NCBI RefSeq assembly: GCF_036227605.1 | Contig: NZ_CP109487.1 | Span: 5,309,001-5,373,000 of the forward strand | Reading direction: 5' to 3' | From: Streptomyces sp. NBC_01439 | GTDB lineage: Bacteria > Actinomycetota > Actinomycetes > Streptomycetales > Streptomycetaceae | Length of the DNA stretch: 64,000 nucleotides | Part shown: positions 1-64,000 of the stretch, piece by piece | How the letters are laid out: each line of letters starts with the position of its first letter | Position numbering within the stretch: position 1 is the first letter of the stretch | Program-made: the position numbers and the translations under genes | Notes under the pieces: generated by a model | What the model was told of the DNA's origin: nothing | What the model saw: only the letters and a program-made list of their open reading frames with translations | Database searches by the model: none

Positions 1-474
1 GTCCGGGCGGAGCTGCCCGGGTTCCTGGATTCCATCGGGGCCTGGCGCGGCACCTGGATCGAGGAGAAGGGCCGGGCACTGGCCGTGCACACCCGCCGGG
101 CGGCGGACCCGGCGGCGGCCTTCGCGGCGCTGCGGGAGCCGCTGGCGGAGCTCGCGGCGCGGCACGGGCTGATGGTCGAGCCGGGGCGTGCGGTGCTGGA
201 ACTGAGGCCCCCCGGCATGGACAAGGGCGTCGCCCTGACCGAGTTCCTGGCGGAGCGGGACGCGGAGGCAGTGCTGTACGCGGGCGACGACCTGGGTGAC
301 CTGGCGGCGTTCTCGGCCGTGGAGAAGGGCCGGGCCGACGGCCTGCCGGGGCTGCTGGTGTGCAGTGGCTCCGCGGAGGTGCCGGAGCTCGCCGCCCGGG
401 CCGACCTGGTCCTCCCGGGCCCGGGCCCGGTCGCCGCCTTCCTGGCCGCCCTGGCCGAAGCCATCCGAAGCTGA
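1..474 (+). CDS. otsB: Trehalose-6-phosphate phosphatase OtsB (5'-truncated by window edge)
   Basis: The reading frame is open from base 1, so only the C-terminal 157 residues are in the window. Seen: a DKG motif with an invariant lysine followed by GVALTEFL, then GDDLGD, the metal-binding HAD motif IV of trehalose phosphatases. OtsB removes phosphate from trehalose-6-phosphate to give trehalose, a cytoplasmic stress osmolyte. It converges on otsA (minus strand), which makes its substrate; two copies of an interspersed repeat separate them. Family assignment is firm. The start and the N-terminal DxD nucleophile lie outside the window. Confidence 0.9.
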   Translation, partial: VRAELPGFLDSIGAWRGTWIEEKGRALAVHTRRAADPAAAFAALREPLAELAARHGLMVEPGRAVLELRPPGMDKGVALTEFLAERDAEAVLYAGDDLGDLAAFSAVEKGRADGLPGLLVCSGSAEVPELAARADLVLPGPGPVAAFLAALAEAIRS

Positions 475-478
475 AGTT

Positions 479-664
479 CAGCCCCTCCGGCGTTTGAGGA
501 GCGGGGTCCGGGGCGGAGCCCCGGCAGCGGCGCCGTGGTCGGGGGCCAGCCCCCGAACCCCCGCGCCTCAAACGCCGGCGGGGCTGGATGGTGCGCCTCA
601 AACGCCGGCGGGGCTGGATTTTCCAGCCGTCCGGCGTTTGAGGACCGGGTCCGGGCAGAGCCCG
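479..664. repeat. Interspersed GC-rich repeat cluster between otsB and otsA
   Basis: Contains the core (C)GGCGTTTGAGG or its complement CCTCAAACGCCGG four times, flanked by complementary tracts such as GGGTCCGG / CCCCGG. Two copies of GCGCCTCAAACGCCGG are spaced about 29 bp apart. The same element recurs near 23.84, 35.81, 53.88 and 58.52 kb. It sits just after the stops of two convergent genes, so it may act as a bidirectional terminator (inference). Confidence 0.75.
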
Positions 665-666
665 GT

Positions 667-2094
667 TCAGGCAAGGGCCGAGAGCTGGGCCTCGAACCAG
701 GCCGCCGGTGGGAGGGCCGTCGCCGCTGCCGCGAGGCGTTTGGTGCGTTCCGCGCGCTCAGCCGCCGGCATGGACAGCGCCACGTGCAGGGCCACGGCCG
801 TTTCCGTCACGTCGTACGGGTTCACCTTCAGCGCGTCCTGGCGGAGCTCCTCGTACGCCCCCGCCCCCGTGGACAGCACCAGCGCGCACCCCGCCTCCGA
901 CACCACCGGGATCTCCTTCGCCACCAGGTTCATCCCGTCCCGCACCGGGTTCACCAGCGCCACGTCCGCCAGCCGGTACGCCGCCAGCGAGCGTTCGAAG
1001 TCGTCCTTCACCGACACCAGCACCGGCTGCCACTCCGCCGTACCGAACTCCGCGTTGATCTCCGCCGCCAGATCCCGCACCGACTGCGTGTAGTCCCGGT
1101 ACACCCTCAGGTCCTGCCGCGACGGGTACGCCGACGCCAGGTGGACCACTCGGCCCCGCCATTCGGGGAAGTGGGTCAGGAGCTCCCGGTAGGCCAGCAG
1201 GCCGCGCAGGATGTTCTTCGACAGTTCCGTGCGGTCCACGCGGACGATCGTCTTCAGGTCTCCGACCTCGGCCCGCAGCTGCGCCAGTTTGTCGTCGACC
1301 CCGGGCCGGTGCGCCAGTTCCCGCAGCTCGGCGTCGTCCACTCCGAGGGGATACCTGGACACCCGCGTGAACCGTTTCTCGGCGCCGCTCTTCTTGTGCC
1401 TCACACCGGCCGGCTTCTCGCCCCTCGCGATGCCGCTCGCGTCGTCGATGTCCGCGCCGTCGATGAAGCCGTTCGCCCACTTCGAGGTGTGGAAGCCCAG
1501 CAGGTCCGCCCCCAGCATCCCCCACACCAGCTCCTTGCGGACGGTGTCCGGGAGCATGTCCATGAAGGGCGCCGACGCCCACGGCGTGTGCGTGAAGTGC
1601 GCGATCTTCAGATCCGGCCGCAGCTCGCGCAACTGCCCCGGAACCAGCGCCAGGTGGTAGTCCTGCACCAGAACGCGGGCGCCCTCCGCCGCCTCGTCCG
1701 CGAGGGCTTGCGCGAAGGCCCGGTTGTAGCGCCGGTACGACCCCCACCGCCGGTGGAACTCGGCGTCGAAGACCGGTTCGCGCGGGATGTCGTAGAGGTG
1801 GTGATGTGTGAACCACAGCACAGAATTGGCGATTCCGTTGTACGCGTCGTCATACATCGTGGGATCGATATCCAACATCCGGACGCCCGGCTCGGACGCG
1901 CCCCGGCGGACCGCTTCCCGGTCCGCGTCCGACAGCGCCGCGCAGATCCACAGCGCCTCCGGCTGCTCGGCGAGGGCCGTGGAGAGTCCGGAGACGAGAC
2001 CGCCCCCGCCGCGCCGGGCGCTGAGCGTCCCGTCCTCGGCGAGCGCGTAGGAGAGGGGGCCGCGGTTCGCGGCGACGAGCACCTGGGAAGCCAT
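667..2094 (-). CDS. otsA: Alpha,alpha-trehalose-phosphate synthase OtsA (GT20)
   Basis: A 475-residue protein of normal family length. It transfers glucose from a sugar nucleotide to glucose-6-phosphate, giving trehalose-6-phosphate in the cytoplasm. Seen: N-terminal NRGP, a glycine-rich GGGGLVSGL loop, FTHHHLYD, VQDYHLALVP and HTPWAS, all GT20 hallmarks. The ATG is 46 bp after the stop of gpgS on the same strand, so the two are probably co-transcribed. The phosphatase gene converges from the other side. Both genes make glucose-based osmolytes (trehalose and glucosylglycerate). Confidence 0.95.
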   Translation of the reverse strand: MASQVLVAANRGPLSYALAEDGTLSARRGGGGLVSGLSTALAEQPEALWICAALSDADREAVRRGASEPGVRMLDIDPTMYDDAYNGIANSVLWFTHHHLYDIPREPVFDAEFHRRWGSYRRYNRAFAQALADEAAEGARVLVQDYHLALVPGQLRELRPDLKIAHFTHTPWASAPFMDMLPDTVRKELVWGMLGADLLGFHTSKWANGFIDGADIDDASGIARGEKPAGVRHKKSGAEKRFTRVSRYPLGVDDAELRELAHRPGVDDKLAQLRAEVGDLKTIVRVDRTELSKNILRGLLAYRELLTHFPEWRGRVVHLASAYPSRQDLRVYRDYTQSVRDLAAEINAEFGTAEWQPVLVSVKDDFERSLAAYRLADVALVNPVRDGMNLVAKEIPVVSEAGCALVLSTGAGAYEELRQDALKVNPYDVTETAVALHVALSMPAAERAERTKRLAAAATALPPAAWFEAQLSALA

Positions 2095-2140
2095 GCCGCC
2101 AACCTAGCCCGGCCCGCACCCGCTCAAACCGTACGTTCGC

Positions 2141-3139
2141 TCACGCCACGCGACGCAGTGCGTACTCCTCGATGCCCGCCATCGGCGGTCGCTCCTCCGT
2201 GTCCACCGGGTACGTCCGCGGCCGGAAGCCCTCCGGCCCGCGCTCGAACTGCGTGAGTTCCGGTCGTACGAGGTGCCCGCGCGAGAGCCGGACCTGGGCG
2301 GTGCGGTAGATCGCCGCGGCCATCCGGCCCAGCGCCTGCCCGTCCTGGTGGCGGTGGAGCCGTACGCCCACGTCCACCTGGGCCAGCGCGTCCAGCCCGA
2401 CCGTGTGCAGCGCGTCGACCAGCAGGCCCAGCTCGACGCCGTAGCCGACGGGGAACGGCAGCTGCTCCAGCAGGGAGCGGCGTACGGCGTACTCGCCGCC
2501 CAGCGGCTGCACGAAGCCGGCCAGCTGCGGCCAGTGGAGGTTGAGGAGCGGGCGGGCGACCAGCTCGGTGACCCGGCCGCCCTGGCCCGGGGTGTCCCCC
2601 AGCGGCCGGTCGTACATCGCCTTGACGAACTGCACGTCGGGGTCGGTCAGCAGCGGGCCGACGATGCCGGAGACGAAGGCGGCGGAGAAGTCCCGCAGGT
2701 CGGCGTCGACGAAGCAGACGACGTCCCCGTCGGTGGCCAGCAGCGAGCGCCACAGCACCTCGCCCTTCCCGGGCAGTGCCGGCACGCGGGGCAGGATCTC
2801 GTCGCGGTGCACCACCCGGGCCCCAGCCTTCGCCGCGACCTCCGCGGTCCGGTCGGCGGAGCCCGAGTCGATGACGACCAGCTCGTCCACCAGGGGGAAC
2901 GGGAGTCCCTCGATCAGCTCACGCCGGATGACCTCGACGATCGCGCCGACCGTCGCCTCTTCGTCCAGCGCGGGCAGCACCACGCTGACCGTGGTCCCGG
3001 CCGCCCGTTTCCGGTCGAGCAGCTGGTCGAGCGGTCGGTCGGCGGCGGACCAGGAGCGGTCGGCCAGCCATCGCTCCACCTCTTCCAGCACCCTCAGCAC
3101 TCCCTGCGTGTCGGCGATATTCGCCCTTATGTGATCCAT
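2141..3139 (-). CDS. gpgS: Glucosyl-3-phosphoglycerate synthase-like GT-A glycosyltransferase
   Basis: A 332-residue cytoplasmic GT-A fold enzyme. Seen: SVVLPALDEEATVG at the start of the sugar-nucleotide domain, VVIDSGSADRT, and CFVDADLRDF carrying the DxD metal site, as in actinobacterial GpgS (GT81). It would join glucose from a nucleotide sugar to 3-phosphoglycerate, the first step to glucosylglycerate and, in mycobacteria, to methylglucose lipopolysaccharide. It is first in a likely operon with otsA. No dedicated phosphatase (GpgP) is visible next to it. Substrate is inferred from family; a related GT2 specificity is possible. Confidence 0.85.
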   Translation of the reverse strand: MDHIRANIADTQGVLRVLEEVERWLADRSWSAADRPLDQLLDRKRAAGTTVSVVLPALDEEATVGAIVEVIRRELIEGLPFPLVDELVVIDSGSADRTAEVAAKAGARVVHRDEILPRVPALPGKGEVLWRSLLATDGDVVCFVDADLRDFSAAFVSGIVGPLLTDPDVQFVKAMYDRPLGDTPGQGGRVTELVARPLLNLHWPQLAGFVQPLGGEYAVRRSLLEQLPFPVGYGVELGLLVDALHTVGLDALAQVDVGVRLHRHQDGQALGRMAAAIYRTAQVRLSRGHLVRPELTQFERGPEGFRPRTYPVDTEERPPMAGIEEYALRRVA

Positions 3140-3277
3140 CTCGCGGTTCGGACGCCTGTCTCAGTCGCGCGAGCCTTCGGTTACAGTCTTGAACAACGCG
3201 AAGGACCACCGCATGCCGGGGGTCCCGCGCACAAACGCACCGGCGCGCCATAGAGCGCGTGTGCCGGTGCCATACCG

Positions 3278-3431
3278 CTCATCCAGAGGGGCAGAGGGAC
3301 ACGGCCCGTTGAAGCCCCGGCAACCCTCCAGTCGGTTCTCGCGATCGCGCGTCAGCGCTCGTCAGCGAGGTCCCCGGCTAGGGAAGGTGCCAATTCCGTC
3401 TCATGGCGAAGTGCGCCATGGGGAAGATGAG
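3278..3431 (+). promoter_or_regulatory. SAM-I (S-box) riboswitch overlapping the SD of metM
   Basis: Canonical S-box segments in order: CTCATC (P1 5' strand, 3278-3283), AGAGGGGCAGAGGGAC, GAAGCCCCGGCAACC, then GGTGCCAATTCC, and GATGAG (P1 3' strand, 3426-3431). The closing P1 strand runs into the ribosome site GAGGAG (3429-3434) of the next gene, with no poly-U terminator between. Ligand-stabilised P1 should therefore hide the SD and block translation (inference). The family is firm; the translational mechanism is read from the overlap. Confidence 0.94.
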
Positions 3432-3450
3432 GAGAAAGGGCCTCGCCATC

Positions 3451-4725
3451 ATGGCTGCACAGACTGTCGCCACCTCTGTTGATCTCGGACCCGCCACCGG
3501 CCTTTCCTGTCGCGAGTGCGGTACCCGTTTCGAGCTCGGCCCCATCTTCGCGTGCGCCGAATGCTTCGGACCGCTGGAAGTCGCCTACGACCTGCCGACC
3601 GGCGACCCCGAGGCCCTGCGCGCCGCGATCGAGGCCGGTCCCAACAACATCTGGCGCTACGCGCCGCTGCTGCCCGTCCCCGCGGACGTGGCGTCCAAGC
3701 CCAGCCTGAACCCCGGCTTCACCAAGCTCGTGGACGCGGCCAACCTGGCCAAGGAGCTGGGCATCACCGGCAAGCTCTACGTCAAGGACGACTCCGGCAA
3801 CCCGACGCACTCCTTCAAGGACCGCGTCGTGGCCATCGCCGTCGAGGCCGCCCGCGCCTTCGGCTTCACCACCCTGTCCTGCTCCTCGACCGGCAACCTG
3901 GCCGGCGCCGTCGGCGCCGCGGCCGCCCGGGCCGGCTTCCGCTCCTGCGTGTTCATCCCGCACGACCTGGAGCAGGGCAAGGTCGTCATGGCCGGTGTGT
4001 ACGGCGGTGACCTGGTCGGCATCGAGGGCAACTACGACGACGTCAACCGCTTCTGCTCCGAGCTCATCGGCGATCCGCTGGGCGAGGGCTGGGGCTTCGT
4101 CAACGTCAACCTGCGTCCGTACTACGGCGAGGGCTCCAAGACCCTCGCCTACGAGATCTGCGAGCAGCTCGGCTGGCAGCTGCCCGACCAGATCGTGATC
4201 CCGATCGCGTCCGGCTCGCAGCTGACGAAGATCGACAAGGGTCTGCAGGAGCTCATCAAGCTCGGCCTCGTCGAGGACAAGCCGTACAAGATCTTCGGCG
4301 CCCAGGCCGAGGGCTGCTCCCCGGTGTCCACCGCCTTCAAGGCCGGTCACGACGTGGTCCGCCCGCAGAAGCCGAACACCATCGCGAAGTCCCTCGCGAT
4401 CGGCAACCCGGCGGACGGCCCGTACGTCCTGGACATCGCCCGCCGCACCGGCGGTTTCGTCGAGGACGTCAACGACGAGCAGGTCGTCGAGGCCATCAAG
4501 CTCCTCGCGCAGACCGAGGGCATCTTCGCCGAGACCGCGGGCGGCGTGACCGTCGGCGTGACGAAGAAGCTCATCGAGGGCGGGCAGCTCGACCCGACGC
4601 TCACCACCGTCGTCCTCAACACCGGTGACGGCCTCAAGACCCTGGAGGCGGTGGCCGCGGACAGCGGGCAGACCGCCACCATCCGCCCGAGCCTGGACGC
4701 GTTCCGCGCCGCCGGCCTCGCCTGA
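3451..4725 (+). CDS. metM: Threonine synthase homologue (ThrC-like PLP enzyme), probable homocysteine synthase MetM
   Basis: 424 residues from the ATG after GGAGAAAGG. An upstream in-frame ATG at 3403 lies inside the riboswitch and is rejected. Seen: an N-terminal zinc-ribbon-like pair SCRECG and ACAEC, the PLP-lysine motif HSFKDR, a SSTGNLAGA loop and the phosphate-binding IASGSQL stretch of fold-type II threonine synthases. Streptomyces normally keeps thrC in the hom-thrC-thrB cluster. This copy is instead followed by a sulfur-carrier gene and governed by SAM. That matches the MetM/MetO route described in Streptomyces, where O-phosphohomoserine is converted to homocysteine using carrier thiocarboxylate as sulfur donor. 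The family is certain; the MetM role rather than plain threonine synthesis is inferred from context. Confidence 0.88.
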   Translation: MAAQTVATSVDLGPATGLSCRECGTRFELGPIFACAECFGPLEVAYDLPTGDPEALRAAIEAGPNNIWRYAPLLPVPADVASKPSLNPGFTKLVDAANLAKELGITGKLYVKDDSGNPTHSFKDRVVAIAVEAARAFGFTTLSCSSTGNLAGAVGAAAARAGFRSCVFIPHDLEQGKVVMAGVYGGDLVGIEGNYDDVNRFCSELIGDPLGEGWGFVNVNLRPYYGEGSKTLAYEICEQLGWQLPDQIVIPIASGSQLTKIDKGLQELIKLGLVEDKPYKIFGAQAEGCSPVSTAFKAGHDVVRPQKPNTIAKSLAIGNPADGPYVLDIARRTGGFVEDVNDEQVVEAIKLLAQTEGIFAETAGGVTVGVTKKLIEGGQLDPTLTTVVLNTGDGLKTLEAVAADSGQTATIRPSLDAFRAAGLA

Positions 4726-4761
4726 TCCTCTTCCTCCTGCACCCGGAAAGGCAGTAGCGCC

Positions 4762-5040
4762 ATGAGCGTCAACGTCCGCATCCCCACCATCCTGCGCACC
4801 TACACCGGCGGCGTCTCCGAGGTCCCGGCCGAGGGCGCGACCCTCGCCGAGGTCATCGAGTCCCTGGAGAAGAACCACCCGGGCATCGCCGCGCGGGTCC
4901 TGGACGACCAGGGCAAGCTGCGCCGCTTCGTGAACGTCTACGTCAACGACGACGACGTGCGCTTCGAGGGCGGGCTGCAGGCGGCGACGCCGGACGGCGC
5001 CGGCGTCTCGATCATTCCGGCCGTCGCCGGCGGTTGCTGA
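4762..5040 (+). CDS. metO: ThiS/MoaD-family sulfur carrier protein, probable MetO
   Basis: 92 residues, 36 bp after metM and in the same transcript; SD GGAAAGG. A small ubiquitin-fold protein: VNVRIPTILRTYTGG at the start, LRRFVNVYVNDDDVR in the middle, and a tail ending VAGGC. Family members are adenylated and thiocarboxylated on a C-terminal diglycine. Here one cysteine follows the GG, so activation would need a peptidase to trim it, as known for some carriers cut by JAMM metalloproteases. The likely partner is MetM, in the way CysO pairs with CysM. The activating E1 enzyme and the protease are not in this window. Confidence 0.86.
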   Translation: MSVNVRIPTILRTYTGGVSEVPAEGATLAEVIESLEKNHPGIAARVLDDQGKLRRFVNVYVNDDDVRFEGGLQAATPDGAGVSIIPAVAGGC

Positions 5041-5098
5041 TTCCCCGGATCCCCACCGGATCCCCCCGGTCACCGCTCCGGTGACACGCGCAAAACGA

Positions 5099-5132
5099 AA
5101 TTGCCCCCTCCGCTAAAGCGGAGGGGGCAATT
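5099..5132 (+). terminator. Strong hairpin terminator after metM-metO
   Basis: A perfect 16-bp inverted repeat: AATTGCCCCCTCCGCT at 5099-5114, loop AA, and its complement at 5117-5132, then TCTGCTT. It lies 58 bp after the metO stop and ends the riboswitch operon. A second small hairpin (GTCACCG-CTC-CGGTGAC, about 5070-5086) precedes it. Confidence 0.85.
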
Positions 5133-5465
5133 CTGCTTGATTGGGCACGGTAGGGTTGGGGAAGTCCCCTCCGCTGTTCTTGCCCCCTGCATATGAACGG
5201 GCCGCGCAAGGGTCGACATCGAGCCAACATGCGAGTGCGGTATGGGGCTTTGGCGAGATATGTCAGGCCCGAGTTGCCCGGGAGTATGGCAAATTTTCAC
5301 TCTATTTCAATGTTTCTCGGTGTCTAGATTTCTCATCGGATTGACCTGTTGCAGACAGCATCCGCGCAGATACATTCAGCCTCGGTCGACGCGTTCCGAC
5401 GCAAGTTCTGACCCGGGATCGTGAAGTGCGTTCCTGCGCAAGGGCCAGTAATAGGGGAGTTAGGC
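5133..5465 (+). promoter_or_regulatory. AT-richer leader/promoter region of the cold-shock gene
   Basis: A 333-bp gene-free stretch holding the promoter and probably a long 5' UTR for the csp gene at 5466. From about 5285 to 5360 it is clearly richer in A/T than anything nearby (GGCAAATTTTCACTC, TTTCAATGTTTCTCG, CTAGATTTCTCATCGG). Long structured leaders that refold at low temperature are typical of csp mRNAs. That role here is inference; no clear -35/-10 pair was fixed. Confidence 0.5.
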
Positions 5466-5672
5466 ATGGCTCAGGGCACCGTCAAGTGGTTCAACGCGGA
5501 GAAGGGCTACGGCTTCATCGCGGTCGACGGTGGTGCGGATGTGTTCGTCCACTACAGCGCCATCCAGATGGACGGGTACCGCACCCTTGAAGAGGGTCAG
5601 CGGGTCGAGTTCGAGATCTCGCAGGGCCAGAAGGGTCCGCAGGCGGACATGGTCAAGCTCGCACTCGGCTAG
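5466..5672 (+). CDS. Cold-shock domain protein (CspA family)
   Basis: 68 residues, the standard single cold-shock domain. Seen: [15 protein letters not shown] containing RNP1 (KGYGFI), and DVFVHYSAI containing RNP2 (VFVHY). It binds single-stranded RNA/DNA in the cytoplasm and melts mRNA structure. The ATG at 5466 is chosen over one at 5421 because it follows GGGGAGTTAGGC and gives the exact family N-terminus MAQGTVKWF. It lies between the sulfur-carrier operon and groEL and has its own leader and terminator. Streptomyces carries several such paralogues; another is at 51242. Confidence 0.95.
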
Positions 5673-5721
5673 TCCTGGAGCGATCGACCACCGACGCACG
5701 GTCTTCAGTGAAGACCTGGAA

Positions 5722-5775
5722 CACACACGAGGGGCCCACATCCTGGACACGGGATGGGGGCCCCTCGTGGTGTGC
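5722..5775 (+). terminator. Terminator after cold-shock gene
   Basis: Long hairpin: CACGAGGGGCCC-ACATCC, loop about 7 nt, GGATG-GGGGCCCCTCGTG. It is 50 bp past the csp stop and upstream of the groEL control region, so it isolates the two units. Confidence 0.8.
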
Positions 5776-5805
5776 CCGGTAGTGGCCCGGTAACAGCGCA
5801 AGCCG

Positions 5806-5832
5806 CTTGCACTCGGAGGGGTCGAGTGCTAA
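5806..5832 (+). promoter_or_regulatory. Upstream CIRCE-type HrcA operator (imperfect)
   Basis: CTTGCACTC-N9-GAGTGCTAA. The right arm is a perfect CIRCE half; the left arm matches TTAGCACTC at 7 of 9 positions. It overlaps the predicted groEL promoter, so HrcA bound here should block RNA polymerase. It is one of two operators in tandem. Confidence 0.8.
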
Positions 5833-5835
5833 TCA
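5807..5835 (+). promoter_or_regulatory. Predicted vegetative promoter of groEL
   Basis: TTGCAC (5807-5812), a 17-bp spacer, then TAATCA (5830-5835), a fair match to HrdB-type promoters. It is fully embedded in the first CIRCE element. The transcription start is not determined. Confidence 0.5.
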
Positions 5836-5841
5836 TTGGCG

Positions 5842-5868
5842 TTAGCACTCTCCGGTTGAGAGTGCTAC
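5842..5868 (+). promoter_or_regulatory. Downstream CIRCE HrcA operator
   Basis: TTAGCACTC-N9-GAGTGCTAC, matching the consensus inverted repeat except the last base. It starts 9 bp after the first operator, so the four half-sites alternate with regular 9-bp spacers. It lies downstream of the predicted -10, in the leader about 130 bp before the groEL start. Confidence 0.92.
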
Positions 5869-5871
5869 TGA

Positions 5872-7620
<1,749 letters not shown>

Positions 7621-7663
7621 TCGACCCCGGCTCCGGCCACTGGTTGATCGGCTGTTCTCGAAC

Positions 7664-7695
7664 GAGGGCGGCACCCCCACGGGGGTGCCGCCCTC
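7664..7695 (+). terminator. groEL terminator
   Basis: A perfect 15-bp stem: GAGGGCGGCACCCCC, loop AC, GGGGGTGCCGCCCTC, 43 bp after the groEL stop. As a symmetrical hairpin it may also stop the converging XRE gene. Confidence 0.88.
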
Positions 7696-7716
7696 GGGCG
7701 TTTCCCGGACGGGGTC

Positions 7717-8052
7717 TCAGGCGGCGGGGTGTGCGATGAAGGTGACCTCTTCGCGGTCTTCGTCGAGGGCGATGGTCAGACCCGCGTCCAAGGCGTGAGC
7801 GAGGCGGCGCAGTAGCGGCAGCGTGGGCACCGCGTCGGCGCCCTCCACCCGGGAGACCTTCGCCTGCGTGAGCCCGGCCCGCTCGGCCAACTGGGCCTGG
7901 GACAGGCCCAGCGCCTTGCGCCGCTCGTAGACGGCCTTGGCGAACGCCATGGCCAGCCGGATCTCAGCTCGCTCGGCCCGCACCTCGGCCGACTCGACGT
8001 ACCCCTGTGCGGCCGTCTTCTCGCGGGTCAGCTTCCAGCGGGTGTGGTTCAT
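7717..8052 (-). CDS. XRE-family helix-turn-helix protein (antitoxin-like)
   Basis: 111 residues. The helix-turn-helix lies at about residues 48-70 (LGLSQAQLAERAGLTQAK), followed by a short C-terminus with DEDREEVTFIAH. Size and layout resemble HigA/XRE antitoxins, where the protein binds its own promoter. It follows a Uma2 nuclease-like gene by 39 bp on the same strand with SD AAGGGG, so the two probably form one transcript. No RelE/HigB toxin is present. A plain transcriptional regulator is equally possible. Confidence 0.8.
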   Translation of the reverse strand: MNHTRWKLTREKTAAQGYVESAEVRAERAEIRLAMAFAKAVYERRKALGLSQAQLAERAGLTQAKVSRVEGADAVPTLPLLRRLAHALDAGLTIALDEDREEVTFIAHPAA

Positions 8053-8091
8053 GACGGGCCCCTTTCGTCCGGGATCCGGCGTTCCGGCCGG

Positions 8092-8673
8092 TCAGAAGCC
8101 GGTGGTGTCGATCGCGAAGTCGAACGGTTCCGGGACGTGCAGGGGCTCGCTGAAGGACACCGTCGTACGGGAGCGGTACCCGTGCGGGGAGGGGTCCCAG
8201 AAGCAGGTGATCTCCGAGTCCTGCATGTCGACGACCAGGTAGACCGGTACGAGGCGTCCGTAGACGTCGAGCTTCTCGTTCCAGTCGGCGTCCTTGGTCG
8301 ACAGGGAGGTGAACTCGGCGACCAGCGACAAGGCCGCCCCGTCCGCGTGGCGGCCCTCTTCGCCGAAAGAGGCCTCGTCCGCGACGAAGAGGTCGGGGCC
8401 GTAGGCGCGCTCCGCTGTCGGGAAGCTGAAGAGGAAGGGCGACGTCTCGGCGAAGTGCCCCTTGGGCGCGTGCGCCTCGATCTGCTTGCGAAGCGCGCGC
8501 ATGGGACGCAGGTAGCGCAGCGCGGAAAACGGCGACACGACGATCTTCCCCCGGATGAGCTCGGCCTTGAAGCCGTCTGGCGTGTCCATCTCCTCGACGG
8601 TGCGCAGGAGTGTTTCGAACGTTGGCGGCGACAGAGTCCCTATGGGTGTGGCCCGTTCGATCATGGTCGTCAC
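8092..8673 (-). CDS. Uma2-family (DUF820) restriction-endonuclease-fold protein
   Basis: 193 residues. Seen: an N-terminal LSPPTFETLLRTVEEM helix, KAELIRGKIVVSP with the first acidic residue, DLFVADEASF, LVAEFTS and NEKLDVYG. These place the D..E..K residues of the PD-(D/E)XK-like Uma2 fold. Family proteins are abundant in Streptomyces and cyanobacteria; their substrate is unknown. It is first in a probable two-gene unit with an XRE regulator. A truncated relative lies at 9548. The start could be the ATG at 8673 or 8664. Confidence 0.88.
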   Translation of the reverse strand: MTTMIERATPIGTLSPPTFETLLRTVEEMDTPDGFKAELIRGKIVVSPFSALRYLRPMRALRKQIEAHAPKGHFAETSPFLFSFPTAERAYGPDLFVADEASFGEEGRHADGAALSLVAEFTSLSTKDADWNEKLDVYGRLVPVYLVVDMQDSEITCFWDPSPHGYRSRTTVSFSEPLHVPEPFDFAIDTTGF

Positions 8674-8800
8674 CGTCGTCCTCCGGGGCGTGCCGTGCCG
8701 TGGGTGTGTGCCTCGTCCCAGGCTAGCGACGGCGGGGCCGCCGTGCCCGGCCTATGGGACGTGCCACCCGTGGATGCGGCGGGTTTGGTTGACTGGTCGC

Positions 8801-9400
8801 ATGAGCGATCTCTTCGTCAAGATCTGCGGACTCAAGACCGCGCACGACGTCGACGTGGCCGTGGCCGCCGGGGCGGACGCCGTCGGGTTCGTCTTCGCGC
8901 CCGGGAGCCCGCGGACCGTGGACGCCGCCACCGCGCGGGAGCTCGCCGCACGGGTGCCCGCCGGGGTGCTCACCGTGGGCGTCTTCCGGGGGCAGTCGGT
9001 GGCGGAAGTGCGGCGGTTCGCCGAGGAGAGCGGTGTGCGGGGCGTGCAGCTGCACGGCGAGGAGGGGCCCGAGGACTTCGCGGCGCTGCGGGCCGAGGGC
9101 CGGACCCTGCTGCGGGCCACCGCCGAGCGCGTGGAGTGCTGCGGTGAGTACGGCGAGGACCTGCTGTTGCTGGACGCGCCCGACCCGGGCTCCGGCAAGC
9201 CGTGGAACTGGGGTGCGGCGGACTTCGCCGCGCCCGAGGGGCGCTGGCTGCTCGCCGGCGGGCTGAACCCGGGCAACGTGGGGGAGGCGCTCGCGGCCAC
9301 CGGGGCGTGGGGCGTGGACGTGTCCAGCGGGGTGGAGCGCGAGCGCGGCGTGAAGGACCCCGACCTGATCCGCGCCTTCATCGCGGCGGCCCGCGCCTAG
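8801..9400 (+). CDS. trpF: Phosphoribosylanthranilate isomerase-like protein (TrpF)
   Basis: 199 residues from the ATG at 8801, giving the family start FVKICGLK (general-base cysteine at position 9). Seen: DAVGFVFAPGSPRTV, GVQLHGEE, a general-acid aspartate in LLLLDAPDPGSG, GGLNPGNV, and DVSSGVERERGVKDPD, the phosphate site. TrpF isomerises phosphoribosylanthranilate in tryptophan synthesis. Many Streptomyces use bifunctional PriA instead, so a free-standing trpF away from other trp genes is unusual. The usual GGTG loop reads GSGKPW. It may be a true isomerase or a divergent relative. Confidence 0.85.
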   Translation: MSDLFVKICGLKTAHDVDVAVAAGADAVGFVFAPGSPRTVDAATARELAARVPAGVLTVGVFRGQSVAEVRRFAEESGVRGVQLHGEEGPEDFAALRAEGRTLLRATAERVECCGEYGEDLLLLDAPDPGSGKPWNWGAADFAAPEGRWLLAGGLNPGNVGEALAATGAWGVDVSSGVERERGVKDPDLIRAFIAAARA

Positions 9401-9401
9401 T

Positions 9402-9425
9402 TTTCCGTATCGATCGTTACGGAAA
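9402..9425 (+). terminator. Small hairpin after trpF
   Basis: TTTCCGTA / TACGGAAA arms of 8 bp around an 8-nt loop, directly after the trpF stop. A/T-rich for this genome. Probable terminator. Confidence 0.5.
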
Positions 9426-9547
9426 TCGTGCCCTCCGGGCGGGGCTCGGCAGCCCCGGCTCCGCCGCCGCGCGCCGGGTGACCGGGCGCGTGGTCGACGC
9501 CACCGGGGGCTCCGCGCTCTGACCGCCTACCCGGCACCGGGTCGGCG

Positions 9548-9871
9548 TCACCGGGCGAACTCCTTGAGGGGTTCGGTGTCGAGGGTGATGTCCACCGGGG
9601 CGGGGACCGTGACGGAGGCCCCGTCCGGGAGGGAGGGGCTGTCGCGGTACGAGCCGTCTTCGGGATCGCTGTGGACCGTCAGCGTGCAGCTTTCCCGGTC
9701 GATGAGCAGGTGGACCGGGATCCCGGCCGCCGCGTACCCGTCCCGCTTCTCCTTCCGGTCCCGCCGGTCGGTGTCCGCGTCGTGGGAGGTCGCCTCCAGG
9801 ACCATCAGCACGCCCTTCGGGTCGGCCCACTCGCCTCCGTCCGGTACGAACGGGGCACAGGCTAGGGGCAT
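9548..9871 (-). pseudogene. Truncated Uma2-family remnant
   Basis: About 107 residues corresponding only to the C-terminal half of a Uma2 protein: MVLEATSHDADTDRRDRKEK (E and K of the catalytic set), GYAAAGIPVHLLIDRE, and a C-terminal strand region. Roughly the first 90 residues of the family, including the first acidic residue, are missing. Upstream sequence runs straight into the divergent gene at 9973. The usual VEV(V/T)S segment is recognisable. Best read as a degraded copy, though an ATG at 9871 could still express it. Confidence 0.65.
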
Positions 9872-9972
9872 ATGCGCGCCCTGACGTCGTCTTTGGGGAG
9901 GCTTCCCCCGATCGGATGGGGCCCGGTCGGGAACGGCGGCGGCCGGTCGATAGGGTCCCACTCGGGGGGATC

Positions 9973-11403
9973 ATGGAAATGGAACGACCGCGACCGGTGC
10001 GGCTCTTGGGACACCTCGCATGTGCTGCCGCCGCAGCGTTCGCGGCGGTGGCGGCCCTGTACCTGGTCCTCCTGGCGAAGCTGGTGCTCGCCGACGCCCC
10101 CGTCCGCGTGTGCGGGATCGACAGCTGCCCGCGCGGCACGGGCGTCCTCGCGCTCCTCGCCCCGCTGTGCGCCGCCGCCGCGTGGCTGCTGTGGCGCACA
10201 CCGAGGAAGCGCGGCCACGGCCGCCCCCCGGTGTACGTCCGCGTGATCGCAGGCTGCGTGGCGCTGGCCGCGCTGGGGCCCGGCTGGTCGGGCTTCGAGC
10301 AGGTGCGCGGCCCGCAGCTGGACCTGTCCGGGTGGCAGCAGCCGGTGCATCCGGCGGCGGCCCCGGTCGGCGTCTGGGCGCTCGCGCCCGGAAGGCTCGT
10401 ACGGGCCCGCACGGACGGGCTCGTCGCCTACAACGGGGAGGGCCGCAGGGGTTGGCGGCTGCCCGCCCCGGAGCGCACGCCGCTCTGCGCGCTCAGCCGG
10501 ACGATCTCGTCGGGCACCGGCCTCCTCGCGTACGGGGAGAGCGTGGGCACGTGCGGCTCGCAGGTCGTCGCCGTGGACCTGGTCGAGGGCCGGGTCCGCT
10601 GGACCCGGGACACCGGCCGGGCCCTGGTGGCCGCGGCGGGCCCGAGCGCCGTCGTGGCGGACCGGGACACGGTGACCGGCCTCGACCTGCGCGGCGGCCA
10701 GGAGCTCTGGCGGGTCCCGGTCCCGGCCGACTGCACGGTGAAGGCCGTCGACGGCTCGGACCAACGCGCCCTCTACGTGGAGGAGTGCGGCGACGCCGCC
10801 CGGATCACGGCCGTCGACGCCCGTACGGGGACCCGCGTCTGGCAGAGCGCGCTGCCGACGGCGAGCCGGCTGCGCGAGGTGCGGGTGTTGTCCGCCGTCC
10901 CGCCGGTCCTGCGCGTCACGGAGACCGCCGAGAAGGGCATGGACGGGGTGCTGCTGCTAGACGACACGGGCCGTGTGCGGGGCTCGATACCCGCCTCGGG
11001 TCCGGACGGGGACCTGCTGTCCGAGCCGTCGCCGGTGCTGACCGGAGACCTGCTGGTCACCGCGGTGAAGCAGGGGGAGGGGAACGGCGTGTCCGCCTAC
11101 TCCCTCACCGACGGCCGGCTGCTGTGGCACGCGGGCGTCGGCGACGACGAGGTCCACGGGCTGGCCCCGACCGGCCCGGGCGAGGTCGGCGTGGTGACCT
11201 CGGACCGCTGGTGGACGTACCTCACCCACCGCGGCCTGGGCGACGGCGGGCGCAGGGCGGTCCCCACGGTCCTGCGCGACCTGCCCCTGGGCGAGCGGTT
11301 CGCGTTCTATCCCGGGCCGCCCGGCTCGTACGTCTTCGTCAACCTGGACCGCAAGGGCCTGCTGCCGCCCCTCTTCGACATCGACCCGGTCTTCGGCTGG
11401 TGA
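9973..11403 (+). CDS. Membrane-anchored PQQ-like beta-propeller protein
   Basis: About 476 residues. Two or three membrane segments near the N-terminus (about 15-35, 45-65, 80-100, ending GPGWSGFEQV), then an extracytoplasmic domain of repeated propeller blades: LVAYNGEGRRGWRL, VVAVDLVEGRVRWTRD, TGLDLRGGQELWRV, TAVDARTGTRVWQ, SAYSLTDGRLLWH. Such W-containing blades are typical PQQ-repeat propellers; no PQQ or enzyme site is evident. The SD GGGGGGA suits the ATG at 9979 better (8 bp) than 9973 (2 bp). Function unknown; possibly a surface binding platform. Confidence 0.75.
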   Translation: MEMERPRPVRLLGHLACAAAAAFAAVAALYLVLLAKLVLADAPVRVCGIDSCPRGTGVLALLAPLCAAAAWLLWRTPRKRGHGRPPVYVRVIAGCVALAALGPGWSGFEQVRGPQLDLSGWQQPVHPAAAPVGVWALAPGRLVRARTDGLVAYNGEGRRGWRLPAPERTPLCALSRTISSGTGLLAYGESVGTCGSQVVAVDLVEGRVRWTRDTGRALVAAAGPSAVVADRDTVTGLDLRGGQELWRVPVPADCTVKAVDGSDQRALYVEECGDAARITAVDARTGTRVWQSALPTASRLREVRVLSAVPPVLRVTETAEKGMDGVLLLDDTGRVRGSIPASGPDGDLLSEPSPVLTGDLLVTAVKQGEGNGVSAYSLTDGRLLWHAGVGDDEVHGLAPTGPGEVGVVTSDRWWTYLTHRGLGDGGRRAVPTVLRDLPLGERFAFYPGPPGSYVFVNLDRKGLLPPLFDIDPVFGW

Positions 11404-11457
11404 CGGTCGGCGCGTACCGAGCGCGGCGCGGCCGTACGCGCACGACCCGCCCCCCGG

Positions 11458-11835
11458 TCACGCGTCCGAGAGCCCCCACCTCCCGTACTGGCCGTTGCCG
11501 AAGGCGCCGTCCCCGGTGGCCCGGCCGTCCGCCTCGACGTACTCGACGTCGGGCATCTCGCGCAGGGCCTCGACCTGTTCGGGGCTGAGCCGGGCGGAGA
11601 AGCCGTGCAGGACGGCGCGGTAGATGTGCATCGGGGTGGCGCCGACCCGGTCCGCCACCTCGGCCGGGTCGCTGTCTTCCCGCACGGTGACGATGTACGT
11701 GGCGTGGTCGGCGGCGGGGGCCGTGTGCGGTACGGGTTCCCGCACCTCGGCGGTGGCCGCGGCGACGGGCAGGGCGGCGACGGCGGCCAGTACGGCGACG
11801 GCCACGGGCAGGGCTCGGCTCAGGCGGATGCGCAT
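11458..11835 (-). CDS. Secreted stand-alone inhibitor I9 / subtilisin-propeptide-like protein (copy 1)
   Basis: 125 residues: signal peptide (about 1-28, ALPVAVAVLAAVAALPVAAA), then one I9 fold with ATYIVTVREDSDPAEV, AVLHGFSARLSPEQVEAL and MPDVEYVEADG. This is the shape of a subtilase propeptide with no protease attached. It lies head-to-head with the subtilase at 12123 and resembles that enzyme's own propeptide. A trans-acting inhibitor or folding chaperone of the neighbour is the natural guess, as for free I9 proteins elsewhere. A paralogue is at 13764. Confidence 0.82.
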   Translation of the reverse strand: MRIRLSRALPVAVAVLAAVAALPVAAATAEVREPVPHTAPAADHATYIVTVREDSDPAEVADRVGATPMHIYRAVLHGFSARLSPEQVEALREMPDVEYVEADGRATGDGAFGNGQYGRWGLSDA

Positions 11836-12122
11836 GGCCCGAGGCCATCACGGGCGGCGGGACCGGTCAACGACGCCCGCGGGTGTGGCGGGGGCACGGG
11901 CGGCGCACCGGCCGTGCGCTCCCTGGTCCGGGGGCGGGCCGTACGGGTGATCTGGCCGCGTCGACGCGCCCACCCGACGGACAACCAGGTGAGCCGGTGA
12001 TTCAACCCGCCGAGAGGTGGCACCGATGGAGCTGGGGGCCGCCCTCGCAGGAGCACCCGGTGCCGTCCGTGAGGGCGGCGGCTCCCCCGTGCCTTCCCGC
12101 CACCCGTCAGGGAGTTCCTTCC

Positions 12123-13316
12123 ATGCGCCTGCTCGCCCGCCTGGCCGCCGCCGCCCTCCTCACCGTCCCCCCGGTCGCCGCTGGTACGGCCTCCGCCGCG
12201 GCCCCGGAGCCGACCCCGGCGCCGCTGAAGACCGCCGCCAACCCGGTGCCCGGCGAGTACATCGTGACGTTGGAGAAGGGGGTGGACGCGGCCGGGGCCG
12301 CGCAGGAGCTGGGCCTGGAGCCCTCGTTCGTCTACACCTCGGCGCTCAACGGCTTCGCCGTCCCGCTGACCCCGCTCCAGCTGACGACCGTCCGCAACAG
12401 CCCGGGGGTGGCCTCGGTGGAGGAGGACGCGACGGTCCGGCCCGTCCCGCGGCCGAGCACCGTGACCGGCACCCGGGTCCCGGCGAACTCGTGGGGCCTG
12501 GACCGGATCGACCAGGAGAAGCTGCCGCTGGACAACGACTTCACCGTCGCGGGCGACGGCGCCGGCGTGACCGCCTACATCCTCGACACCGGCATCGACT
12601 ACCAGCACAGCGAGTTCGGCGGGCCGGCCGGCACCCGTGCCGCCTTCGGCTTCGACGCCGTCGACGGCGGGCGCGACGGCCAGGACTGCAACGGCCACGG
12701 CACGCACGTCGCGGGCACGGTCGCCGGACAGACGTACGGAGTGGCGCGCCGGGCCAACGTGGTCAGCGTCCGCGTTCTCAGCTGCGACGGCACGGGCACC
12801 TTCTCCGGGATCATCGCGGGCCTGGACTGGGTGGCCAGGAACGCCCGGCAGCCGGCGGTCCTGAACGTCTCCTTGGGCGGGGACAGGTCCGAAGCGGTGA
12901 ACAACTCCGCCAACGCGGTCACCGACGCGGGTGTGCTGCCGATCGTGGCGGCGGGCAACTCCGCGAAGGACGCCTGCCTGGTCTCCCCGGCCTCCGCGCC
13001 GAAGGCCTTCACGGTGGCGGCGAGCGACCGGTCCGACGAGGAGAGCTCCTTCTCCAACCACGGCGAGTGCGTCTCCCTCTACGCGCCGGGCGAGGACATC
13101 GTCTCCGCCCAGCTCGACGGCGGCAGCATCTCCCACAGCGGCACCTCGATGGCCGCGCCGCACGTGACCGGTGTCGCGGCCCTCTACAAGGCCGCGAACC
13201 CGACGGCGGCTCCGCAAGCCGTCGCCGATTTCCTCAAGGACAGGTCCACCAAGGACGTCCTGAGCGGTGTCAGCCCGCTCACCCCGAACCGCCTGCTCTT
13301 CACCGGCGGGCTCTGA
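12123..13316 (+). CDS. Secreted S8 family (subtilisin-like) serine protease, copy 1
   Basis: 397 residues. Signal peptide (1-about 28), propeptide I9 domain (EYIVTLEKGVDAA to SVEEDATV, about 41-105), then the S8 catalytic domain with the Asp motif AYILDTGIDYQ, His motif NGHGTHVAGT, the oxyanion-side AAGNS region and Ser motif SGTSMAAPHVTG. All three catalytic residues are present, so it should be active outside the cell after cleaving its propeptide. SD AGGGAG 8 bp before ATG. It is divergent from its I9 partner and paralogous to the gene at 14477. Confidence 0.95.
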   Translation: MRLLARLAAAALLTVPPVAAGTASAAAPEPTPAPLKTAANPVPGEYIVTLEKGVDAAGAAQELGLEPSFVYTSALNGFAVPLTPLQLTTVRNSPGVASVEEDATVRPVPRPSTVTGTRVPANSWGLDRIDQEKLPLDNDFTVAGDGAGVTAYILDTGIDYQHSEFGGPAGTRAAFGFDAVDGGRDGQDCNGHGTHVAGTVAGQTYGVARRANVVSVRVLSCDGTGTFSGIIAGLDWVARNARQPAVLNVSLGGDRSEAVNNSANAVTDAGVLPIVAAGNSAKDACLVSPASAPKAFTVAASDRSDEESSFSNHGECVSLYAPGEDIVSAQLDGGSISHSGTSMAAPHVTGVAALYKAANPTAAPQAVADFLKDRSTKDVLSGVSPLTPNRLLFTGGL

Positions 13317-13334
13317 TCCGGGCCCGCGCCCGGC

Positions 13335-13718
13335 TCACGCCCCCGCCGCGCGGAACCGGGCGAGGAGAGCGGCGGCCTGCGGGGCGTCCGCGTCGAAGAA
13401 CTGTTTGGCGAGGGCGGGCGGGACGGCCGGTCCGTGCATGCGCACCTCGTGGCAGCTGAAGCAGAACGCGGCCTCCATCAGGACCGGTTCGAGGGAGTCG
13501 TCGTAGGCGCGCACGCTCCATCCGGGTGCGAAGCCGCACCGGTGCTGCCCGCTGCCGGGCAGGGTCCCGATGAGCGCGAGGGCGTCGGTCACCTCGTCCC
13601 CCGACCAGTGGGCGACCGGCCTGCCCGGGTACGGGGCGCCCGCCTCGGTCGGGAGGGCGGATATCCGTACCACCTCGATCAACGCGGTACCGGTCACGAC
13701 TTCGGTGGGCAGTTGCAT
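13335..13718 (-). CDS. Conserved hypothetical protein (127 aa)
   Basis: No family recognised. Soluble, no signal peptide. Seen: LIEVVRISALP at the start, a cysteine-containing core (HRCGFAPGWSVRAYD) and FCFSCHEVRMHG, then an alanine-rich C-terminal helix ending ARFRAAGA. The CFSC pair with CHE could bind a metal (inference). It lies between the two protease modules on the minus strand, converging on copy 1 of the protease with an 18-bp gap. G/C-biased third positions support coding. Confidence 0.7.
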   Translation of the reverse strand: MQLPTEVVTGTALIEVVRISALPTEAGAPYPGRPVAHWSGDEVTDALALIGTLPGSGQHRCGFAPGWSVRAYDDSLEPVLMEAAFCFSCHEVRMHGPAVPPALAKQFFDADAPQAAALLARFRAAGA

Positions 13719-13727
13719 GAACCCAGT

Positions 13728-13755
13728 CTCCCCGGCCCCCTGTCGGGCCGGGGAG
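13728..13755 (-). terminator. Terminator of I9 copy 2
   Basis: An 11-bp stem CTCCCCGGCCC / GGGCCGGGGAG with a 6-nt loop, directly after the I9 copy 2 stop on the minus strand and before the 127-aa gene start at 13718. Confidence 0.6.
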
Positions 13756-13763
13756 TCCGGGCC

Positions 13764-14111
13764 TCAGAAGCCGGTGCCGGTGCCGGTGCCGAAGCCGGTG
13801 GCCCCCCTGTCCTCCTCCACGGTCTCGACGTCCGGCATCTCGCGCAGGGCCTCGACCTGGGCGGGGCTGAGCCGGGCGGAGAAGCCGTGCAGGACGGTGC
13901 GGTAGACGTGGACCGGGGTGACGCCGACGCGCTCGGCCACCTCGGCCGGGTCGACGCCCTCCCGCACGGTGACGACGTACGTGGCGTGGTCGGCGGGGGC
14001 CGTGTGCGGTACGGGTTCCGGCACGTCGGTGGTGGCCGCGGGCGCGGGCGTGGCGACGGCGGCCAGTGCGGTGACGGCCGCGGGCAGGACTCGCTTCAGG
14101 CGGTTGCGCAT
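13764..14111 (-). CDS. Secreted stand-alone inhibitor I9 / subtilisin-propeptide-like protein (copy 2)
   Basis: 115 residues, close paralogue of the 11458 gene. Signal peptide, then ATYVVTVREGVDPAEVAERV, TVLHGFSARLSPAQVEAL and MPDVETVEED. It ends in a short Gly/Thr tail of alternating GTGTGTGF. It is head-to-head with the second subtilase at 14477. The same inhibitor/chaperone role is inferred. Synonymous and amino-acid differences show the duplication is not recent. Confidence 0.8.
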   Translation of the reverse strand: MRNRLKRVLPAAVTALAAVATPAPAATTDVPEPVPHTAPADHATYVVTVREGVDPAEVAERVGVTPVHVYRTVLHGFSARLSPAQVEALREMPDVETVEEDRGATGFGTGTGTGF

Positions 14112-14476
14112 GGTCCGAGGCGATCACGGGCGGCGGGGCCGGTCAACGACGCCCGGGGGTGTGGCGGATGCACGGCGGGCACCGGCCGCGCGCTCCCTGA
14201 TGTGGGGGGCGGACGTACGGGTGAATCTCGCACGAGTTTCCGGGGGTGGGGCGGAGCGGGCTGCGGCCCGGGCGGCGCAAGGGACTAACCCTTTCTGCAG
14301 CGTACGCGACAGGCCATGTCGACGTGGCGATCGGACGATCGGCCAGGTGGCGGCGGAGGTTCAAGCCGCGCCGAGGAGGTGCCCGATGCAAAGGGGGGCC
14401 GCACCCGCGGAGGACTCCAGATCGCGGGGGCGGCTCTTCCACGCCGACCTTCCAAGCACGTCAGGGAGCTCCTTCC

Positions 14477-15658
14477 ATGCGTCTGCTCGCACGTCTGGCC
14501 ACCGCTGTCCTCCTCACCGTCACTCCCGTCGCGGCCGGTACGGCCTCCGCCGCGGCCCCGGAGCCGACCCCGGCGCCGCTCCACACGTCCGCGAACGCCA
14601 TCTCGGGCAGCTACATCGTCAGCCTCGACAAGAAGGTGGCCCCGGCGGCGTTCGCGAAGCGGCTGGGCCTGACGGCGAAGTTCACCTACACCAAGACGAT
14701 CAACGGCTTCGCGGCGTCCCTCACGGCGGAGCAGCTGAAGACCGTCCGTGGGACGGCCGGTGTGGCGTCCGTGACGCAGGATGCGACGGTGACCGTGCCG
14801 CCGACCCCCGTGAAGGGGGTCGGGACCAAGTCGCCCTCCAACTCCTGGGGCCTGGACCGCATCGACCAGCGGTTCCTGCCGCTGGACGGCAACTTCAGCG
14901 CCAACCGCAGTGGGCAGGGCGTGACGGCGTACATCGTCGACAGCGGCATCGACTACCGGCACCCCGACTTCGAGGGCCGTGCACGGCCGGGCTTCGACGC
15001 GATCGGGGGCGGCCTCAACGGCGGGGACTGCAACGGCCACGGCACGCACGTCGCGGGCACGGTCGGCGGTTCGACCTTCGGCGTGGCGCGCAAGGTGACC
15101 CTGGTCAGCGTCCGGGTCCTCGGCTGTGACAACCGGGGTTCCTGGGCGGGCATCATCGCGGGCTTCGACTGGGTGGCCAACAACATCCGGCAGCCGGCCG
15201 TCCTGAACGCCTCGCTGGGCGGCGGCCGGCTCGAAGCGGTCAACGCGGCCGCGACCGCCGTGTCCGACCGGGGCGTGCTGCCGGTCATCGCGGCGGGCAA
15301 CGACAACATCGACGCCTGCCGGGTCTCGCCCGCCTCCGCCGAGCGCGTGGTGACGGTCGGCGCGACGAACCGCTTCGACGAGGAGACCGACTTCTCGAAC
15401 TGGGGCACCTGCCTGGACCTCTACGCCCCCGGCAAGGACATCATCTCGGCGCGTCTGGGCGGCGGCAGCGTGGCCCTGGACGGTACGTCCATGGCCGCGC
15501 CGCACGTCACCGGTGTGGCCGCGCTCTACAAGTCGGAGCACCCGAACGCGCTGCCGGCGGAGGTGACGGACTTCCTGGACGAGGTGTCCACGAAGGACAT
15601 CGTCCAGAACCTCAGCGCCGACAGCCCGAACAAGCTGCTGTTCACCGACGGTCTCTGA
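14477..15658 (+). CDS. Secreted S8 family (subtilisin-like) serine protease, copy 2
   Basis: 393 residues, paralogue of the 12123 enzyme. Signal peptide MRLLARLATAVLLTVTPVAA, I9 propeptide (SYIVSLDKKVAPAAFAKRLG to SVTQDATV), then the catalytic triad: AYIVDSGIDYRHPD, NGHGTHVAGTV and DGTSMAAPHVTG. The residue before GTS is Asp rather than Ser, a tolerated change. Also conserved: ALGG-type SLGGGRLEAV and AAGNDN. SD CAGGGAG. Extracellular protease; substrate unknown. Confidence 0.95.
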   Translation: MRLLARLATAVLLTVTPVAAGTASAAAPEPTPAPLHTSANAISGSYIVSLDKKVAPAAFAKRLGLTAKFTYTKTINGFAASLTAEQLKTVRGTAGVASVTQDATVTVPPTPVKGVGTKSPSNSWGLDRIDQRFLPLDGNFSANRSGQGVTAYIVDSGIDYRHPDFEGRARPGFDAIGGGLNGGDCNGHGTHVAGTVGGSTFGVARKVTLVSVRVLGCDNRGSWAGIIAGFDWVANNIRQPAVLNASLGGGRLEAVNAAATAVSDRGVLPVIAAGNDNIDACRVSPASAERVVTVGATNRFDEETDFSNWGTCLDLYAPGKDIISARLGGGSVALDGTSMAAPHVTGVAALYKSEHPNALPAEVTDFLDEVSTKDIVQNLSADSPNKLLFTDGL

Positions 15659-15662
15659 CCGC

Positions 15663-15917
15663 TCAGAGCGACCCGACGAACCGGGCCCAGGCCTGCGCGT
15701 GGAACACCACGTGCGGGCCTTCGGGCTGCTTGGAGTCCCTCACGGGGACGAGGTGGGGGTGGCCGTCGGCCACTTCGAGGCAGTCGCCGCCAGTGCCGTC
15801 GCTGTGGGTGGACTTCCGCCAAGTGGCCATCTCCAGGCAGTTGCCGCCGCTGCCGTCGCTGTAGCTGGACTTCAGCCACGTGGCTGCTGACAGGTCGTAC
15901 TCAGGCGTGCTGGTCAT
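15663..15917 (-). CDS. DUF397 protein with an internally duplicated motif
   Basis: 84 residues. A normal DUF397 protein has one W-K-S-S-Y-S-x-G-x-x-x-x-C-(V/L)-E motif. Here it appears twice in a row: ATWLKSSYSDGSGGNCLEM then ATWRKSTHSDGTGGDCLEV, followed by the usual VRDSK and a C-terminal W..F. DUF397 genes accompany DUF5753 XRE regulators and act with them as a regulator/partner pair. It overlaps the end of the XRE gene by 17 bp, so translation is coupled. Role inferred from family. Confidence 0.9.
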   Translation of the reverse strand: MTSTPEYDLSAATWLKSSYSDGSGGNCLEMATWRKSTHSDGTGGDCLEVADGHPHLVPVRDSKQPEGPHVVFHAQAWARFVGSL

Positions 15918-16737
15918 GTTCGTAATCCTCCGCCACGGACTCGATCAAAGCCAGCGATTCGCTGGGTGACAGCGCGCCGGCCGTGAGGAGATCGTAGGTC
16001 AGCGAATGGCGTGCCACGGTTGCCGGATCGTCCAGAAGCACCCCTATGGCGTTGCCTTGGACATACGCCAGAGGAGGAGCGTCCTCAAAGGTCATCAGCT
16101 TCAGGGTGCCGCCCATGGACGAATGTGCTCCTGCACTGAACGGCAGTACCTGCACGAAGATCCGGCGTGCACGGATCAGGGTTGTGATGTGACGTAGGAC
16201 CTCGGCCATCACTGCCCGGCTGCCGACGACTCGTCGAAGAGCTGATTCGTCGAGTACACACCAGAACAACGGGGTTGTTGGATCACTGAGGACACCGGCC
16301 CGGTCCAGCCGGTTCTGCACCAGCTCGGAGATGACCTCCTCGGTGGCCGTTGGCTGGTAGGCGATGAAGACAGCCCGGGCGTATGCCTTCGTCTGGAGCA
16401 TCCCGGGCAGCGCCAAGGGCGCGTACTCCCGGATCGTCTTCGCTTCCGCTTCCGCTTCAGCAGCCTCCGCGAAGTGGTTCGGGTACTTCGACTTGGCCAG
16501 TGCCCCGCAGTTGCGGGCGAAGAAGCCGTCCGTGCCGAGGATCTCGTCGATCTGTTTGGCGTATTCGAGGTGCATGCGACGCGTGCCCGATTCGAGCTGG
16601 CCGATGAACGCGCCGCTGACGAAGAGCCGTTCGCCGAGTTCGGCCTGGCTCATGCCCGCGCGTTCGCGCGCCACGCGCAGTTCCGCGCCCAGGAGGGCGC
16701 GGGGTGAGGAGGAGGGATCGAGGTTCTTTCGTGGCAT
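15901..16737 (-). CDS. XRE-family regulator with DUF5753 ligand/partner domain
   Basis: 278 residues from the ATG at 16737 (SD AGGGAG; longer starts to 16800 lack one). N-terminal helix-turn-helix LRVARERAGMSQAELGERLF at about 20-45, then DUF5753 from about 95 with YAPLALPGMLQTKAYAR, FWCVLDESALRR and FVQVLPFSAGAHSSMGG. This class, common in Streptomyces, pairs with a DUF397 gene downstream, here overlapping by 17 bp. Many pairs influence development or antibiotic output. A similar XRE sits at 62669. Confidence 0.93.
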   Translation of the reverse strand: MPRKNLDPSSSPRALLGAELRVARERAGMSQAELGERLFVSGAFIGQLESGTRRMHLEYAKQIDEILGTDGFFARNCGALAKSKYPNHFAEAAEAEAEAKTIREYAPLALPGMLQTKAYARAVFIAYQPTATEEVISELVQNRLDRAGVLSDPTTPLFWCVLDESALRRVVGSRAVMAEVLRHITTLIRARRIFVQVLPFSAGAHSSMGGTLKLMTFEDAPPLAYVQGNAIGVLLDDPATVARHSLTYDLLTAGALSPSESLALIESVAEDYEHDQHA

Positions 16738-16804
16738 GGCAACTCCCTGAGCAACATGTCCGGTTGTTGAGGGGCCCTCACTTGAAAGGCTAGTGAGCAC
16801 ATCG

Positions 16805-16839
16805 CCACTCTGTGTGAAGAAGTTGGATACTCAGAGTGG
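16805..16839. promoter_or_regulatory. Inverted repeat in the XRE / 16854 divergent promoter region
   Basis: CCACTCTG (16805-16812) and CAGAGTGG (16832-16839), a perfect 8-bp inverted repeat 19 bp apart, between the XRE gene and the gene at 16854. GGATACT in the spacer could be a -10. A candidate binding site for the neighbouring XRE regulator (inference). Confidence 0.4.
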
Positions 16840-16853
16840 AAAGGTGACATGTC

Positions 16854-17075
16854 ATGGTGCTCTCCCCACAGGAGCGCATGCAGGCGGCCGAGGAGGCCGT
16901 CCAGCAGCTGCGGAACTCGCTCGCCGGGGTCGGGGTGCTGTTCCCCTCGCTGGACGTGGACCGGGTCTCCGCCGCCGGCACGTACGGCCTGCCGCTGGTC
17001 GACCTCGGCCGCTGCAACCTCGACACCGCGCTCCGGCTGGCCGCCGTATTGCACGAGCGGGCGGCGGGCGCGTGA
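16854..17075 (+). CDS. Small conserved hypothetical protein (73 aa)
   Basis: Strong SD GGAAAGGTGAC 6 bp before the ATG. One helical N-terminus (QERMQAAEEAVQQLRNSL) followed by VLFPSLDVDRVS and LPLVDLGRCNLDTALRLAAVL. No known domain recognised; cytoplasmic. Its stop overlaps the GTG of the next gene (GTGA), so the two proteins are made together and probably act together. Sits divergently beside the XRE/DUF397 pair. Confidence 0.75.
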   Translation: MVLSPQERMQAAEEAVQQLRNSLAGVGVLFPSLDVDRVSAAGTYGLPLVDLGRCNLDTALRLAAVLHERAAGA

Positions 17076-17716
17076 GCGGGTCCGTGGAGGCGGTGAACTT
17101 CGCCTTCGAACTCGGCTGGAAGCTGCGCGGGTTGGAGACGGCCCTCGCCGCCGGCGCGTGGAGGCGTGGAGGCATGGGACTGTCCGTGCGCGTGGAGGGC
17201 GAAGAGTGCGGCACGCTCTGGACGGCCGTCGGGGACGACGGGGAGCGGCGGGAGTCGCGGACGGCCGCCACGGCGGACGAGGCGACCGCGCTGGTACAGG
17301 AGGCCTTCGGGCTGACCGCGTGGCGCCCCAAGCCGCCTCCGCCGCCAGGCTGGCATCGGTTCACCCTGATCCACTGCCCGGTGGGGGAGCAGCCGAGCTA
17401 CGAGCGCATCGAGGCGCGGCCGCCGCAGGGGTGCGTGGTCGAGTACGTCGGCGGGTACTTCGGGCTGCGCTGCGAGCGGCCGGGGGCGCGGCTACTGGAC
17501 GCCGTCGCCGAGACCTGCCGGGAGGTCCGGACGGAGCACGGGCTGCTCATGTCCGACCTCGGCATCGAGAAGCTGTGGGAGTGGTCGCAGGACGGCACGG
17601 ACGGCTGGGGTGCCGAGATCGTGGGCCAGTTGCTGCTGATGGCCGCCGAGCGCGGGCCGAAGCTCGGTTACGGGGTCGATGACCTGGTGTCGTTCTTGCG
17701 TACTGCCGCGGGCTGA
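17072..17716 (+). CDS. Conserved hypothetical protein (214 aa), coupled to 16854
   Basis: Starts at GTG 17072 inside the GTGA overlap with the preceding stop; the longer open frame upstream only shadows that gene. Soluble, no signal. Seen: VNFAFELGWKLRGLETAL, a Trp-rich middle (LTAWRPKPPPPPGWHRFT), YVGGYFGLRCERPGARL, and a C-terminal helical part ending DDLVSFLRTAAG. No family recognised with confidence. Probably functions with the 73-aa protein. Confidence 0.72.
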   Translation: MSGSVEAVNFAFELGWKLRGLETALAAGAWRRGGMGLSVRVEGEECGTLWTAVGDDGERRESRTAATADEATALVQEAFGLTAWRPKPPPPPGWHRFTLIHCPVGEQPSYERIEARPPQGCVVEYVGGYFGLRCERPGARLLDAVAETCREVRTEHGLLMSDLGIEKLWEWSQDGTDGWGAEIVGQLLLMAAERGPKLGYGVDDLVSFLRTAAG

Positions 17717-17736
17717 GCCGTATTCGCCAGCCGTAT

Positions 17737-17937
17737 TCAGCTGGTGATGCGTTCGCCGTCGTAGGAGCCGCCCACGCAGTTGTAGACGCCGGTGGCGGAG
17801 TCGTACTCCACGGTTCCGTGGTGGGCTTCGCACGTCGGTCCGGGGACCGTCGGTACGGCGCCCTGTGCAAGGGGGGCCGAGGCGCCGAAGACGGCCAGTG
17901 CGAGGGCGGCGGTGACCGCGAGAATTCGGGTGCGCAT
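17737..17937 (-). CDS. Small secreted cysteine-pair protein
   Basis: 66 residues with SD GGAGGAA at proper distance. Signal peptide MRTRILAVTAALALAVFGAS, probable cleavage near AQGA, then a mature peptide of about 40 residues with two cysteines (PTCEAHHG and VYNCVGGSYDG) that could form one disulfide. No homologous family named. Exported small protein of unknown role; it converges on the 17072 gene. Confidence 0.7.
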   Translation of the reverse strand: MRTRILAVTAALALAVFGASAPLAQGAVPTVPGPTCEAHHGTVEYDSATGVYNCVGGSYDGERITS

Positions 17938-18085
17938 GGGATTCCTCCGGGGTCGAGCAACTTCAACGCATCGACACCAGCCTCCCTCTGCGGTGGGTCG
18001 TGCGCACCCTGGCCGGGGCGCACGAGGGGGCGCACAAGGGGGCGCTCGAGGGGCGCCGCTCGCGGTCGAGCGGCAGGCTGGTGTT

Positions 18086-19537
18086 ATGGCGAATGCGCCC
18101 GAGGTATCTGTGGGACCGCCTGGAGACCTCGGCTTGCGGCCGGTTTCGGTCGGCGGCAGGCGGGTCGGCAAGGCCGGCTCCCTCAAGGAACTCCGAAAGA
18201 TCCTGGACCGTGCCGGCGTGGAACCGGGGCACGAGATCCACTGGATCGGCGGAGACCACACTGTCTGGCCGGACGTGGCGTGGGTGCGGCGAACCATTTG
18301 CTTCTTCATGGTCGTCGGCCTCCTCGCGACGGCGTGTCCGCTCTTCCGGATCGGCATGTCGGACAGCGGCGATGCCCTCTCGTACGCCGGACGGATCGCG
18401 GGACTCACCATCCTCGCCGTGTCCATGGTGGAGGTGGCGGCCGCCCTGGCCGCCATCGACTACTGGACCAAGCGTCGGTGGCGTTACTCGGGAGTGGTCG
18501 TTCTGGTCGGAGTCGTGATCTCCCTCCTCTGCAGCATCGCCCTGCTCCTGCTGCAGATCGGCGAGCGGTTCACCGGTTACACCATGGTCGGGATAGCCCT
18601 CTGTGTCTGGTCCTCGGTGGCCCTGTTCGGACTTATCAAAGCCGGGGCGTGGAAGGGGCTCCGCGTTCCCAGGAAGGTTGCGATCGGGTTGATAATTTCC
18701 ACCCTCCTCGCCACCGCCAACCTTGCGTATTCGCAGATCTATGTTCCCTTCGTGACGATGCCGCTGATCCAGAGTGGGGCCGAGTTCAAGGAGTCGAACA
18801 TGGAGAAGGGGTCGCAGCGGGTGTATGTGACGGTGCGTCTCTTCGTGAGGAACGCCGGCCAAGTGCCCGTCTACGTCCTCGGCAGCATCTACTGGGTCCA
18901 CGGCGTGCCTGCGAACAGCAAGTTCGACGCCAAGCCTGGCGCGACCGACTTGATTTACGATGGCGAGTTCGTCTCGCCGGTCGGCCGCGTACTGCATCCA
19001 GGGGAAGAGATCGCCCAGGACGCGGTCATCGAGATAGACGGCGCGGTTCCTCACAAGTACGAAGCGGTCAGGGCCCGGACCGAGGTATACGTGATCAGGA
19101 AAGACAGAATGAGGCTGACCGCGGCATACGAGCGCTCCATGAAGACGGCGAAGGAGCTCAAGGAGGACTGCCAGCCGGGGGATCCGACCGATGCGAAGTA
19201 CCGGTACCGGACCGGGATCTCGAACAGCAGCGAAGTCCTGAACGTGACCCGCGGCCCACAGCGCATCACCCTGTGGAGGACCGGCGGCAAGAATCCGCAC
19301 GTCATCGTGGACGTGTCGCCACCGGATGAACGGATCCCCTTCGACCCGCGAAACCCCAGCAACAACGAAGAGAAGGCCGGTGACCGGTACGGTCTCTCGC
19401 AGGTGCGCGGCTCTACGGCGGAGACGCCCTACACGGAGCTCCTGGAAAAGGCCAGCGCCATCGAAAAGGGCGCGACCCCGCCCGCGACCGCGACCCCGAC
19501 TCCGACCCCGTTCCAGCCCCCGCCCCAGCCTTGGTGA
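18086..19537 (+). CDS. Multi-pass membrane protein with a large C-terminal domain, function unknown
   Basis: 483 residues from ATG 18086, where codon bias starts. Cytoplasmic N-terminus (about 1-65), then five probable membrane helices: RTICFFMVVGLLATACPLF, IAGLTILAVSMVEVAAALA, VVVLVGVVISLLCSIALLLL, MVGIALCVWSSVALFGL and VAIGLIISTLLATANLAYS. A 240-residue domain follows with IQSGAEFKESNMEKGSQRVY and VTVRLFVRNAGQVPVYVLG, a beta-rich stretch resembling an immunoglobulin-like fold. It ends in a low-complexity Pro/Thr tail. G+C is somewhat lower than nearby genes, hinting at acquisition. No family recognised. Confidence 0.72.
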   Translation: MANAPEVSVGPPGDLGLRPVSVGGRRVGKAGSLKELRKILDRAGVEPGHEIHWIGGDHTVWPDVAWVRRTICFFMVVGLLATACPLFRIGMSDSGDALSYAGRIAGLTILAVSMVEVAAALAAIDYWTKRRWRYSGVVVLVGVVISLLCSIALLLLQIGERFTGYTMVGIALCVWSSVALFGLIKAGAWKGLRVPRKVAIGLIISTLLATANLAYSQIYVPFVTMPLIQSGAEFKESNMEKGSQRVYVTVRLFVRNAGQVPVYVLGSIYWVHGVPANSKFDAKPGATDLIYDGEFVSPVGRVLHPGEEIAQDAVIEIDGAVPHKYEAVRARTEVYVIRKDRMRLTAAYERSMKTAKELKEDCQPGDPTDAKYRYRTGISNSSEVLNVTRGPQRITLWRTGGKNPHVIVDVSPPDERIPFDPRNPSNNEEKAGDRYGLSQVRGSTAETPYTELLEKASAIEKGATPPATATPTPTPFQPPPQPW

Positions 19538-19544
19538 CTCCCCC

Positions 19545-20129
19545 TCACGCCGGGGCGTCGGTGCGCAGGCGGGCGTGCAGGTGTTCGTCGTGCCAGCCGT
19601 CCGCGTGCAGGAGGGCGCCGCGCATGGTGCCCTCCAGGGGGAAGCCGGCCTTCGTCGCGATGGCGCAGGAGGCCGGGTTCGCCACGGAGTGGGTGATCCG
19701 GATCCGGTGCAGGCCGAGGTCCTCGAACGCCCAGCGGCTGACGCGTTCCGTGGCCGCCACCATGGCCCCGCGGCCGCGCCCGGCGGGCAGCAGCCAGTAC
19801 AGGATCTCGCCGCTGCCGCCCGCCAGGTCGAGGTCGCCGATGCCGATGAGCCCGACGGCCGGGCCGCCGGTGGCGACGGCCCAGATCGCGGCTTCCTCGT
19901 CCTGCCAGCGGGCGTGCCAGTGGGCGATCCGCTCCTCGGCCTCGGCCGGAGTGAGGAGGGCGGGTCGGTTCCAGTGCCGGATGTCCGGGTCGAGGCAGGA
20001 CTCGACGAGCGCGGGGACGTCGTGGAGCGCCCAGGGGCGCAGCAGCAGGCCGCCCGGCAGCTCGAGCTCAGGCTGCGGCAGGGCGCGCATCCGGCCGGCG
20101 GGGACCACGGGAGGTATGGAGTTGATCAT
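19545..20129 (-). CDS. GNAT N-acetyltransferase (RimJ/RimL-like)
   Basis: 194 residues from ATG 20129 (MINSIPPVVP). Seen: LLLRPWALHDVPALVE at the start, GLIGIGDLDLAGGSGEILYW, the acetyl-CoA loop LLPAGRGRGAMVAATERV, RIRITHSVANPASCAIATKA and GFPLEGTMRGALLHADGWHD, the typical C-terminal signature of RimJ/RimL-type enzymes. It acetylates an amine, perhaps a protein N-terminus or a small molecule; substrate unknown. Converges on the 18086 gene with a 7-bp gap. Confidence 0.9.
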   Translation of the reverse strand: MINSIPPVVPAGRMRALPQPELELPGGLLLRPWALHDVPALVESCLDPDIRHWNRPALLTPAEAEERIAHWHARWQDEEAAIWAVATGGPAVGLIGIGDLDLAGGSGEILYWLLPAGRGRGAMVAATERVSRWAFEDLGLHRIRITHSVANPASCAIATKAGFPLEGTMRGALLHADGWHDEHLHARLRTDAPA

Positions 20130-20298
20130 CTCCGCATCATGCCCGTGCCCGCATCGCGAAGGACCCGCGGCGCGCATGCGCATGCGCAGGACGAGCGCGT
20201 AGGGCGAGTCCGGGGCGGGACCTGATGGACCGCGGGGCGATCCGGACCCCCCACCCAACGGATGCGGCGAAGCCGAGTGCTGATCCTTCGCGGTGCTC

Positions 20299-20586
20299 CT
20301 ACCGCGACTCGAGGAAGTGAACCTCGCGGGGCCTGACCTCCAGGTCGCTCAGGCCGTCGGGCGTCGCGCCCAACCCGCGGGCAAGGCCGGCCGTCGCCCG
20401 GAAGGCGCCCTCGGACTCGAACGCGCCGGTGGTGACGACGGCGGCGCCGTCCGGGGTGACCCAGACCCCGACGGACAGGAAGCCCGGCTGTTGCCGTAGC
20501 GCCTCGGCGACCCGGTGGCACTTGGCGACGAACGCATCGACGTGCTCGGGGGCCGGGTAGTGGAAGGCAACGAAACCGAATGACAT
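20299..20586 (-). CDS. Small antibiotic-biosynthesis-monooxygenase-like (ABM/dimeric barrel) protein
   Basis: 95 residues from ATG 20586. Ferredoxin-like pattern: FGFVAFHYPAPEHVDAFVAK, helix VAEALRQQPGFLSVGVWVTP, VVTTGAFESEGAFRAT, and a C-terminal strand. This fits the ABM superfamily of small dimeric oxygenases or quinol-modifying proteins; no cofactor residues are diagnostic. It is divergent from a TetR gene and two palindromic operators lie between them, so it is most likely the regulator's target. Substrate unknown. Confidence 0.72.
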   Translation of the reverse strand: MSFGFVAFHYPAPEHVDAFVAKCHRVAEALRQQPGFLSVGVWVTPDGAAVVTTGAFESEGAFRATAGLARGLGATPDGLSDLEVRPREVHFLESR

Positions 20587-20599
20587 GACGGTGTCCTCT

Positions 20600-20629
20600 C
20601 TCGCGTTATACGATGCCGTACAACGCGAG
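20600..20629. promoter_or_regulatory. TetR operator O1 (26-30 bp palindrome)
   Basis: CTCGCGTTATACG / CGTACAACGCGAG arms around ATGC with a single mismatch. Shares half-site GTTRTACG with operator O2. It lies just upstream of the 20586 gene start. Confidence 0.75.
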
Positions 20630-20634
20630 GCTAG

Positions 20635-20662
20635 ACCTGTTGTACGGCTTCGTACAACAGGT
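20635..20662. promoter_or_regulatory. TetR operator O2 (perfect 12-bp arms)
   Basis: ACCTGTTGTACG / CGTACAACAGGT with spacer GCTT, a perfect palindrome. The centre is 34 bp from that of O1. It sits 25 bp before the TetR start, so it should mediate autoregulation. Confidence 0.82.
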
Positions 20663-20686
20663 TCGACAGGGTGAGGTGGGCCACAG

Positions 20687-21256
20687 ATGGGCGCATTGCG
20701 CACACCGCGCGAGAAGTGGGTCGAGGAGGGACTGCGGGCGCTGGCCGCGGGCGGTGCGGAGGCCGTGCGGGTCGAGGCGCTCGCCAAGGCGTTGGGGGTG
20801 ACCAAGGGCGGCTTCTACGGGTACTTCGCCGACCGCGACGCACTACTGGCCGAGATGCTGGACACCTGGGAGCGCGAGAGCGTGGACGATGTGATCGACC
20901 AGGTCGAGCGGGAGGGCGGCGACGCGCGGGACAAGGTCCGCCTGGCGGGGCGGCTCACCTTCTCCAGCGACCGCCTGCTGCCCATCGATCTGGCCGTCCG
21001 CGACTGGGCCCGCCGCGACCACACCGTCGCGGAGCGCCTGCGCCGCGTGGACAACAAGCGCATTCAGTTGGCGCGCGACGCGATCGGCACCTTCTGCGAC
21101 GACCCCGACGAGGTCGAGGCCCGCGCTCTGCTCGCCTTCTGCATGGCCATCGGTAGCCACTTCCTCGCTGCCGACCACCCCGGCACCACCCGCGACCCGG
21201 TCATCGCCCGTGCTGCCGACATCATCCTCGACCTAGGCGTCGCCACACCCGCTTAG
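20687..21256 (+). CDS. TetR/AcrR family transcriptional regulator
   Basis: 189 residues. N-terminal DNA-binding domain: EKWVEEGLRALAAGGAEAV then the helix-turn-helix ALAKALGVTKGGFYGYF at about 28-48. The C-terminal ligand domain has RVDNKRIQLARDAIG and a hydrophobic C-terminus. It probably represses itself and the divergent ABM-like gene through the two palindromes. The last codons overlap the convergent PTS gene's stop by 4 bp. Confidence 0.93.
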   Translation: MGALRTPREKWVEEGLRALAAGGAEAVRVEALAKALGVTKGGFYGYFADRDALLAEMLDTWERESVDDVIDQVEREGGDARDKVRLAGRLTFSSDRLLPIDLAVRDWARRDHTVAERLRRVDNKRIQLARDAIGTFCDDPDEVEARALLAFCMAIGSHFLAADHPGTTRDPVIARAADIILDLGVATPA

Positions 21257-22806
21257 GCGGGGACCCGTTCCTTCGGGGGCGTTCCGGTGGTGGCCGTGGC
21301 GGCGTTCGGGTCCTGGTCTGCGTCCGGGTCGGTGTCGAGGTCGGTCAGCATCTGGCGGGTGAAGCCGAAGAAGTAGGTGGCGACGAAGCCCACCAGGTAG
21401 CCGACCAGCAGGCCGCCCGCGTAGATCGCGAGGGTGGTGCCCGCACTGGACTTGCCGTCGAGCAGCGGGAACAGGGCCCAGCCCGAGGGGCCGATGGCGC
21501 TGGAGCCGAAGGCGACGCCCAGTTGGTGGAAGAGGCCGACGAAGGCGCCGCCGGCCGCGCCGCCGATGCAGGCGGTGACGAAGGGGCGGCCCAGCGGCAG
21601 GGAGACGCCGTAGATCAGCGGTTCGCCGACGCCCAGGAAACCGGCCGGGAGCGCGGACTTGATGGTGGCGCGGAGCGAGCCGTTGCGCGGGAGCCGGTAG
21701 TAGACGGCGATGGCCGCGCCGACCTGGCCCGCGCCCGCCATGGCGAGGATGGGCAGCAGGACGGTGTAGCCGTCCTGCTCGATGAGGGTGGTGTGGAGGG
21801 GGATCAGGGCCTGGTGCAGGCCGAGCATCACGAGGGGGAGGAAGAGGCCGCCCAGGACCAGGCCCGCGAAGGCGCCGCCGGTGGCGAGGAGCCAGTTCGC
21901 GAAGGTGCCGATGGCGGCGGAGGCCTCACCGGCGAGGTACATGAGGCCGAAGAGGGTCACGAGGCCCGAGATCAGCACGGTGAGCGTGGGTGTGACGAGG
22001 ACGTCCAGGGTCTCCGGTACCCACCTGCGGCACCACTTCTCCACGTACACGGCGAGGAGGGCGGCGGCGAGCGCGCCGAGGACGCCGCCCTGGCCGGGCT
22101 TGAGCTCCAGGCCGAAGGCGTCGATCTTCGCGACGCCCGGGAAGACGATGATCGCGGCGACCGCGCCGCCCAGGACCGGCGTACCGCCGAACTCCTTGGC
22201 CGTGTTGTAGCCGACGAAGACCGCGATCAGGGACATGAAGCCGGAGGCGATGGCGGCGAGGGCGGGCACGACGGCGGGCACCCGGCCGAGGTTCGTCAGC
22301 AGGCCGTTCAGGCCGGCGATGATGCCGCAGCCGATCAGCGCCGGGATCAGCGGGACGAAGACGTTCGCGATCCGGCGCAGGAACAGCTTGAAGGGCGTGG
22401 CGTTGCGCGCCTTCTGGGCCTTTTTCAGTGCTGCGCCCTGAGCGGCGAGGTCGTCCGCGGTGATCGTGCGTGCGGGCGGGGCCGCCGGGGCTGCAGGGGC
22501 CGCAGGGGAAGGGGCGGTCGGGGCGGTCGGTGAGGGGGCTGCCGAGCGGGCTTCCGCTACGAGCGCCTCGAACTCCGGGGTCACGCGGGCGACGGTGCCC
22601 GGGCCCAGCACGATCTGGTAAGTGTCGTCCTCGACCACGCCGAGCACCGCGGGCAGGGCGCGCAGGGCCCCGTCCTGGACCAGCGAGCGGTCGCGCAGCG
22701 AGATGCGCAGGCGGGTCATGCAGTGCGAGATCGAGGTGATGTTGTCCGGGCCGCCGACCAGCGGAAGGATCGCGGCGGCGGTGGCGCGGTTCTTGTCAGT
22801 GGACAT
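21253..22806 (-). CDS. murP: PTS transporter EIIBC, probable N-acetylmuramic acid permease MurP
   Basis: 517 residues. The N-terminal EIIB domain carries the phosphocysteine C29 in SISHCMTRLR, plus an Ala/Pro linker (about 90-120). The EIIC domain has about 10 membrane helices with GGPVLGGAVAAI-like loops and GVGEPLIYGVSLP, the conserved sugar-binding motif of glucose-superfamily EIIC. No EIIA domain is fused, so phosphate must come from a separate EIIA. It lies 28 bp after murQ in the murR-murQ order, which suggests uptake of MurNAc as MurNAc-6-phosphate. GlcNAc-type specificity cannot be excluded. Confidence 0.87.
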   Translation of the reverse strand: MSTDKNRATAAAILPLVGGPDNITSISHCMTRLRISLRDRSLVQDGALRALPAVLGVVEDDTYQIVLGPGTVARVTPEFEALVAEARSAAPSPTAPTAPSPAAPAAPAAPPARTITADDLAAQGAALKKAQKARNATPFKLFLRRIANVFVPLIPALIGCGIIAGLNGLLTNLGRVPAVVPALAAIASGFMSLIAVFVGYNTAKEFGGTPVLGGAVAAIIVFPGVAKIDAFGLELKPGQGGVLGALAAALLAVYVEKWCRRWVPETLDVLVTPTLTVLISGLVTLFGLMYLAGEASAAIGTFANWLLATGGAFAGLVLGGLFLPLVMLGLHQALIPLHTTLIEQDGYTVLLPILAMAGAGQVGAAIAVYYRLPRNGSLRATIKSALPAGFLGVGEPLIYGVSLPLGRPFVTACIGGAAGGAFVGLFHQLGVAFGSSAIGPSGWALFPLLDGKSSAGTTLAIYAGGLLVGYLVGFVATYFFGFTRQMLTDLDTDPDADQDPNAATATTGTPPKERVPA

Positions 22807-22834
22807 GTGGGATCGCCTTGGTTCGGGGGCGGGG

Positions 22835-23770
22835 TCAGCGGGTGTGGGCGGGGGCGAGTTCGAGGGCGGCGCGCAGGTGGCCCTGCGAGGCCGCGAGCAG
22901 GGCGGCGGCCGTGGGGCCGTCGACTCCGCCGAGGACGACGAGCACCGCGTTCTTCACCTCGCCGCCGGTGGCGGTCAGCGCGGCCTCGATCTCCGCGTCG
23001 GGTGCGCCGGTGGCCAGCGCCACGATGCGGCGGGCGCGGGCGTGCAGCTTCTCGTTCGAGGACCGCATGTCGACCATCAGGTTCCCGTACGTCTTCCCGA
23101 GGCGGATCATCGTGATGGTCGAGATGAGGTTGAGGACGAGCTTCTGCGCGGTGCCGGCCTTCAGGCGGGTGGATCCGGTGAGGAGTTCGGGGCCGACGAC
23201 GACCTCGATGCCGTGGTCGGCGGCGGCGGCGAGGGCGGATCCGGCGTTGCAGGAGAGCCCGACGGTGAGCGCGCCGCGGGTACGGGCGAACTCGACGGCG
23301 CCGATCGCGTACGGGGTGCGGCCGGAGGCGGAGATGCCGACGACGGTGTCGTGCGGCCCGATCTCCAGCGCGGTGAGGTCCTCGGCGGCCAGCTCCTTCG
23401 AGTCCTCGGCCCCCTCGACGGCCTTGACCATGGCGGACGGGCCGCCCGCGATCAGACCGACGACGTCGGCCGGGTCGGTGTTGAAGGTGGGCGGGCACTC
23501 GCTGGCGTCCAGGACGCCCATCCGGCCGGCCGTGCCGGCGCCCGCGTAGACCAGCCGCCCGCCCCGGGCCATCCGCTCGGCGATCGCGTCGACGGCGGCG
23601 GCGATGTGCGGGAGCCGTGCGGCGACGGCGGCCGGGACGGTGGCGTCCTCGGCGTTCATGGTGCGGGCGATGTCGAGGGTGGACAGCCGGTCGATCTCGG
23701 CGAGGTCCTGGCGGAAGGCCTCGGTGGTGAGGGTGTCCAGCTGGGCGCGGAGTTCTTCGTAGGCGGTCAT
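22835..23770 (-). CDS. murQ: N-acetylmuramic acid 6-phosphate etherase MurQ
   Basis: 311 residues, ATG 23770 with SD GGGAAGG. SIS-domain lyase: RLVYAGAGTAGRMGVLDASE, ECPPTFNTDP, LIAGGPSAMVKAVEGAEDS, VVGISASGRTPYA and MVDMRSSNEKLHARA, all MurQ signatures. It splits the lactyl ether of MurNAc-6-phosphate to GlcNAc-6-phosphate and D-lactate in the cytoplasm, feeding recycled peptidoglycan into amino-sugar metabolism. Flanked by murR upstream and the transporter downstream on the same strand. Confidence 0.96.
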   Translation of the reverse strand: MTAYEELRAQLDTLTTEAFRQDLAEIDRLSTLDIARTMNAEDATVPAAVAARLPHIAAAVDAIAERMARGGRLVYAGAGTAGRMGVLDASECPPTFNTDPADVVGLIAGGPSAMVKAVEGAEDSKELAAEDLTALEIGPHDTVVGISASGRTPYAIGAVEFARTRGALTVGLSCNAGSALAAAADHGIEVVVGPELLTGSTRLKAGTAQKLVLNLISTITMIRLGKTYGNLMVDMRSSNEKLHARARRIVALATGAPDAEIEAALTATGGEVKNAVLVVLGGVDGPTAAALLAASQGHLRAALELAPAHTR

Positions 23771-23835
23771 GTGACCTTCCCTGACGGGTGCGGGTCCCTG
23801 GCGGGTGCGGGTGGTGTGCGGGCTGGGCTGAAGTA

Positions 23836-23910
23836 CCGGGGCTCCGTCCCGGACCCCGCGCCTCAAACTCCCCCAGCTACCGCTGGGAGGTGCCCCCTGA
23901 CGGGGCTGGA
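23836..23910. repeat. Interspersed repeat forming the 3' end of murR
   Basis: Carries CCCGCGCCTCAAACTCCC, the hairpin CCCAGCTACCGCTGGG and GGTGCCCCCTGACGGGGCTG, nearly the same as 58630-58690. The TGA stop of murR is the complement of TCA in CTCAAAC, so the element was captured by the coding frame. Confidence 0.75.
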
Positions 23911-24906
23911 TGGGGCGGGGCCGGGTTTGCCGTTGTGGCGGTGGGCGAGGGCTTCGTAGGAGGCGGCGAGGGCGGGCGCGGCGGTTTCGTAGGTCTGCTG
24001 GGCGACGCCGACGAAGAGGCAGTCGACGACGAGCAGCTGGCTGGTCCGGCTGGACATGGCGGCCGGGCGCAACTGGGTCTCGCGGGCGGCCGAGGTGGCC
24101 AGTACGAGGTCGGCGTAGTGGGTGACGGGGCTGTTCGGGCGGCCGGTGAGGGCGAGGGTGGTGGCCCCGCGCTCGAAGGCGACGCGCAGTGGTTCGATCA
24201 CGTCGCCGGTGCTGCCGGAGTGGGTGATCGCGACGGCGACGTCGCCGGGGCGGAGCTGGACGGCGCCCGTGACGGCCAGGTGGGGGTCGCTGTGGGCATG
24301 GGCGAGGAGGCCGATGCGCAGCAGCTTCTGGGCGAGGTCCTGGCCGACGAGGGCGGAGGCGCCGATGCCGTAGATGTCGATGCGGCGGGCGGTGGCGAGC
24401 GCGGTGACGGCGGCGGCGAGCTGGGTGAGGTCGAGGGCGGCGGCGGTGTCGGTGAGGGTCTGCGCCTCCTCGTGCGCCAGCTTGGCGACGACGTCCGCGA
24501 GCGGGTCGTCGACGGCTATGTCGACGGTGACGGCGGGGGCGGCGCCGGACTCCTGCTGGGCGGCGAGGGCGGCGAGCGCGAGGCGCAGGTCGCGGTAGCC
24601 GGGATAGCCGAGGAGGCGGGCGGTGCGGACGACGGTGGCCTCGCTGGTGCCCGTGCGTTCGGCGAGGGCGGAGACGGTGAGCCGGGCGCACGCGGCGGGG
24701 TCGGCGGCGACGGCGTCGGCGACGGCCTGCATGGAGCGGGTCATGGAGGGGCCGAGGCTGCGGATCCGGGCCCGGAGGGCGTGGGGCGGGGGAGCCGGGA
24801 CGGCGCTTCCGGCAGGGCTTGCGGTGGCGCGTCCAGCAGGGCTTGCGGCGGGGCGTCCGGCAGGGACCGGCGGATGGCTGGCAGTTTCTTTCGCATTCTG
24901 GCTCAC
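23863..24906 (-). CDS. murR: MurR/RpiR family transcriptional regulator
   Basis: 347 residues. A low-complexity N-terminus (about 1-40, Ala/Pro/Gly repeats), HTH_6 domain (SALAERTGTSEATVVRTARLLGY, about 80-102), then a SIS domain with DIYGIGASALVGQDLAQKL and AITHSGSTGDVIEPL for binding phosphosugars such as MurNAc-6-phosphate. It leads the murQ-murP cluster and has a palindrome 2 bp before its start, implying autoregulation. The last ten residues (GHLPAVAGGV) are encoded by an interspersed repeat. Confidence 0.93.
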   Translation of the reverse strand: MSQNAKETASHPPVPAGRPAASPAGRATASPAGSAVPAPPPHALRARIRSLGPSMTRSMQAVADAVAADPAACARLTVSALAERTGTSEATVVRTARLLGYPGYRDLRLALAALAAQQESGAAPAVTVDIAVDDPLADVVAKLAHEEAQTLTDTAAALDLTQLAAAVTALATARRIDIYGIGASALVGQDLAQKLLRIGLLAHAHSDPHLAVTGAVQLRPGDVAVAITHSGSTGDVIEPLRVAFERGATTLALTGRPNSPVTHYADLVLATSAARETQLRPAAMSSRTSQLLVVDCLFVGVAQQTYETAAPALAASYEALAHRHNGKPGPAPSSPVRGHLPAVAGGV

Positions 24907-24908
24907 TT

Positions 24909-24925
24909 CTGAAATTTATTTTCAG
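24909..24925. promoter_or_regulatory. MurR/RpiR operator palindrome
   Basis: CTGAAATTTATTTTCAG, arms CTGAAA(A/T) around a TTTAT centre, very A/T-rich in a GC-rich setting. It lies 2 bp upstream of the murR ATG, over the expected promoter or leader. This shape fits RpiR-family sites. Confidence 0.8.
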
Positions 24926-25006
24926 GGTCGGGTCCGGTCAATACGCCATTGGGCCTGCGGAAAGAGGGCCTTCATCGCCGGGCCCTCGCGGGTCCACAAT
25001 GGGCGC

Positions 25007-25381
25007 ATGGACCACGCGACCCCCCTGGAGCAGGCGCTGCACGTCGCCCGCGCCCTCGTTCTCGCCGACCTCGCCGCCGGCGAGGTCGCCGATGCCGATG
25101 TCGTCTCCCTCGTCGAGGACTCGGTCACGCACCGCCGGTGGTGGGTGGAGCAGTGGCCGGAGGGCGTCGATTACCTTGCCGGACTCGTAGCCCAGGACGT
25201 GAAGGACTCGCTGCTGGAGAAGTACGGACGATGGCCGCTGTGCCCGGTCTGCAACCACGGTGAGCCGCACGCGCTGGACGTGGAGCCGGAGCTGGGACCC
25301 GACCCGCACTGGGTGTGTTCGGAGGCGGGCGTGAAGGTGGCCGCGATCGGCGGCCTGGGCCCGGTCTTCGGCCGCCGGTGA
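25007..25381 (+). CDS. Conserved hypothetical protein (124 aa)
   Basis: Starts at ATG 25007; the longer open frame shadows murR. Helical N-terminus (PLEQALHVARALVLADLAAG), then WWVEQWPEGVDYLAG, and a C-terminal cluster CPVCNHGEPHALDV...WVCSEAG that could bind zinc (CxxC plus C). No domain named. Seven bp before the DUF4031 gene, so an operon of two. Cytoplasmic. Confidence 0.75.
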   Translation: MDHATPLEQALHVARALVLADLAAGEVADADVVSLVEDSVTHRRWWVEQWPEGVDYLAGLVAQDVKDSLLEKYGRWPLCPVCNHGEPHALDVEPELGPDPHWVCSEAGVKVAAIGGLGPVFGRR

Positions 25382-25388
25382 GCCGCCG

Positions 25389-25658
25389 GTGACCGTCTAC
25401 ATCGACCCGCCGACCTGGCCGGGCCACGGCCGCATGTGGTCGCACCTGGTCAGCGACGTCTCGTACGAGGAGCTGCACGCCTTCGCGGCGGGCATCGGCT
25501 GCCCGCCGCGCGCCTTCGAGCGGGACCACTACGACGTGCCCTCGTACTGGTACGCGGACGCGGTCGGCGCCGGCGCGGTGGAGATCGGCAGCAAGGAACT
25601 CGTGCGCCGCCTCACCGCGGCGGGCCTGCGCCGCCCGAAGGGCCGACCGGCGGCTTAG
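25389..25658 (+). CDS. DUF4031 domain protein
   Basis: 89 residues from GTG 25389. DUF4031 features: MTVYIDPPTWPGHGRMWSHL at the start, SDVSYEELHAFAAGIG, FERDHYDVPS with conserved His/Asp, and a basic tail. Small cytoplasmic protein of unknown activity, widespread in actinobacteria and often in short operons. It follows the 124-aa protein by 7 bp. Confidence 0.88.
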   Translation: MTVYIDPPTWPGHGRMWSHLVSDVSYEELHAFAAGIGCPPRAFERDHYDVPSYWYADAVGAGAVEIGSKELVRRLTAAGLRRPKGRPAA

Positions 25659-25773
25659 GCGCCCGTGCTCACCCGTGAGCACCTTGTCCGGCGGACCCGG
25701 CCGGCGGAGTCGTTTTCCGCACGAGGGCAGGAGCGCAGGAGCCGCCCCCGGCGATCTCGCTTTCGGTCCGGCG

Positions 25774-26727
25774 TCAGGCGATCCGCAAGACGCTCTTGCC
25801 GTGAGTGGCACCCTCGGCGAGCCGCCGTACGGCGGTGGCCACGTCCGCGAGGGGGTATTCGGCGGTGATGTCCACCCGTACCGTGCCGGCCGCAACGAGA
25901 GCGAGGGCGCGGCGGGCACTGTCCGCGAGGCGCTCGGGATGGGTGCGGCCGAGCAGGTTGCTGTTGTACGTCAGGAGCGATCTGCCGTGCATGAGCAGGT
26001 CACCCGCATCGGCCGGGACGGGCTCGAAACCCGCGAGGTTGCCGAAGACCACGAGTCGACCATGAGCCGCCAACTGTTCCGGAGCGGCGCGGCGAGCGGC
26101 ACCGCCGACCGGGTCGAGGATCACGTCGAAGCGTTCGTCGTCGAGCCCGGCCGGGAAGTCCTCGCGCAATACGATGCGGTCGTATCCGAATCCGGCCGCG
26201 TATTCGGCCCTGGCGCGGCTACCCGCAACACCGACGATCCGGCCGGCCCCGGCCAGCCGGGCGAACTGGGCGGCCAGCGTGCCGACCGAGCCGGCCGCGG
26301 CATGGATCAACACGCTCTCACCAGGCCGAACCCGCGCGATGGTGTTGATCAGGTCATAGGCGGTCGGTGCGCCCCAACCCAGGCCCGCGGCAGTCCGCAG
26401 CGACAGGTCACCGGCCTCCAGGCTGAGCGCAGCGGGCGCCAAGACCACCTCGGCGTACGCACCTCCGGTGGTCAACGCCGCGACGGGCGCCCCGACACGG
26501 CCCGGGTCCACACCCTCACCGACCCCCACGATGTGCCCGGATGCCTCGAAGCCGGGAACGAAGGGCCGCTGCAAAGGGAAGTGACCCTCGCGAACCATGA
26601 CGTCCCCCCACTGGACCCCGGCGTAGGCAACCTTGATCGCCACCTGGCCCGGACCGGGCACGGGTTCATCCACTTCAGCAGCGCAGTAACGGCCCTCGAT
26701 GTCGAAGAGCACAACCTTCACAGTCAC
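25774..26727 (-). CDS. Zinc-independent MDR oxidoreductase (quinone oxidoreductase/zeta-crystallin type)
   Basis: 317 residues. GroES-like N-terminal domain (PVPGPGQVAIKVAYAGVQWG, VPGFEASGHIVGVG), then a Rossmann NADPH domain with LIHAAAGSVGTLAAQFARLA and GRIVGVAGS. No structural or catalytic zinc cysteines are seen, as in quinone reductases. It reduces quinones or enones with NADPH, probably for detoxification. It is divergent from a MarR gene with a long inverted repeat between them, so likely a MarR target. Confidence 0.92.
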   Translation of the reverse strand: MTVKVVLFDIEGRYCAAEVDEPVPGPGQVAIKVAYAGVQWGDVMVREGHFPLQRPFVPGFEASGHIVGVGEGVDPGRVGAPVAALTTGGAYAEVVLAPAALSLEAGDLSLRTAAGLGWGAPTAYDLINTIARVRPGESVLIHAAAGSVGTLAAQFARLAGAGRIVGVAGSRARAEYAAGFGYDRIVLREDFPAGLDDERFDVILDPVGGAARRAAPEQLAAHGRLVVFGNLAGFEPVPADAGDLLMHGRSLLTYNSNLLGRTHPERLADSARRALALVAAGTVRVDITAEYPLADVATAVRRLAEGATHGKSVLRIA

Positions 26728-26740
26728 AACCCCTTGTGCT

Positions 26741-26790
26741 GACTCAGTATCCTTATAGTCGAGACAGTAGGTATGTAAGGTTCCTGAGTC
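26741..26790. promoter_or_regulatory. Long imperfect inverted repeat between MDR and MarR genes
   Basis: GACTCAGTATCCTTA at 26741-26755 and, inverted, TAAGGTTCCTGAGTC at 26776-26790; the two half-sites match at 13 of 15 bases. Each is 15 bp and they flank a 20-bp A/T-richer core with TATAGT, probably the divergent promoters. A candidate MarR operator. Confidence 0.72.
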
Positions 26791-26795
26791 AACCC

Positions 26796-27287
26796 ATGAA
26801 CCTGTTAGTGGAGTGGGAGCCCGTGGTGGAACCCCCGGTCGAGAAGTCCCTCTGTACCCGGATCAGAAGGTCCGAACAGGCGCTGATGGCGCATCACGAG
26901 GCGGTGCTGCGCACCTACGGGCTGACCATGACGCAGTACACCGTGCTGCTGACCCTCTCGCGCGAAGGTGGCATGTCCGGCGCCCAACTGGCCCGCTCCT
27001 GCGGGGTGACCCAGCAGAGCATGGGCAGTGTGCTGACCAATATGGAAGGCAAGGAACTCATTCACCGCGCAAGCTCCCCGGTGCACGCCAAAGTGCAGAT
27101 CGCGACCTTGAGCGATGAGGGCCAGGCGCTCCTCGATCGCGCCTACAGGGAAGTGGACGTCCTTGAGCAGGCGCTCACCGATGCGTTCACACCCTCCGAA
27201 CACGCCGCGCTCTGCGCACTGTTGGAACGAGCCACCACTGTCCTGATCGGGCAGACCCGCAACACGACCACCCCGCCCACCACCTGA
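26796..27287 (+). CDS. MarR family transcriptional regulator
   Basis: 163 residues from ATG 26796; a GTG near 26823 after GGAGTGGGAG is an alternative start. Winged helix: LTMTQYTVLLTLSREGGMSG, AQLARSCGVTQQSMGSVLTNMEGKELI, then the wing (ASSPVHAKVQIATLSDEGQ). Likely a repressor of the divergent quinone-reductase-like gene that responds to a phenolic or electrophile. Thr-rich C-terminal tail. Confidence 0.9.
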   Translation: MNLLVEWEPVVEPPVEKSLCTRIRRSEQALMAHHEAVLRTYGLTMTQYTVLLTLSREGGMSGAQLARSCGVTQQSMGSVLTNMEGKELIHRASSPVHAKVQIATLSDEGQALLDRAYREVDVLEQALTDAFTPSEHAALCALLERATTVLIGQTRNTTTPPTT

Positions 27288-27443
27288 ACCGCCGGCCTAC
27301 AGCCGAAACGTCTGCTCCTTCGCGGATGGCGCGACAGCGACCTCGAACCACCCATGCGCGGCGATGACATGGACTCGCGGGGCAGATTTTTTACAGCCTC
27401 TGAAGCGTTCCCCCGCCGCACAGGATGAAGATCAAGCTGCACG

Positions 27444-28685
27444 TCAGGAACTCGGGGTCGGGGCCGGGGTGGGGGCCGGGGCCGAGGTCGGCTCAGGGAC
27501 GGTGTTGGGCTGGGCCGCGGGCGGGAGTTCCCAGACGTGGTCCGGGGTCGCGATCTTGGTGACGGTGTTGGCGATGAGGGAGCTCAGGCTGGCGAACTTC
27601 CCGTCGACGTCGGAGTTCACCACGATCACCATGGTGGCGCGGGCCTGCGGGAGGCGGACGGCGATGGTCTCGTAGCCGGGCAGCTCGCCGTTGTGGCCGA
27701 TCCAGCCGTCGAGTTCGGCGATGCCGAGTCCGTAGCCCACGTCCGCGTGCCCGGTGGGCAGCATGCGCAGCCGCTGGGCCTGGGTGGCCGGTTCCAGCAG
27801 GCGGTCACCGTCGGGAAGCTTCCCGGTGACCAGGGTCGGGACCCAGGAGTGCAGGTCGTCCATGGTGGAGATCATCGCGCCGGCCGCCCAGCCCCAGGAC
27901 GGGTTCCAGGTGGAGGCGTCGACGGTCGCGCCGTCCGGGGTGAAGTTCGTGTAGCCGTGCACGTACGGGGACGCGATCTCCGCGCCGGTCGGCAGCGAGG
28001 TCGAATCCAGGCCGGCCGGTTCGAAGACCTGCTGCTCCAGGTAGGTGTGCAGGGGCTGCCCGCTGACCTTCTCGACGAGCCGGCCGAGCAGCACGGTGTT
28101 GGTGTTGGAGTACTCCCAGCGCGCGCCCGGCGGGAAGTTCGCGGGGTGCCGGAAGGCGATGTCCAGCAGCTCCTGCGGGGTCCAGGCGCGGTGCGGGTCG
28201 GCCTTGAAGACGGCCGTCCAGCGCGGGTCCTCGGTGTAGTTGTAGAGGCCGCTGCGCATGTCGGCGAGCTGCCGGACGGTGATCTTCTCGCCGCCGGGCA
28301 CGCCGTCGAGGTACGTCGAGATCGGCGCGTCCAGCCGTACCTTCCCGTCGTCGACGAGCTGGAGGACGCCGGTGACGGAGAAGGTCTTGGTGACGCTGCC
28401 GATGCGCGTGTGCATGTCGGTCTTGATGGGGGTGCCGGTGGCCTTGTCGGAGGTGCCGAAGGCGCGCACGTAGGGGTCCTCGCCGTCGATCCACAGGCCG
28501 ACGCCCACCCCGGGGATGTCGGCCTTGCGCATGGCCGCGGTGATCGCGTCGTCGAGCTGCTCGGCGGTCGCCGGGTCGATGCCGACCCGGCCCGGCGGGG
28601 CGGCCGCGGGGGCCTGGCCCGCGCACAACGCGGTGAGCAGCAGGGAGGCGGCTGCCAAGACGGTGGGCGTCCGGTACCGGCCCAT
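27444..28685 (-). CDS. Secreted serine hydrolase, class C beta-lactamase / D-Ala-D-Ala carboxypeptidase-like
   Basis: 413 residues. Signal peptide (about 1-28, LAAASLLLTALCAGQAPAA). Catalytic signatures: SVTK (SxxK, nucleophile Ser), YSN (YxN, in WEYSNTNTVLLG) and HNG (in GHNGELPGYE), all three motifs of the serine penicillin-recognising family. It ends in a Pro/Thr/Ala tail that may span the wall. It could be a carboxypeptidase, esterase or peptidase; substrate not evident. The upstream sequence shares no operon partner. Confidence 0.93.
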   Translation of the reverse strand: MGRYRTPTVLAAASLLLTALCAGQAPAAAPPGRVGIDPATAEQLDDAITAAMRKADIPGVGVGLWIDGEDPYVRAFGTSDKATGTPIKTDMHTRIGSVTKTFSVTGVLQLVDDGKVRLDAPISTYLDGVPGGEKITVRQLADMRSGLYNYTEDPRWTAVFKADPHRAWTPQELLDIAFRHPANFPPGARWEYSNTNTVLLGRLVEKVSGQPLHTYLEQQVFEPAGLDSTSLPTGAEIASPYVHGYTNFTPDGATVDASTWNPSWGWAAGAMISTMDDLHSWVPTLVTGKLPDGDRLLEPATQAQRLRMLPTGHADVGYGLGIAELDGWIGHNGELPGYETIAVRLPQARATMVIVVNSDVDGKFASLSSLIANTVTKIATPDHVWELPPAAQPNTVPEPTSAPAPTPAPTPSS

Positions 28686-28840
28686 GGAGGATCACCTCTG
28701 ACGCACGTCCCCGAGCGGTCCCCAGCTCCCCGAGCGGACCTTCCCATCGTAGGAAGCCGGATCCGGGGCGGCGACCGGGAACGGGCGTCCACCGGCGATC
28801 GGTCGCGGCGTTGTCGGTGGCGTCCGACATGATCGGCACC

Positions 28841-29995
28841 ATGAACTCACCCGTGCCGCCGGTCCGCTCGTCCTGGGACCGCATCGACGGCTGGCTGCGC
28901 GAGCACGCCCCGACCTCGTACGAGAACCTCGCACGACCCGCCGACGCCGGCGCGGTCGAGGCGGCGCAGGCGGAGATGGGCCTGCGTTTCCCGGCCGACC
29001 TGGTCGACTCGCTGCTTTGCCACGACGGCCTCCTGCGCTGGGGCAGCGTCCTGCCGGGCCCGCCGCCGCAGTCGGTGGCGCAGATCGTGGCGCACTGGCG
29101 GATGCGCAGCGAGATCGACGCTGACGACGAGGACCTCGGCGAGCCTTCCGAGCCGGGAGCCGAGCCCTGGTGGCACCCCCGGTGGATCCCGTGGGCCGAG
29201 AGCCACGGGACCGCGCAGGTGATCGACATGCGCGAGGGGCCGCAGCAGGGCCGGCTGGGTACGGCCTGCCACGACGACACCGCCCACTTCGAGGACGGGT
29301 GGCCCTCGCTGGCGGCGTACCTCGCGGAGGTGGCCGACGTACTGGACCACGGCGGCCTGGCCGACGGCTGCGCGCCCTACCTGATCGGTGACGGGGAGCT
29401 GTGGTGGGACCTGGAGGGGGAGACGGAGTTGAACGGCGAACCCCTCGTCCCGGCTCCGACCCCCGCACGTACCGCCGCACTCGCGGTCCGGGCCTCCTGG
29501 AGCTTGCCGGAACTGCTCGGGGAGCCGGTCCGTCCGGCGGGCGAGGACGCACTCGTCATCGAGGCACTGGCGCGCGACTGGTCGGTCGTCCTCCCGCCCG
29601 ACTACGTGGCCGTGGCGAGCGCCTACGGAGACACGATGATCTCCGACTACCTGTACTTCTTCGGCGCCCGCGGCCTGCGCGCGTACGGGGAGCGCAACGC
29701 GCCGGGCGCGCCGTCCCCCTCGGTGCCCCATCCCGTCCTGCCCACCTCCGGCGGCGTCCTGGCCTTCGGCCACACGATCGAGGGCGACCGGCTGTTCCTG
29801 GTCCCGCACGCCGACGGCAGTTGGACGGTGTCGGCGTTCCGGCGCGGCTGGGCGGACTGGCACGACACGGGGATCGGCTTCGGCGAATGGTTCCGCGGAG
29901 CCCTCGCCGGGGTGCTCGCCACCGACTGGCTGCCGGAGTGGGAGCCGGGTCCGCACCCCCTGGAGCTCGGCCCGGACGCTCGCGCGGCGGCCTGA
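28841..29995 (+). CDS. SMI1/KNR4-family protein
   Basis: About 384 residues from ATG 28841 (28829 also possible). The N-terminal half is a SUKH/SMI1 domain: SWDRIDGWLREHAPTSYENL, VEAAQAEMGLRFPADLVDSL, HDGLLRWGSVLPG, WHPRWIPWAESHGT, HDDTAHFEDGWPSL. A second segment from about 200 shows a further SMI1-like pattern (VVLPPDYVAVASAYGD). SUKH proteins often give immunity to toxins; no toxin gene is beside it. Cytoplasmic. Its stop is not followed by an operon partner. Confidence 0.85.
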   Translation: MNSPVPPVRSSWDRIDGWLREHAPTSYENLARPADAGAVEAAQAEMGLRFPADLVDSLLCHDGLLRWGSVLPGPPPQSVAQIVAHWRMRSEIDADDEDLGEPSEPGAEPWWHPRWIPWAESHGTAQVIDMREGPQQGRLGTACHDDTAHFEDGWPSLAAYLAEVADVLDHGGLADGCAPYLIGDGELWWDLEGETELNGEPLVPAPTPARTAALAVRASWSLPELLGEPVRPAGEDALVIEALARDWSVVLPPDYVAVASAYGDTMISDYLYFFGARGLRAYGERNAPGAPSPSVPHPVLPTSGGVLAFGHTIEGDRLFLVPHADGSWTVSAFRRGWADWHDTGIGFGEWFRGALAGVLATDWLPEWEPGPHPLELGPDARAAA

Positions 29996-30157
29996 CCACC
30001 CGTGGTGGCCGGCTGGCCGGCCACCGAAGTTCGACCCGGAGGACGACAAGGCTCGGCATGCGGTCGAGTGTGGGATCGATCGCCGCAAGAGGCATCGAGC
30101 CGGGGCCATCAACGAGTGGCTGTGACCAGCGCCTTTCCCGGTCGTGCGGGAGCGGCC

Positions 30158-30505
30158 TCAGCGGTGGCCCAGCACGTTGACCACCCGGCCGTTGGGGTCG
30201 CGGACGAAGAACCGCCGGACACCCCACTCCTCGTCCTGCAAGGGGTGGACGATCTCCGCACCGCTGTCCCGCACGGCCGCATAGGCCGCGTCCACGTCGT
30301 CCACTTCGACGCTCATGTCGGGCGCGATGGGAGCGGTCTTGTCGCTGGTCATAAGGCTGACTTGCGCCGCCGGACTCGACGGGGAGGCGAGCGTCATGAT
30401 CCAGCCGTGGTTCATGACCTCCTCGAAGCCCAGCAGACCATAGAACTCCCGGCTCTCCTGCATGGCCTCTGACTGAATGTTGGGCACGACACGGCGAGCG
30501 GCCAT
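30158..30505 (-). CDS. Glyoxalase/VOC superfamily protein
   Basis: 115 residues from ATG 30505. VOC pattern: RRVVPNIQSEAMQESREFYG, LLGFEEVMNHGWIMTLASP, VDDVDAAYAAVRDSGAEIVH, and the C-terminal RRFFVRDPNGRVVNVLGHR. It binds a metal and may be a ring-opening dioxygenase, isomerase or antibiotic-binding protein; the metal residues are only partly clear (His, Glu). Single gene with its own promoter. Confidence 0.9.
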   Translation of the reverse strand: MAARRVVPNIQSEAMQESREFYGLLGFEEVMNHGWIMTLASPSSPAAQVSLMTSDKTAPIAPDMSVEVDDVDAAYAAVRDSGAEIVHPLQDEEWGVRRFFVRDPNGRVVNVLGHR

Positions 30506-31053
30506 CGACGACTCCAGGTGAGAACAGACACGCCTTCGGACCCTCCACAAGTACTACGGCACACCCGCCGCCGCACACACTTTCGCAACAGGCCCAGGTG
30601 TGTCGTCCCTTGCGGTCCTGCCGGGCCCGCGGCGGCCCGGGGTGGCCCGGGGTGCCGGACGCCGCGGGCTCGGCCGACATGATCCGAAGGAGGCGACCCC
30701 GGTCCCGTCCCCCGGCGGACCGTACGGGCCGGAGCCGTCCCGCCGCCGCCGCACCACCTGACCTGCGGACATCGCTCGTTCACCGGAGTCCGCCCGGTGG
30801 GACTCCGGCGGGAGGGACGATCCCAGGATTCAAGACACGAGAGGGAAAGCACCACACCAAACCCCACCCCTCCCGCCCATGGCGCACGCTCACTCGCTTG
30901 GGTGAAAGATGCCAACTTGGCTGGCTTCGGGGAGGGTTGCCTGATCTACGCTCAGCGCGACACACCACATGACCGCTGACACACGTCGGCCCCCGCCGGG
31001 ACTGCAATCCCAGTGCGGGGGCCTGACCACCGAGGAAGACAGACCCCTTCCTG
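30506..31053. other. 548-bp intergenic region with a hairpin and an SD-occluding stem
   Basis: No coding sequence supported. Features: hairpin GGCCCCCGC / GCGGGGGCC (30988-31023), and immediately after it AGGAAG (31033-31038), the probable SD of the next gene, able to pair with CTTCCT (31047-31052) just before the ATG. The pair could regulate translation. The rest (30551-30930) is GC-rich without clear signals. Confidence 0.5.
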
Positions 31054-31941
31054 ATGGATACCCAGAACACTAGCGCGCGCCTGCACGCCCAGTCCCGGAA
31101 CGACGGGGAAAACCACCCCTCCCGGCGAACCCGTGCGCACACCCGATCCGGCGGTGTCATCCATGACAACGCCCGCCACACCGCCCGCTTCACGGTGATC
31201 GGCAACCACCTCGCCCAGCACGCCGAGCTGTCGCTGCTGGCCATCGGCCTGGCCGTGCACATCCAGTCCCTGCCCGGCGGCGCGCTCGTCGACATCCGGA
31301 CCCTGGCCGGCCGCTTCCCCGAGGGGAAGACCCGGATCGCCGCCGCCCTGCGCGAACTGGAGGCCCACGGCTATCTGCGCCGCACCTGCGAACGCACCAG
31401 CAGCGGCCGCGTCGTCACCCGCACGGTCTCCTGCAACCAGCCGGGCCGGACCGGCGCCCCGGACGAGCCGCGACCGGAGCCCCGGCGCCCCGCCCGCCGG
31501 GAGGGCGAGCCGCCGCGCCGCGCCCTGCCCGCGGTTCCGCAGCCCGCCTACCCTGCCCCTGACCTCCTCCGGGCCGCCATCGAGGTCCTCGTGGGCCTGC
31601 GCCGCGCAGATCCCCGCATCCTGCTCTCCGCCACCGAGGTCGAGCACCTCGCCCCCGGGGTCGCGGCCTGGCTGGAGCGCGACCTGTCCCCGAGCGCCGT
31701 TCACCACGCCCTGACCACCGACCTGCCGACGGAGCCCCTGCGCCGCCCGGCCGCCCTCCTGGCCCACCGCCTCGCGGCGCAGCTCCCGCCCGTGCCGCCG
31801 TTCCGCGCCCCGGCAGCACCTCCGCCCGTCAGACACCCGCTCCAGAACTGCGACCTCTGCGACCGCGCCTTCCGCGCGGCCGACCCCGGCCGCTGCCGCG
31901 GCTGCCTGACCGAACCGCCCGGGGTTCACCCCTCCGGGTGA
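31054..31941 (+). CDS. Winged-helix DNA-binding protein with C-terminal zinc ribbon
   Basis: 295 residues. N-terminal winged helix: RFTVIGNHLAQHAELSLLAI, then LVDIRTLAGRFPEGKTRIAA and ALRELEAHGYLRR, which is the HTH of plasmid/phage-type helix-turn-helix proteins. A Pro/Arg linker follows, and a C-terminal CxxC pair set (CDLCDRAF..RCRGC) fits a zinc ribbon. This type is scattered in Streptomyces genomes, often near mobile elements. Function not assigned. Its SD may be sequestered by a hairpin upstream. Confidence 0.78.
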   Translation: MDTQNTSARLHAQSRNDGENHPSRRTRAHTRSGGVIHDNARHTARFTVIGNHLAQHAELSLLAIGLAVHIQSLPGGALVDIRTLAGRFPEGKTRIAAALRELEAHGYLRRTCERTSSGRVVTRTVSCNQPGRTGAPDEPRPEPRRPARREGEPPRRALPAVPQPAYPAPDLLRAAIEVLVGLRRADPRILLSATEVEHLAPGVAAWLERDLSPSAVHHALTTDLPTEPLRRPAALLAHRLAAQLPPVPPFRAPAAPPPVRHPLQNCDLCDRAFRAADPGRCRGCLTEPPGVHPSG

Positions 31942-32068
31942 ACCATCGCCGCATCGGCCCGTTCCGCACGGCATCGCTTCCTACGCTCCCCGCAAGACCC
32001 ATTCGTGGCATTTGCCAGAGGCACTTCCCAGAGGCACTTCCCACCTCGCCACTCCCACAGGAACCCCG

Positions 32069-32942
32069 ATGGTCAGTTCGCCCCACGAGGCGATGCACCG
32101 CATCTTCCAGGAACACCCGGAGCTCTTCTCCCGTGCTCGGCGTCGACTTCGCCCCACCCACGTCGTTCACCGTCCTGCCCAACGACCTCACCGAGACCCA
32201 GCCCTTGGAACGCCGCGTCGACACCCTGCTGCGGTTCGACACGGAGCGCGACGGGTCCTTCCTCCTCGCCGTCGAGGCCCAAGGCAAGAAGGACCCGGAC
32301 AAGCCCGCCAGTTGGGCGTACTACGCCTCCTACCTCCTCACGAAGTACCGGCTGCAGCCGATGCTGCTGGTCGTCTGCCAGGACCGCTCGACCGCGGAAT
32401 GGGCCGCCCGCCCGGTCCGCTTCGGGCCTCCGCAGTGGCCCCTGCTCACCCTGTGCCCGCTGGTGGCGGGGCCGCACAACATGCCCCTGATCACCAGTCC
32501 CGCCGAAGTCCGGAAGGACCTGGCGCTGGCCACTCTGGCCGCGATCACCCACGCCACGAATCCGGACATCGGAGCCATACTCAAAGCGATGACCAACGTC
32601 CTGCGGGACACACCCGCAGCCCTCGCCAACCCGATCGTCGAATTCGTCGCACAAGGCATGGGTAAGCACCCATCCGCAGCACTCTGGAGGAAGCTGGTGG
32701 CCGTGGACCTCTCTTTCTACAAGTCGTCCCTCTCCGAGGAACTCCGAGACGAGGGCCGGGCCGAGGGCGAGGCGCGTCGGGCGGCCGAGGACGTCCTGGC
32801 TGTTCTCGCGGAACGGAGCATCGAGGTCCCCGAGGCGGTCCGTGAGCGGATCACCGGCTGCGGTGACGCCGAGACCCTGAGCCGCTGGCTCCGGCGTGCC
32901 GTCACCGCGGCCTCCGCCGATGCGATCTTCGGGGACGGGTAG
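32069..32942 (+). pseudogene. Frameshifted PD-(D/E)XK-like (Rpn/transposase-like) protein gene
   Basis: Two frames carry parts of one protein. The frame of ATG 32069 encodes the family N-terminus MVSSPHEAMHRIFQEHPELF up to about base 32131. The family then continues in the +1 frame as VLGVDFAPPTSFTVLPNDL, LERRVDTLLRFDTERDGSFL, LLAVEAQGKKDPDKPASWA and YYASYLLTKYR, to the stop at 32942. A small deletion near 32133-32140 is the likely cause. The conserved part has an E-x-Q/K nuclease-like pattern (VEAQGKKD). GTG 32133 after GGAG could restart it as a truncated protein. Related to Rpn-like putative transposases. Confidence 0.78.
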
Positions 32943-32951
32943 CGGGCGGCG

Positions 32952-34193
32952 TCAGGCGTGGGTGGGCGCCGGGGTGGCGGGGGCGCTGCTGCCGGTGATC
33001 ACGCGGGTGGCGCGCGGCGGCGTACGGCGGTCCAGGCGCAGGGCGGCCGCGGTGAGGGCGATCGCGGTGACGGTCATGGCGGCGCCCGCCCAGGCGGTGG
33101 CGGCGAAACCCAGGCCGGCGTCGATGACGGTGCCGCCGAGCCAGGGGCCGCCGGTGTTGCCGAGGTTGAAGGCGGCGGTGGTGGTGGCGCCGGCCAGGGT
33201 CGGGGCGGCGCCGGCCACGTTGAACATGCGGGCGTTGAGCGCCGGGGCGGTGAAGAAGGCCGAGAAGCCGAGCAGGAAGGCCAGGGCGACCGCCGCGGCG
33301 GCGGCGGAGGCCAGCAGGGCGAGCGCGACGAGGAAGACGGTCGAGGCGGTGATGCCCCAGATCATCACGCCGAACAGGTGCGCGTCGGCGACCCGGCCGC
33401 CGACGGTGGTGCCGGCCAGCGCGCCGATGCCGAAGAGGCCGAGGATCCACGGGACCCATCGCGAGTCCAGCCCGGCCACGTCCGTGAGCAGCGGCGAGAA
33501 GTAGCTGAAGGCGCAGAAGACGCCGCCCGCGGCCAGCGCGGTGATGCCGATGGAGAGCCACACCTGGCGGTCGCGGTAGATGCGCAGCTCGCGCCCGAGC
33601 GACGGCTTCTCGGCGGGCAGCGGGATCTTCGGGATCAGCGCCAGGATGCCGACGAGGGCGATCGCGGAGGCGGCGGCGACCGACCAGAACGCGGAGCGCC
33701 AGCCCAGGTGCTCGCCGAGGAAGGCGCCGGCGGGGACGCCGAGGACGTTGGCGATCGACAGGCCGCCGATCATGACGGCCATCGCGCGGGCCCGCTGGTC
33801 CATGTCGACCATGGCGATGGCGACGGCCGCGCCCACGGCCCAGAAGCCGGCGCAGGCGAACGCGGAGACCACGCGGGAGGCGAAGAGGAGCTCGTACGTG
33901 GGAGCCAGCGCCCCGGCGACTTGCCCGAGGCCGAAGAGGCTGATGAGGGCGATGAGGGTGGTGCGGCGGGGGAGCCGCAAGGTGGCCACGGCCAGCAGCG
34001 GTGCGCCGATGACCATGCCGATCGCGAAGGCGGATATGAGCAGGCCCGCCTGCGGGATGGTGACGCCCATGTCCTCGGCGATCGGTGGCAGCAGGCCGGA
34101 GAGCATGAATTCGCTGGTGCCGAGCGCGAAGACGGACAGGCCGAGGACGTAGACGGCGACGGGCATGCGGGGGCGTACGGCTGCTGCGGGCAT
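32952..34193 (-). CDS. MFS drug-efflux transporter (Cmx/CmlR-type, 12 TM)
   Basis: About 413 residues from ATG 34193 (GTG 34205 also possible). Twelve membrane helices; motif A region VGAPLLAVATLRLPRRT and YVLGLSVFALGTSEFMLSGL at helix 1, as in chloramphenicol-type exporters. It probably exports small antibiotics by proton antiport. Convergent with the 32069 gene by a 9-bp gap; no regulator adjacent. Confidence 0.92.
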   Translation of the reverse strand: MPAAAVRPRMPVAVYVLGLSVFALGTSEFMLSGLLPPIAEDMGVTIPQAGLLISAFAIGMVIGAPLLAVATLRLPRRTTLIALISLFGLGQVAGALAPTYELLFASRVVSAFACAGFWAVGAAVAIAMVDMDQRARAMAVMIGGLSIANVLGVPAGAFLGEHLGWRSAFWSVAAASAIALVGILALIPKIPLPAEKPSLGRELRIYRDRQVWLSIGITALAAGGVFCAFSYFSPLLTDVAGLDSRWVPWILGLFGIGALAGTTVGGRVADAHLFGVMIWGITASTVFLVALALLASAAAAAVALAFLLGFSAFFTAPALNARMFNVAGAAPTLAGATTTAAFNLGNTGGPWLGGTVIDAGLGFAATAWAGAAMTVTAIALTAAALRLDRRTPPRATRVITGSSAPATPAPTHA

Positions 34194-34220
34194 GACTGTC
34201 ACCAACCCGTGCGAACGCGA

Positions 34221-34901
34221 TCAAATTCCCTGGTCGGTGAGGTCGGCGAGCTCCGCGGCCAGGTTGGTGCGGGCCGGGGCCTCCCAGTGCGCGGCCCCGT
34301 GGGGCGTGCGGAAGAGCCGCGGCAGGTCGAGCAGCTGGCGCAGGACGGCGGCGCGGCCGGTGCGGAAGGCGTCGTCCGGGACGAAGCCGTACTCGGCGCG
34401 GACGGCGGCCGTGTACGCGGCGTACGCGTCGGGTTCCCCGGCCAGGACGGCCAGGTCGGCGTCGCAGAGGGCCTCGCCGTCCGTGTCGCCGGGGGCGGGG
34501 TCGTGGGTGACGGTGAGCCGGACGAGGCGGGCGACCTCAGCGGTGCGCGCGGGGTCGATGCCCAGCTCGGGGAGGGCGCGCTCGGCGAGGGCGGCGCTGC
34601 GCTCCTCGTTCTCGGACCGGTCGGGGCGGTAGACGGCGTCGTGGAACCAGGCGGCGAGCTGGACGGCGGCCGGATCGGCGGCGTGCGGGGCCAGTACGTC
34701 GATCCGTGCGAGTACGTCGGCCAGGTGGGCGGTGGTGTGGTAGCGGCGCTGCGGTTCCGCCCAGGCGGCCAGGAGGCGGTCGGCGTAGGGCGCGGGGTCG
34801 CGGTCGGCGGCGGCGCCGGCGGCGGTGACGGTCGCCTGCCAGCGGGCGCGCAGGTCGGCGGTGTCCGGGTGGGTGTCGCTGCGCTGGGTGCCTGTGTCCA
34901 T
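34221..34901 (-). CDS. HD-domain metal-dependent phosphohydrolase
   Basis: 226 residues from ATG 34901 (a GTG at 34907 is possible). HD-like metal ligands: RRYHTTAHLADVL, AAWFHDAVY and ALCDADLAVL, plus RSENEERSAALAERAL. These proteins hydrolyse phosphate esters or phosphodiesters; the substrate cannot be told. 28 bp from the MFS gene on the same strand, so perhaps co-transcribed with it. Divergent from cutC. Confidence 0.9.
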   Translation of the reverse strand: MDTGTQRSDTHPDTADLRARWQATVTAAGAAADRDPAPYADRLLAAWAEPQRRYHTTAHLADVLARIDVLAPHAADPAAVQLAAWFHDAVYRPDRSENEERSAALAERALPELGIDPARTAEVARLVRLTVTHDPAPGDTDGEALCDADLAVLAGEPDAYAAYTAAVRAEYGFVPDDAFRTGRAAVLRQLLDLPRLFRTPHGAAHWEAPARTNLAAELADLTDQGI

Positions 34902-34964
34902 GGGCACATTGTGGGGTGGCGCGATTGTGCTGGTGAAGGGCGGGTGGAGGCCCGTATTCTGAAT

Positions 34965-34980
34965 ATTGGACTAGACCTCT
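34965..34980. promoter_or_regulatory. DasR-box (dre)-like site upstream of cutC
   Basis: ATTGGACTAGACCTCT, an imperfect palindrome. It matches the DasR dre consensus ANTGGTCTAGACCANT at 12 of the 14 defined positions. It lies 78 bp before the cutC ATG. DasR control by GlcN-6-phosphate is an inference; the site is degenerate. Confidence 0.5.
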
Positions 34981-35057
34981 CCTAGGGTTTTCCCTGGGCT
35001 CCCTGGTTTCCCTGGTTTTCCGAGTTTCCCGAGCTTTTCGAAGAAGGATGGGATCGA

Positions 35058-35744
35058 ATGAGCAACCGTGCGCTCCTGGAGGTGATCGCCCTCGACGTGG
35101 AGGACGCGGTCGCGGCCCAGGCCGGTGGGGCGGACCGACTCGAACTGGTCACCGACATGGCCGCCGACGGGCTCACCCCGCCGCGCGAGACCTTCGCGGC
35201 GATCAGGGCGGCGGTCGACATCCCGCTGCGCGTGATGCTCCGCAAGACGGACGGGTTCGCGGCCGGCGACGTCTCCGTCTTGGCCCGGGCGGCACGGGAA
35301 CTGCGGGCGGAGGGCGCGCAGGAGTTCGTCCTCGGCTTCCTGGACGCCGACGGTGCCCCCGACCTGGCCGCCGTCGAGGCGGTCGTCGCGGAGCTGGACG
35401 GCTGCCGCTGGACCTTCCACCGGGCGATCGACCGCGCGGCGGACCGGGACCAACTGCGCAAGGCGCTGGCCGATCTGCCGGGGCTGGACACGTACCTCAC
35501 GGCGGGCTCGGCGGCCGGGGTGGAAGCCGGGCTGCCGGTGCTGCTGGCGGAGGCGGCGCGGGGCGGCGAGCCGGGGTACGGGGCGCGGATCCTGGTGGGC
35601 GGCGGGCTGACGCTCGCACACCTGCCGGTGCTGCGCGCGGGCGGGATCGACGCCTTTCACATCGGTGGCGCGGCGCGTCCCTCCGGGTGGGGCGGTCCGG
35701 TCTCCGCGGCGGCCGTCGCGGACTGGCGCACCGCCCTTTCCTGA
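35058..35744 (+). CDS. cutC: CutC-family protein (copper homeostasis protein CutC)
   Basis: 228 residues, TIM-barrel CutC: LEVIALDVEDAVAAQAGGAD, RLELVTDMAADGLTPP, IPLRVMLRKTDGF, EFVLGFLDADG, WTFHRAIDRA, and ILVGGGLTLAHLP with AFHIGGAAR near the end. Named for copper homeostasis but the family's real activity is uncertain. SD GAAGGA. The leader (34971-35050) is a pyrimidine-rich string of CCCTGGTTT-like words. A dre-like site suggests an amino-sugar link. Confidence 0.92.
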   Translation: MSNRALLEVIALDVEDAVAAQAGGADRLELVTDMAADGLTPPRETFAAIRAAVDIPLRVMLRKTDGFAAGDVSVLARAARELRAEGAQEFVLGFLDADGAPDLAAVEAVVAELDGCRWTFHRAIDRAADRDQLRKALADLPGLDTYLTAGSAAGVEAGLPVLLAEAARGGEPGYGARILVGGGLTLAHLPVLRAGGIDAFHIGGAARPSGWGGPVSAAAVADWRTALS

Positions 35745-35811
35745 CCGGGGGTGCGGTTGTCGGGTGCGCCGCCTTCTCCTGACCGGGGGTGCGGTTGTCG
35801 GGTGCGCCGCC
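35739..35811. repeat. Two-copy 35-bp direct repeat spanning the cutC stop
   Basis: TCCTGACCGGGGGTGCGG... at 35739-35773 and again at 35777-35811, identical, 38-bp period. The first copy includes the cutC stop codon, so the second copy is a local duplication of the gene's end. Confidence 0.85.
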
Positions 35812-35950
35812 GTTGCCGGGGGTGCTGCCCCCGGACCCCCGCGCCTCAAACGCCGGCGGGGCTGAAATGCCGGGGTGCTGCCCCCGGACCCCCGCGCCTC
35901 AAACGCCGGCGGGGCTGAAATGCCGGGGGGCGCCGCCCGGGGCGCTTGCG
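35812..35950. repeat. Interspersed repeat, two tandem copies after cutC
   Basis: GGGTGCTGCCCCCGGACCCC followed by CGCGCCTCAAACGCCGGCGG appears twice in tandem (about 53 bp apart), then GGGGCGCCGCCCGGGGCGC. Same family as at 479, 23836, 53883 and 58519. Confidence 0.8.
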
Positions 35951-35982
35951 CAGCGGCGCCGCACATCACCCGCCGACCGCCG

Positions 35983-38064
35983 TTAGGCCAGGGCGTTCGG
36001 GAGCGGGGCCGAGTGGAGGGCCGTCAGGCCCGAGACCGCGCGGGTGAGGCAGACGTACAGGCGCCGCAGGCCCGTCCGCTCGTCCGGCTCGCCGTCCACG
36101 ATCGCCGCGGGCTCGTCCAGGACCACGTAGTCGTACTCCAGGCCCTTCGCCAGGGACGCCGGGACGAGGGTCAGCCGCGACTCGGCGGTGGTCTCCTCGC
36201 CGGGCGACAAGTACGGCAGGCTCGCCGCCAGCAGGGCCTCGGCCAGTACCGGGATCCGCGCGTCCGCCGCGATCAGGCCGATCGAGCCCTCGCGCGCCAA
36301 GGAGTCACGGCAGGCGGCGATCACCGCCGCAGTGAGGTCCGGGGCCTCCTCGACCCGTAGCGATCCCGGCGCCTCGCGCACGGAGGAGACGGGGGCCAGG
36401 CCCGGGGAGATCGACGGCAGCAACCGGGAGGCGTAGGCGATCACCTCGCGCGGCACGCGGAAGCCCGCCGTCAGTTCCTCCAGCACCGCCTGCGGCTTGC
36501 CCAGGTGTGCGAGGGCCTCGTCCCAGCTGCGCGTGGCCCACGGCGTGGTGCCCTGCGCGAGGTCGCCGAGGATCGTTGCCGAGCCCGTGGTGCAGCGCCG
36601 GCCCACCGCCCGGTACTGCATCGGCGACAGGTCCTGGGCCTCGTCGAGGACCACGTGGCCCAGCGAATGCGTCCGTTCCACCAGGTCGGCCGCCTCGTCG
36701 ATCAGGACCAGGTCCGCCGCCGACCACTTCGCCGACTTCACGCTCCGGAACGGCTTCGTCCACAGCAGGAGCTTCTGCTCGTCCTCGGTGAGCAGGTCCG
36801 CCGCGTGCAGGGCGAGGAACTCGGGGTCGGACAGCAGGCGCAGAACCAGCTTCGCCGGTTCGACGGCCGGCCAGATCTCCTTGACCGCCGCCTTCACCGC
36901 CGCGTTGCGGGCCACCGCGTCCTGCACCCGGTCGTCCGGGGCCTCGCCCGCCTGCTCCATCCGTACGAGCACCGCGTGCGCGATGCGCTGCGGCAGGGCC
37001 TCCCGGGCCGCGCCGTAGCGGATGGTGCGCTGCTGCAGCTCCTCGACCATCTCCGCCAGCTCGTGCGCGGGCACCCGCCAGCGGCGCGAGCCGCGGACCA
37101 CCATCAGCGGCTCCGTGGGGCGCGTCACGTGCGAGCGGACGGCACGGCCCAGTACCTCCGCCATGCGGGCGTCGCCCTTGACCACGGCGGTTTCGGCGGC
37201 GTCCGTGGCGCGCACCTCCAGCCCGGGGCGGGCGACGAGGTCGTCGACGGTGGCCTGCTTGACCTCCAGCTCGCCCAGGGCCGGCAGGACCTGCTCGATG
37301 TAGTGCAGGAAGGAACGGTTCGGTCCGATGACGAGCGTGCCCGTGCGGGCGAGGCGGTCGCGGTGCGCGTAGAGCAGGTACGCGACCCGGTGCAGGCCGA
37401 CGGCGGTCTTGCCGGTGCCGGGGCCGCCCTGCACGCAGACGGAACCGGTCAGGCCGGAGCGGACGATCTCGTCCTGCTCGGGCTGGATCGTCGCGACGAT
37501 GTCCCGCATCGGGCCCACGCGCGGGCGCTCGATCTCCTGCTGGAGCAGTTTGCTGACCGCGGTCGCCTCGCCGGGGTCGGACAGGTGCTCGTCCTCGTAC
37601 GCCGTCAGCTCGCCGCCGGTGTACCCGAAGCGCCTGCGCAGCGCGATGTCCTGCGGGTCGGTCTTGGAGGCGCGGTAGAACGGCTGGGAGACGGGCGCGC
37701 GCCAGTCGATGACCATCGGGTTGCCGTGGGCGTCGTGGACGTGGCGGCGGCCGATGTAGAACTGCTCGCCCTCCGCGCCCTCGGTGAGCTCCGTGCCGGG
37801 TGCGTGCAGGTAGTTGAGGCGGCCGAAGAACAGCGGGGTGTGGGCAAGGTCGGCGAGGGCTTTGATGCGGTCGTCGATCTGGGCCTGGAGGACGATCGCG
37901 TTGACCCAGTTCGCGGTGACGTCGCGGATGTCGAGGGACTCGACGTCCTCGCGCATGGCGCGCAGGGCGGAACGCGAGGCGGCGAGGTGGGCCCGCTCGC
38001 GACCCAGCGGGTCGGTGGGCGCGGTCGGATCGTCGTGCGTGGTCTCGGGGGCGTGCGCGGGCAC
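35983..38064 (-). CDS. helD: HelD-like RNA polymerase recycling helicase (UvrD/Rep superfamily)
   Basis: 693 residues from GTG 38064 with SD GGAGG; the longer open frame to 38157 lacks one. N-terminal coiled region (HLAASRSALRAMREDVESLD), then QFYIGRRHVHDAHGNPMVID and WRAPVSQPFYRAS, motif I GGPGTGKTAV, VVLDEAQDLSPMQY and VVLDEPAAI, and a C-terminal motif VI (RRLYVCLTRAVSGLTAL). HelD-type proteins pull stalled RNA polymerase off DNA using ATP. Rifamycin-resistance HelR variants belong to the same family; no RAE motif was found upstream, so an ordinary HelD is preferred. Confidence 0.93.
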   Translation of the reverse strand: MPAHAPETTHDDPTAPTDPLGRERAHLAASRSALRAMREDVESLDIRDVTANWVNAIVLQAQIDDRIKALADLAHTPLFFGRLNYLHAPGTELTEGAEGEQFYIGRRHVHDAHGNPMVIDWRAPVSQPFYRASKTDPQDIALRRRFGYTGGELTAYEDEHLSDPGEATAVSKLLQQEIERPRVGPMRDIVATIQPEQDEIVRSGLTGSVCVQGGPGTGKTAVGLHRVAYLLYAHRDRLARTGTLVIGPNRSFLHYIEQVLPALGELEVKQATVDDLVARPGLEVRATDAAETAVVKGDARMAEVLGRAVRSHVTRPTEPLMVVRGSRRWRVPAHELAEMVEELQQRTIRYGAAREALPQRIAHAVLVRMEQAGEAPDDRVQDAVARNAAVKAAVKEIWPAVEPAKLVLRLLSDPEFLALHAADLLTEDEQKLLLWTKPFRSVKSAKWSAADLVLIDEAADLVERTHSLGHVVLDEAQDLSPMQYRAVGRRCTTGSATILGDLAQGTTPWATRSWDEALAHLGKPQAVLEELTAGFRVPREVIAYASRLLPSISPGLAPVSSVREAPGSLRVEEAPDLTAAVIAACRDSLAREGSIGLIAADARIPVLAEALLAASLPYLSPGEETTAESRLTLVPASLAKGLEYDYVVLDEPAAIVDGEPDERTGLRRLYVCLTRAVSGLTALHSAPLPNALA

Positions 38065-38247
38065 GGAACTGCCTCCAGCTGCTGGATGCGGAACAGATGG
38101 CCCGCCGGTTTCCGGCCGGAGGGCGGCTCTCCCCGATGAGGCGGCGGGAGGCGGCAAGAGCGGAGATTCTAGCCACCGGTGCGGTGCGGCGCGAACGGAT
38201 ATCAGGAGCCGGGGATCGGATCAACGGATCAACGGATCATCAGCGGA

Positions 38248-38889
38248 TCACGGGATCTGGAGGGTGTTGAGGAGCTGCTGGTGCATTGCGTCCAGGTCCT
38301 TCTTCTGCGCCTCGGGACCGTAGGTCAGGGCCATGACGAGATGGTCGTCGTCGGAGATGAAGCGGATGGAGCCGACCGCGGCGCCGTCGGGGCCCTCGCC
38401 GGTGAGGCTCGCGTCGAGGGCGGGGCGGCCGTCCACCGTCGTCTTGCGGACGTTTTCCGTGGTCAGGGTGCCGCCGCCGGTCAGGCCGTACGCGTCGACG
38501 AAGCCCTTGAGGGCGTCCTCCAGCGGGATCCGGTCGCCCGGCATGTCGTAGACGGCGAAGCCGGTGGCGCCGTCCGGGGTCTCCACCCCGTACACGCGGG
38601 CGTCGACGGAATCGCCCTCCATGGGGATGGCACCCATGCGGACCTTGGCCTTTCCGGGGAGCTGGGCCGTGATGCCGCTGGGGGGATCGGTGGTCTTCAC
38701 CGAACTCCGGGCGGGCTGGGTGGACGTGGACGTGGGCGAGGGCGTGGGGGCGGCAGCGGCGGCGGCAGTGGCCGCGGCGGCGTGTGCCGGGGCGGCGAAC
38801 GCGGCGGCGGACGGCAGCAGCCCGCCCGTGACCAGGGTTGCCGATGCGGAGAGCAGCGCGAGGCGCCGCGTCCGGGAACGGTGGGTCAT
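38248..38889 (-). CDS. Secreted hypothetical protein with Ala/Pro-rich linker
   Basis: 213 residues from ATG 38889 (SD GGGAGTG). Signal peptide MTHRSRTRRLALLSASATL to about 33, then a low-complexity Ala/Thr/Ser/Pro linker to about 65, and a folded domain: IPMEGDSVDARVYGVETPDG, VDGRPALDASLTGEGPDGAA, IRFISDDDHLVMALTYGPEA. No family named; pattern resembles lipoprotein LpqN-like folds. Extracytoplasmic. HelD and this gene are separated by 183 bp on the same strand. Confidence 0.78.
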   Translation of the reverse strand: MTHRSRTRRLALLSASATLVTGGLLPSAAAFAAPAHAAAATAAAAAAPTPSPTSTSTQPARSSVKTTDPPSGITAQLPGKAKVRMGAIPMEGDSVDARVYGVETPDGATGFAVYDMPGDRIPLEDALKGFVDAYGLTGGGTLTTENVRKTTVDGRPALDASLTGEGPDGAAVGSIRFISDDDHLVMALTYGPEAQKKDLDAMHQQLLNTLQIP

Positions 38890-39113
38890 GCGGATCACTC
38901 CCATGGGGTGGTCGCCGGTACCGCGGACCTTCCCAGGGTCCGTCCCGACCGGCCCCCGTGCATCCGGACGGGTACCGGGCGTCGTACTGCGGAGTGTCAG
39001 ACCTTGGTATCCACCCCTAGGGGTGCGCATGCGACGGGAGGAGGACCCGGGGGCCCGTGAGGTTCCCTCCCGGGAGCGATGTGCGGGACGGCTCGAAAAC
39101 GCACCATGGATCC

Positions 39114-39293
39114 ATGAGCCCCGCAACCTTCACCTCGATCCAGGGCAGCCGTCCTCGCGGCGCCGACTCCGACTCCCTTCCGCGCAACGGTCTCGGCGGC
39201 ATGCTGCGCGCCGTCAAGATCTTCGCGGCGACCGCCGTGAGCGTCGTCGTGCTCGGTGACTACTCCGAGGACGCGGGCGTCATACGCCATTGA
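39114..39293 (+). CDS. Small hypothetical membrane-associated protein (59 aa)
   Basis: 59 residues: polar N-terminus (SIQGSRPRGADSDSLPRNGL), a short hydrophobic segment (FAATAVSVVVLG) and tail DYSEDAGVIRH. No clear SD. Codon bias is consistent with coding; it could be a small membrane protein. Moderate confidence. Confidence 0.5.
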   Translation: MSPATFTSIQGSRPRGADSDSLPRNGLGGMLRAVKIFAATAVSVVVLGDYSEDAGVIRH

Positions 39294-39340
39294 CCTCGGG
39301 CCCCGCCCAGCACCTGCACTGATCCACTAGGGTCACGCGG

Positions 39341-40108
39341 GTGACCCGCAGTCCCGTTCCCAGCCGCTCACCGTCGTCTCTCGCCGGTGTGCTGCTGACC
39401 GGTTCGCTGCTGCTGCTCGGCGTGCTCTGCATCGCCCTGCGCATTCCGGTGGCCGACGCCCTCGTCCAGGGGTTCTCCGCCGCCGAGTGGGGGCCGTCCG
39501 CCACGTATCCGCCGTTCGCGGCGATCGTGTTCACGCCCGCAGCGTGGTTGCCGAGCAGCGTGCTGAAGGCCGTCCTCGTCCTCGGCAACGCCGGCTTGCT
39601 CGCCCTGCTGATCACCCTGTCCTGCCGGCTCGCGGGACTCCGGTCCCGGCCCGGGCCCGTGCTGGCCGCCACCATTGCCGGGCTGTGGCTGCAGCCGCTG
39701 TTCCAGGCACCGTTGGCCGGGCTGATCAACCTGGCCCTCGCCTGCCTGGTCCTGTGGGACCTCGGCCGGCCGCGCTCCGCGCTGGGCAAGGGCTTCGCGC
39801 TGGGCGTCGCCGCCGGGATCACCCTCGCCCCGGCGGCCATCGCCGCCTACCTCCTGCTGACCCGCCGCGTCCGCGCCGGGCTCACCGCGCTGGCGGCCTC
39901 GGCCGGGACCGCCCTGCTCGGGCTGCTGGTCCTGCCGGAGGCCTCAGCCGAGTTCTGGACCCGGCACCTGGCCGACGCGGCCGGGGCCCTCGTACTGGAC
40001 TGGCCGCCGCTGTGGGTCTGGTGCGCTCCCTTACTGGCCGTCCTGACCGCCCGCGCGTGCCGGAGTCAGTCGCTCGCCAGCAACTCGTCGGCGTCCATGA
40101 TCCGGTAG
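39341..40108 (+). CDS. GT87-type (DUF2029) mannosyltransferase-like membrane protein, internally deleted
   Basis: 255 residues from GTG 39341, with about 6 membrane helices. GT87 polyprenol-phosphate-mannose transferases are about 400 residues. Here LPEASAEFWTRHL is followed closely by DWPPLWVWCAPLLAVLTAR, the typical C-terminal end, so roughly 150 residues between are absent in frame. Any catalytic loops in that middle part are lost, so activity is doubtful. The 3' end overlaps the convergent XPB gene by 43 bp. Confidence 0.72.
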   Translation: MTRSPVPSRSPSSLAGVLLTGSLLLLGVLCIALRIPVADALVQGFSAAEWGPSATYPPFAAIVFTPAAWLPSSVLKAVLVLGNAGLLALLITLSCRLAGLRSRPGPVLAATIAGLWLQPLFQAPLAGLINLALACLVLWDLGRPRSALGKGFALGVAAGITLAPAAIAAYLLLTRRVRAGLTALAASAGTALLGLLVLPEASAEFWTRHLADAAGALVLDWPPLWVWCAPLLAVLTARACRSQSLASNSSASMIR

Positions 40109-41709
40109 GCGTACCCCTGCTCGGCCAGGAACCGCTGGCGGTGCGCCGCGAAGTCCTGGTCGATCGTGTCGCGCGCGACGACCGAGTAGAACCGCGCCTC
40201 GTGGCCGTCCGCCTTCGGACGCAGCACGCGGCCCAGGCGCTGGGCCTCCTCCTGGCGGGAGCCGAAGGTGCCCGACACCTGGATGGCGACGGTGGCCTCC
40301 GGCAGGTCGATGGAGAAGTTCGCGACCTTCGAGACGACCAGCACGTTGATCTCGCCCTCGCGGAAGGCGTTGAAGAGCTTCTCGCGCTGCGCGTTGGAGG
40401 TCTCGCCCTTGATGACGGGGGCGTCCAGGTGCTCGCCCAGCTCGTCGAGCTGGTCGATGTACTGCCCGATGACGAGGGTCTGTTCGCCGCGGTGCTTGGC
40501 CACCAGGGCCTCGGTGACCTTGCGCTTCGTCGCCGTCGTCGCGCAGAAGCGGTACTTCTCCTCCGTCTCGGCCGTCGCGTACGCGAGCCGCTCCGATTCC
40601 GTCAGGTTGACCCGGACCTCCACGCAGTCGGCGGGCGCGATGTAGCCCTGCGCCTCGATCTCCTTCCACGGGGCGTCGAACCGCTTCGGCCCGATGAGGG
40701 AGAAGACGTCCGACTCCCGCCCGTCCTCGCGCACCAGCGTCGCGGTCAGGCCGAGTCGGCGCCGCGCCTGCAGGTCGGCGGTGAACTTGAAGACCGGCGC
40801 GGGCAGCAGGTGCACCTCGTCGTAGACGATCAGGCCCCAGTCCCGGGAGTCGAAGAGCTCCAGGTGCGGGTAGATGCCCTTCCGCTTCGTCGTCAGGACC
40901 TGGTAGGTGGCGATGGTGACGGGCCGGATCTCCTTGCGGGTGCCGGAGTACTCGCCGATCTCGTCCTCCGTCAGCGAGGTCCGCTTGACCAGCTCGTGCT
41001 TCCACTGGCGGGCCGAGACGGTGTTCGTCACCAGGATCAGCGTCGTCGCCTTGGCCATCGCCATGGCCCCGGCGCCGACCAGCGTCTTGCCGGCGCCGCA
41101 GGGCAGGACGACCACACCGGAGCCGCCGTGCCAGAAGCCCTCGACGGCCTGCTGCTGGTACGGCCGCAGCGCCCAGCCGTCCTCGGCCAGGTCGATCGGG
41201 TGCGCCTCGCCGTCCACGTAGCCGGCGAGGTCCTCGGCGGGCCAGCCGAGCTTGAGCAGCGTCTGCTTGATCTGCCCGCGCTCGGAGGGGTGCACGGCGA
41301 CCGTGTCGGCGTCGAGCCGCGCGCCGACGAGCGGGGCGACCTTCTTGGACCGCAGGATCTCCTCCAGCACCGGCCGGTCGGTGCTGGTCAGCACCAGCCC
41401 GTGGACGGGGTGCTTGCTGAGGGTCAGGCGGCCGTAGCGCGCCATGGTCTCGGCGACGTCGACGAGGAGCGCGTGCGGGACGGGGTAGCGGGAGAACTCG
41501 ACGAGCGCGTCGACGACCTGCTCGGCGTCATGGCCGGCGGCCCGGGCGTTCCACAGGCCGAGCGGGGTGATCCGGTAGGTGTGGATGTGCTCGGGTGCCC
41601 GCTCCAGCTCGGCGAAGGGCGCGATGGCACGCCGGGCGGCTCCGGCGAGCTCGTGGTCGACTTCGAGGAGGAGGGTCTTGTCGCTCTGGACGATGAGTGG
41701 ACCATTCAC
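40066..41709 (-). CDS. XPB-family DNA helicase
   Basis: 547 residues, ATG 41709. XPB/Ssl2 architecture: N-terminal domain (about 1-180), helicase motif I GAGKT in VVLPCGAGKTLVGAG, Q-like PYQQQAV before it, DEVH in LIVYDEVHLLPAPVF, TATLVREDGR with the RED motif, and a C-terminal lobe with QVSGTFGSRQEEAQRLGRV. It unwinds DNA 3'-5' and is thought to serve excision repair; bacterial XPB is widespread in actinobacteria. A second, XPB-associated-like gene is at 45057. Confidence 0.95.
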   Translation of the reverse strand: MNGPLIVQSDKTLLLEVDHELAGAARRAIAPFAELERAPEHIHTYRITPLGLWNARAAGHDAEQVVDALVEFSRYPVPHALLVDVAETMARYGRLTLSKHPVHGLVLTSTDRPVLEEILRSKKVAPLVGARLDADTVAVHPSERGQIKQTLLKLGWPAEDLAGYVDGEAHPIDLAEDGWALRPYQQQAVEGFWHGGSGVVVLPCGAGKTLVGAGAMAMAKATTLILVTNTVSARQWKHELVKRTSLTEDEIGEYSGTRKEIRPVTIATYQVLTTKRKGIYPHLELFDSRDWGLIVYDEVHLLPAPVFKFTADLQARRRLGLTATLVREDGRESDVFSLIGPKRFDAPWKEIEAQGYIAPADCVEVRVNLTESERLAYATAETEEKYRFCATTATKRKVTEALVAKHRGEQTLVIGQYIDQLDELGEHLDAPVIKGETSNAQREKLFNAFREGEINVLVVSKVANFSIDLPEATVAIQVSGTFGSRQEEAQRLGRVLRPKADGHEARFYSVVARDTIDQDFAAHRQRFLAEQGYAYRIMDADELLASD

Positions 41710-41863
41710 GCGCGGCGCCCCGTTTCATTCAGGTCAAACCTCCAGTGTGCCGTACGGCGCGGAGGCTGGGAACACGGCGCTTCGGCGGGGCGCCGGACGG
41801 GGCGCACGGACGAGGCGCACGGACGAGGCGAGGGGCGCGGCATCCGGTGGGTCGGGCGGTCGG

Positions 41864-42481
41864 TCAGCGGCCGAGGCCGTTCAGCAGTAGGGCGAGGCCG
41901 CCGTGGAACTCGCGGTCCGGGGTGAGGTGGCGGGCGCCGAGCGCGGCCTCGGTCAGGTACGGGTACTCCTGGGCCGGGAGTTCGGCGATCGCGGCGGTGC
42001 CCGCGCCGGAGAGGGCGCCGAGGTGTTCCTGCTGGATCGCGCCGATCACGTAGGCGAGCAGGGCCCGCAGGGCGATGATCCGCTCCTCGGGCCCGAACCC
42101 GGCCTCGCCGAGCACGCCGAGGACGGTCTCGCCCCAGCGCAGTACGCCGGGGGAGCGGTGCCGGTGGCTCATGGTGAGCGGCAGTACGGCGGGGTGCGCG
42201 CCGACGGTGTCCCGCATCCGGTCGACGAGGAGCGTGACGCGGGCGCGCCAGGGGCCGGTGGTCAGGGGCGGCGGGGTGCTGTCGACGGAGCCGAGGACCA
42301 GTTCGACGACGAGGGCCTCCAGCTCCCCGCGGTCCTGGACGTACCGGTACAGGGCCATGGTGCTGATGCCGAGTTCGACGGCGACGGCGCGCATGGACAG
42401 CCCGGGCAGGCCCTCACGGTCGATCACGGTGAGGGCCGCGGCGGCCAGTTGGTCCGGGGTGAGTGAGCGGGGGCGCGGCAT
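41864..42481 (-). CDS. TetR family regulator with TetR_C-type C-terminus
   Basis: 205 residues from ATG 42481 (MPRPRSLTPDQLAAAALTVI). HTH: LPGLSMRAVAVELGISTMAL / YRYVQDRGELEAL, about 25-50. The C-terminal ligand-binding domain is Leu/Ala-rich. Divergent from the redoxin gene with a two-copy direct repeat between them that also covers its own start. No SD is evident. Probably represses the redoxin operon. Confidence 0.9.
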   Translation of the reverse strand: MPRPRSLTPDQLAAAALTVIDREGLPGLSMRAVAVELGISTMALYRYVQDRGELEALVVELVLGSVDSTPPPLTTGPWRARVTLLVDRMRDTVGAHPAVLPLTMSHRHRSPGVLRWGETVLGVLGEAGFGPEERIIALRALLAYVIGAIQQEHLGALSGAGTAAIAELPAQEYPYLTEAALGARHLTPDREFHGGLALLLNGLGR

Positions 42482-42494
42482 GGTGTTGACAGCG

Positions 42495-42537
42495 TACGGC
42501 ATACGCTTACGCTGTAGGTGTACGTCATACGCTTACG
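42495..42537. promoter_or_regulatory. Two direct repeats of a 17-bp operator
   Basis: TACGGCATACGCTTACG (42495-42511) and TACGTCATACGCTTACG (42521-42537), one mismatch, 26-bp period. Direct rather than inverted arrangement. The second copy ends against the SD GAAGGAGAC of the redoxin gene, so binding would also block translation start. Confidence 0.82.
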
Positions 42538-42549
42538 AAGGAGACCTCA

Positions 42550-43128
42550 GTGCCCTCAGTGCCCTCAGCGCAGCTCGACACCGGTTCCCTCGTCCGTACC
42601 CGCACCCTCACCGCCGTCGCGGACGGCGCACCCGTGGCCGTCCCCGACCCCGAACACCTCGTCCACCTGCAGTTCCGCCGGTTCGCCGGCTGTCCCATCT
42701 GCCATCTGCACCTGCGCTCGGTGGTGCGGCGGCACGCCGAGATAGCAGCCGCCGGGATCCGGGAGGTCGTGGTCTTCCACTCCGGCGCCGACGAACTGCG
42801 CGAGCACGTGGCCGACCTGCCCTTCGCCGTCGTCGCGGACCCCCGCAAGCGGCTGTACGCGGAGTTCGGCGTCGAGTCGTCCTACCGCGCCCTGCTGGCC
42901 GCCCGCGCCTGGCGGGCGATCGCCGTCGGCACCCTCGACATCCTGCGCGGCCGGGCGAAGCCGCCGACGCTTCACCAGGACGGCGGGCGGCTCGGACTGC
43001 CGGCGGACTTCCTGATCGCGCCCGACGGACGCGTGCTGGCCGCCGGCTACGGGGTGCACGCGGACGACCAGTGGCCGGTGGAAAAGCTGCTGACCCTGGC
43101 GGCACGGGCACGTACCGTCCTGGCATGA
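42550..43128 (+). CDS. AhpC/TSA-family redoxin-like protein
   Basis: 192 residues from GTG 42550 (SD GAAGGAGAC). Thioredoxin-fold AhpC/TSA_2 pattern: VHLQFRRFAGCPICHLHLRS with a CPIC active site, EVVVFHSGADELREH, FAVVADPRKRLYAEFGVESS and PADFLIAPDGRVLAAGYG. Probably reduces peroxides or disulfides. Target of the divergent TetR; ATGA-coupled to the next gene. Confidence 0.88.
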   Translation: MPSVPSAQLDTGSLVRTRTLTAVADGAPVAVPDPEHLVHLQFRRFAGCPICHLHLRSVVRRHAEIAAAGIREVVVFHSGADELREHVADLPFAVVADPRKRLYAEFGVESSYRALLAARAWRAIAVGTLDILRGRAKPPTLHQDGGRLGLPADFLIAPDGRVLAAGYGVHADDQWPVEKLLTLAARARTVLA

Positions 43129-43604
43129 ATCATGATCAGCAGCCCTTCGTACCGGCCGACTTCGCGGTACCGCGGACGCTCGTCGCCGACGGCTTCCGGC
43201 TGGAGCCGCTCGGCGCCGAGCACAACGAACGCGACCTCGCCGCCTGGACCGGGAGCATCGCGCACATCAGGGCGACGCCCGGGTTCGTGGGGCGGGGCTG
43301 GCCGCCGGTGGCGGGGATGACCGCCGAGGCGAACCTGGCCGACCTGCTCCGGCACGCGCAGGAGTTCGAGGAGCGCGTCGCCTTCGCCTACAGCCTCCTG
43401 GAAGGGGAGGCCGACGGCGTCGGCGAGGTGATCGGCTGCCTGTACGTCCACGGCTCCCGAGAGGCCCCCGGCCGGGTCGCCGTCAGCCACTGGGTGCGCG
43501 CCGACCGGGCCGCGCTGGACGCGCGGGTCCACGAGAGGATCACCCGCTGGCTCCACGAGGTGTGGCCCTTCGACGCCGAGCGGATCGACTACGCCCCCAG
43601 GTGA
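43125..43604 (+). CDS. N-acetyltransferase-like (GNAT) protein
   Basis: 159 residues; ATG 43125 overlaps the redoxin stop (ATGA). Pattern: LVADGFRLEPLGAEHNERDL, the body VIGCLYVHGSREAPGRVAVS, then HWVRADRAALDARVHERI and the C-terminal AERIDYAPR. Looks like a short GNAT fold, though the acetyl-CoA loop is weak. It shares the redoxin's promoter. Substrate unknown. Confidence 0.7.
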   Translation: MNHDQQPFVPADFAVPRTLVADGFRLEPLGAEHNERDLAAWTGSIAHIRATPGFVGRGWPPVAGMTAEANLADLLRHAQEFEERVAFAYSLLEGEADGVGEVIGCLYVHGSREAPGRVAVSHWVRADRAALDARVHERITRWLHEVWPFDAERIDYAPR

Positions 43605-43858
43605 GACCGGTGGCCGTCGGCGGCCGCTCCGGCTGGCCGCCCCGACCACGAGGGCCTGCTCCCGCGCACCGTTCCCGGCGTCGACGACGGCCCCTCGGCG
43701 GGGGTGCGTTCAGGCGTTCCGGGGCCGAACGGGTAGACGCCGGGGTCCGATGGGACGGGCGGCGACGTCGCTGCCGGGGCACCACCTGCGAGCGTTCTAG
43801 GGTGGCAGGCGGCCCCGGGCGCCCCAGACGCCCACCGGCGACGTCGGAACGGACCCCC

Positions 43859-44401
43859 ATGACGCAAGCAAGCCGGGACCGCACGCTCTTCAGCCCCTCC
43901 CCGGCCCCCGCCACCACCGTCACCCACGACACCGGCCTGCTCCTGCTCCGGCTCGTCGTCGGCCTCAGCATGGCCGGCCACGGCACGATGAAGCTCTTCG
44001 GCTGGTTCGGCGGCCCGGGCCTCACCGCGACCGGCAAGGGCTTCACGATGGCCGGCTACCCCGCCGGGGACGCCATGGCCGTCATCGCCGGTCTCGCCGA
44101 GACCCTGGGCGGCCTCGGCCTCGCCCTCGGCCTGCTCACCCCGCTCGCCGGAGCGGCCCTGACCGGCACCTTCATCAACATCCTCGACGTCCGGGGCCTG
44201 AGCGCCTACTTCCCGCCCAAGGGCGTGGAACTCGAAGTGGTCCTGTTCGCCGCGATCGTCGCCCTCACCCTCACCGGGCCAGGCCGCTTCTCCGTCGACC
44301 ACCACCTGCCGGTGCTGCGCGAGAACCGGCCCCGCTACTCCCTGCTCGCCCTGCTGCTGGGCGCCGTCGTGGGATTCGTCGTCCTGCTCATCCGGGACTG
44401 A
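43859..44401 (+). CDS. DoxX-family membrane protein
   Basis: 180 residues from ATG 43859. Four or five membrane helices: LLLLRLVVGLSMAGHG, AVIAGLAETLGGLGLALGLL, EVVLFAAIVALTLTGPGRFS, LLGAVVGFVVLLI. DoxX hallmark: GHGTMKLFGWFGGPGL near the start. Function unsettled; members are linked to redox or membrane homeostasis. Upstream 254 bp (43605-43858) shows no gene. Confidence 0.9.
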   Translation: MTQASRDRTLFSPSPAPATTVTHDTGLLLLRLVVGLSMAGHGTMKLFGWFGGPGLTATGKGFTMAGYPAGDAMAVIAGLAETLGGLGLALGLLTPLAGAALTGTFINILDVRGLSAYFPPKGVELEVVLFAAIVALTLTGPGRFSVDHHLPVLRENRPRYSLLALLLGAVVGFVVLLIRD

Positions 44402-44410
44402 ACCGCCCGG

Positions 44411-45007
44411 CTACGCCCCCAGGTGCGGCAGCGGCCCCGCGGGGTAGGGGGTCTCCGCCGGCAGCAGGGCGCGCGCCGCCGCCTCGTCCCCGGCCCCGAG
44501 CAGGCCGCGGATCTCCCGGGCCAGCCCGGTCACATCGCGGATGCCGACCGTCCACTCGTCGGCGTACGCCCGCGACGCCGGACCGGACAGCCCCAACTGG
44601 AGCGAGCGGTACGGCAGCGGATTCAGCCGCAGGTCCCGCTCCGGGTCCCACTGGACCCGGGCCGGCGCACCGAGCAGCGCTTCCTTCCAGGTCGGCTGGT
44701 TCCCGTGCACACCCGGCACGTAGTGGGACAGGCAGGCGTCGCGCAGCGCCCGGTCGAAGCCCTCGCGGGTGATTTCGACGGCCAGCACCGTCTCCTGGTC
44801 GGCCTTGGTCCCCCAACCGCAGCGGTACATCATCCACAGGAACGACGGCTTGATCCACGTCATGCGCTCGCGCTTCCAGGCGGGCGGGAAGCGGCCGTCA
44901 CGGGCGGCCGGCACCCCGAGCGAGGGGGAGTAGGCCTGGTACACCGTGATCGTGGTGTCGGTGTGCGCCGCGCGGATCTGGCGGTTCGGTACGTGCTCGT
45001 CGGACAT
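44411..45007 (-). CDS. DUF4291 domain protein
   Basis: 198 residues from ATG 45007. DUF4291 core: NRQIRAAHTDTTITVYQAYS, RMTWIKPSFLWMMYRCGWGT, LAVEITREGFDRALRDACL, VQWDPERDLRLNPLPYRSLQ. Cytoplasmic, no known activity; widespread in bacteria and fungi. No operon partner; lies 50 bp after the stop of the XPB-like gene on the same strand. Confidence 0.93.
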   Translation of the reverse strand: MSDEHVPNRQIRAAHTDTTITVYQAYSPSLGVPAARDGRFPPAWKRERMTWIKPSFLWMMYRCGWGTKADQETVLAVEITREGFDRALRDACLSHYVPGVHGNQPTWKEALLGAPARVQWDPERDLRLNPLPYRSLQLGLSGPASRAYADEWTVGIRDVTGLAREIRGLLGAGDEAAARALLPAETPYPAGPLPHLGA

Positions 45008-45056
45008 GCGTTCAGGATGGCGGCCCGTCACCCGACCGGCCACCGGGTTTCCACCC

Positions 45057-47504
45057 CTACACCTGATCGTCCGCCAGTTCCGCGACACCGGTGATCCGGT
45101 GCAGCGCGTACGTCCGCACCTCGTCCGCCGTGTGGTCGTAGCCGGTGACGAAGCCGCCCTCCACCCGGACCGGCGCGATGACCCGCTGGCTCGCCGCACC
45201 CTCCGCGTTCACGTACCCGATCCACACCGCCGACCCGGTCAGCGCGGCCGCCTGCACCGTCGCCAGGGTCTCCGCCGCGCTCGTGCGCGGCAGTTCGCCC
45301 GGCACCCCGGCCCCGGCGGCGGAGGCCGTCGCGGGCTCCTTGCGCACCGCCGTCGCCGCCACGTCGCCCGCGCGGATCGCCCGTACCGCCGCCGCCAGCA
45401 GCGTCGCGTCCGGCACCGGCGGACCCTCCGGCACCGGTACGGGCGCCGAGCGGGCCGGGGTGCGGCGGGCGTCGGCCCGCGCCACCAGCACGTCGCCGGT
45501 ACGGGACTCCGCGGCCGGCGCGTACCCCATCGCCCGCAACCCCTCCAGCAGGACGGTCGGATCCGCCTGCGCCGCCAGCACCGTCGGCGCCAGGCGGCGC
45601 AGCCCCAGCCCGGCCGAGCGCTTGTCGGCCAGGATCTCGCCCAGCATCGCGTCGTCGTCGCAGCGCACGTACGAGGAGGCGGCGCCGACCCGCAGGTGTC
45701 CGTGCCGGCGGGCCACGTCGTCGATCAGGTAGGCCAGCGGCTGCGGCACCGGGGTACGGCTGTGCTCCTTGAGGAAGGCCTGCAGGTCCGCGGCGGCATG
45801 GCCGGCGTCCAGGGCCCGGCGCACCGAGCCGGGCGTGAACCGGTACACCGTCGCCCCGCCCTTGGACTCCACGTCCGCGAGCACCGCCAGGGTGTCGCCC
45901 AGCGGGCGGAGCAGCGGGCCCGGGGCCACCGCCGTCAGGTCGGCCTGGAGCAGTACGTGGTCCACCGGCTCCGGCAGCAGCGGGGCCAGCAGCGGCGCCG
46001 GGTCGCGGTGCTCCAGCAGGGCCCGGCCGGGCCCGGACAGGGCGCCCCGGCCGGTCACGCCGAGGACCTCTGCCTCGGCCAGCGCCCAGTGCGCGAGCCG
46101 GGCCCGCAGATCGCTCGCCCCGCGTACGGGACGCTCCCAGGCGAGCCGCGCCAGCAGGGCCTCCGGGTCGGGCGAGGCGCCCTCGGGCAGTTCCCCGAGC
46201 AGTTCCAGCACGCGCCGGCGCACCTCGGGGGCGGCGGACCGGTCGAGTTCGGGGCCGAGCGCGGAGAGCGTGCGCCCCTTGGCGTCCTGCTCGCCGACCA
46301 GCGGTGCCGTGCGGGTGGCCGGCAGCCAGGCCGCCGCGAGCTGCGACCAGCGCTCGGCGGGCGGCAGTTCGAGCCAGTCGTCGAAGGCCGGGGTGGGCGC
46401 GTACCGCTCGTCCGCCTCCCCGTCGCTGGCCAGCAGACCCGTCGCGTAGGCCAGTTCGGCCCAGAAGGCCGCCTGCTGCTCGGTCGTGTCCAGCGCGGCC
46501 GCGGTCCGCTTGAGGTCCCGTACGGACAGCCCGCCCGCCCGCAGCACCGGCGGACCGGCGTGCTCCCAGGACTTCACCAGTTCCTCGACCGTGGCCAGCG
46601 CGGCCAGCGCCTGACCGGCTGCGTTCGCGTCCACGAGCTGTGGACGGTGTTCGCGGTGCGCGGGCACCGGCGGGGCCACCGGCGCGGTGTCCCGGTGCGC
46701 GAGCCCGCCGCGCAGGTGCAGCGCCACCTCGCGGGGCAGCACGACGGTCCGCGCCGTCGCGGGCAGCAGCAGCCCCCGGTCGCGCAGCCAGCGCACCGGC
46801 GGCGTCGGATTCGGGGTCACCTCCCCGTACGGCGGCCCCCACACGAGCCGCCCCAGCACCTGGTGCGCCTCCGCCGGGGCCTCGTCCAGCAGCGCCGACA
46901 TCCGCTCCGGATCGGTGAACAGCCCGGTCAGCGCGGTCACCGCGGACACCGGGTCGTGGGTGGCGGGCAGCCCGACGGCCGCCACGATCTCCTGCACCCG
47001 GGTCGGCGACATCCCGGCCGTGGCCTCGGCAACGGTCGGACCCAGCCCGGTGGGCGAGGGGCGGGAGGCCGAGGGGGCCAGCAGCTCGCGCGCCGTGCGG
47101 ACCAGCCGCAGCCGGTCCTCGTCGCCCCACACCAGGGCCTGGTCGCGCAGGACGGCCAGGGCGTCGGGGAGCGCGGCGCGGGCCCGTTCGTCCTCGCCGC
47201 CCGTCAGCAGCCCCTCCAGCACCGCGTACGGGCACGGGTCCGGGCCCACCGCCAGGGCCTCGGCGGTCTGCAGCGCGAACCGGTCCAGCCGGTCCAGGGC
47301 GCGCACCACCGACGCCCGGGTTCCGGCCCGGGTGGCCAGCTGCGTCACATCGCCGGGCACCGGTCCGAGCAGGTCCGGGCGGGCCCGCAACAGGGCCGCG
47401 AGCGCCGCGTCGTCACGGGCGCGCAGCGCCTCGGCGAGTGAGCGCGGGGAGCTTCCCGCCGGGCTCCCGCCGGCGGATCCCGCCGCAGTGCTTGCCTCGG
47501 GCAC
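45057..47504 (-). CDS. Large helicase-associated (XPB-like C-terminal) protein with WYL-type tail
   Basis: 815 residues from GTG 47504 with SD AGGAGG. The N-terminal 450 residues are helical, with LALLRARPDLLG-type repeats. The Helicase_C_3/XPB-associated part (about 500-640) has HVLLQADLTAVAPGPLLRPL and VRRALDAGHAAADLQAFLKE / LAYLIDDVARRHGHLRVGAA. The C-terminal segment (AVWIGYVNAEGAASQRVIAP, EGGFVTGYDHTADEVRTYAL) looks like a WYL ligand domain. No Walker A, so it cannot itself be the motor. Acts perhaps with XPB, four genes away, but no direct evidence. Confidence 0.85.
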   Translation of the reverse strand: MPEASTAAGSAGGSPAGSSPRSLAEALRARDDAALAALLRARPDLLGPVPGDVTQLATRAGTRASVVRALDRLDRFALQTAEALAVGPDPCPYAVLEGLLTGGEDERARAALPDALAVLRDQALVWGDEDRLRLVRTARELLAPSASRPSPTGLGPTVAEATAGMSPTRVQEIVAAVGLPATHDPVSAVTALTGLFTDPERMSALLDEAPAEAHQVLGRLVWGPPYGEVTPNPTPPVRWLRDRGLLLPATARTVVLPREVALHLRGGLAHRDTAPVAPPVPAHREHRPQLVDANAAGQALAALATVEELVKSWEHAGPPVLRAGGLSVRDLKRTAAALDTTEQQAAFWAELAYATGLLASDGEADERYAPTPAFDDWLELPPAERWSQLAAAWLPATRTAPLVGEQDAKGRTLSALGPELDRSAAPEVRRRVLELLGELPEGASPDPEALLARLAWERPVRGASDLRARLAHWALAEAEVLGVTGRGALSGPGRALLEHRDPAPLLAPLLPEPVDHVLLQADLTAVAPGPLLRPLGDTLAVLADVESKGGATVYRFTPGSVRRALDAGHAAADLQAFLKEHSRTPVPQPLAYLIDDVARRHGHLRVGAASSYVRCDDDAMLGEILADKRSAGLGLRRLAPTVLAAQADPTVLLEGLRAMGYAPAAESRTGDVLVARADARRTPARSAPVPVPEGPPVPDATLLAAAVRAIRAGDVAATAVRKEPATASAAGAGVPGELPRTSAAETLATVQAAALTGSAVWIGYVNAEGAASQRVIAPVRVEGGFVTGYDHTADEVRTYALHRITGVAELADDQV

Positions 47505-47635
47505 AGTCGCCTCCTGGTCGCGTCGGCCGGTCAGTCGGCCGGTCCCCATCCGGTCAACGGTATCCGCTGCGCCCGCAGCAGCTCCACGGGCGCACGCGCT
47601 ACCTTCGGGACAGGGGGTAAGGGAGGAGCCTGGGC

Positions 47636-48652
47636 GTGGGGATCGAAAGCGACCACCTGGTCTACGAATATCTGAGCCGCGTCGGGGACTTGGCGCAACA
47701 ACGGCAGCTGTCCTCCGGCGACCGGATGCGGTTGGTGTCGGGGCTGCGGGACGAAATCGACCGCCGGCGCGCCAAGTACGACCCGGACACCCCGGCCGCC
47801 GTACGGCGCATCCTGGAGCGGATCGGCACGCCCGAGGAGGTACTGGACACCCTCGGCGCCCGCCGGGGCGCGGCCCGTGCCCCCGCGGCCCCCGCCCCCG
47901 CCCCCGCCGACATCGGCCTGTCGGTCCCCGTCCAGCGGGGACCGGGCCGTCTGCGCCGCCAGAACGTGCCCCCGGCCCGCCCGGCGGCGGAACCCGAGAA
48001 CGTGCCGCCGCACCTGGCCGGGCTGGACGAGCTCGGCCCCTCCGGCGGGGCCGAGCCCGACTGGTGGCGGATGAGCCCGGGGACGCACGGGGCGGGTCCG
48101 CAGGTCGAGGGCTTCGCGGGCGGCATCGAGATCCCGGACCTGTTCAAGGAAGGACCGGAGGACGACCCGCAGGCGAAGGAGGCGGCACCGGCCCCGCCCG
48201 GGGCGCAGGAGGGGCGGGCGCGGAGCCTCGTACGGTTCCTGCGCGAGCGGCGGCGCGCGAAGAAGGACGCGGCGGCCGGGGCCGCCGCGCCGGACGCCCC
48301 GGCGGCCCCCGCCGGCCGCCCGCGACCGAACGCCTTGCTCATGCTGGCGGCCGCCGTCCTCGTCGTCGGCGTGCTCACCGGCTACTGGCTGCTCCTCGTG
48401 GTCGGCTGGCTCCTTCCGTACGCCTCGCGCGTGCTGGGGCCGGCCGAGCGCAAGTGGGTGGTCCTCGGCCCACCCGGCGCGGTGCTCACCGGTGCGGTGC
48501 TGTGGGTGTGGGGCCGGATGAACGGCAAATGGGGCGAGGCCCTGTCCGATGACCAGCTGAGCGGGGCCCTGCACGGGATGTGGCCGTGGGTCCTGCGGGG
48601 CGCCGCACTGGCATCCGCGCTGTACCTGGTGTGGCGCGCGCGGCGGCGGTAG
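47636..48652 (+). CDS. HAAS-like domain membrane protein
   Basis: 338 residues from GTG 47636 (SD GGGAGGAG). An N-terminal HAAS/DUF1700-like helical domain (DHLVYEYLSRVGDLAQQRQ, LVSGLRDEIDRRRAKYDPDT, ILERIGTPEEVLDTLGARRG), a long Pro/Ala-rich disordered linker (about 80-230), and three or four C-terminal membrane helices (LLMLAAAVLVVGVLTG, WLLLVVGWLLPYASRV). Such proteins often associate with PadR regulators, but none is here. Convergent with the 48658 gene, gap 5 bp. Confidence 0.82.
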   Translation: MGIESDHLVYEYLSRVGDLAQQRQLSSGDRMRLVSGLRDEIDRRRAKYDPDTPAAVRRILERIGTPEEVLDTLGARRGAARAPAAPAPAPADIGLSVPVQRGPGRLRRQNVPPARPAAEPENVPPHLAGLDELGPSGGAEPDWWRMSPGTHGAGPQVEGFAGGIEIPDLFKEGPEDDPQAKEAAPAPPGAQEGRARSLVRFLRERRRAKKDAAAGAAAPDAPAAPAGRPRPNALLMLAAAVLVVGVLTGYWLLLVVGWLLPYASRVLGPAERKWVVLGPPGAVLTGAVLWVWGRMNGKWGEALSDDQLSGALHGMWPWVLRGAALASALYLVWRARRR

Positions 48653-48657
48653 GCCGG

Positions 48658-49500
48658 TCAGCCGCCGATGACCGTGTGCGGCATCTCCTCCACCGGGTCG
48701 CGGTCGGCCGCCTTGACCAGATCGAGGAAGGCGGCCGACCCGGCGACGTCGAGGAGCTGCTGGGCGGTGACGGGCGCTGAGGTGTTCGACGCGTCGTGCG
48801 GGCCGACCCTCAGCGAGACGTCGCTGGCTCCGTAACGGAACCAGAGCCGGGATTCGGTGACGTTGCCGTTGTTGATCGGCGAGACGGCCGCATCGGCCCG
48901 GATGCCGCCGGGCAGGGTGGCCTTCGAGCAGACCGTGCCCTTGATCTCGCGGCAGTTCCCGGGCGCCATGCCCGGTTCGGACGGCCGCACCGAGAAGGTG
49001 ATGCGGAAGGTCTTGCCGTCCTTGGTGCCCTGGTACTGCTGCACGCCCAGGTCGATGCGCTGCACGGTGCCGACCGACGGGGGCAGCAGCTGCTGGAGCA
49101 CACCGACGGCCCGGTTCTGGAAGTTCTCCAGGCGGGCCCGTTCGGCGGGTGGCAGGTCGGCCATCGACGATTCGCCCGGGCTGGGTTCGAGGTGGATCGG
49201 CGGCGGCGGTCCGGAGCTCGTCGGCGGCCCGGCCACGTCCACGACCCCGGTGGATCCCGTCGCCCCCCGGTCGTCGCCGTCGCCCGGCAGGACGAAGGCC
49301 CCGGCCAGGCCGAGCCCGGCCACGGCCAGTACCGCACCGCCGATCGCCGCCCGGACGCGCGCCCTGCGGCGCAGGCCCTGGGCGCGGGCCGGCCCCACCA
49401 GGTCCGCCGTGGCGGGCAGTTCCGCCAGCGCACGGTCCATCACGTCCCGGACGAGCACGGCCGTGGCCCGGTCCTCGGTGTGGTCTTCGTTGGTACCCAT
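48658..49500 (-). CDS. Membrane protein, probable sigma-factor partner
   Basis: 280 residues. Cytoplasmic N-terminus of about 50 (VLVRDVMDRALAELPATADL), one membrane helix (IGGAVLAVAGLGLAGAFVLP), and an extracytoplasmic beta-rich domain with two cysteines (PGNCREIKGTVCSKA) that may form a disulfide. It is 9 bp after a SigE-family sigma gene on the same strand; that layout suggests an anti-sigma or regulated partner, but no ZAS Cys/His motif is seen. Confidence 0.78.
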   Translation of the reverse strand: MGTNEDHTEDRATAVLVRDVMDRALAELPATADLVGPARAQGLRRRARVRAAIGGAVLAVAGLGLAGAFVLPGDGDDRGATGSTGVVDVAGPPTSSGPPPPIHLEPSPGESSMADLPPAERARLENFQNRAVGVLQQLLPPSVGTVQRIDLGVQQYQGTKDGKTFRITFSVRPSEPGMAPGNCREIKGTVCSKATLPGGIRADAAVSPINNGNVTESRLWFRYGASDVSLRVGPHDASNTSAPVTAQQLLDVAGSAAFLDLVKAADRDPVEEMPHTVIGG

Positions 49501-49509
49501 GGCGTCTCC

Positions 49510-50010
49510 TCAGCTCTCGGTCGCGTAGATGTGGGCCTCGCCGAGCCGCGCGCGCAGCTTCACCAGGGCGCGTGAGCACTGGCTCTTGACCGTGCCCTCG
49601 CTGCAGCGCAGCAGTTCGGCGACGGTCTCGACGCTCAGGTCCTCCCAGTAGCGCAGGACGACCATGGCGCGGGCCCGCGGGGGCAGTTCGGCCAGCGCGG
49701 CGAGCAGGGTGACGCGCAGGTCGGCGTGCTCGGCTCGGGGCGGCGGACCGGCGCGCCGGTGGGCCAGCAGGTCCCGCAGCCGCCGGCGCCGCTCGGCGAG
49801 GAAGGTACGGGTCAGCACGGTTCTGGCGTACGCGTCGGGATACTCGGCGGCCGACGCCCGCCGCCAGTGCTGGAACAGTTTCGCGAGCGTCGTCTGTGTC
49901 AGATCGCGTGCGCCGTCGGCGTTGCCGCACAGCAGGTACGCGGTCCGGTACAGCTTGCGCTGACTGGCCCGGGCAAAGGCCTCGAAGTCGTGCTCGGTGC
50001 CTGGTGGCAT
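49510..50010 (-). CDS. SigE-family RNA polymerase sigma factor (ECF-type)
   Basis: 166 residues. Region 2: FEAFARASQRKLYRTAYLLC / GNADGARDLTQTTLAKLF; region 4: LPPRARAMVVLRYWEDLSVE and LLRCSEGTVKSQCSRALVKL. This is the SigE-family set common in streptomycetes (often five to dozens per genome). Cytoplasmic. Directs RNA polymerase to unknown promoters. It begins at ATG 50010 and is followed by its putative membrane partner. Upstream control region 50011-50178. Confidence 0.93.
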   Translation of the reverse strand: MPPGTEHDFEAFARASQRKLYRTAYLLCGNADGARDLTQTTLAKLFQHWRRASAAEYPDAYARTVLTRTFLAERRRRLRDLLAHRRAGPPPRAEHADLRVTLLAALAELPPRARAMVVLRYWEDLSVETVAELLRCSEGTVKSQCSRALVKLRARLGEAHIYATES

Positions 50011-50178
50011 CCGCCCTCCCCTTCACATCGTGTCTCTCACCCCTGCCCTGAGCACTGCCGCCGGGAAAAGGTTGAGCACGGATGTGAAGAATTCAGGTCG
50101 GGCAGTCCTCGGCGGGCGTTCCCCCGGCGTAGGCCCGCAGTCGGCCTCCCGTACGGCCGCCTCGGCACAATGGGAGGC

Positions 50179-50796
50179 ATGAACCTCACCGTCGGCTTCG
50201 ACCTCGACATGACCCTCATCGACTCGCGCCCGGGAATCAGGGCCGCCTACCAGGCCCTCTCCGCCGAGACGGGAACCTTCATCGATGCCGACGAGGCGGT
50301 CACCCGGCTGGGCCCGCCGCTGGAGGAGGAGCTCGCGCACTGGTTCCCGGAGGCCGAGATCCCGGCCATGACGGAGCGCTACCGCGAGATCTACCCCACG
50401 TACGCCATCGGGCCGACCCCGGCGATGCCGGGCGCCCGCGAGGCGATCGAGGCCGTCCAGGCGCTCGGCGGCCGCGCGATCGTCGTCACGGCCAAGCACG
50501 AGCCCAACGCCCGCCTGCACCTGTCGCACCTCGGCATCGAGGCCGACGCTGTCGTCGGCTGGCTCTGGGCGGAGGCCAAGGCCGGTGCACTGCGCGAGTA
50601 CGGGGCGCAGGTCTACGTCGGCGACCACGTCGGTGACGTACGCGGGGCCCGCACGGCCGGCGCGCTGTCCGTGGTGGTGCCCACCGGGCCGTGCCCCGAG
50701 GAGGAACTGCGCGAGGCGGGCGCGGACGTGGTCCTGCCCGACCTCACCGCGCTGCCGCAGTGGCTCGCGCAGTACGTCGCCGCACAGCCCGTCTGA
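50179..50796 (+). CDS. HAD-superfamily hydrolase (phosphoglycolate phosphatase-like)
   Basis: 205 residues from ATG 50179 (another in-frame ATG at 50170). HAD motifs: NLTVGFDLDMTLIDSR (DxDMT, nucleophile Asp), IVVTAKHEPN (motif II Thr), LWAEAKAGALREYGA (Lys), VYVGDHVGDVRGAR (motif IV DxxxD). Removes phosphate from a small metabolite, perhaps phosphoglycolate. Divergent from the sigma gene. Cap domain between about 20 and 95. Confidence 0.9.
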   Translation: MNLTVGFDLDMTLIDSRPGIRAAYQALSAETGTFIDADEAVTRLGPPLEEELAHWFPEAEIPAMTERYREIYPTYAIGPTPAMPGAREAIEAVQALGGRAIVVTAKHEPNARLHLSHLGIEADAVVGWLWAEAKAGALREYGAQVYVGDHVGDVRGARTAGALSVVVPTGPCPEEELREAGADVVLPDLTALPQWLAQYVAAQPV

Positions 50797-50811
50797 CCGC
50801 CGCCCGGGCCG

Positions 50812-51063
50812 CTACGCCTGCGAGGCCCGCGCGGCCCTGCGCTGCGCCGCGGCCGAGCGGAGCACGCCCGCCGCGGAGATGGCGAACCCGACGCCCATGA
50901 GCATGCAGACCGCCCACGCGTACGACGGGAACGGGTCCATGTCGAGGAAGAGCGGGGCCATGGTCGCCAGCGTCGCCACGGCCCCGGCGATGAACACGAT
51001 GCCGCCGGCCTTGACCAGTCCGTCGCCGGGCCGCGCTTCGTCTGAATGAGGAGTAACAGTCAC
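50812..51063 (-). CDS. Small two-helix membrane protein
   Basis: 83 residues from GTG 51063 (SD CTGGTGAG). Two membrane helices (GGIVFIAGAVATLATMAPLF and AWAVCMLMGVGFAISAAGVL) with a short loop LDMDPFPSY; basic C-terminal tail (AAAQRRAARASQA). Actinobacterial hypothetical protein of unknown role. Convergent with the HAD gene; a longer upstream ORF is not supported. Confidence 0.8.
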   Translation of the reverse strand: MTVTPHSDEARPGDGLVKAGGIVFIAGAVATLATMAPLFLDMDPFPSYAWAVCMLMGVGFAISAAGVLRSAAAQRRAARASQA

Positions 51064-51241
51064 CTCACCAGGGTAGTTCCCTGGCCGAAGCAGCCGACCG
51101 TGAAGGACCGGGGAACGTCTTGTCACCCGGCCCCCGACCATTAGCCTTGAGGTGGCGGGTCACTCATGGCCCGCTGCGCTGTTGTCCGGAGCCGTTCGCG
51201 GCCCTTCGGACCCCCGACGAGCACAAGGACAGAGGACGGAC

Positions 51242-51625
51242 GTGCCTACCGGCAAGGTCAAGTGGTTCAACAGTGAGAAGGGCTTCGGCTTTCTCTCCCG
51301 TGACGACGGCGGCGACGTCTTCGTCCACTCGTCGGTGCTCCCTGCCGGGGTGGACGCTCTCAAGCCCGGCCAGCGCGTCGAGTTCGGTGTCGTCGCGGGC
51401 CAGCGCGGTGACCAGGCACTTTCGGTGACGGTACTGGACCCGGCGCCCTCCGTCGCAGCGGCGCAGCGGCGCAAGCCCGACGAGCTCGCCTCGATCGTGC
51501 AGGACCTCACGACCCTGCTCGAGAACATCACCCCGATGCTCGAGCGCGGCCGCTACCCCGACAAGGTGCACGGCACGAAGATCGCCGGACTGCTGCGCGC
51601 GGTCGCCGACCAGCTCGACGTCTGA
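51242..51625 (+). CDS. Cold-shock domain protein with C-terminal extension
   Basis: 127 residues from GTG 51242 (SD GAGGACGGAC). CSD at about 1-65: VPTGKVKWFNSEKGFGFLSR (RNP1) and DDGGDVFVHSSVLPAG (RNP2). An extra 60 residues follow, with PDELASIVQDLTTLLENITP and ML..DKVHGTKIAGLLRAVAD, helical and unlike standard Csp. Such long forms are conserved in actinobacteria. It likely binds RNA; the tail's role is unknown. Confidence 0.9.
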   Translation: MPTGKVKWFNSEKGFGFLSRDDGGDVFVHSSVLPAGVDALKPGQRVEFGVVAGQRGDQALSVTVLDPAPSVAAAQRRKPDELASIVQDLTTLLENITPMLERGRYPDKVHGTKIAGLLRAVADQLDV

Positions 51626-51640
51626 GCCCCGCGCCGTCAC

Positions 51641-51694
51641 GCGTACGGCTGCGCCCCGCCACTCGAAAGAGCGGCGGGGCGCAGCCGCGCGTAC
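51641..51694. terminator. Bidirectional terminator between csp and mqnD
   Basis: Stem GCGTACGGCTGCGCCCCGCC / GGCGGGGCGCAGCCGCGCGT with loop ACTCGAAAGAGC, just after the csp stop and 8 bp from the mqnD stop on the other strand. Its length and symmetry suit convergent ends. Confidence 0.82.
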
Positions 51695-51701
51695 AGGGCG
51701 G

Positions 51702-52565
51702 TCAGTCCTGCGGGAAGTCCAGCGAGCCGGGCGGGATGGCCGGTACCAGTCCCTCGGCCGCCGCCCGGGTGAGCAGCCCGCGCACCGCCGCGTAGCCGGA
51801 CTCGCCGAGGCCGGCGGTGAACTCGTTGACGTAGAGACCGATGTGCTGGTCGGCGACGGCCGGGTCGAGCTCCTGGGCGTGCGCGCGGACGTACGGGCGG
51901 GAGGCCTCCGGGTCGTCCCAGGCCATCCGGACCGAGGTACGGGCCGACTCGGCCAGCGCGCGCAGCCGCTCCGCGCCCAGCGAGCGCCGGGCGATGATCG
52001 CGCCGAGCGGGATCGGCAGGCCGGTCGTGGACTCCCAGTGCTCACCCATGTCGGCCAGGCAGTGCAACCCGTAGTCCTGATAGGTGAACCGGGCCTCGTG
52101 GATCACCAGCCCGGCGTCCACCCGGCCGTCCCGGACCGCCGGCATGATCTCGTGGAACGGCAGGACGACGACCTTGCCGACGCCCTCCGGCAGCACGTCC
52201 GCGGCCCACAGCCGGAACAGCAGGTAGGCGGTGGAGCGTTCGCTCGGCACGGCCACCGTCCGCCCGGCCAGGTCGATCCCCGGCTCGCGGGTCAGCACCA
52301 ACGGGCCGCAACCGCGTCCCAGCGCCCCGCCGCAGGGCAGCAGCGCGTACTCCTCCAGCACCCACGGCAGCACGGCGTACGACACCTTCAGCACGTCCAG
52401 CTCGCCGCGCTCGGCCATGCCGTTGGTGATGTCGATGTCCGCGAAGGTGACGTCGAGGGCGGGCGCGCCCGGCACCCGGCCGTGGGCCCACGCGTCGAAG
52501 ACGAAGGTGTCGTTCGGGCAGGGCGAATAGGCGATCTTCAGCGGTTCACCGGTGGTCGTGCTCAT
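51702..52565 (-). CDS. mqnD: 1,4-dihydroxy-6-naphthoate synthase MqnD
   Basis: 287 residues from ATG 52565 (SD GGGGAG). Periplasmic-binding-protein fold as in MqnD/MqnA: LKIAYSPCPNDTFVFDAWAH, APALDVTFADIDITNGMAER, LKVSYAVLPWVLEEYALLPC, RTVAVPSERSTAYLLFRLWA, VVLPFHEIMPAVRDGRVDAG, LPIPLGAIIARRSLGAERL. It catalyses the fourth step of the futalosine menaquinone pathway, splitting cyclic dehypoxanthine futalosine to 1,4-dihydroxy-6-naphthoate. Coupled to mqnB: its start lies 19 bp inside mqnB's end. Confidence 0.95.
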   Translation of the reverse strand: MSTTTGEPLKIAYSPCPNDTFVFDAWAHGRVPGAPALDVTFADIDITNGMAERGELDVLKVSYAVLPWVLEEYALLPCGGALGRGCGPLVLTREPGIDLAGRTVAVPSERSTAYLLFRLWAADVLPEGVGKVVVLPFHEIMPAVRDGRVDAGLVIHEARFTYQDYGLHCLADMGEHWESTTGLPIPLGAIIARRSLGAERLRALAESARTSVRMAWDDPEASRPYVRAHAQELDPAVADQHIGLYVNEFTAGLGESGYAAVRGLLTRAAAEGLVPAIPPGSLDFPQD

Positions 52566-53277
52566 GGCGTTCTCCCCAGTTCGCGAGTACGGGCCCCAGC
52601 ACGCGGAAGCCGTCGGCGAGCGCGGTGAGCGCGTCCCCGATCCGCCAGGCGGCACGGTCACGGGGGCCCACGGCGTTGGACACGGCGCGGATCTCCAGTA
52701 CGGGCAGCCCGTGTGCGGCGGCCGCCTCCGCGACCCCGAAACCCTCCATGGCCTCGGCCCCGGCCATCGGGTGCCGGGCGGCGAGCGCGGCGGCCCGGGC
52801 GGCGGTCCCGGTCACGGTGGAGACGGTCAGCACGGGCGCGAGCAGCGCCCCGGTCGCCTCGGCGGCGCGGGCGGCGAGTTCGGCGGGCGGCAGGTGCACG
52901 CTGTGCCCGAAGCCGAGCTCGCTCACGGCGAGGAAGCCGTCGGGGGTCTCGGCCCCCAGGTCGGCGGCGACGATCGCGTCGGCGACCACGAGGGAACCGA
53001 GCGGGGCGGCGGGCGCGAACCCGCCGCCGATGCCGGCGCAGACGACGAGCGAGTAGTCGGCGAGGGCCAGGGCGGTGGCGGTCCCGGCGGCGGCCGCCGC
53101 CGGACCGACGCCCCCGACGAGCACGTCGAAGGCGATGCCCGGAAGGTCCCGGCGGTGGACGAGGTAACCCCCGGGCAAGGTGCGTGGCTCAGGACCGAAC
53201 GTGTCCGGATGAGGGGTCAGCCCGGTGGTGACGGAGTCTGCCTCCGCCGCCACCGCGGTCACGACGAGCGCGCGCAC
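52546..53277 (-). CDS. mqnB: Futalosine hydrolase MqnB
   Basis: 243 residues from GTG 53277. Nucleoside-hydrolase/phosphorylase fold: VVTAVAAEADSVTTG, FDVLVGGVGPAAAAAGTATA, VVCAGIGGGFAPAAPLGSLV, AGAEAMEGFGVAEAAAAHGL and EIRAVSNAVGPRDRAAWRIG with the catalytic Asp. It removes hypoxanthine from futalosine. Start overlaps mqnD by about 20 bp, so the two steps are translationally coupled. Other futalosine genes (mqnA, mqnC) are not here. Confidence 0.95.
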   Translation of the reverse strand: MRALVVTAVAAEADSVTTGLTPHPDTFGPEPRTLPGGYLVHRRDLPGIAFDVLVGGVGPAAAAAGTATALALADYSLVVCAGIGGGFAPAAPLGSLVVADAIVAADLGAETPDGFLAVSELGFGHSVHLPPAELAARAAEATGALLAPVLTVSTVTGTAARAAALAARHPMAGAEAMEGFGVAEAAAAHGLPVLEIRAVSNAVGPRDRAAWRIGDALTALADGFRVLGPVLANWGERHEHDHR

Positions 53278-53290
53278 CGCTGCCGCCCGG

Positions 53291-53782
53291 CTACTTGAGC
53301 TTGAGGTTGAAGGACCAGACGGCGAGCGGCTTGCCGTCCTCGGCGATCTGCAGGAACGCGAGCTTCTTCGAGGAGGGGGCCTCGCCCTGGCCTCCGGTCG
53401 CGAAGACGTCGGCGCCCGGGAAGCTGCGGTAGGTGTTCGAGGAGGGCTCGGTGATCGGCTGCCCGTCCAGGACCGCCGACCAGCGCTTGCCGTCCTCGAC
53501 GATCTCCGGCTCGACCCCGAGGCGCAGGGTGTCGCCCCGGGCGTACTCGACGGTCTTGGGGTTCTTGAGGTTGGTGAGGCACTCCTGGACCTGGTCCATG
53601 GAGAGCTCCTTGCCGTCGTTGTGGCAGGAGGCTTCGGCGGACACCGACGAGGTGCCGACCGTCACGGTCGCCAGCGGCGTCGGCTTCTCGCCGCAGGCGG
53701 AGAGGAGGAGGAGGCCGGCGGACACGGCTCCGAGGGCCGCGACGCTGCGGCGGGCCCTACCCGAGAAAAGCGGTGCGGTCAT
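53291..53782 (-). CDS. DUF2771 lipoprotein
   Basis: 163 residues. Lipoprotein signal MTAPLFSGRARRSVAALGAV with lipobox LLSAC (Cys30), then an extracytoplasmic domain with ATVTVGTSSVSAEASCHNDG, GDTLRLGVEPEIVEDGKRWS and KKLAFLQIAEDGKPLAVWSF. DUF2771 is an actinobacterial lipoprotein family of unknown function. It ends 13 bp before the mqnB start on the same strand, so may be in the same transcript. Confidence 0.9.
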   Translation of the reverse strand: MTAPLFSGRARRSVAALGAVSAGLLLLSACGEKPTPLATVTVGTSSVSAEASCHNDGKELSMDQVQECLTNLKNPKTVEYARGDTLRLGVEPEIVEDGKRWSAVLDGQPITEPSSNTYRSFPGADVFATGGQGEAPSSKKLAFLQIAEDGKPLAVWSFNLKLK

Positions 53783-53882
53783 GAGCCGAAGGCTATCGGG
53801 CCGGTGGGCTGCGCCGCCGCACGGGGTACCGGTGGCCTGCGGCGCGGCGTGGATCTGCCGGTGCGGCGCCGCCGCGCGAGCG

Positions 53883-53953
53883 GCCCCGGGCTCCGCCCGG
53901 GCATTCCCGGGGCTCCGCCCCGGACCCCGCGCCTCAAACGCCGGCGGGGCTGG
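53883..53953. repeat. Interspersed repeat upstream of the DUF2771 gene
   Basis: GGCTCCGCCCGGGCATTCCC followed by GGGGCTCCGCCCCGGACCCC and CGCGCCTCAAACGCCGGCGG. Same family as at 479, 23836, 35812 and 58519. It lies 3' of the convergent MFS gene. Confidence 0.82.
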
Positions 53954-53974
53954 ATCAGTCGGCGTGGGTGATCG

Positions 53975-55336
53975 TTACGCCACGCGGGGGCGGGAGGGGT
54001 CCGGGTGGTGGGGGCGGGGGGCCGAGAGGACGCCGCGCACCGCCCACGTCGTACCCACCGCGACGATCGCCGCGGCCACCGACATCCCCAGTACCCCGTT
54101 CAGCGGCAGCACGATGCCGATCGCCCCGCCCAGCACCCACGCCACCTGGAGCAGCGTCTCCGAACGCGCGAAGGCCGAGGTCCGCACCGACTCCGGCACG
54201 TCCCGCTGGATCATCGCGTCTAGCGACAGCTTCGCCAGCGCCTGGCAGAAGCCCGCCGTCGCGGCCAGCACGGCCATGAACAGCGCGCTGAAGAACACCG
54301 CCGCGAGCACCGCCACGCCCAGGGTCAGGCACAGCACCGCCGCGACGATCGCCTCCGGCGCCCGCGCCCGCAGCCACGCGCCCACCGCCGTACCGCAGGC
54401 GTTGCCCACGCCCGCCGAGACGCCCACGATGCCCAGCGACACCGCCGCGCTCTGCCCCGCCACGGGATGCTCGCGCAGCAGGAACGCCAGGAAGAAGATC
54501 AGGAACCCGGACAGCGCACGCATCGAGGCGTTCGCCAGCAGCCCGCACAGCACCGACCGGCTGACCGTCCGCAGGCCCGGCCGCTTCGAGTGCGCCTCGT
54601 GCGTGGACAGCCGCGCCCGGCGCTCGCCCTTGGCCTCGTCCACCTTGTGCGGCAGCGTGAACGCCGCGAAGGTCCCCCACACGAAGATCACACAGGCCCC
54701 GTACAGCGGCCACGGCGGCCCGATCAGGTGCAGGGCCGCACCCAGCGGCGCCGCCGCGCCCGTCGCCAGCAGACCCGCCAACGTGACCCGGGAGTTCGCC
54801 TTCACGAGTGAGAATTTCGGCGGCAGCAGCCGGGGCACCACCGCACTGCGGACCACCCCGTAGGCCTTGGACGCCACCAGCACGCCCAGCGCCGCCGGGT
54901 AGAGCTGAATGCCCCCGGTGGCCACCGCACCCGACATCAGCAGCGCCAGGAGCGCGCGGGCCAGCATCGAGGCCGCCATCGCCGCCCGCCGGCCGTGCGG
55001 CAGTCGGTCCAGTAGCGGACCGATCACAGGGGCCAGCACGGTGAAGGGGGCCATCGTGATCGCCAGGTACAGGGCCACCCGACCGCGCGCCTCGTCCGTG
55101 GGAACGGAGAAGAACACCGTCGAGGCCAATGCCACAGTGATCATCACATCGCCGGCGCCGTTGATGGCGTGCAGCTCGATCAGCTTGCCGAGCCCCGATT
55201 CCCCCGCGCCGTGCGCGTGCGTGGCCCGCCGGATCCCCCGCGCAGGAAGGTGCAGCGCACGCCCGACGGCCCGGCCGGCCCGCCTGGCCGGTCCCGAGCC
55301 GTCGTCGGACGACCGTACGGGTGCCACACTCGACAT
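53975..55336 (-). CDS. MFS transporter (12 TM)
   Basis: 453 residues from ATG 55336. A polar N-terminus of about 60, then repeated membrane helices (LYLAITMAPFTVLAPVIGPL, AAMAASMLARALLALLMSGA, FLIFFLAFLLREHPVAGQSA) and GPLLDRLPHGRR (motif A-like). No drug-specific motif recognised. Exporter of unknown substrate. Divergent from the DUF3027 gene across 328 bp that contains its promoter; nothing else in that gap. Confidence 0.88.
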   Translation of the reverse strand: MSSVAPVRSSDDGSGPARRAGRAVGRALHLPARGIRRATHAHGAGESGLGKLIELHAINGAGDVMITVALASTVFFSVPTDEARGRVALYLAITMAPFTVLAPVIGPLLDRLPHGRRAAMAASMLARALLALLMSGAVATGGIQLYPAALGVLVASKAYGVVRSAVVPRLLPPKFSLVKANSRVTLAGLLATGAAAPLGAALHLIGPPWPLYGACVIFVWGTFAAFTLPHKVDEAKGERRARLSTHEAHSKRPGLRTVSRSVLCGLLANASMRALSGFLIFFLAFLLREHPVAGQSAAVSLGIVGVSAGVGNACGTAVGAWLRARAPEAIVAAVLCLTLGVAVLAAVFFSALFMAVLAATAGFCQALAKLSLDAMIQRDVPESVRTSAFARSETLLQVAWVLGGAIGIVLPLNGVLGMSVAAAIVAVGTTWAVRGVLSAPRPHHPDPSRPRVA

Positions 55337-55664
55337 AGTGCCCCACCCGGCCCTGCCGGGGTGCCTCCCGGCGCGTCGCGCGGCCGGTGGCTTGTCCGCG
55401 AATCGGACCTTGCATGTGTGCCCGAGGCTTGAGAGGAGGTAGCGTGCGTAGCGCGCCACCGGCGGATGCTCCTGGCCGCGCGCCTCTTCGTGATCCCGCA
55501 GAATGGGTTGCAGTGAGGTGCGCCCGGAGTCCGATCGGGTGCGGACGTCGACGCGGCCCTCTGGTCCGCTCCGCCCGTGCCCCGTACGGACAGCACCGAC
55601 GGGTCGTTGTGGACGACAGTACGGACGGCGCACACGTGAGACGGCGTAGGAGAGAACGAGACCA
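55337..55664. other. Divergent promoter region (MFS / DUF3027), no gene
   Basis: 328 bp with no supported coding sequence. Contains GCTTGAGAGGAGGTAGCGTG near 55425, an SD-like block not followed by a credible gene, and AGGAGAGAACGAGACC just before the DUF3027 start. No palindrome or terminator recognised. Confidence 0.4.
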
Positions 55665-56585
55665 GTGAGTGCTGCGACGCGAAGCCGTACCCCGCGTACC
55701 CCCGACCGCCTCTGCGTCGAGGCGGTAGAACTCGCCCGCGCGGCGGCCGAGGAGGCCGCCTTCCCCGGAGTGGTCGGCGCGCACGTCTCCGCCGTGGCGG
55801 AGGGCGACCGCGTCGTCACCCACTTCTTCGAGTCCAAGGAACCCGGCTACCGCGGCTGGCGCTGGGCCGTCACCGTGACCCGCGCCTCCCGCGCGAAGAA
55901 CGTCACGCTCGACGAAACGGTGCTGCTCCCCGGCGACGACGCGCTGCTGGCCCCCGAGTGGGTGCCGTGGAGCGAACGGCTGCGCCCCGGCGACATGGGC
56001 CCCGGCGACCTGCTGCCCACCGACGCCGAGGACCTGCGCCTGGAGCCGGGCTGGTCGGGCGAGGACACCCCGCCGCCGAACTCGGTCGTCTCCACCGAGA
56101 TGGCCGAACTGGTCGAGGCCGAGGACGCCGACGTCACCGACCGCGCGGTGGTCCCCGTACGCGGCTCCATCACCTCGGTCGCCGAGGAACTGGGCATGCG
56201 CCGGGCCCGCGTGCTCTCGCGGTACGGGCTGCACACCGCCGCCGACCGCTGGGACGAGTCCTTCGGCGCCAAGACCCCGATGGCGCAGGCCGCGCCCGCG
56301 TCCTGCGTCTCCTGCGGCTTCCTCGTCGCCATCGGCGGCTCGCTCGGTCAGGCCTTCGGCGTCTGCGCGAACGAGTTCAGCCCGGCCGACGGCCGTCTGG
56401 TGTCGCTGTCCTACGGCTGCGGCGGCCACTCGGAGGCCGCGGTCATGCCGGCGCCGCTGCGGCCGGCCCCGCCGGTGCTCGACTCGATGGCCTCGGACGA
56501 GTTCACCTTGCGGCCGGCCCCCGACAGCGGCTCGGTCCCGGTCTCGGAGTCGGACCTGTCGGCCGCGGACCTCGGCCACTCGTAG
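55665..56585 (+). CDS. DUF3027 domain protein
   Basis: 306 residues from GTG 55665 (SD AGGAGAG). Seen: DRLCVEAVELARAAAEEAAF, VTHFFESKEPGYRGWRWAVT, LLPGDDALLAPEWVPWSERL, RRARVLSRYGLHTAADRWDE, and a C-terminal cysteine set (APASCVSCGFLVAIGG, FGVCANEFSPADG, LSYGCGGHSEA) that may bind zinc or iron. Conserved actinobacterial protein of unknown function, cytoplasmic. Followed by NfeD-like and flotillin genes on the same strand. Confidence 0.92.
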   Translation: MSAATRSRTPRTPDRLCVEAVELARAAAEEAAFPGVVGAHVSAVAEGDRVVTHFFESKEPGYRGWRWAVTVTRASRAKNVTLDETVLLPGDDALLAPEWVPWSERLRPGDMGPGDLLPTDAEDLRLEPGWSGEDTPPPNSVVSTEMAELVEAEDADVTDRAVVPVRGSITSVAEELGMRRARVLSRYGLHTAADRWDESFGAKTPMAQAAPASCVSCGFLVAIGGSLGQAFGVCANEFSPADGRLVSLSYGCGGHSEAAVMPAPLRPAPPVLDSMASDEFTLRPAPDSGSVPVSESDLSAADLGHS

Positions 56586-56625
56586 CTCGGCCCGGTCCCG
56601 GGGCGCGGCGGCGTACCCTCGCCCC

Positions 56626-56856
56626 ATGGGGGACACGGGCGCCGACGCGGACATGGTGGGACTGACCGGCCGGGTGACCGGGACGGTCGGCCCGGGGCTG
56701 GTGGGCGAGGTCATCGTACGGATCCGGGGCGGGGCGGAACACTTCCTCGCCCACCCGGTCGCGGGGACCGGTCGGATCGCCGTCGGGACGGTGGTGACGG
56801 TGGTCGAGTACCTGCCGCCGCGCACGGTGTACGTGATGGCCGCCTACGACAACTGA
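56626..56856 (+). CDS. Small NfeD-like (OB-fold) protein
   Basis: 76 residues, ATG 56626. OB-like strand pattern: VGLTGRVTGTVGPGLVGEVI / VRIRGGAEHFLAHPVAG / VGTVVTVVEYLPPRTVYVMA. No membrane segment. NfeD C-terminal OB domains commonly accompany flotillins and are thought to work with them. Placed 127 bp before the flotillin gene, 40 bp after DUF3027. Likely a soluble partner. Confidence 0.8.
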   Translation: MGDTGADADMVGLTGRVTGTVGPGLVGEVIVRIRGGAEHFLAHPVAGTGRIAVGTVVTVVEYLPPRTVYVMAAYDN

Positions 56857-56896
56857 CGACCCGTCCCACCTGTACGTATCAGGATGGCGACAAGAC

Positions 56897-56923
56897 GCGG
56901 CCCGCATCTTCCGGCCGGGCCGC
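56897..56923 (+). promoter_or_regulatory. Hairpin in the flotillin leader
   Basis: GCGGCCCG / CGGGCCGC, 8-bp stem with 11-nt loop, 60 bp before the flotillin ATG. Could be a partial terminator of the NfeD-like gene or a leader structure. Confidence 0.4.
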
Positions 56924-56983
56924 GGCAGGCGCAGACTCAGCCCCGTCGGTGCCGAACGGCACCGCGCTAAGGGGGCGTTGCCG

Positions 56984-58447
56984 ATGGCTATCGGCGTCGT
57001 GGCGGGAATCGTTCTCGCCGCAATCGTGGCTCTGATCGGCCTGTTCAAGCTCATGTGGCGGGTGGCCGAACCGAACGAGGCACTCGTCATCTCCGGCTCC
57101 ACGCACAAGACCGAGGGCCTCGGGCAGGGCATGGGGTTCCGGATCGTCACCGGCCGGGGGACGCTCGTGCTCCCGGGTGTGCAGGCGGTGCGGAAACTGT
57201 CCCTGGACCTCAACGAGACGCAGCTGTCCGTGGACTGCGTCACCCACCAGGGCATCCCGCTGCGGGTGAAGGGCGTCGTCATCTTCAAGGTCGGCGACGA
57301 CCTCGTGTCGATCGCCAACGCGGCCCGCCGCTTCCTGGACCAGCAGAAGATGATGCCCGAGCGGGTGCACATCGTCTTCGCGGGACATCTGCGGTCCATC
57401 GTGGGCGGGTTGACGGTCGAGGACATGATCCGCGACCGGGAGAAGTTGACGGGCCAGACCCGGATGGCCTGCGGTACCGAGATGGAGAAGCTCGGCCTGA
57501 TTGTCGACTCGCTGCAGATCCACGAGATCGAGGACCCGACCGGCTACATCAAGAACCTGGCGATGCCGCACGCGGCGGCCGTGCAGCGGGACGCGCGGAT
57601 CGCGCAGGCCGAGGCGAACCGGCTGGCCACGGAGGCCGAGCAGGCCGCCTTCGCCCGGATGGCCGAGGCGACCCGGGACAGCGAGATCCTCCAGGCCGGC
57701 TACCAGGCCGAGCGGGACAAGGCGGCGGCGACGGCCCGTCAGGCGGGGCCGCTGTCGGAGGCGGCGGCCCGCCAGGAGGTCGTCGTCCAGGAGACCCGGG
57801 TCGCGGAGCTCGAGGCGCACCGGCGCGAGCAGCAGCTGCAGGCGGACGTGCGCAAGCCCGCGGACGCGGCGGCGTACGAGACCCGCACCCGGGCCGAGGC
57901 CGAGCGCGACGCGCGGATCTCGGCGGCGCAGGCGAATGCGCGGGAAACGGAGCTCGCGGCGGCCGCCGAGGCGACGCGGGTGACGACGGCGGCGACCGCC
58001 GACGCGCAGGCCGTGGAGGCGAGGGGCATCGCGTCGGCGAAGGCCACGCGGGCGACCGGTGAGGCGGAGGCCGCGGCTACGCAGGCGCGGGGCCTCGCGG
58101 AGGCGGAGTCGGCGAAGGCCCGCGGTCTCGCCGAGGCGGAAGCGATCAAGGCGCGGGCCGCCGCGCTGGCGGAGAACCAGGAGGCGGTCGTCGCGCAGCA
58201 GCTGGCCGAGAACTGGCCGGCGATCGTGGAGGCGGGCGCGGGGGCCTTCGGGAACGTGGAGCACATGGTCCTGTTGAACGGCGCCGAGGGCATGTCGGAG
58301 ATGTTCGCGAAGGCCCTGACGATGGGCGGCACGGGCCTGGGCGTGGCCCGCCAACTCCTGGCCTCGATGGGCCAGCCCCCCACCCCGGGAACTCCGTCCC
58401 CGGCCACCCCGCCGGTGAACGGCCGCATCCCGATCCACGAGGAGTAA
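56984..58447 (+). CDS. Flotillin-family (SPFH) protein
   Basis: 487 residues from ATG 56984. One N-terminal membrane anchor (VVAGIVLAAIVALIGLF), SPFH domain (about 25-200: EALVISGSTHKTEGLGQGMG, VRKLSLDLNETQLSVDCVTH, TVEDMIRDREKLTGQTRMAC, TEMEKLGLIVDSLQIHEIED), then a long coiled coil to about 420 rich in Ala/Glu/Arg, with repeats of ARGLAEAE(S/A). Organises membrane microdomains in other bacteria. Bordered by the NfeD-like gene. C-terminal Pro/Thr tail. Confidence 0.93.
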   Translation: MAIGVVAGIVLAAIVALIGLFKLMWRVAEPNEALVISGSTHKTEGLGQGMGFRIVTGRGTLVLPGVQAVRKLSLDLNETQLSVDCVTHQGIPLRVKGVVIFKVGDDLVSIANAARRFLDQQKMMPERVHIVFAGHLRSIVGGLTVEDMIRDREKLTGQTRMACGTEMEKLGLIVDSLQIHEIEDPTGYIKNLAMPHAAAVQRDARIAQAEANRLATEAEQAAFARMAEATRDSEILQAGYQAERDKAAATARQAGPLSEAAARQEVVVQETRVAELEAHRREQQLQADVRKPADAAAYETRTRAEAERDARISAAQANARETELAAAAEATRVTTAATADAQAVEARGIASAKATRATGEAEAAATQARGLAEAESAKARGLAEAEAIKARAAALAENQEAVVAQQLAENWPAIVEAGAGAFGNVEHMVLLNGAEGMSEMFAKALTMGGTGLGVARQLLASMGQPPTPGTPSPATPPVNGRIPIHEE

Positions 58448-58518
58448 CCGCCGACTGGCCCGGCCGCCGGGCAACTCGGCGCCCCCGGGCCCGCCCCGTC
58501 CGGCTCTGCCGGGCCGTT

Positions 58519-58690
58519 CCAGCCCCTCCGGCGTTTGAGGAGCGGGGTCCGGGGCGGAGCCCCGGCAACGGCGCGGGCGCCGAACGTGTGGCTTCCGGCA
58601 GCGGCGCCGCTGCCGGGGGCGCCGCCCCCGGACCCCCGCGCCTCAAACTCCCCCAGCTACCGCTGGGAGGTGCCCCCTGGCGAGGCTGTA
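58519..58690. repeat. Interspersed repeat after flotillin (head-to-head pair)
   Basis: CAGCCCCTCCGGCGTTTGAG and GGGTCCGGGGCGGAGCCCCG at the left, then CCCCGGACCCCCGCGCCTCA and AACTCCCCCAGCTACCGCTG at the right. Both orientations of the core occur. The right part is almost identical to 23836-23910, including the CCCAGCTACCGCTGGG hairpin. Confidence 0.85.
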
Positions 58691-58733
58691 TGCGGTGGCG
58701 GAGCCGGATGGGGGCGCAGCCGGACGGGCCGGA

Positions 58734-59747
58734 TCAGGCGCCGCGGCGGCGGAGGAGGCGTTTGGCGCCGAGGACCAGGACCAGGCCGCCCGCCAGGACG
58801 AGGGCTCCCTTGCCGAAGCTGCCCGTCGGCTCCACCGCGGGGGCCGCTCCCGACGGGGCACCCGGCTGCGGCGAGGCCGAGGTCGAGGCCGAAGGGGCGG
58901 AGGCGACCGGGACGGCGATGACCCGGCTGCCCTCGCCCTCCGCGCCGAACATCAGCGTGGAGCCGTCCGGGGTGTACGTCACCGACTCGGCCTGGCCCTG
59001 CCACGGCGCGTCCACCCGTTCGCCCTCGCCCACCGGCAGGCCGTCCTTCCACGGGTAGCTGCGGGCCGTGAAGTAGCCCCGCAGCGTCAGCCGGGTGCCG
59101 TCGGGGGAGAACGCCCCGTCCGTCACCCACGGCACGGCGGCGACCCGCCGGAACACGTTCGTGCTGCCCTTCGTCAGTTCCGCGGGACCCTCGTACAGGC
59201 CGCCCTTGTTCTCGTCCTTGCTCGCGATGTAGACGCGCCCCGTCACCGGATGGACCATCAGGGCCTCCGCGTTGCGGGCACCGTCCGCGTACTTCACCGT
59301 GAACTGCGCGGCTTCGACCGTGACGTCGCCCAGTTGCTTCGGTTCCGGGAAGCGGTAGATCCACACGTGGTCCCAGGTGCCGTTCCGGTTGTCGCCGATG
59401 TCCCCGACGTAGAGCTGCCCGTCCGGGCCCAGCGAGATCGCCTCGACGTCGCGCGGCTTGCCGATCCCCGTCAGCGTCACGCGGGCCACCGTCCTGCCCG
59501 TTGCCGAGTCCACCGCGTAGATGTACGGGCCGTCGTCGCTGTCGTTGTGCGTCCAGTACACGCCCGGGTGGATCCGGCTGGCGGCCAGGCCGCTCGACTC
59601 CTTGATCCGCGGGTCGGAGATGGTGAAGGAGGACACGGTGGGGGTCTCCGCCGCGAGGGCCGGGCCCGGCAGCACGGCGAGTGCGGCGGCGGCGGCGGTA
59701 ACGGCAACGGCGGCGGACGCGGCGGCGGACGGCAGGGGCAGGCGCAT
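58734..59747 (-). CDS. Secreted, C-terminally membrane-anchored beta-propeller protein
   Basis: 337 residues. Signal peptide (about 1-33, ending ALAAETP), propeller-like blades (VYWTHNDSDDGPYIYAVDSA, AISLGPDGQLYVGDIGDNRN, WVTDGAFSPDGTRLTLRGYF, AESVTYTPDGSTLMFGAEGE), then a Pro/Ser linker and a C-terminal anchor (GALVLAGGLVLVLG) followed by KRLLRRRGA. Sits on the outer face of the membrane. GDIGDNRNG resembles conserved propeller loops; role unknown. Divergent from the SGNH hydrolase. Confidence 0.85.
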   Translation of the reverse strand: MRLPLPSAAASAAVAVTAAAAALAVLPGPALAAETPTVSSFTISDPRIKESSGLAASRIHPGVYWTHNDSDDGPYIYAVDSATGRTVARVTLTGIGKPRDVEAISLGPDGQLYVGDIGDNRNGTWDHVWIYRFPEPKQLGDVTVEAAQFTVKYADGARNAEALMVHPVTGRVYIASKDENKGGLYEGPAELTKGSTNVFRRVAAVPWVTDGAFSPDGTRLTLRGYFTARSYPWKDGLPVGEGERVDAPWQGQAESVTYTPDGSTLMFGAEGEGSRVIAVPVASAPSASTSASPQPGAPSGAAPAVEPTGSFGKGALVLAGGLVLVLGAKRLLRRRGA

Positions 59748-59823
59748 TCCCCCAGCCTGCCAGTACGTGCCGCGTGTCCGGCGTCACAGGGGTTTCTGTC
59801 GCGCGATCCGCGATGATGGCCGG

Positions 59824-60516
59824 ATGCGTTTCATGTTCGTCGGCGACTCCATGACCATCGGGCGCGCCGGCGACTACACCTGGCGCTACCGGATGTGGCA
59901 GCACCTCAGCTCGACCTTCGGCGGCCCCTACCGGATCGTCGGTCCGCGCTGCGAGCTGTACGACACCGTCGCCGACGTGCCCAGCAGCCACGCGTACGCC
60001 GACCCGGGCTTCCCGGAGCCCGCCCGCCGCCACCTGGCGGGCTGGGGCGAGGGCTGGCAGCACATGGCCCCCCTGATAGGCCCCGCGGTAGCCGACACCG
60101 GCGCCGACGTCCTGTTGGTCTCGCTCGGGCTGATCGACCTCGGCTTCTACACCGACGCCGAGCAGACCGCCGCCAACGTCCGCCGGTTCGTCGCCGGGGC
60201 CCGCGCCGCCCGCCCCGGCGTCCGCATGGTGCTGCTGCCGGTCATCCCGAACAGCCGCGCCGAGGAGGACGCCCCCTTCGCGGCCGAGGTGGCCCGTTTC
60301 AACGAGCTCCTCGCGAAGGCGGTCGCCGACCTGACCACCGACGCCTCGCCGATCCTGCTGGCCGCGCGCCCGGACGCGTACGACATCCACCGCGACACCT
60401 ACGACGGCACTCACCCGAACGCCTCGGGCGAGCACCGGCTGGCGGGCGAGTTCGCGGCCGTCCTGCACCAGGCGTGGGGGATCGGCGGCCCCTACCGGCC
60501 CGCGCAGGGGCCGTAA
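59824..60516 (+). CDS. SGNH/GDSL-family hydrolase
   Basis: 230 residues from ATG 59824. Block I RFMFVGDSMTIGRAGD (Ser9), oxyanion Gly region, block V YDGTHPNASGEHRLAG (catalytic Asp/His). Block III is LVSLGLIDLGF, without the usual GxN(D). Esterase or lipase of unknown substrate; no signal peptide, so cytoplasmic or non-classically exported. Just downstream starts the disrupted AKR gene. Confidence 0.9.
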   Translation: MRFMFVGDSMTIGRAGDYTWRYRMWQHLSSTFGGPYRIVGPRCELYDTVADVPSSHAYADPGFPEPARRHLAGWGEGWQHMAPLIGPAVADTGADVLLVSLGLIDLGFYTDAEQTAANVRRFVAGARAARPGVRMVLLPVIPNSRAEEDAPFAAEVARFNELLAKAVADLTTDASPILLAARPDAYDIHRDTYDGTHPNASGEHRLAGEFAAVLHQAWGIGGPYRPAQGP

Positions 60517-60575
60517 CACGCCCGTCACGACGGGGTCTTGCTTCGAGCGCACTCGAAGCAGTTGGCTAGTGCCCC

Positions 60576-60740
60576 ATGAAGTACACGCAGCTCGGACGCA
60601 CCGGCCTCAAGGTCAGCCGACTCGTTCTCGGCACCATGAACTTCGGCCCCCAGACCGTGGAGCCCGAAAGTCACTCGATCATGGACTCCGCCCTCGACGC
60701 GGGCATCAACTACTTCGACACCGCCAAGCGGGCACTTTGA
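60576..60740 (+). pseudogene. 5' fragment of a disrupted aldo/keto reductase
   Basis: 54-codon ORF: MKYTQLGRTGLKVSRLVLGT, MNFGPQTVEPESHSIMDSAL and GINYFDTA match residues 1-50 of the AKR at 60813, then diverge at the codon after FDTA into KRAL-stop. The catalytic Asp is the last recognisable residue. Homology resumes at 63929 near the FHHVDRLTPFEE region, so the fragments flank a 3.2-kb insert with about 77 codons lost. The sequence just upstream (CTCGAAGCAGTTGGCT) is also shared with the intact inverted copy. Confidence 0.82.
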
Positions 60741-60812
60741 CGCCAGCTTGAGTAGGAGGTGGCCGCCGTCCAGGAAGAAGGGACGACGACCACCGTACGT
60801 ACGGCTACCTGA

Positions 60813-61802
60813 TCACCAGGCGAAGGCCTCCGGGGACGGACCGGGCCCGGGGAAGATCTCGTCGAGCCCGGCCAGCACCTCCTCGCTCAGCTCCAGTTCC
60901 AGCGCCCGCAGGGCGCTCTCCAGCTGCTCGGCGGTGCGCGGGCCGACGATGGGGCCCGTCACGCCCGGCCGGGTGAGCAGCCAGGCCAGGGCGGTCTCAC
61001 CGGGCTCCAGGCCGTGCTTGTCGAGCAGGTCCTCGTACGCCTGGATTTGTGCCCGTGTCGAGCTGTTGGCCAGCGCGTCCGCGGACCGGCCGGAGGCCCG
61101 GCGGCCGCCCTCGACCTCCTTCTTGATGACCCCGCCCAGCAGGCCGCCATGCAGCGGGGACCACGGGATGACCCCGAGGCCGTACTCCTGGGCCGCCGGG
61201 ATGACCTCCATCTCGGCCCGCCGCTCGGCAAGGTTGTACAGGCACTGCTCGCTGACCAGGCCGACCATCCCGCGCCGGGCGGCCGTCTCGCTGGCCTGGG
61301 CGATCTTGTAACCGGGGAAGTTGGAGGAGCCCGCGTAGAGGATCTTGCCCTGCTGGATCAGTACGTCCACGGCCTGCCAGATCTCCTCGAAGGGGGTCCG
61401 GCGGTCGATGTGGTGGAACTGGTACAGGTCGATGTGGTCGGTCTGGAGCCGCTTGAGGCTGGCCTCGACGGCCCGGCGGATATTCAGCGCCGACAGCCGG
61501 TCCTCGTTCGGCCAGGTGTCTCCCCCGCGGGACATGGAGCCGTAGACCTTGGTGGCCAGGACCGTCTTCTCCCGACGGCCACCACCCTGGGCGAACCAGG
61601 TGCCGATGATCTCCTCGGTACGGCCCTTGTTCTCACCCCACCCATACACGTTGGCCGTGTCCACGAAATTCAGACCTGCGTCGAGGGCGGCGTCCAGGAT
61701 TCCGTGGCTGGTCGGTTCGTCTGTCTGCGGACCGAAGTTCATCGTGCCGAGTACAAGTCGGCTGACCTTGAGTCCGGTGCGTCCGAGCTGCGTGTACTTC
61801 AT
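60813..61802 (-). CDS. Aldo/keto reductase
   Basis: 329 residues from ATG 61802; upstream in-frame ATG at 61874 is weaker. AKR (beta/alpha)8 with the catalytic tetrad Asp48 (NFVDTANVYG), Tyr53, Lys85 (LATKVYG) and His130 (YQFHHID). Also GTMNFGPQTDEP at the start and PGVTGPIVGPRTAEQL near the NADPH site. It reduces aldehydes or ketones with NADPH. Inverted relative to the split AKR, with which it shares the N-terminal coding and upstream sequence. Confidence 0.93.
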   Translation of the reverse strand: MKYTQLGRTGLKVSRLVLGTMNFGPQTDEPTSHGILDAALDAGLNFVDTANVYGWGENKGRTEEIIGTWFAQGGGRREKTVLATKVYGSMSRGGDTWPNEDRLSALNIRRAVEASLKRLQTDHIDLYQFHHIDRRTPFEEIWQAVDVLIQQGKILYAGSSNFPGYKIAQASETAARRGMVGLVSEQCLYNLAERRAEMEVIPAAQEYGLGVIPWSPLHGGLLGGVIKKEVEGGRRASGRSADALANSSTRAQIQAYEDLLDKHGLEPGETALAWLLTRPGVTGPIVGPRTAEQLESALRALELELSEEVLAGLDEIFPGPGPSPEAFAW

Positions 61803-61969
61803 GGGACCCAAGCCAACTGCTTCGAGTCCACTCCAGGCAAGAGCGGCCCGCGCCGCCCTCGATTTATGCGACAACGCGCATAGTCGCGTTGATGCATAGA
61901 CGGCTGACCACTGCGCTCCGTACGGTCTTGGTGGCTGGCCCTGACCAGGCCGCGAACCAGGGGGTTCAC

Positions 61970-62176
61970 ATGGCTCGTGAGGAACTGACCCGACTGACCG
62001 GCAACGGGAACGGCGAGTGCGGACAAGGCGACTGCCCCAACGTGTACCGCACCGCCTCCGGCTCCTTCGTCGTCCAGGGAGACTTGTCCCCTGCCTTCAC
62101 ACCGCCGGACGGCGAGGGGCTCGTGGAGATTCCCGAGAGCGTCCTGAGGGAGGCTGTACGTGCTCTTGGATGGTGA
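61970..62176 (+). CDS. Small hypothetical protein (68 aa) of the XRE cassette
   Basis: 68 residues from ATG 61970. Contains GECGQGDCPNVYRTASG with two cysteines, FVVQGDLSPAFTPPDGEGLV and a short helix (SVLREAVRALGW). Typical of a small gene found upstream of a DUF6879 gene and an XRE regulator in Streptomyces. Overlaps the DUF6879 gene by 17 bp, so coupled. Function unknown. Confidence 0.78.
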   Translation: MAREELTRLTGNGNGECGQGDCPNVYRTASGSFVVQGDLSPAFTPPDGEGLVEIPESVLREAVRALGW

Positions 62177-62672
62177 CGAATGGCAGAGCAAATTCCGCGG
62201 CTTCAAGACCGAGGCGTGGAGGCTTGAGACGCTGCCGCAGTACCTCGTCCCCCAGGAGGCGGAGGAATTCGCCGCCTTCAAGAACGGTGCCCGCTTCCAC
62301 GGGCCCTACGAGGATTCGTGGACGGACCTGATCCGCAAGCACACGGCAGCAGGCGGGAGTATCGGCCGCGTGCACATCGTCACGCAGCCACTCTCGGACT
62401 ACCTGCGCTTCGAGTTCGAGCGGTACTACCAGCACCAAGCGCCCATCGGGGAAGACATTCGCATCCTCGACGTAACCGACCGGCCGAACCCGCTGCCGGG
62501 CGTCCAGGACTTCTGGATGTTCGACCGCTCCACAGTCGTGCTGATGCACTACGCGGAGGACGGGCGACAGATCTCCCGTGAGCTGTTCGAGGGCGATCCC
62601 GCACCCTTCATCGACCATCAGCGCATCGCGCGGGAAGGGTCCATCCCATTCCTGGAGTACGTGCGCGCGTGA
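62160..62672 (+). CDS. DUF6879-family protein
   Basis: 170 residues from GTG 62160. Family markers: FRGFKTEAWRLETLPQYLVP, FKNGARFHGPYEDSW, IGRVHIVTQPLSDYLRFEFE, IRILDVTDRPNPLPGVQDFW and MFDRSTVVLMHYAEDGRQI. These proteins pair with XRE (DUF5753) regulators in Streptomyces. Overlaps the next gene's GTG by 4 bp (GTGA). Mode of action unknown. Confidence 0.9.
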   Translation: MLLDGDEWQSKFRGFKTEAWRLETLPQYLVPQEAEEFAAFKNGARFHGPYEDSWTDLIRKHTAAGGSIGRVHIVTQPLSDYLRFEFERYYQHQAPIGEDIRILDVTDRPNPLPGVQDFWMFDRSTVVLMHYAEDGRQISRELFEGDPAPFIDHQRIAREGSIPFLEYVRA

Positions 62673-63502
62673 CGTTCGAGCCTGAGCGGATGGGCCACTC
62701 CAGCCGGGAGCTGGCCGACAAGCTCCGCGAGCTGCGCAAGCGATCCGGTCTCTCCGGGGTCCGGGTCGCGGCGCGCTGCAACATGTCCCAGTCGAAGATC
62801 AGCCGGATCGAGAACGGCAAGGTCCGGCCGTCCTTGGTCGACGTGGAGCAGATCCTGAGAGCGATCGACGCGCCGGCGGATCTCCTCGCGGAGATCTCCG
62901 CCCTGGCACGCATGGCGAACACCGATTGGCAGGACGCACGGTCACTTCGCCGCAAGGGTCTGGACAAGAAGCAGTTCGAGCTGGCCGGTCTCGAAAGGGC
63001 GAGCAGCGATTTCCGGTTTTTCCTGCTCTCCATGATCACGGGCCTGCTGTTCACACCCGAATACATCCGGGCCAGCCTCTCGCACATCCCCGGCGACGAC
63101 TCGAAGGCCGTGGCGAAGAAGCTGGAGCGGCAGGAGGTCCTCTACGACCGCTCGAAGCGGTTTACGTTCATCCTCACCGAGCAGGCCGTCCGCTGGCCGC
63201 TCGTGCCGCCGGACGTCTTGGCCGTGCAGATCGACCGGCTGATTTCGCTGACACATCTCCCGAACCTGCGCTTGGGTGTCATCCCTCTTGGCTCACGGAC
63301 GGCCCCAGCACCGCTGAACACCTTCACCGTGTACGACGACCGCATCGCCACGGTGGAGGTGTCCACGGGCGTCCTGCTCCTCCGCGATCTGAGAGACGTA
63401 CGTGCGCATCTTCAAGAGTTCGCCGCGTACGAGGAACTGGCTCTCTTCGGCGACACCGCCAGGGAGCACTTCGCGTTCTGGTCCGCAACCTGCCGTGGTT
63501 GA
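62669..63502 (+). CDS. XRE-family regulator with DUF5753 domain
   Basis: 277 residues from GTG 62669. HTH at about 15-38: ELRKRSGLSGVRVAARCNMS / QSKISRIENGKVRPSLVDV. DUF5753 part: LLSMITGLLFTPEYIRASLS, FILTEQAVRWPLVPPDVLAV, LRLGVIPLGSRTAPAPLNTF. Similar in plan to the 15901 regulator but linked to DUF6879 instead of DUF397. Probably controls its own cassette. Cytoplasmic. Confidence 0.92.
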   Translation: MTFEPERMGHSSRELADKLRELRKRSGLSGVRVAARCNMSQSKISRIENGKVRPSLVDVEQILRAIDAPADLLAEISALARMANTDWQDARSLRRKGLDKKQFELAGLERASSDFRFFLLSMITGLLFTPEYIRASLSHIPGDDSKAVAKKLERQEVLYDRSKRFTFILTEQAVRWPLVPPDVLAVQIDRLISLTHLPNLRLGVIPLGSRTAPAPLNTFTVYDDRIATVEVSTGVLLLRDLRDVRAHLQEFAAYEELALFGDTAREHFAFWSATCRG

Positions 63503-63596
63503 TCTTTAGTCCACAACGCGACTGGAACTGCAGGTCTTGCCCTGCTCCGGGAAACGATGACGTGCCGTCGTAGAGAACCTCCGGAAGGCGTACGCC

Positions 63597-64000
63597 ATGA
63601 GCCGAGCGCGGACCACCATGTCAGGACCGATGCACCTTTTGCTCCTGAACCTGCCGCCAAAACCGGCGGACGGATGTGGGGTGTGCCGCGCCCTGATCGC
63701 GCAGCGGCGGGAGGCACGGGACGGAGGTGATTTGTCGGCGGCGACGGATGCGGACGTGGAGATCCGTAACCATCCTCACCGGCCCGGAACGTCTTGCACC
63801 TGTACCGGATGGGCCTCGCGCTCATCCCGGCTGCCGGGAGGGCAGTCGCCAGGCGCGCTCGTCGCGTCAAGCCCGCCACCGCAAGGTAGGCAGGAATCTC
63901 CCGCATTCATGCAGGAGAGCACTTCAACAGTTCCACCACGTGGACCGGCTGACCCCCTTCGAGGAGATCTGGCAGGCCGTCGAGGTCCTGGTCCAGCAGG
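63597..64000 (+). CDS. Possible small Cys-containing protein (open to window end, uncertain)
   Basis: ATG 63597 (SD GGAAGG) opens MSRARTTMSGPMHLLLLN then CGVCRALIAQRREARDGG, DLSAATDADVEIRNHPHR. This resembles a short Streptomyces gene with a CxxC motif found next to XRE cassettes. Beyond about base 63775 the frame has no recognised content, and no stop occurs before the window edge, so its true end is unknown. It overlaps the AKR 3' fragment in another frame. Confidence 0.35.
   Translation, partial: MSRARTTMSGPMHLLLLNLPPKPADGCGVCRALIAQRREARDGGDLSAATDADVEIRNHPHRPGTSCTCTGWASRSSRLPGGQSPGALVASSPPPQGRQESPAFMQESTSTVPPRGPADPLRGDLAGRRGPGPA
63929..64000 (+). pseudogene. 3' fragment of the disrupted aldo/keto reductase (continues past window)
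   Basis: QFHHVDRLTPFEEIWQAVEV then LVQQ matches residues about 128-151 of the AKR at 60813 (QFHHIDRRTPFEEIWQAVDV). It is on the same strand as the 5' fragment at 60576, 3.2 kb away. Homology begins abruptly at about 63929. Confidence 0.75.

Follow-up and report, generated by a model that had tools for sequence, protein, structure and literature searches.

The window, by which we mean the whole 64,000-nucleotide stretch of the Streptomyces sp. NBC_01439 genome that was analysed, carries a regulatory leader followed by two genes, all on the forward strand. The leader is a SAM-I (S-box) riboswitch aptamer (3276..3433), which matches the Rfam covariance model RF00162 over its full length (model positions 1-108) with 75.5 bits (gathering threshold 44.4; E-value 6.7e-16). 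A search of the genome, a single contig of 9.58 Mb, in which 150 of 565 first-look candidates were scored, found no other RF00162 match. The Rfam alignment pairs CTCATC at 3278..3283 (the 5' strand of the P1 helix) with GATGAG at 3426..3431 (the 3' strand), as the original prediction had proposed. The end of the aptamer lies 17 nucleotides from the ATG at 3451, which opens a metM-type gene (3451..4725). Its product, of 424 residues, is a ThrC-like PLP enzyme of the MetM clade, predicted to be an O-phosphohomoserine-dependent homocysteine synthase. After a gap of 36 nucleotides there follows a metO-type gene (4762..5040) for a ThiS/MoaD-family sulfur carrier of 92 residues (Pfam ThiS, 60.7 bits) with the C-terminus AVAGGC; its score with NCBIfam SAMP1, 57.2, is just under the cut-off of 60. 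The matches to RF00162, to TIGR00260 and PALP, and to ThiS confirm the three elements that had been recognised from the letters alone: riboswitch, ThrC-like enzyme and ThiS/MoaD-like protein.

We infer that the riboswitch, metM and metO form one transcript. It is probably ended by a perfect 14-bp inverted repeat at 5100..5131 (+ strand), read by eye, which is not followed by a T-run and was not flagged by a terminator pattern scan. The next gene downstream, at 5466, encodes a cold-shock protein. Two further features of the window were recorded: an inverted repeat at 5824-5850 upstream of a groEL-like gene, GAGTGCTAA-N9-TTAGCACTC, which we take to resemble the CIRCE operator with its arms in opposite order, and the Streptomyces sRNA scr4677 at 30801-31053 (RF02673, 175.6 bits). 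An alternative start for metM exists at 3427, inside GATGAGG. Since the frame of this upstream ATG differs from that of the metM start in 25 of 60 Streptomyces leaders, the start is placed at 3451.

The enzyme scores 268.7 bits with the threonine synthase model TIGR00260 (cut-off 167.1) and 217 bits with Pfam PALP, and the solved structures that come closest to it are those of threonine synthases (2zsj, E-value 2e-51). Among the database matches listed, the named ones come from other Streptomyces (for example, S. goshikiensis, 96% identity), and those with a source name are labelled threonine synthase. The score with the threonine synthase model PRK08197, 264.5, is below its cut-off of 303. 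The original prediction had suggested looking for a second thrC in a hom-thrB cluster, and one is present: a canonical thrC, flanked by hom and thrB, is found at 3.45 Mb in the same genome, with 36% identity to the window MetM, so that the metM-type gene is not the only thrC of the strain. A tree was built from 62 proteins (30 MetM rows, 30 ThrC rows and two further ThrC-like proteins of the window genome); in it the MetM and ThrC rows are split by a branch with support 100/99, and the window enzyme groups with the MetM clade, not with the ThrC of the hom-thrC-thrB cluster. The two sets differ at 27 positions that are at least 95% fixed in each. Several of these adjoin the PLP-lysine, STGN and phosphate-loop motifs. 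In a phylum sample of 296 Actinomycetota genomes, MetM (E-value ≤1e-100) was found in 109 and ThrC (E-value ≤1e-60) in 217; 106 of the 109 MetM genomes also have ThrC, the exceptions being G299, G153 and G115.

The arrangement is conserved in the genus as sampled. MetO is matched in all 61 Streptomyces genomes of the sample, and RF00162 once in each of 60. The window genome aside, 58 of the 60 Streptomyces loci that were fetched contain both the leader and MetO; in the two exceptions (G001 and G018) the contig ends between leader and MetO. The MetM sequence was read from 58 fetched loci.

In the phylum sample, RF00162 is present anywhere in the genome in 90 of the 109 MetM genomes versus 68 of the 187 others. 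In at least 74 of the 109 it immediately precedes metM: 66 among the matches listed, to which G299, G302, G308 and G342 and then G153, G182, G334 and G347 were added. Nineteen MetM genomes gave no RF00162 match, and 16 have one in the genome with no adjacency to metM among the matches listed; in one of these 16 (G126), a scan of the stretch upstream of metM gave no match. MetO lies beside MetM in 27 of the 29 best phylum loci and is absent from L095 and L108. L095 has the riboswitch and metM; both there and in L274, a metM with riboswitch has no MetO that could be found nearby. Another 20 loci, 15 of them picked for their lack of RF00162, gave MetO beside MetM in 10. One family (f15) has neither an RF00162 match nor MetO beside MetM in any of its nine MetM genomes; canonical ThrC is present in the genomes of these loci (L257, L258, L260-L265 and L267). 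Among 80 named loci, which include Cyanobacteria, Nitrospirota, Chloroflexi and others, MetO is within the MetM flank in 76. Of these 80, 40 were searched with Rfam at gathering score, and RF00162 was found in 17 of 18 loci with actinobacterial titles, in neither of two Nitrospira-type loci and in three of 20 others (two Chloroflexi/Dehalococcoidia and one Verrucomicrobia). The trio is present throughout the sampled Streptomyces and in relatives from other classes and phyla.

One of the loci without MetO and without an RF00162 match before the distant metM relative (L108, genome G063) carries a different regulator. A T-box leader (L108, 1181-1449) precedes the gene with 75.1 bits, below the curated threshold of 93, and an E-value of 1.7e-16. 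Its specifier, read by eye from the alignment to the consensus UUC, is AUG (Met), and a terminator-like hairpin, also read by eye, stands before the gene as well. Scanning 20 further loci gave no T-box before metM, and we recognised no paper on such an arrangement in the open-licence literature. PMC12452182 lists Bacillota in which thrC itself has a T-box, and the telling point is therefore the Met specifier. A swap from SAM sensing to tRNA-Met sensing, as the sequence of this locus would suggest, fits a methionine enzyme. Although this is one case, it provides regulatory evidence for metM function that is independent of the SAM switch.

Components for sulfur delivery are encoded elsewhere in the window genome. 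An E1-like activating enzyme with a rhodanese domain is present as a MoeZ-type protein of 394 residues (ThiF, 286.6 bits; Rhodanese, 55.4 bits; L252, 1090-2271). A mec-cysO-cysM cluster was also found (L007, 803-2726). MetO is 60% identical to the CysO of the same genome, which ends GGSK instead of GGC, and the closest solved carriers to MetO are of the CysO type (4n6e_B and 3dwg_C). In 20 Streptomyces, the CysO tail after Gly-Gly consists of two varied residues in 19 and is longer in one. Within the fetched stretch, mec is absent upstream of cysO in several Streptomyces genomes.

We read the locus, with a probability of about 0.93, as a metM-metO operon whose products make homocysteine from O-phosphohomoserine under SAM control. 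This interpretation, which the original prediction had put forward, is supported by the canonical thrC elsewhere in the genome, by the clade of its own that MetM forms, by the occurrence of carrier and riboswitch in 58 of 60 Streptomyces loci and in relatives from other classes and phyla, and by the MoeZ-type enzyme. MetM, a threonine synthase paralogue, would take O-phosphohomoserine from the threonine branch. The sulfur needed to give homocysteine would be carried as a thiocarboxylate at the C-terminus of MetO, for whose activation the MoeZ-type enzyme is probably responsible. The end product SAM would bind the leader aptamer and stabilise P1 beside the Shine-Dalgarno sequence, and translation of metM would be lowered; SAM binding and lower expression are the predicted function of the leader. 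The MetM reaction itself is assigned by analogy with that described by Hasebe et al. 2024.

Two other readings have to be weighed. The enzyme could be an ordinary second threonine synthase isozyme, its SAM riboswitch doing no more than adjust the threonine branch at times of ample methionine. The TIGR00260 match above cut-off and the names given to the source-named database matches listed would agree with this; so would the in vitro threonine synthase activity of a cyanobacterial homologue, as summarised in PMC12172450. We nevertheless reject it as highly improbable because the same genome has a canonical thrC with hom and thrB (and 106 of 109 MetM genomes have ThrC), the MetM clade is separate with many fixed differences, a metO-type sulfur carrier lies beside the gene and one metM relative is under a Met-specifier T-box. 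We know of no role for a sulfur carrier in threonine synthesis.

Alternatively, MetM could be bifunctional, making homocysteine when MetO is available and threonine when it is not, so that the loading of the carrier would set a switch at the branch point. Its homology to ThrC is in keeping with this idea, and PMC12172450 reports dual activities for a cyanobacterial homologue. The three genomes with MetM and no ThrC at an E-value of 1e-60 (G299, G153 and G115) could be cited in the same sense, but a ThrC of theirs may be more divergent than this limit allows, or the assemblies may lack part of the genome (that of G115 is a draft with 93% completeness). The window strain, having a canonical ThrC, does not need a second activity, and we regard bifunctionality as unlikely. 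The evidence supports the view that a 'threonine synthase' with a SAM riboswitch and a carrier neighbour is a methionine gene.

As to how the riboswitch acts, the original prediction proposed translational repression, with the 3' strand of P1 sharing bases with a Shine-Dalgarno sequence GAGGAG. With no more than 17 nucleotides between aptamer and start, control of translation is still the preferred reading; the overlap does not hold up as well. The likelier Shine-Dalgarno sequence is AGAAAGG at 3433..3439 (+ strand), beside P1 and not inside it, with an aligned spacing of about 8 nucleotides to the ATG at 3451 by hand count. One base separates it from P1. Its duplex with the 16S 3' end is calculated at -9.2 kcal/mol (3432-3445) versus -7.8 kcal/mol (3426-3434) for the GAGGAG region. 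We have therefore set GAGGAG aside, given its weaker duplex and a spacing of about 15 nucleotides by hand count.

In 60 leaders, folded by a procedure that leaves the tertiary aptamer out of account, forcing P1 lowers the openness of the seven-base Shine-Dalgarno window in 50 (mean 0.72 to 0.59). The accessibility of the AUG does not follow: it is not lower overall (mean 0.52 free and 0.54 with P1) and falls in 25 of the 60. Folding thus speaks only faintly for sequestration of the Shine-Dalgarno sequence by P1, which we have not adopted, and the P1-forced models agree weakly with translational repression by SAM. A possible alternative hairpin, GAGG 3429-3432 with CCTC 3441-3444 (3429..3444, + strand), would be exclusive with P1 and, with P1 open, would leave the Shine-Dalgarno sequence in its loop. 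CCTC is present in 60 of 60 leaders; GATGAGG was itself part of the leader search pattern.

It had also been suggested that the genome be searched for other homocysteine genes. Such genes are present: metX (NF047917, 539 bits against a cut-off of 475) and metY (NF005872, 830 against 703) lie side by side at about 9.16 Mb, towards the end of the chromosome contig (L010, 296-2838), and there is a cystathionine gamma-synthase-type (metB-like) gene (PRK07811, 682 against 513). A gamma-lyase-type gene was also identified (PRK07582, 548 against 440). No SAM-type riboswitch was found in the fetched metX-metY locus at an E-value of 0.01. With metX-metY and the metB-like gene present, the idea that MetM/MetO is the strain's only homocysteine route is not supported. 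The route may be redundant here, and deletion of metM therefore need not give methionine auxotrophy. With both MetM/MetO and MetX/MetY, the strain would be ill suited to an auxotrophy test by deletion of a single gene. MetX occurs in 17 and MetY in 16 of the 61 genomes sampled from the genus; since MetM/MetO is found throughout, MetX/MetY is a sporadic addition.

The C-terminus of MetO requires separate comment. In the window protein the Gly-Gly, the expected site of adenylation, is present with one Cys after it. Among 59 Streptomyces, 36 have nothing after AGG, 22 have C and one has A, and the best 120 database matches include 67 with C, 52 with an empty tail and one odd case. Labelling each row as GG or GGC gives about 16 changes on the MetM tree of 59 rows, of which at least nine are forced by well-supported branches. 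The labels do not cluster clearly on this tree, values as low being obtained in 64-65 of 500 shuffles. GG strains read GGN-TGA and GGC strains GGN-TGC-TGA (21 of 22, with TGT in the other). This pattern suggests that Streptomyces MetO has probably flipped repeatedly between GG and GGC by slippage of a CTG/TGC triplet before the stop. Selection for Cys in the tail was dropped as a first explanation because the codons fit such a triplet duplication and the label changes, at least nine, show no clear clustering. It follows from the flips and the slippage-like codons that the extra Cys is either trimmed or harmless.

The CysO-cysteine adduct, which is cleaved by the Mec peptidase, shares its covalent end with the Gly-Gly-Cys of the window MetO. 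MetO-Cys could then be a pro-form from which Mec, or some other peptidase, removes the Cys; we consider this unlikely. With the window genome aside, mec lies beside cysO in 12 of 22 GGC genomes, the contig ended in one and mec was not found in the fetched cysO stretch in nine; trimming by Mec is only partly compatible with this distribution and was not retained. If MetO-Cys were a pro-form, GGC strains would need a cysteine-route peptidase in order to make homocysteine, and the GG/GGC flips across Streptomyces would constitute a natural experiment on carrier maturation.

Several known systems can be compared with the window operon. In the CysO/CysM/Mec+ route of Mycobacterium, the thiocarboxylate of a carrier supplies a PLP enzyme with the sulfur for cysteine. 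The logic of PLP enzyme and carrier thiocarboxylate is that of MetM/MetO, but the acceptor there is O-phosphoserine and the enzyme CysM-type, whereas MetM/MetO would use O-phosphohomoserine and a ThrC-type enzyme. HcyS/HcyF of Wolinella likewise has a carrier thiocarboxylate as sulfur donor for homocysteine; it differs in using a MetY-type enzyme and an acetylated acceptor, MetM being ThrC-type.

PMC4365011 states that a SAM riboswitch is missing from metE, metH and metK in streptomycetes. In S. lividans TK24, SLIV_16930-SLIV_16925 appears in PMC8079986, with its position, as one entry with RF00162 followed by two genes. As far as that description goes, it resembles the window in having a SAM-I riboswitch and a two-gene unit; the entry is labelled threonine biosynthesis, not methionine as read here. 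The closest system is that of S. albulus, in which MetM has a SAM riboswitch upstream and prevents methionine auxotrophy (Hasebe et al. 2024, Appl Environ Microbiol 90:e01247-24, as reported in PMC12172450). The cyanobacterial homologue, according to the account in PMC12172450, has threonine synthase and deaminase activity and does not act fully as MetM in cells. We recognised no further paper on MetM/MetO in the open-licence literature. Judged from its leader, its carrier and its relatives, the window operon is almost certainly the MetM/MetO route already described by Hasebe et al. 2024. Compared by description, the S. albulus system shares with it the ThrC-like enzyme, the neighbouring carrier and the SAM riboswitch, and the difference that we note is that the window strain also has metX-metY.
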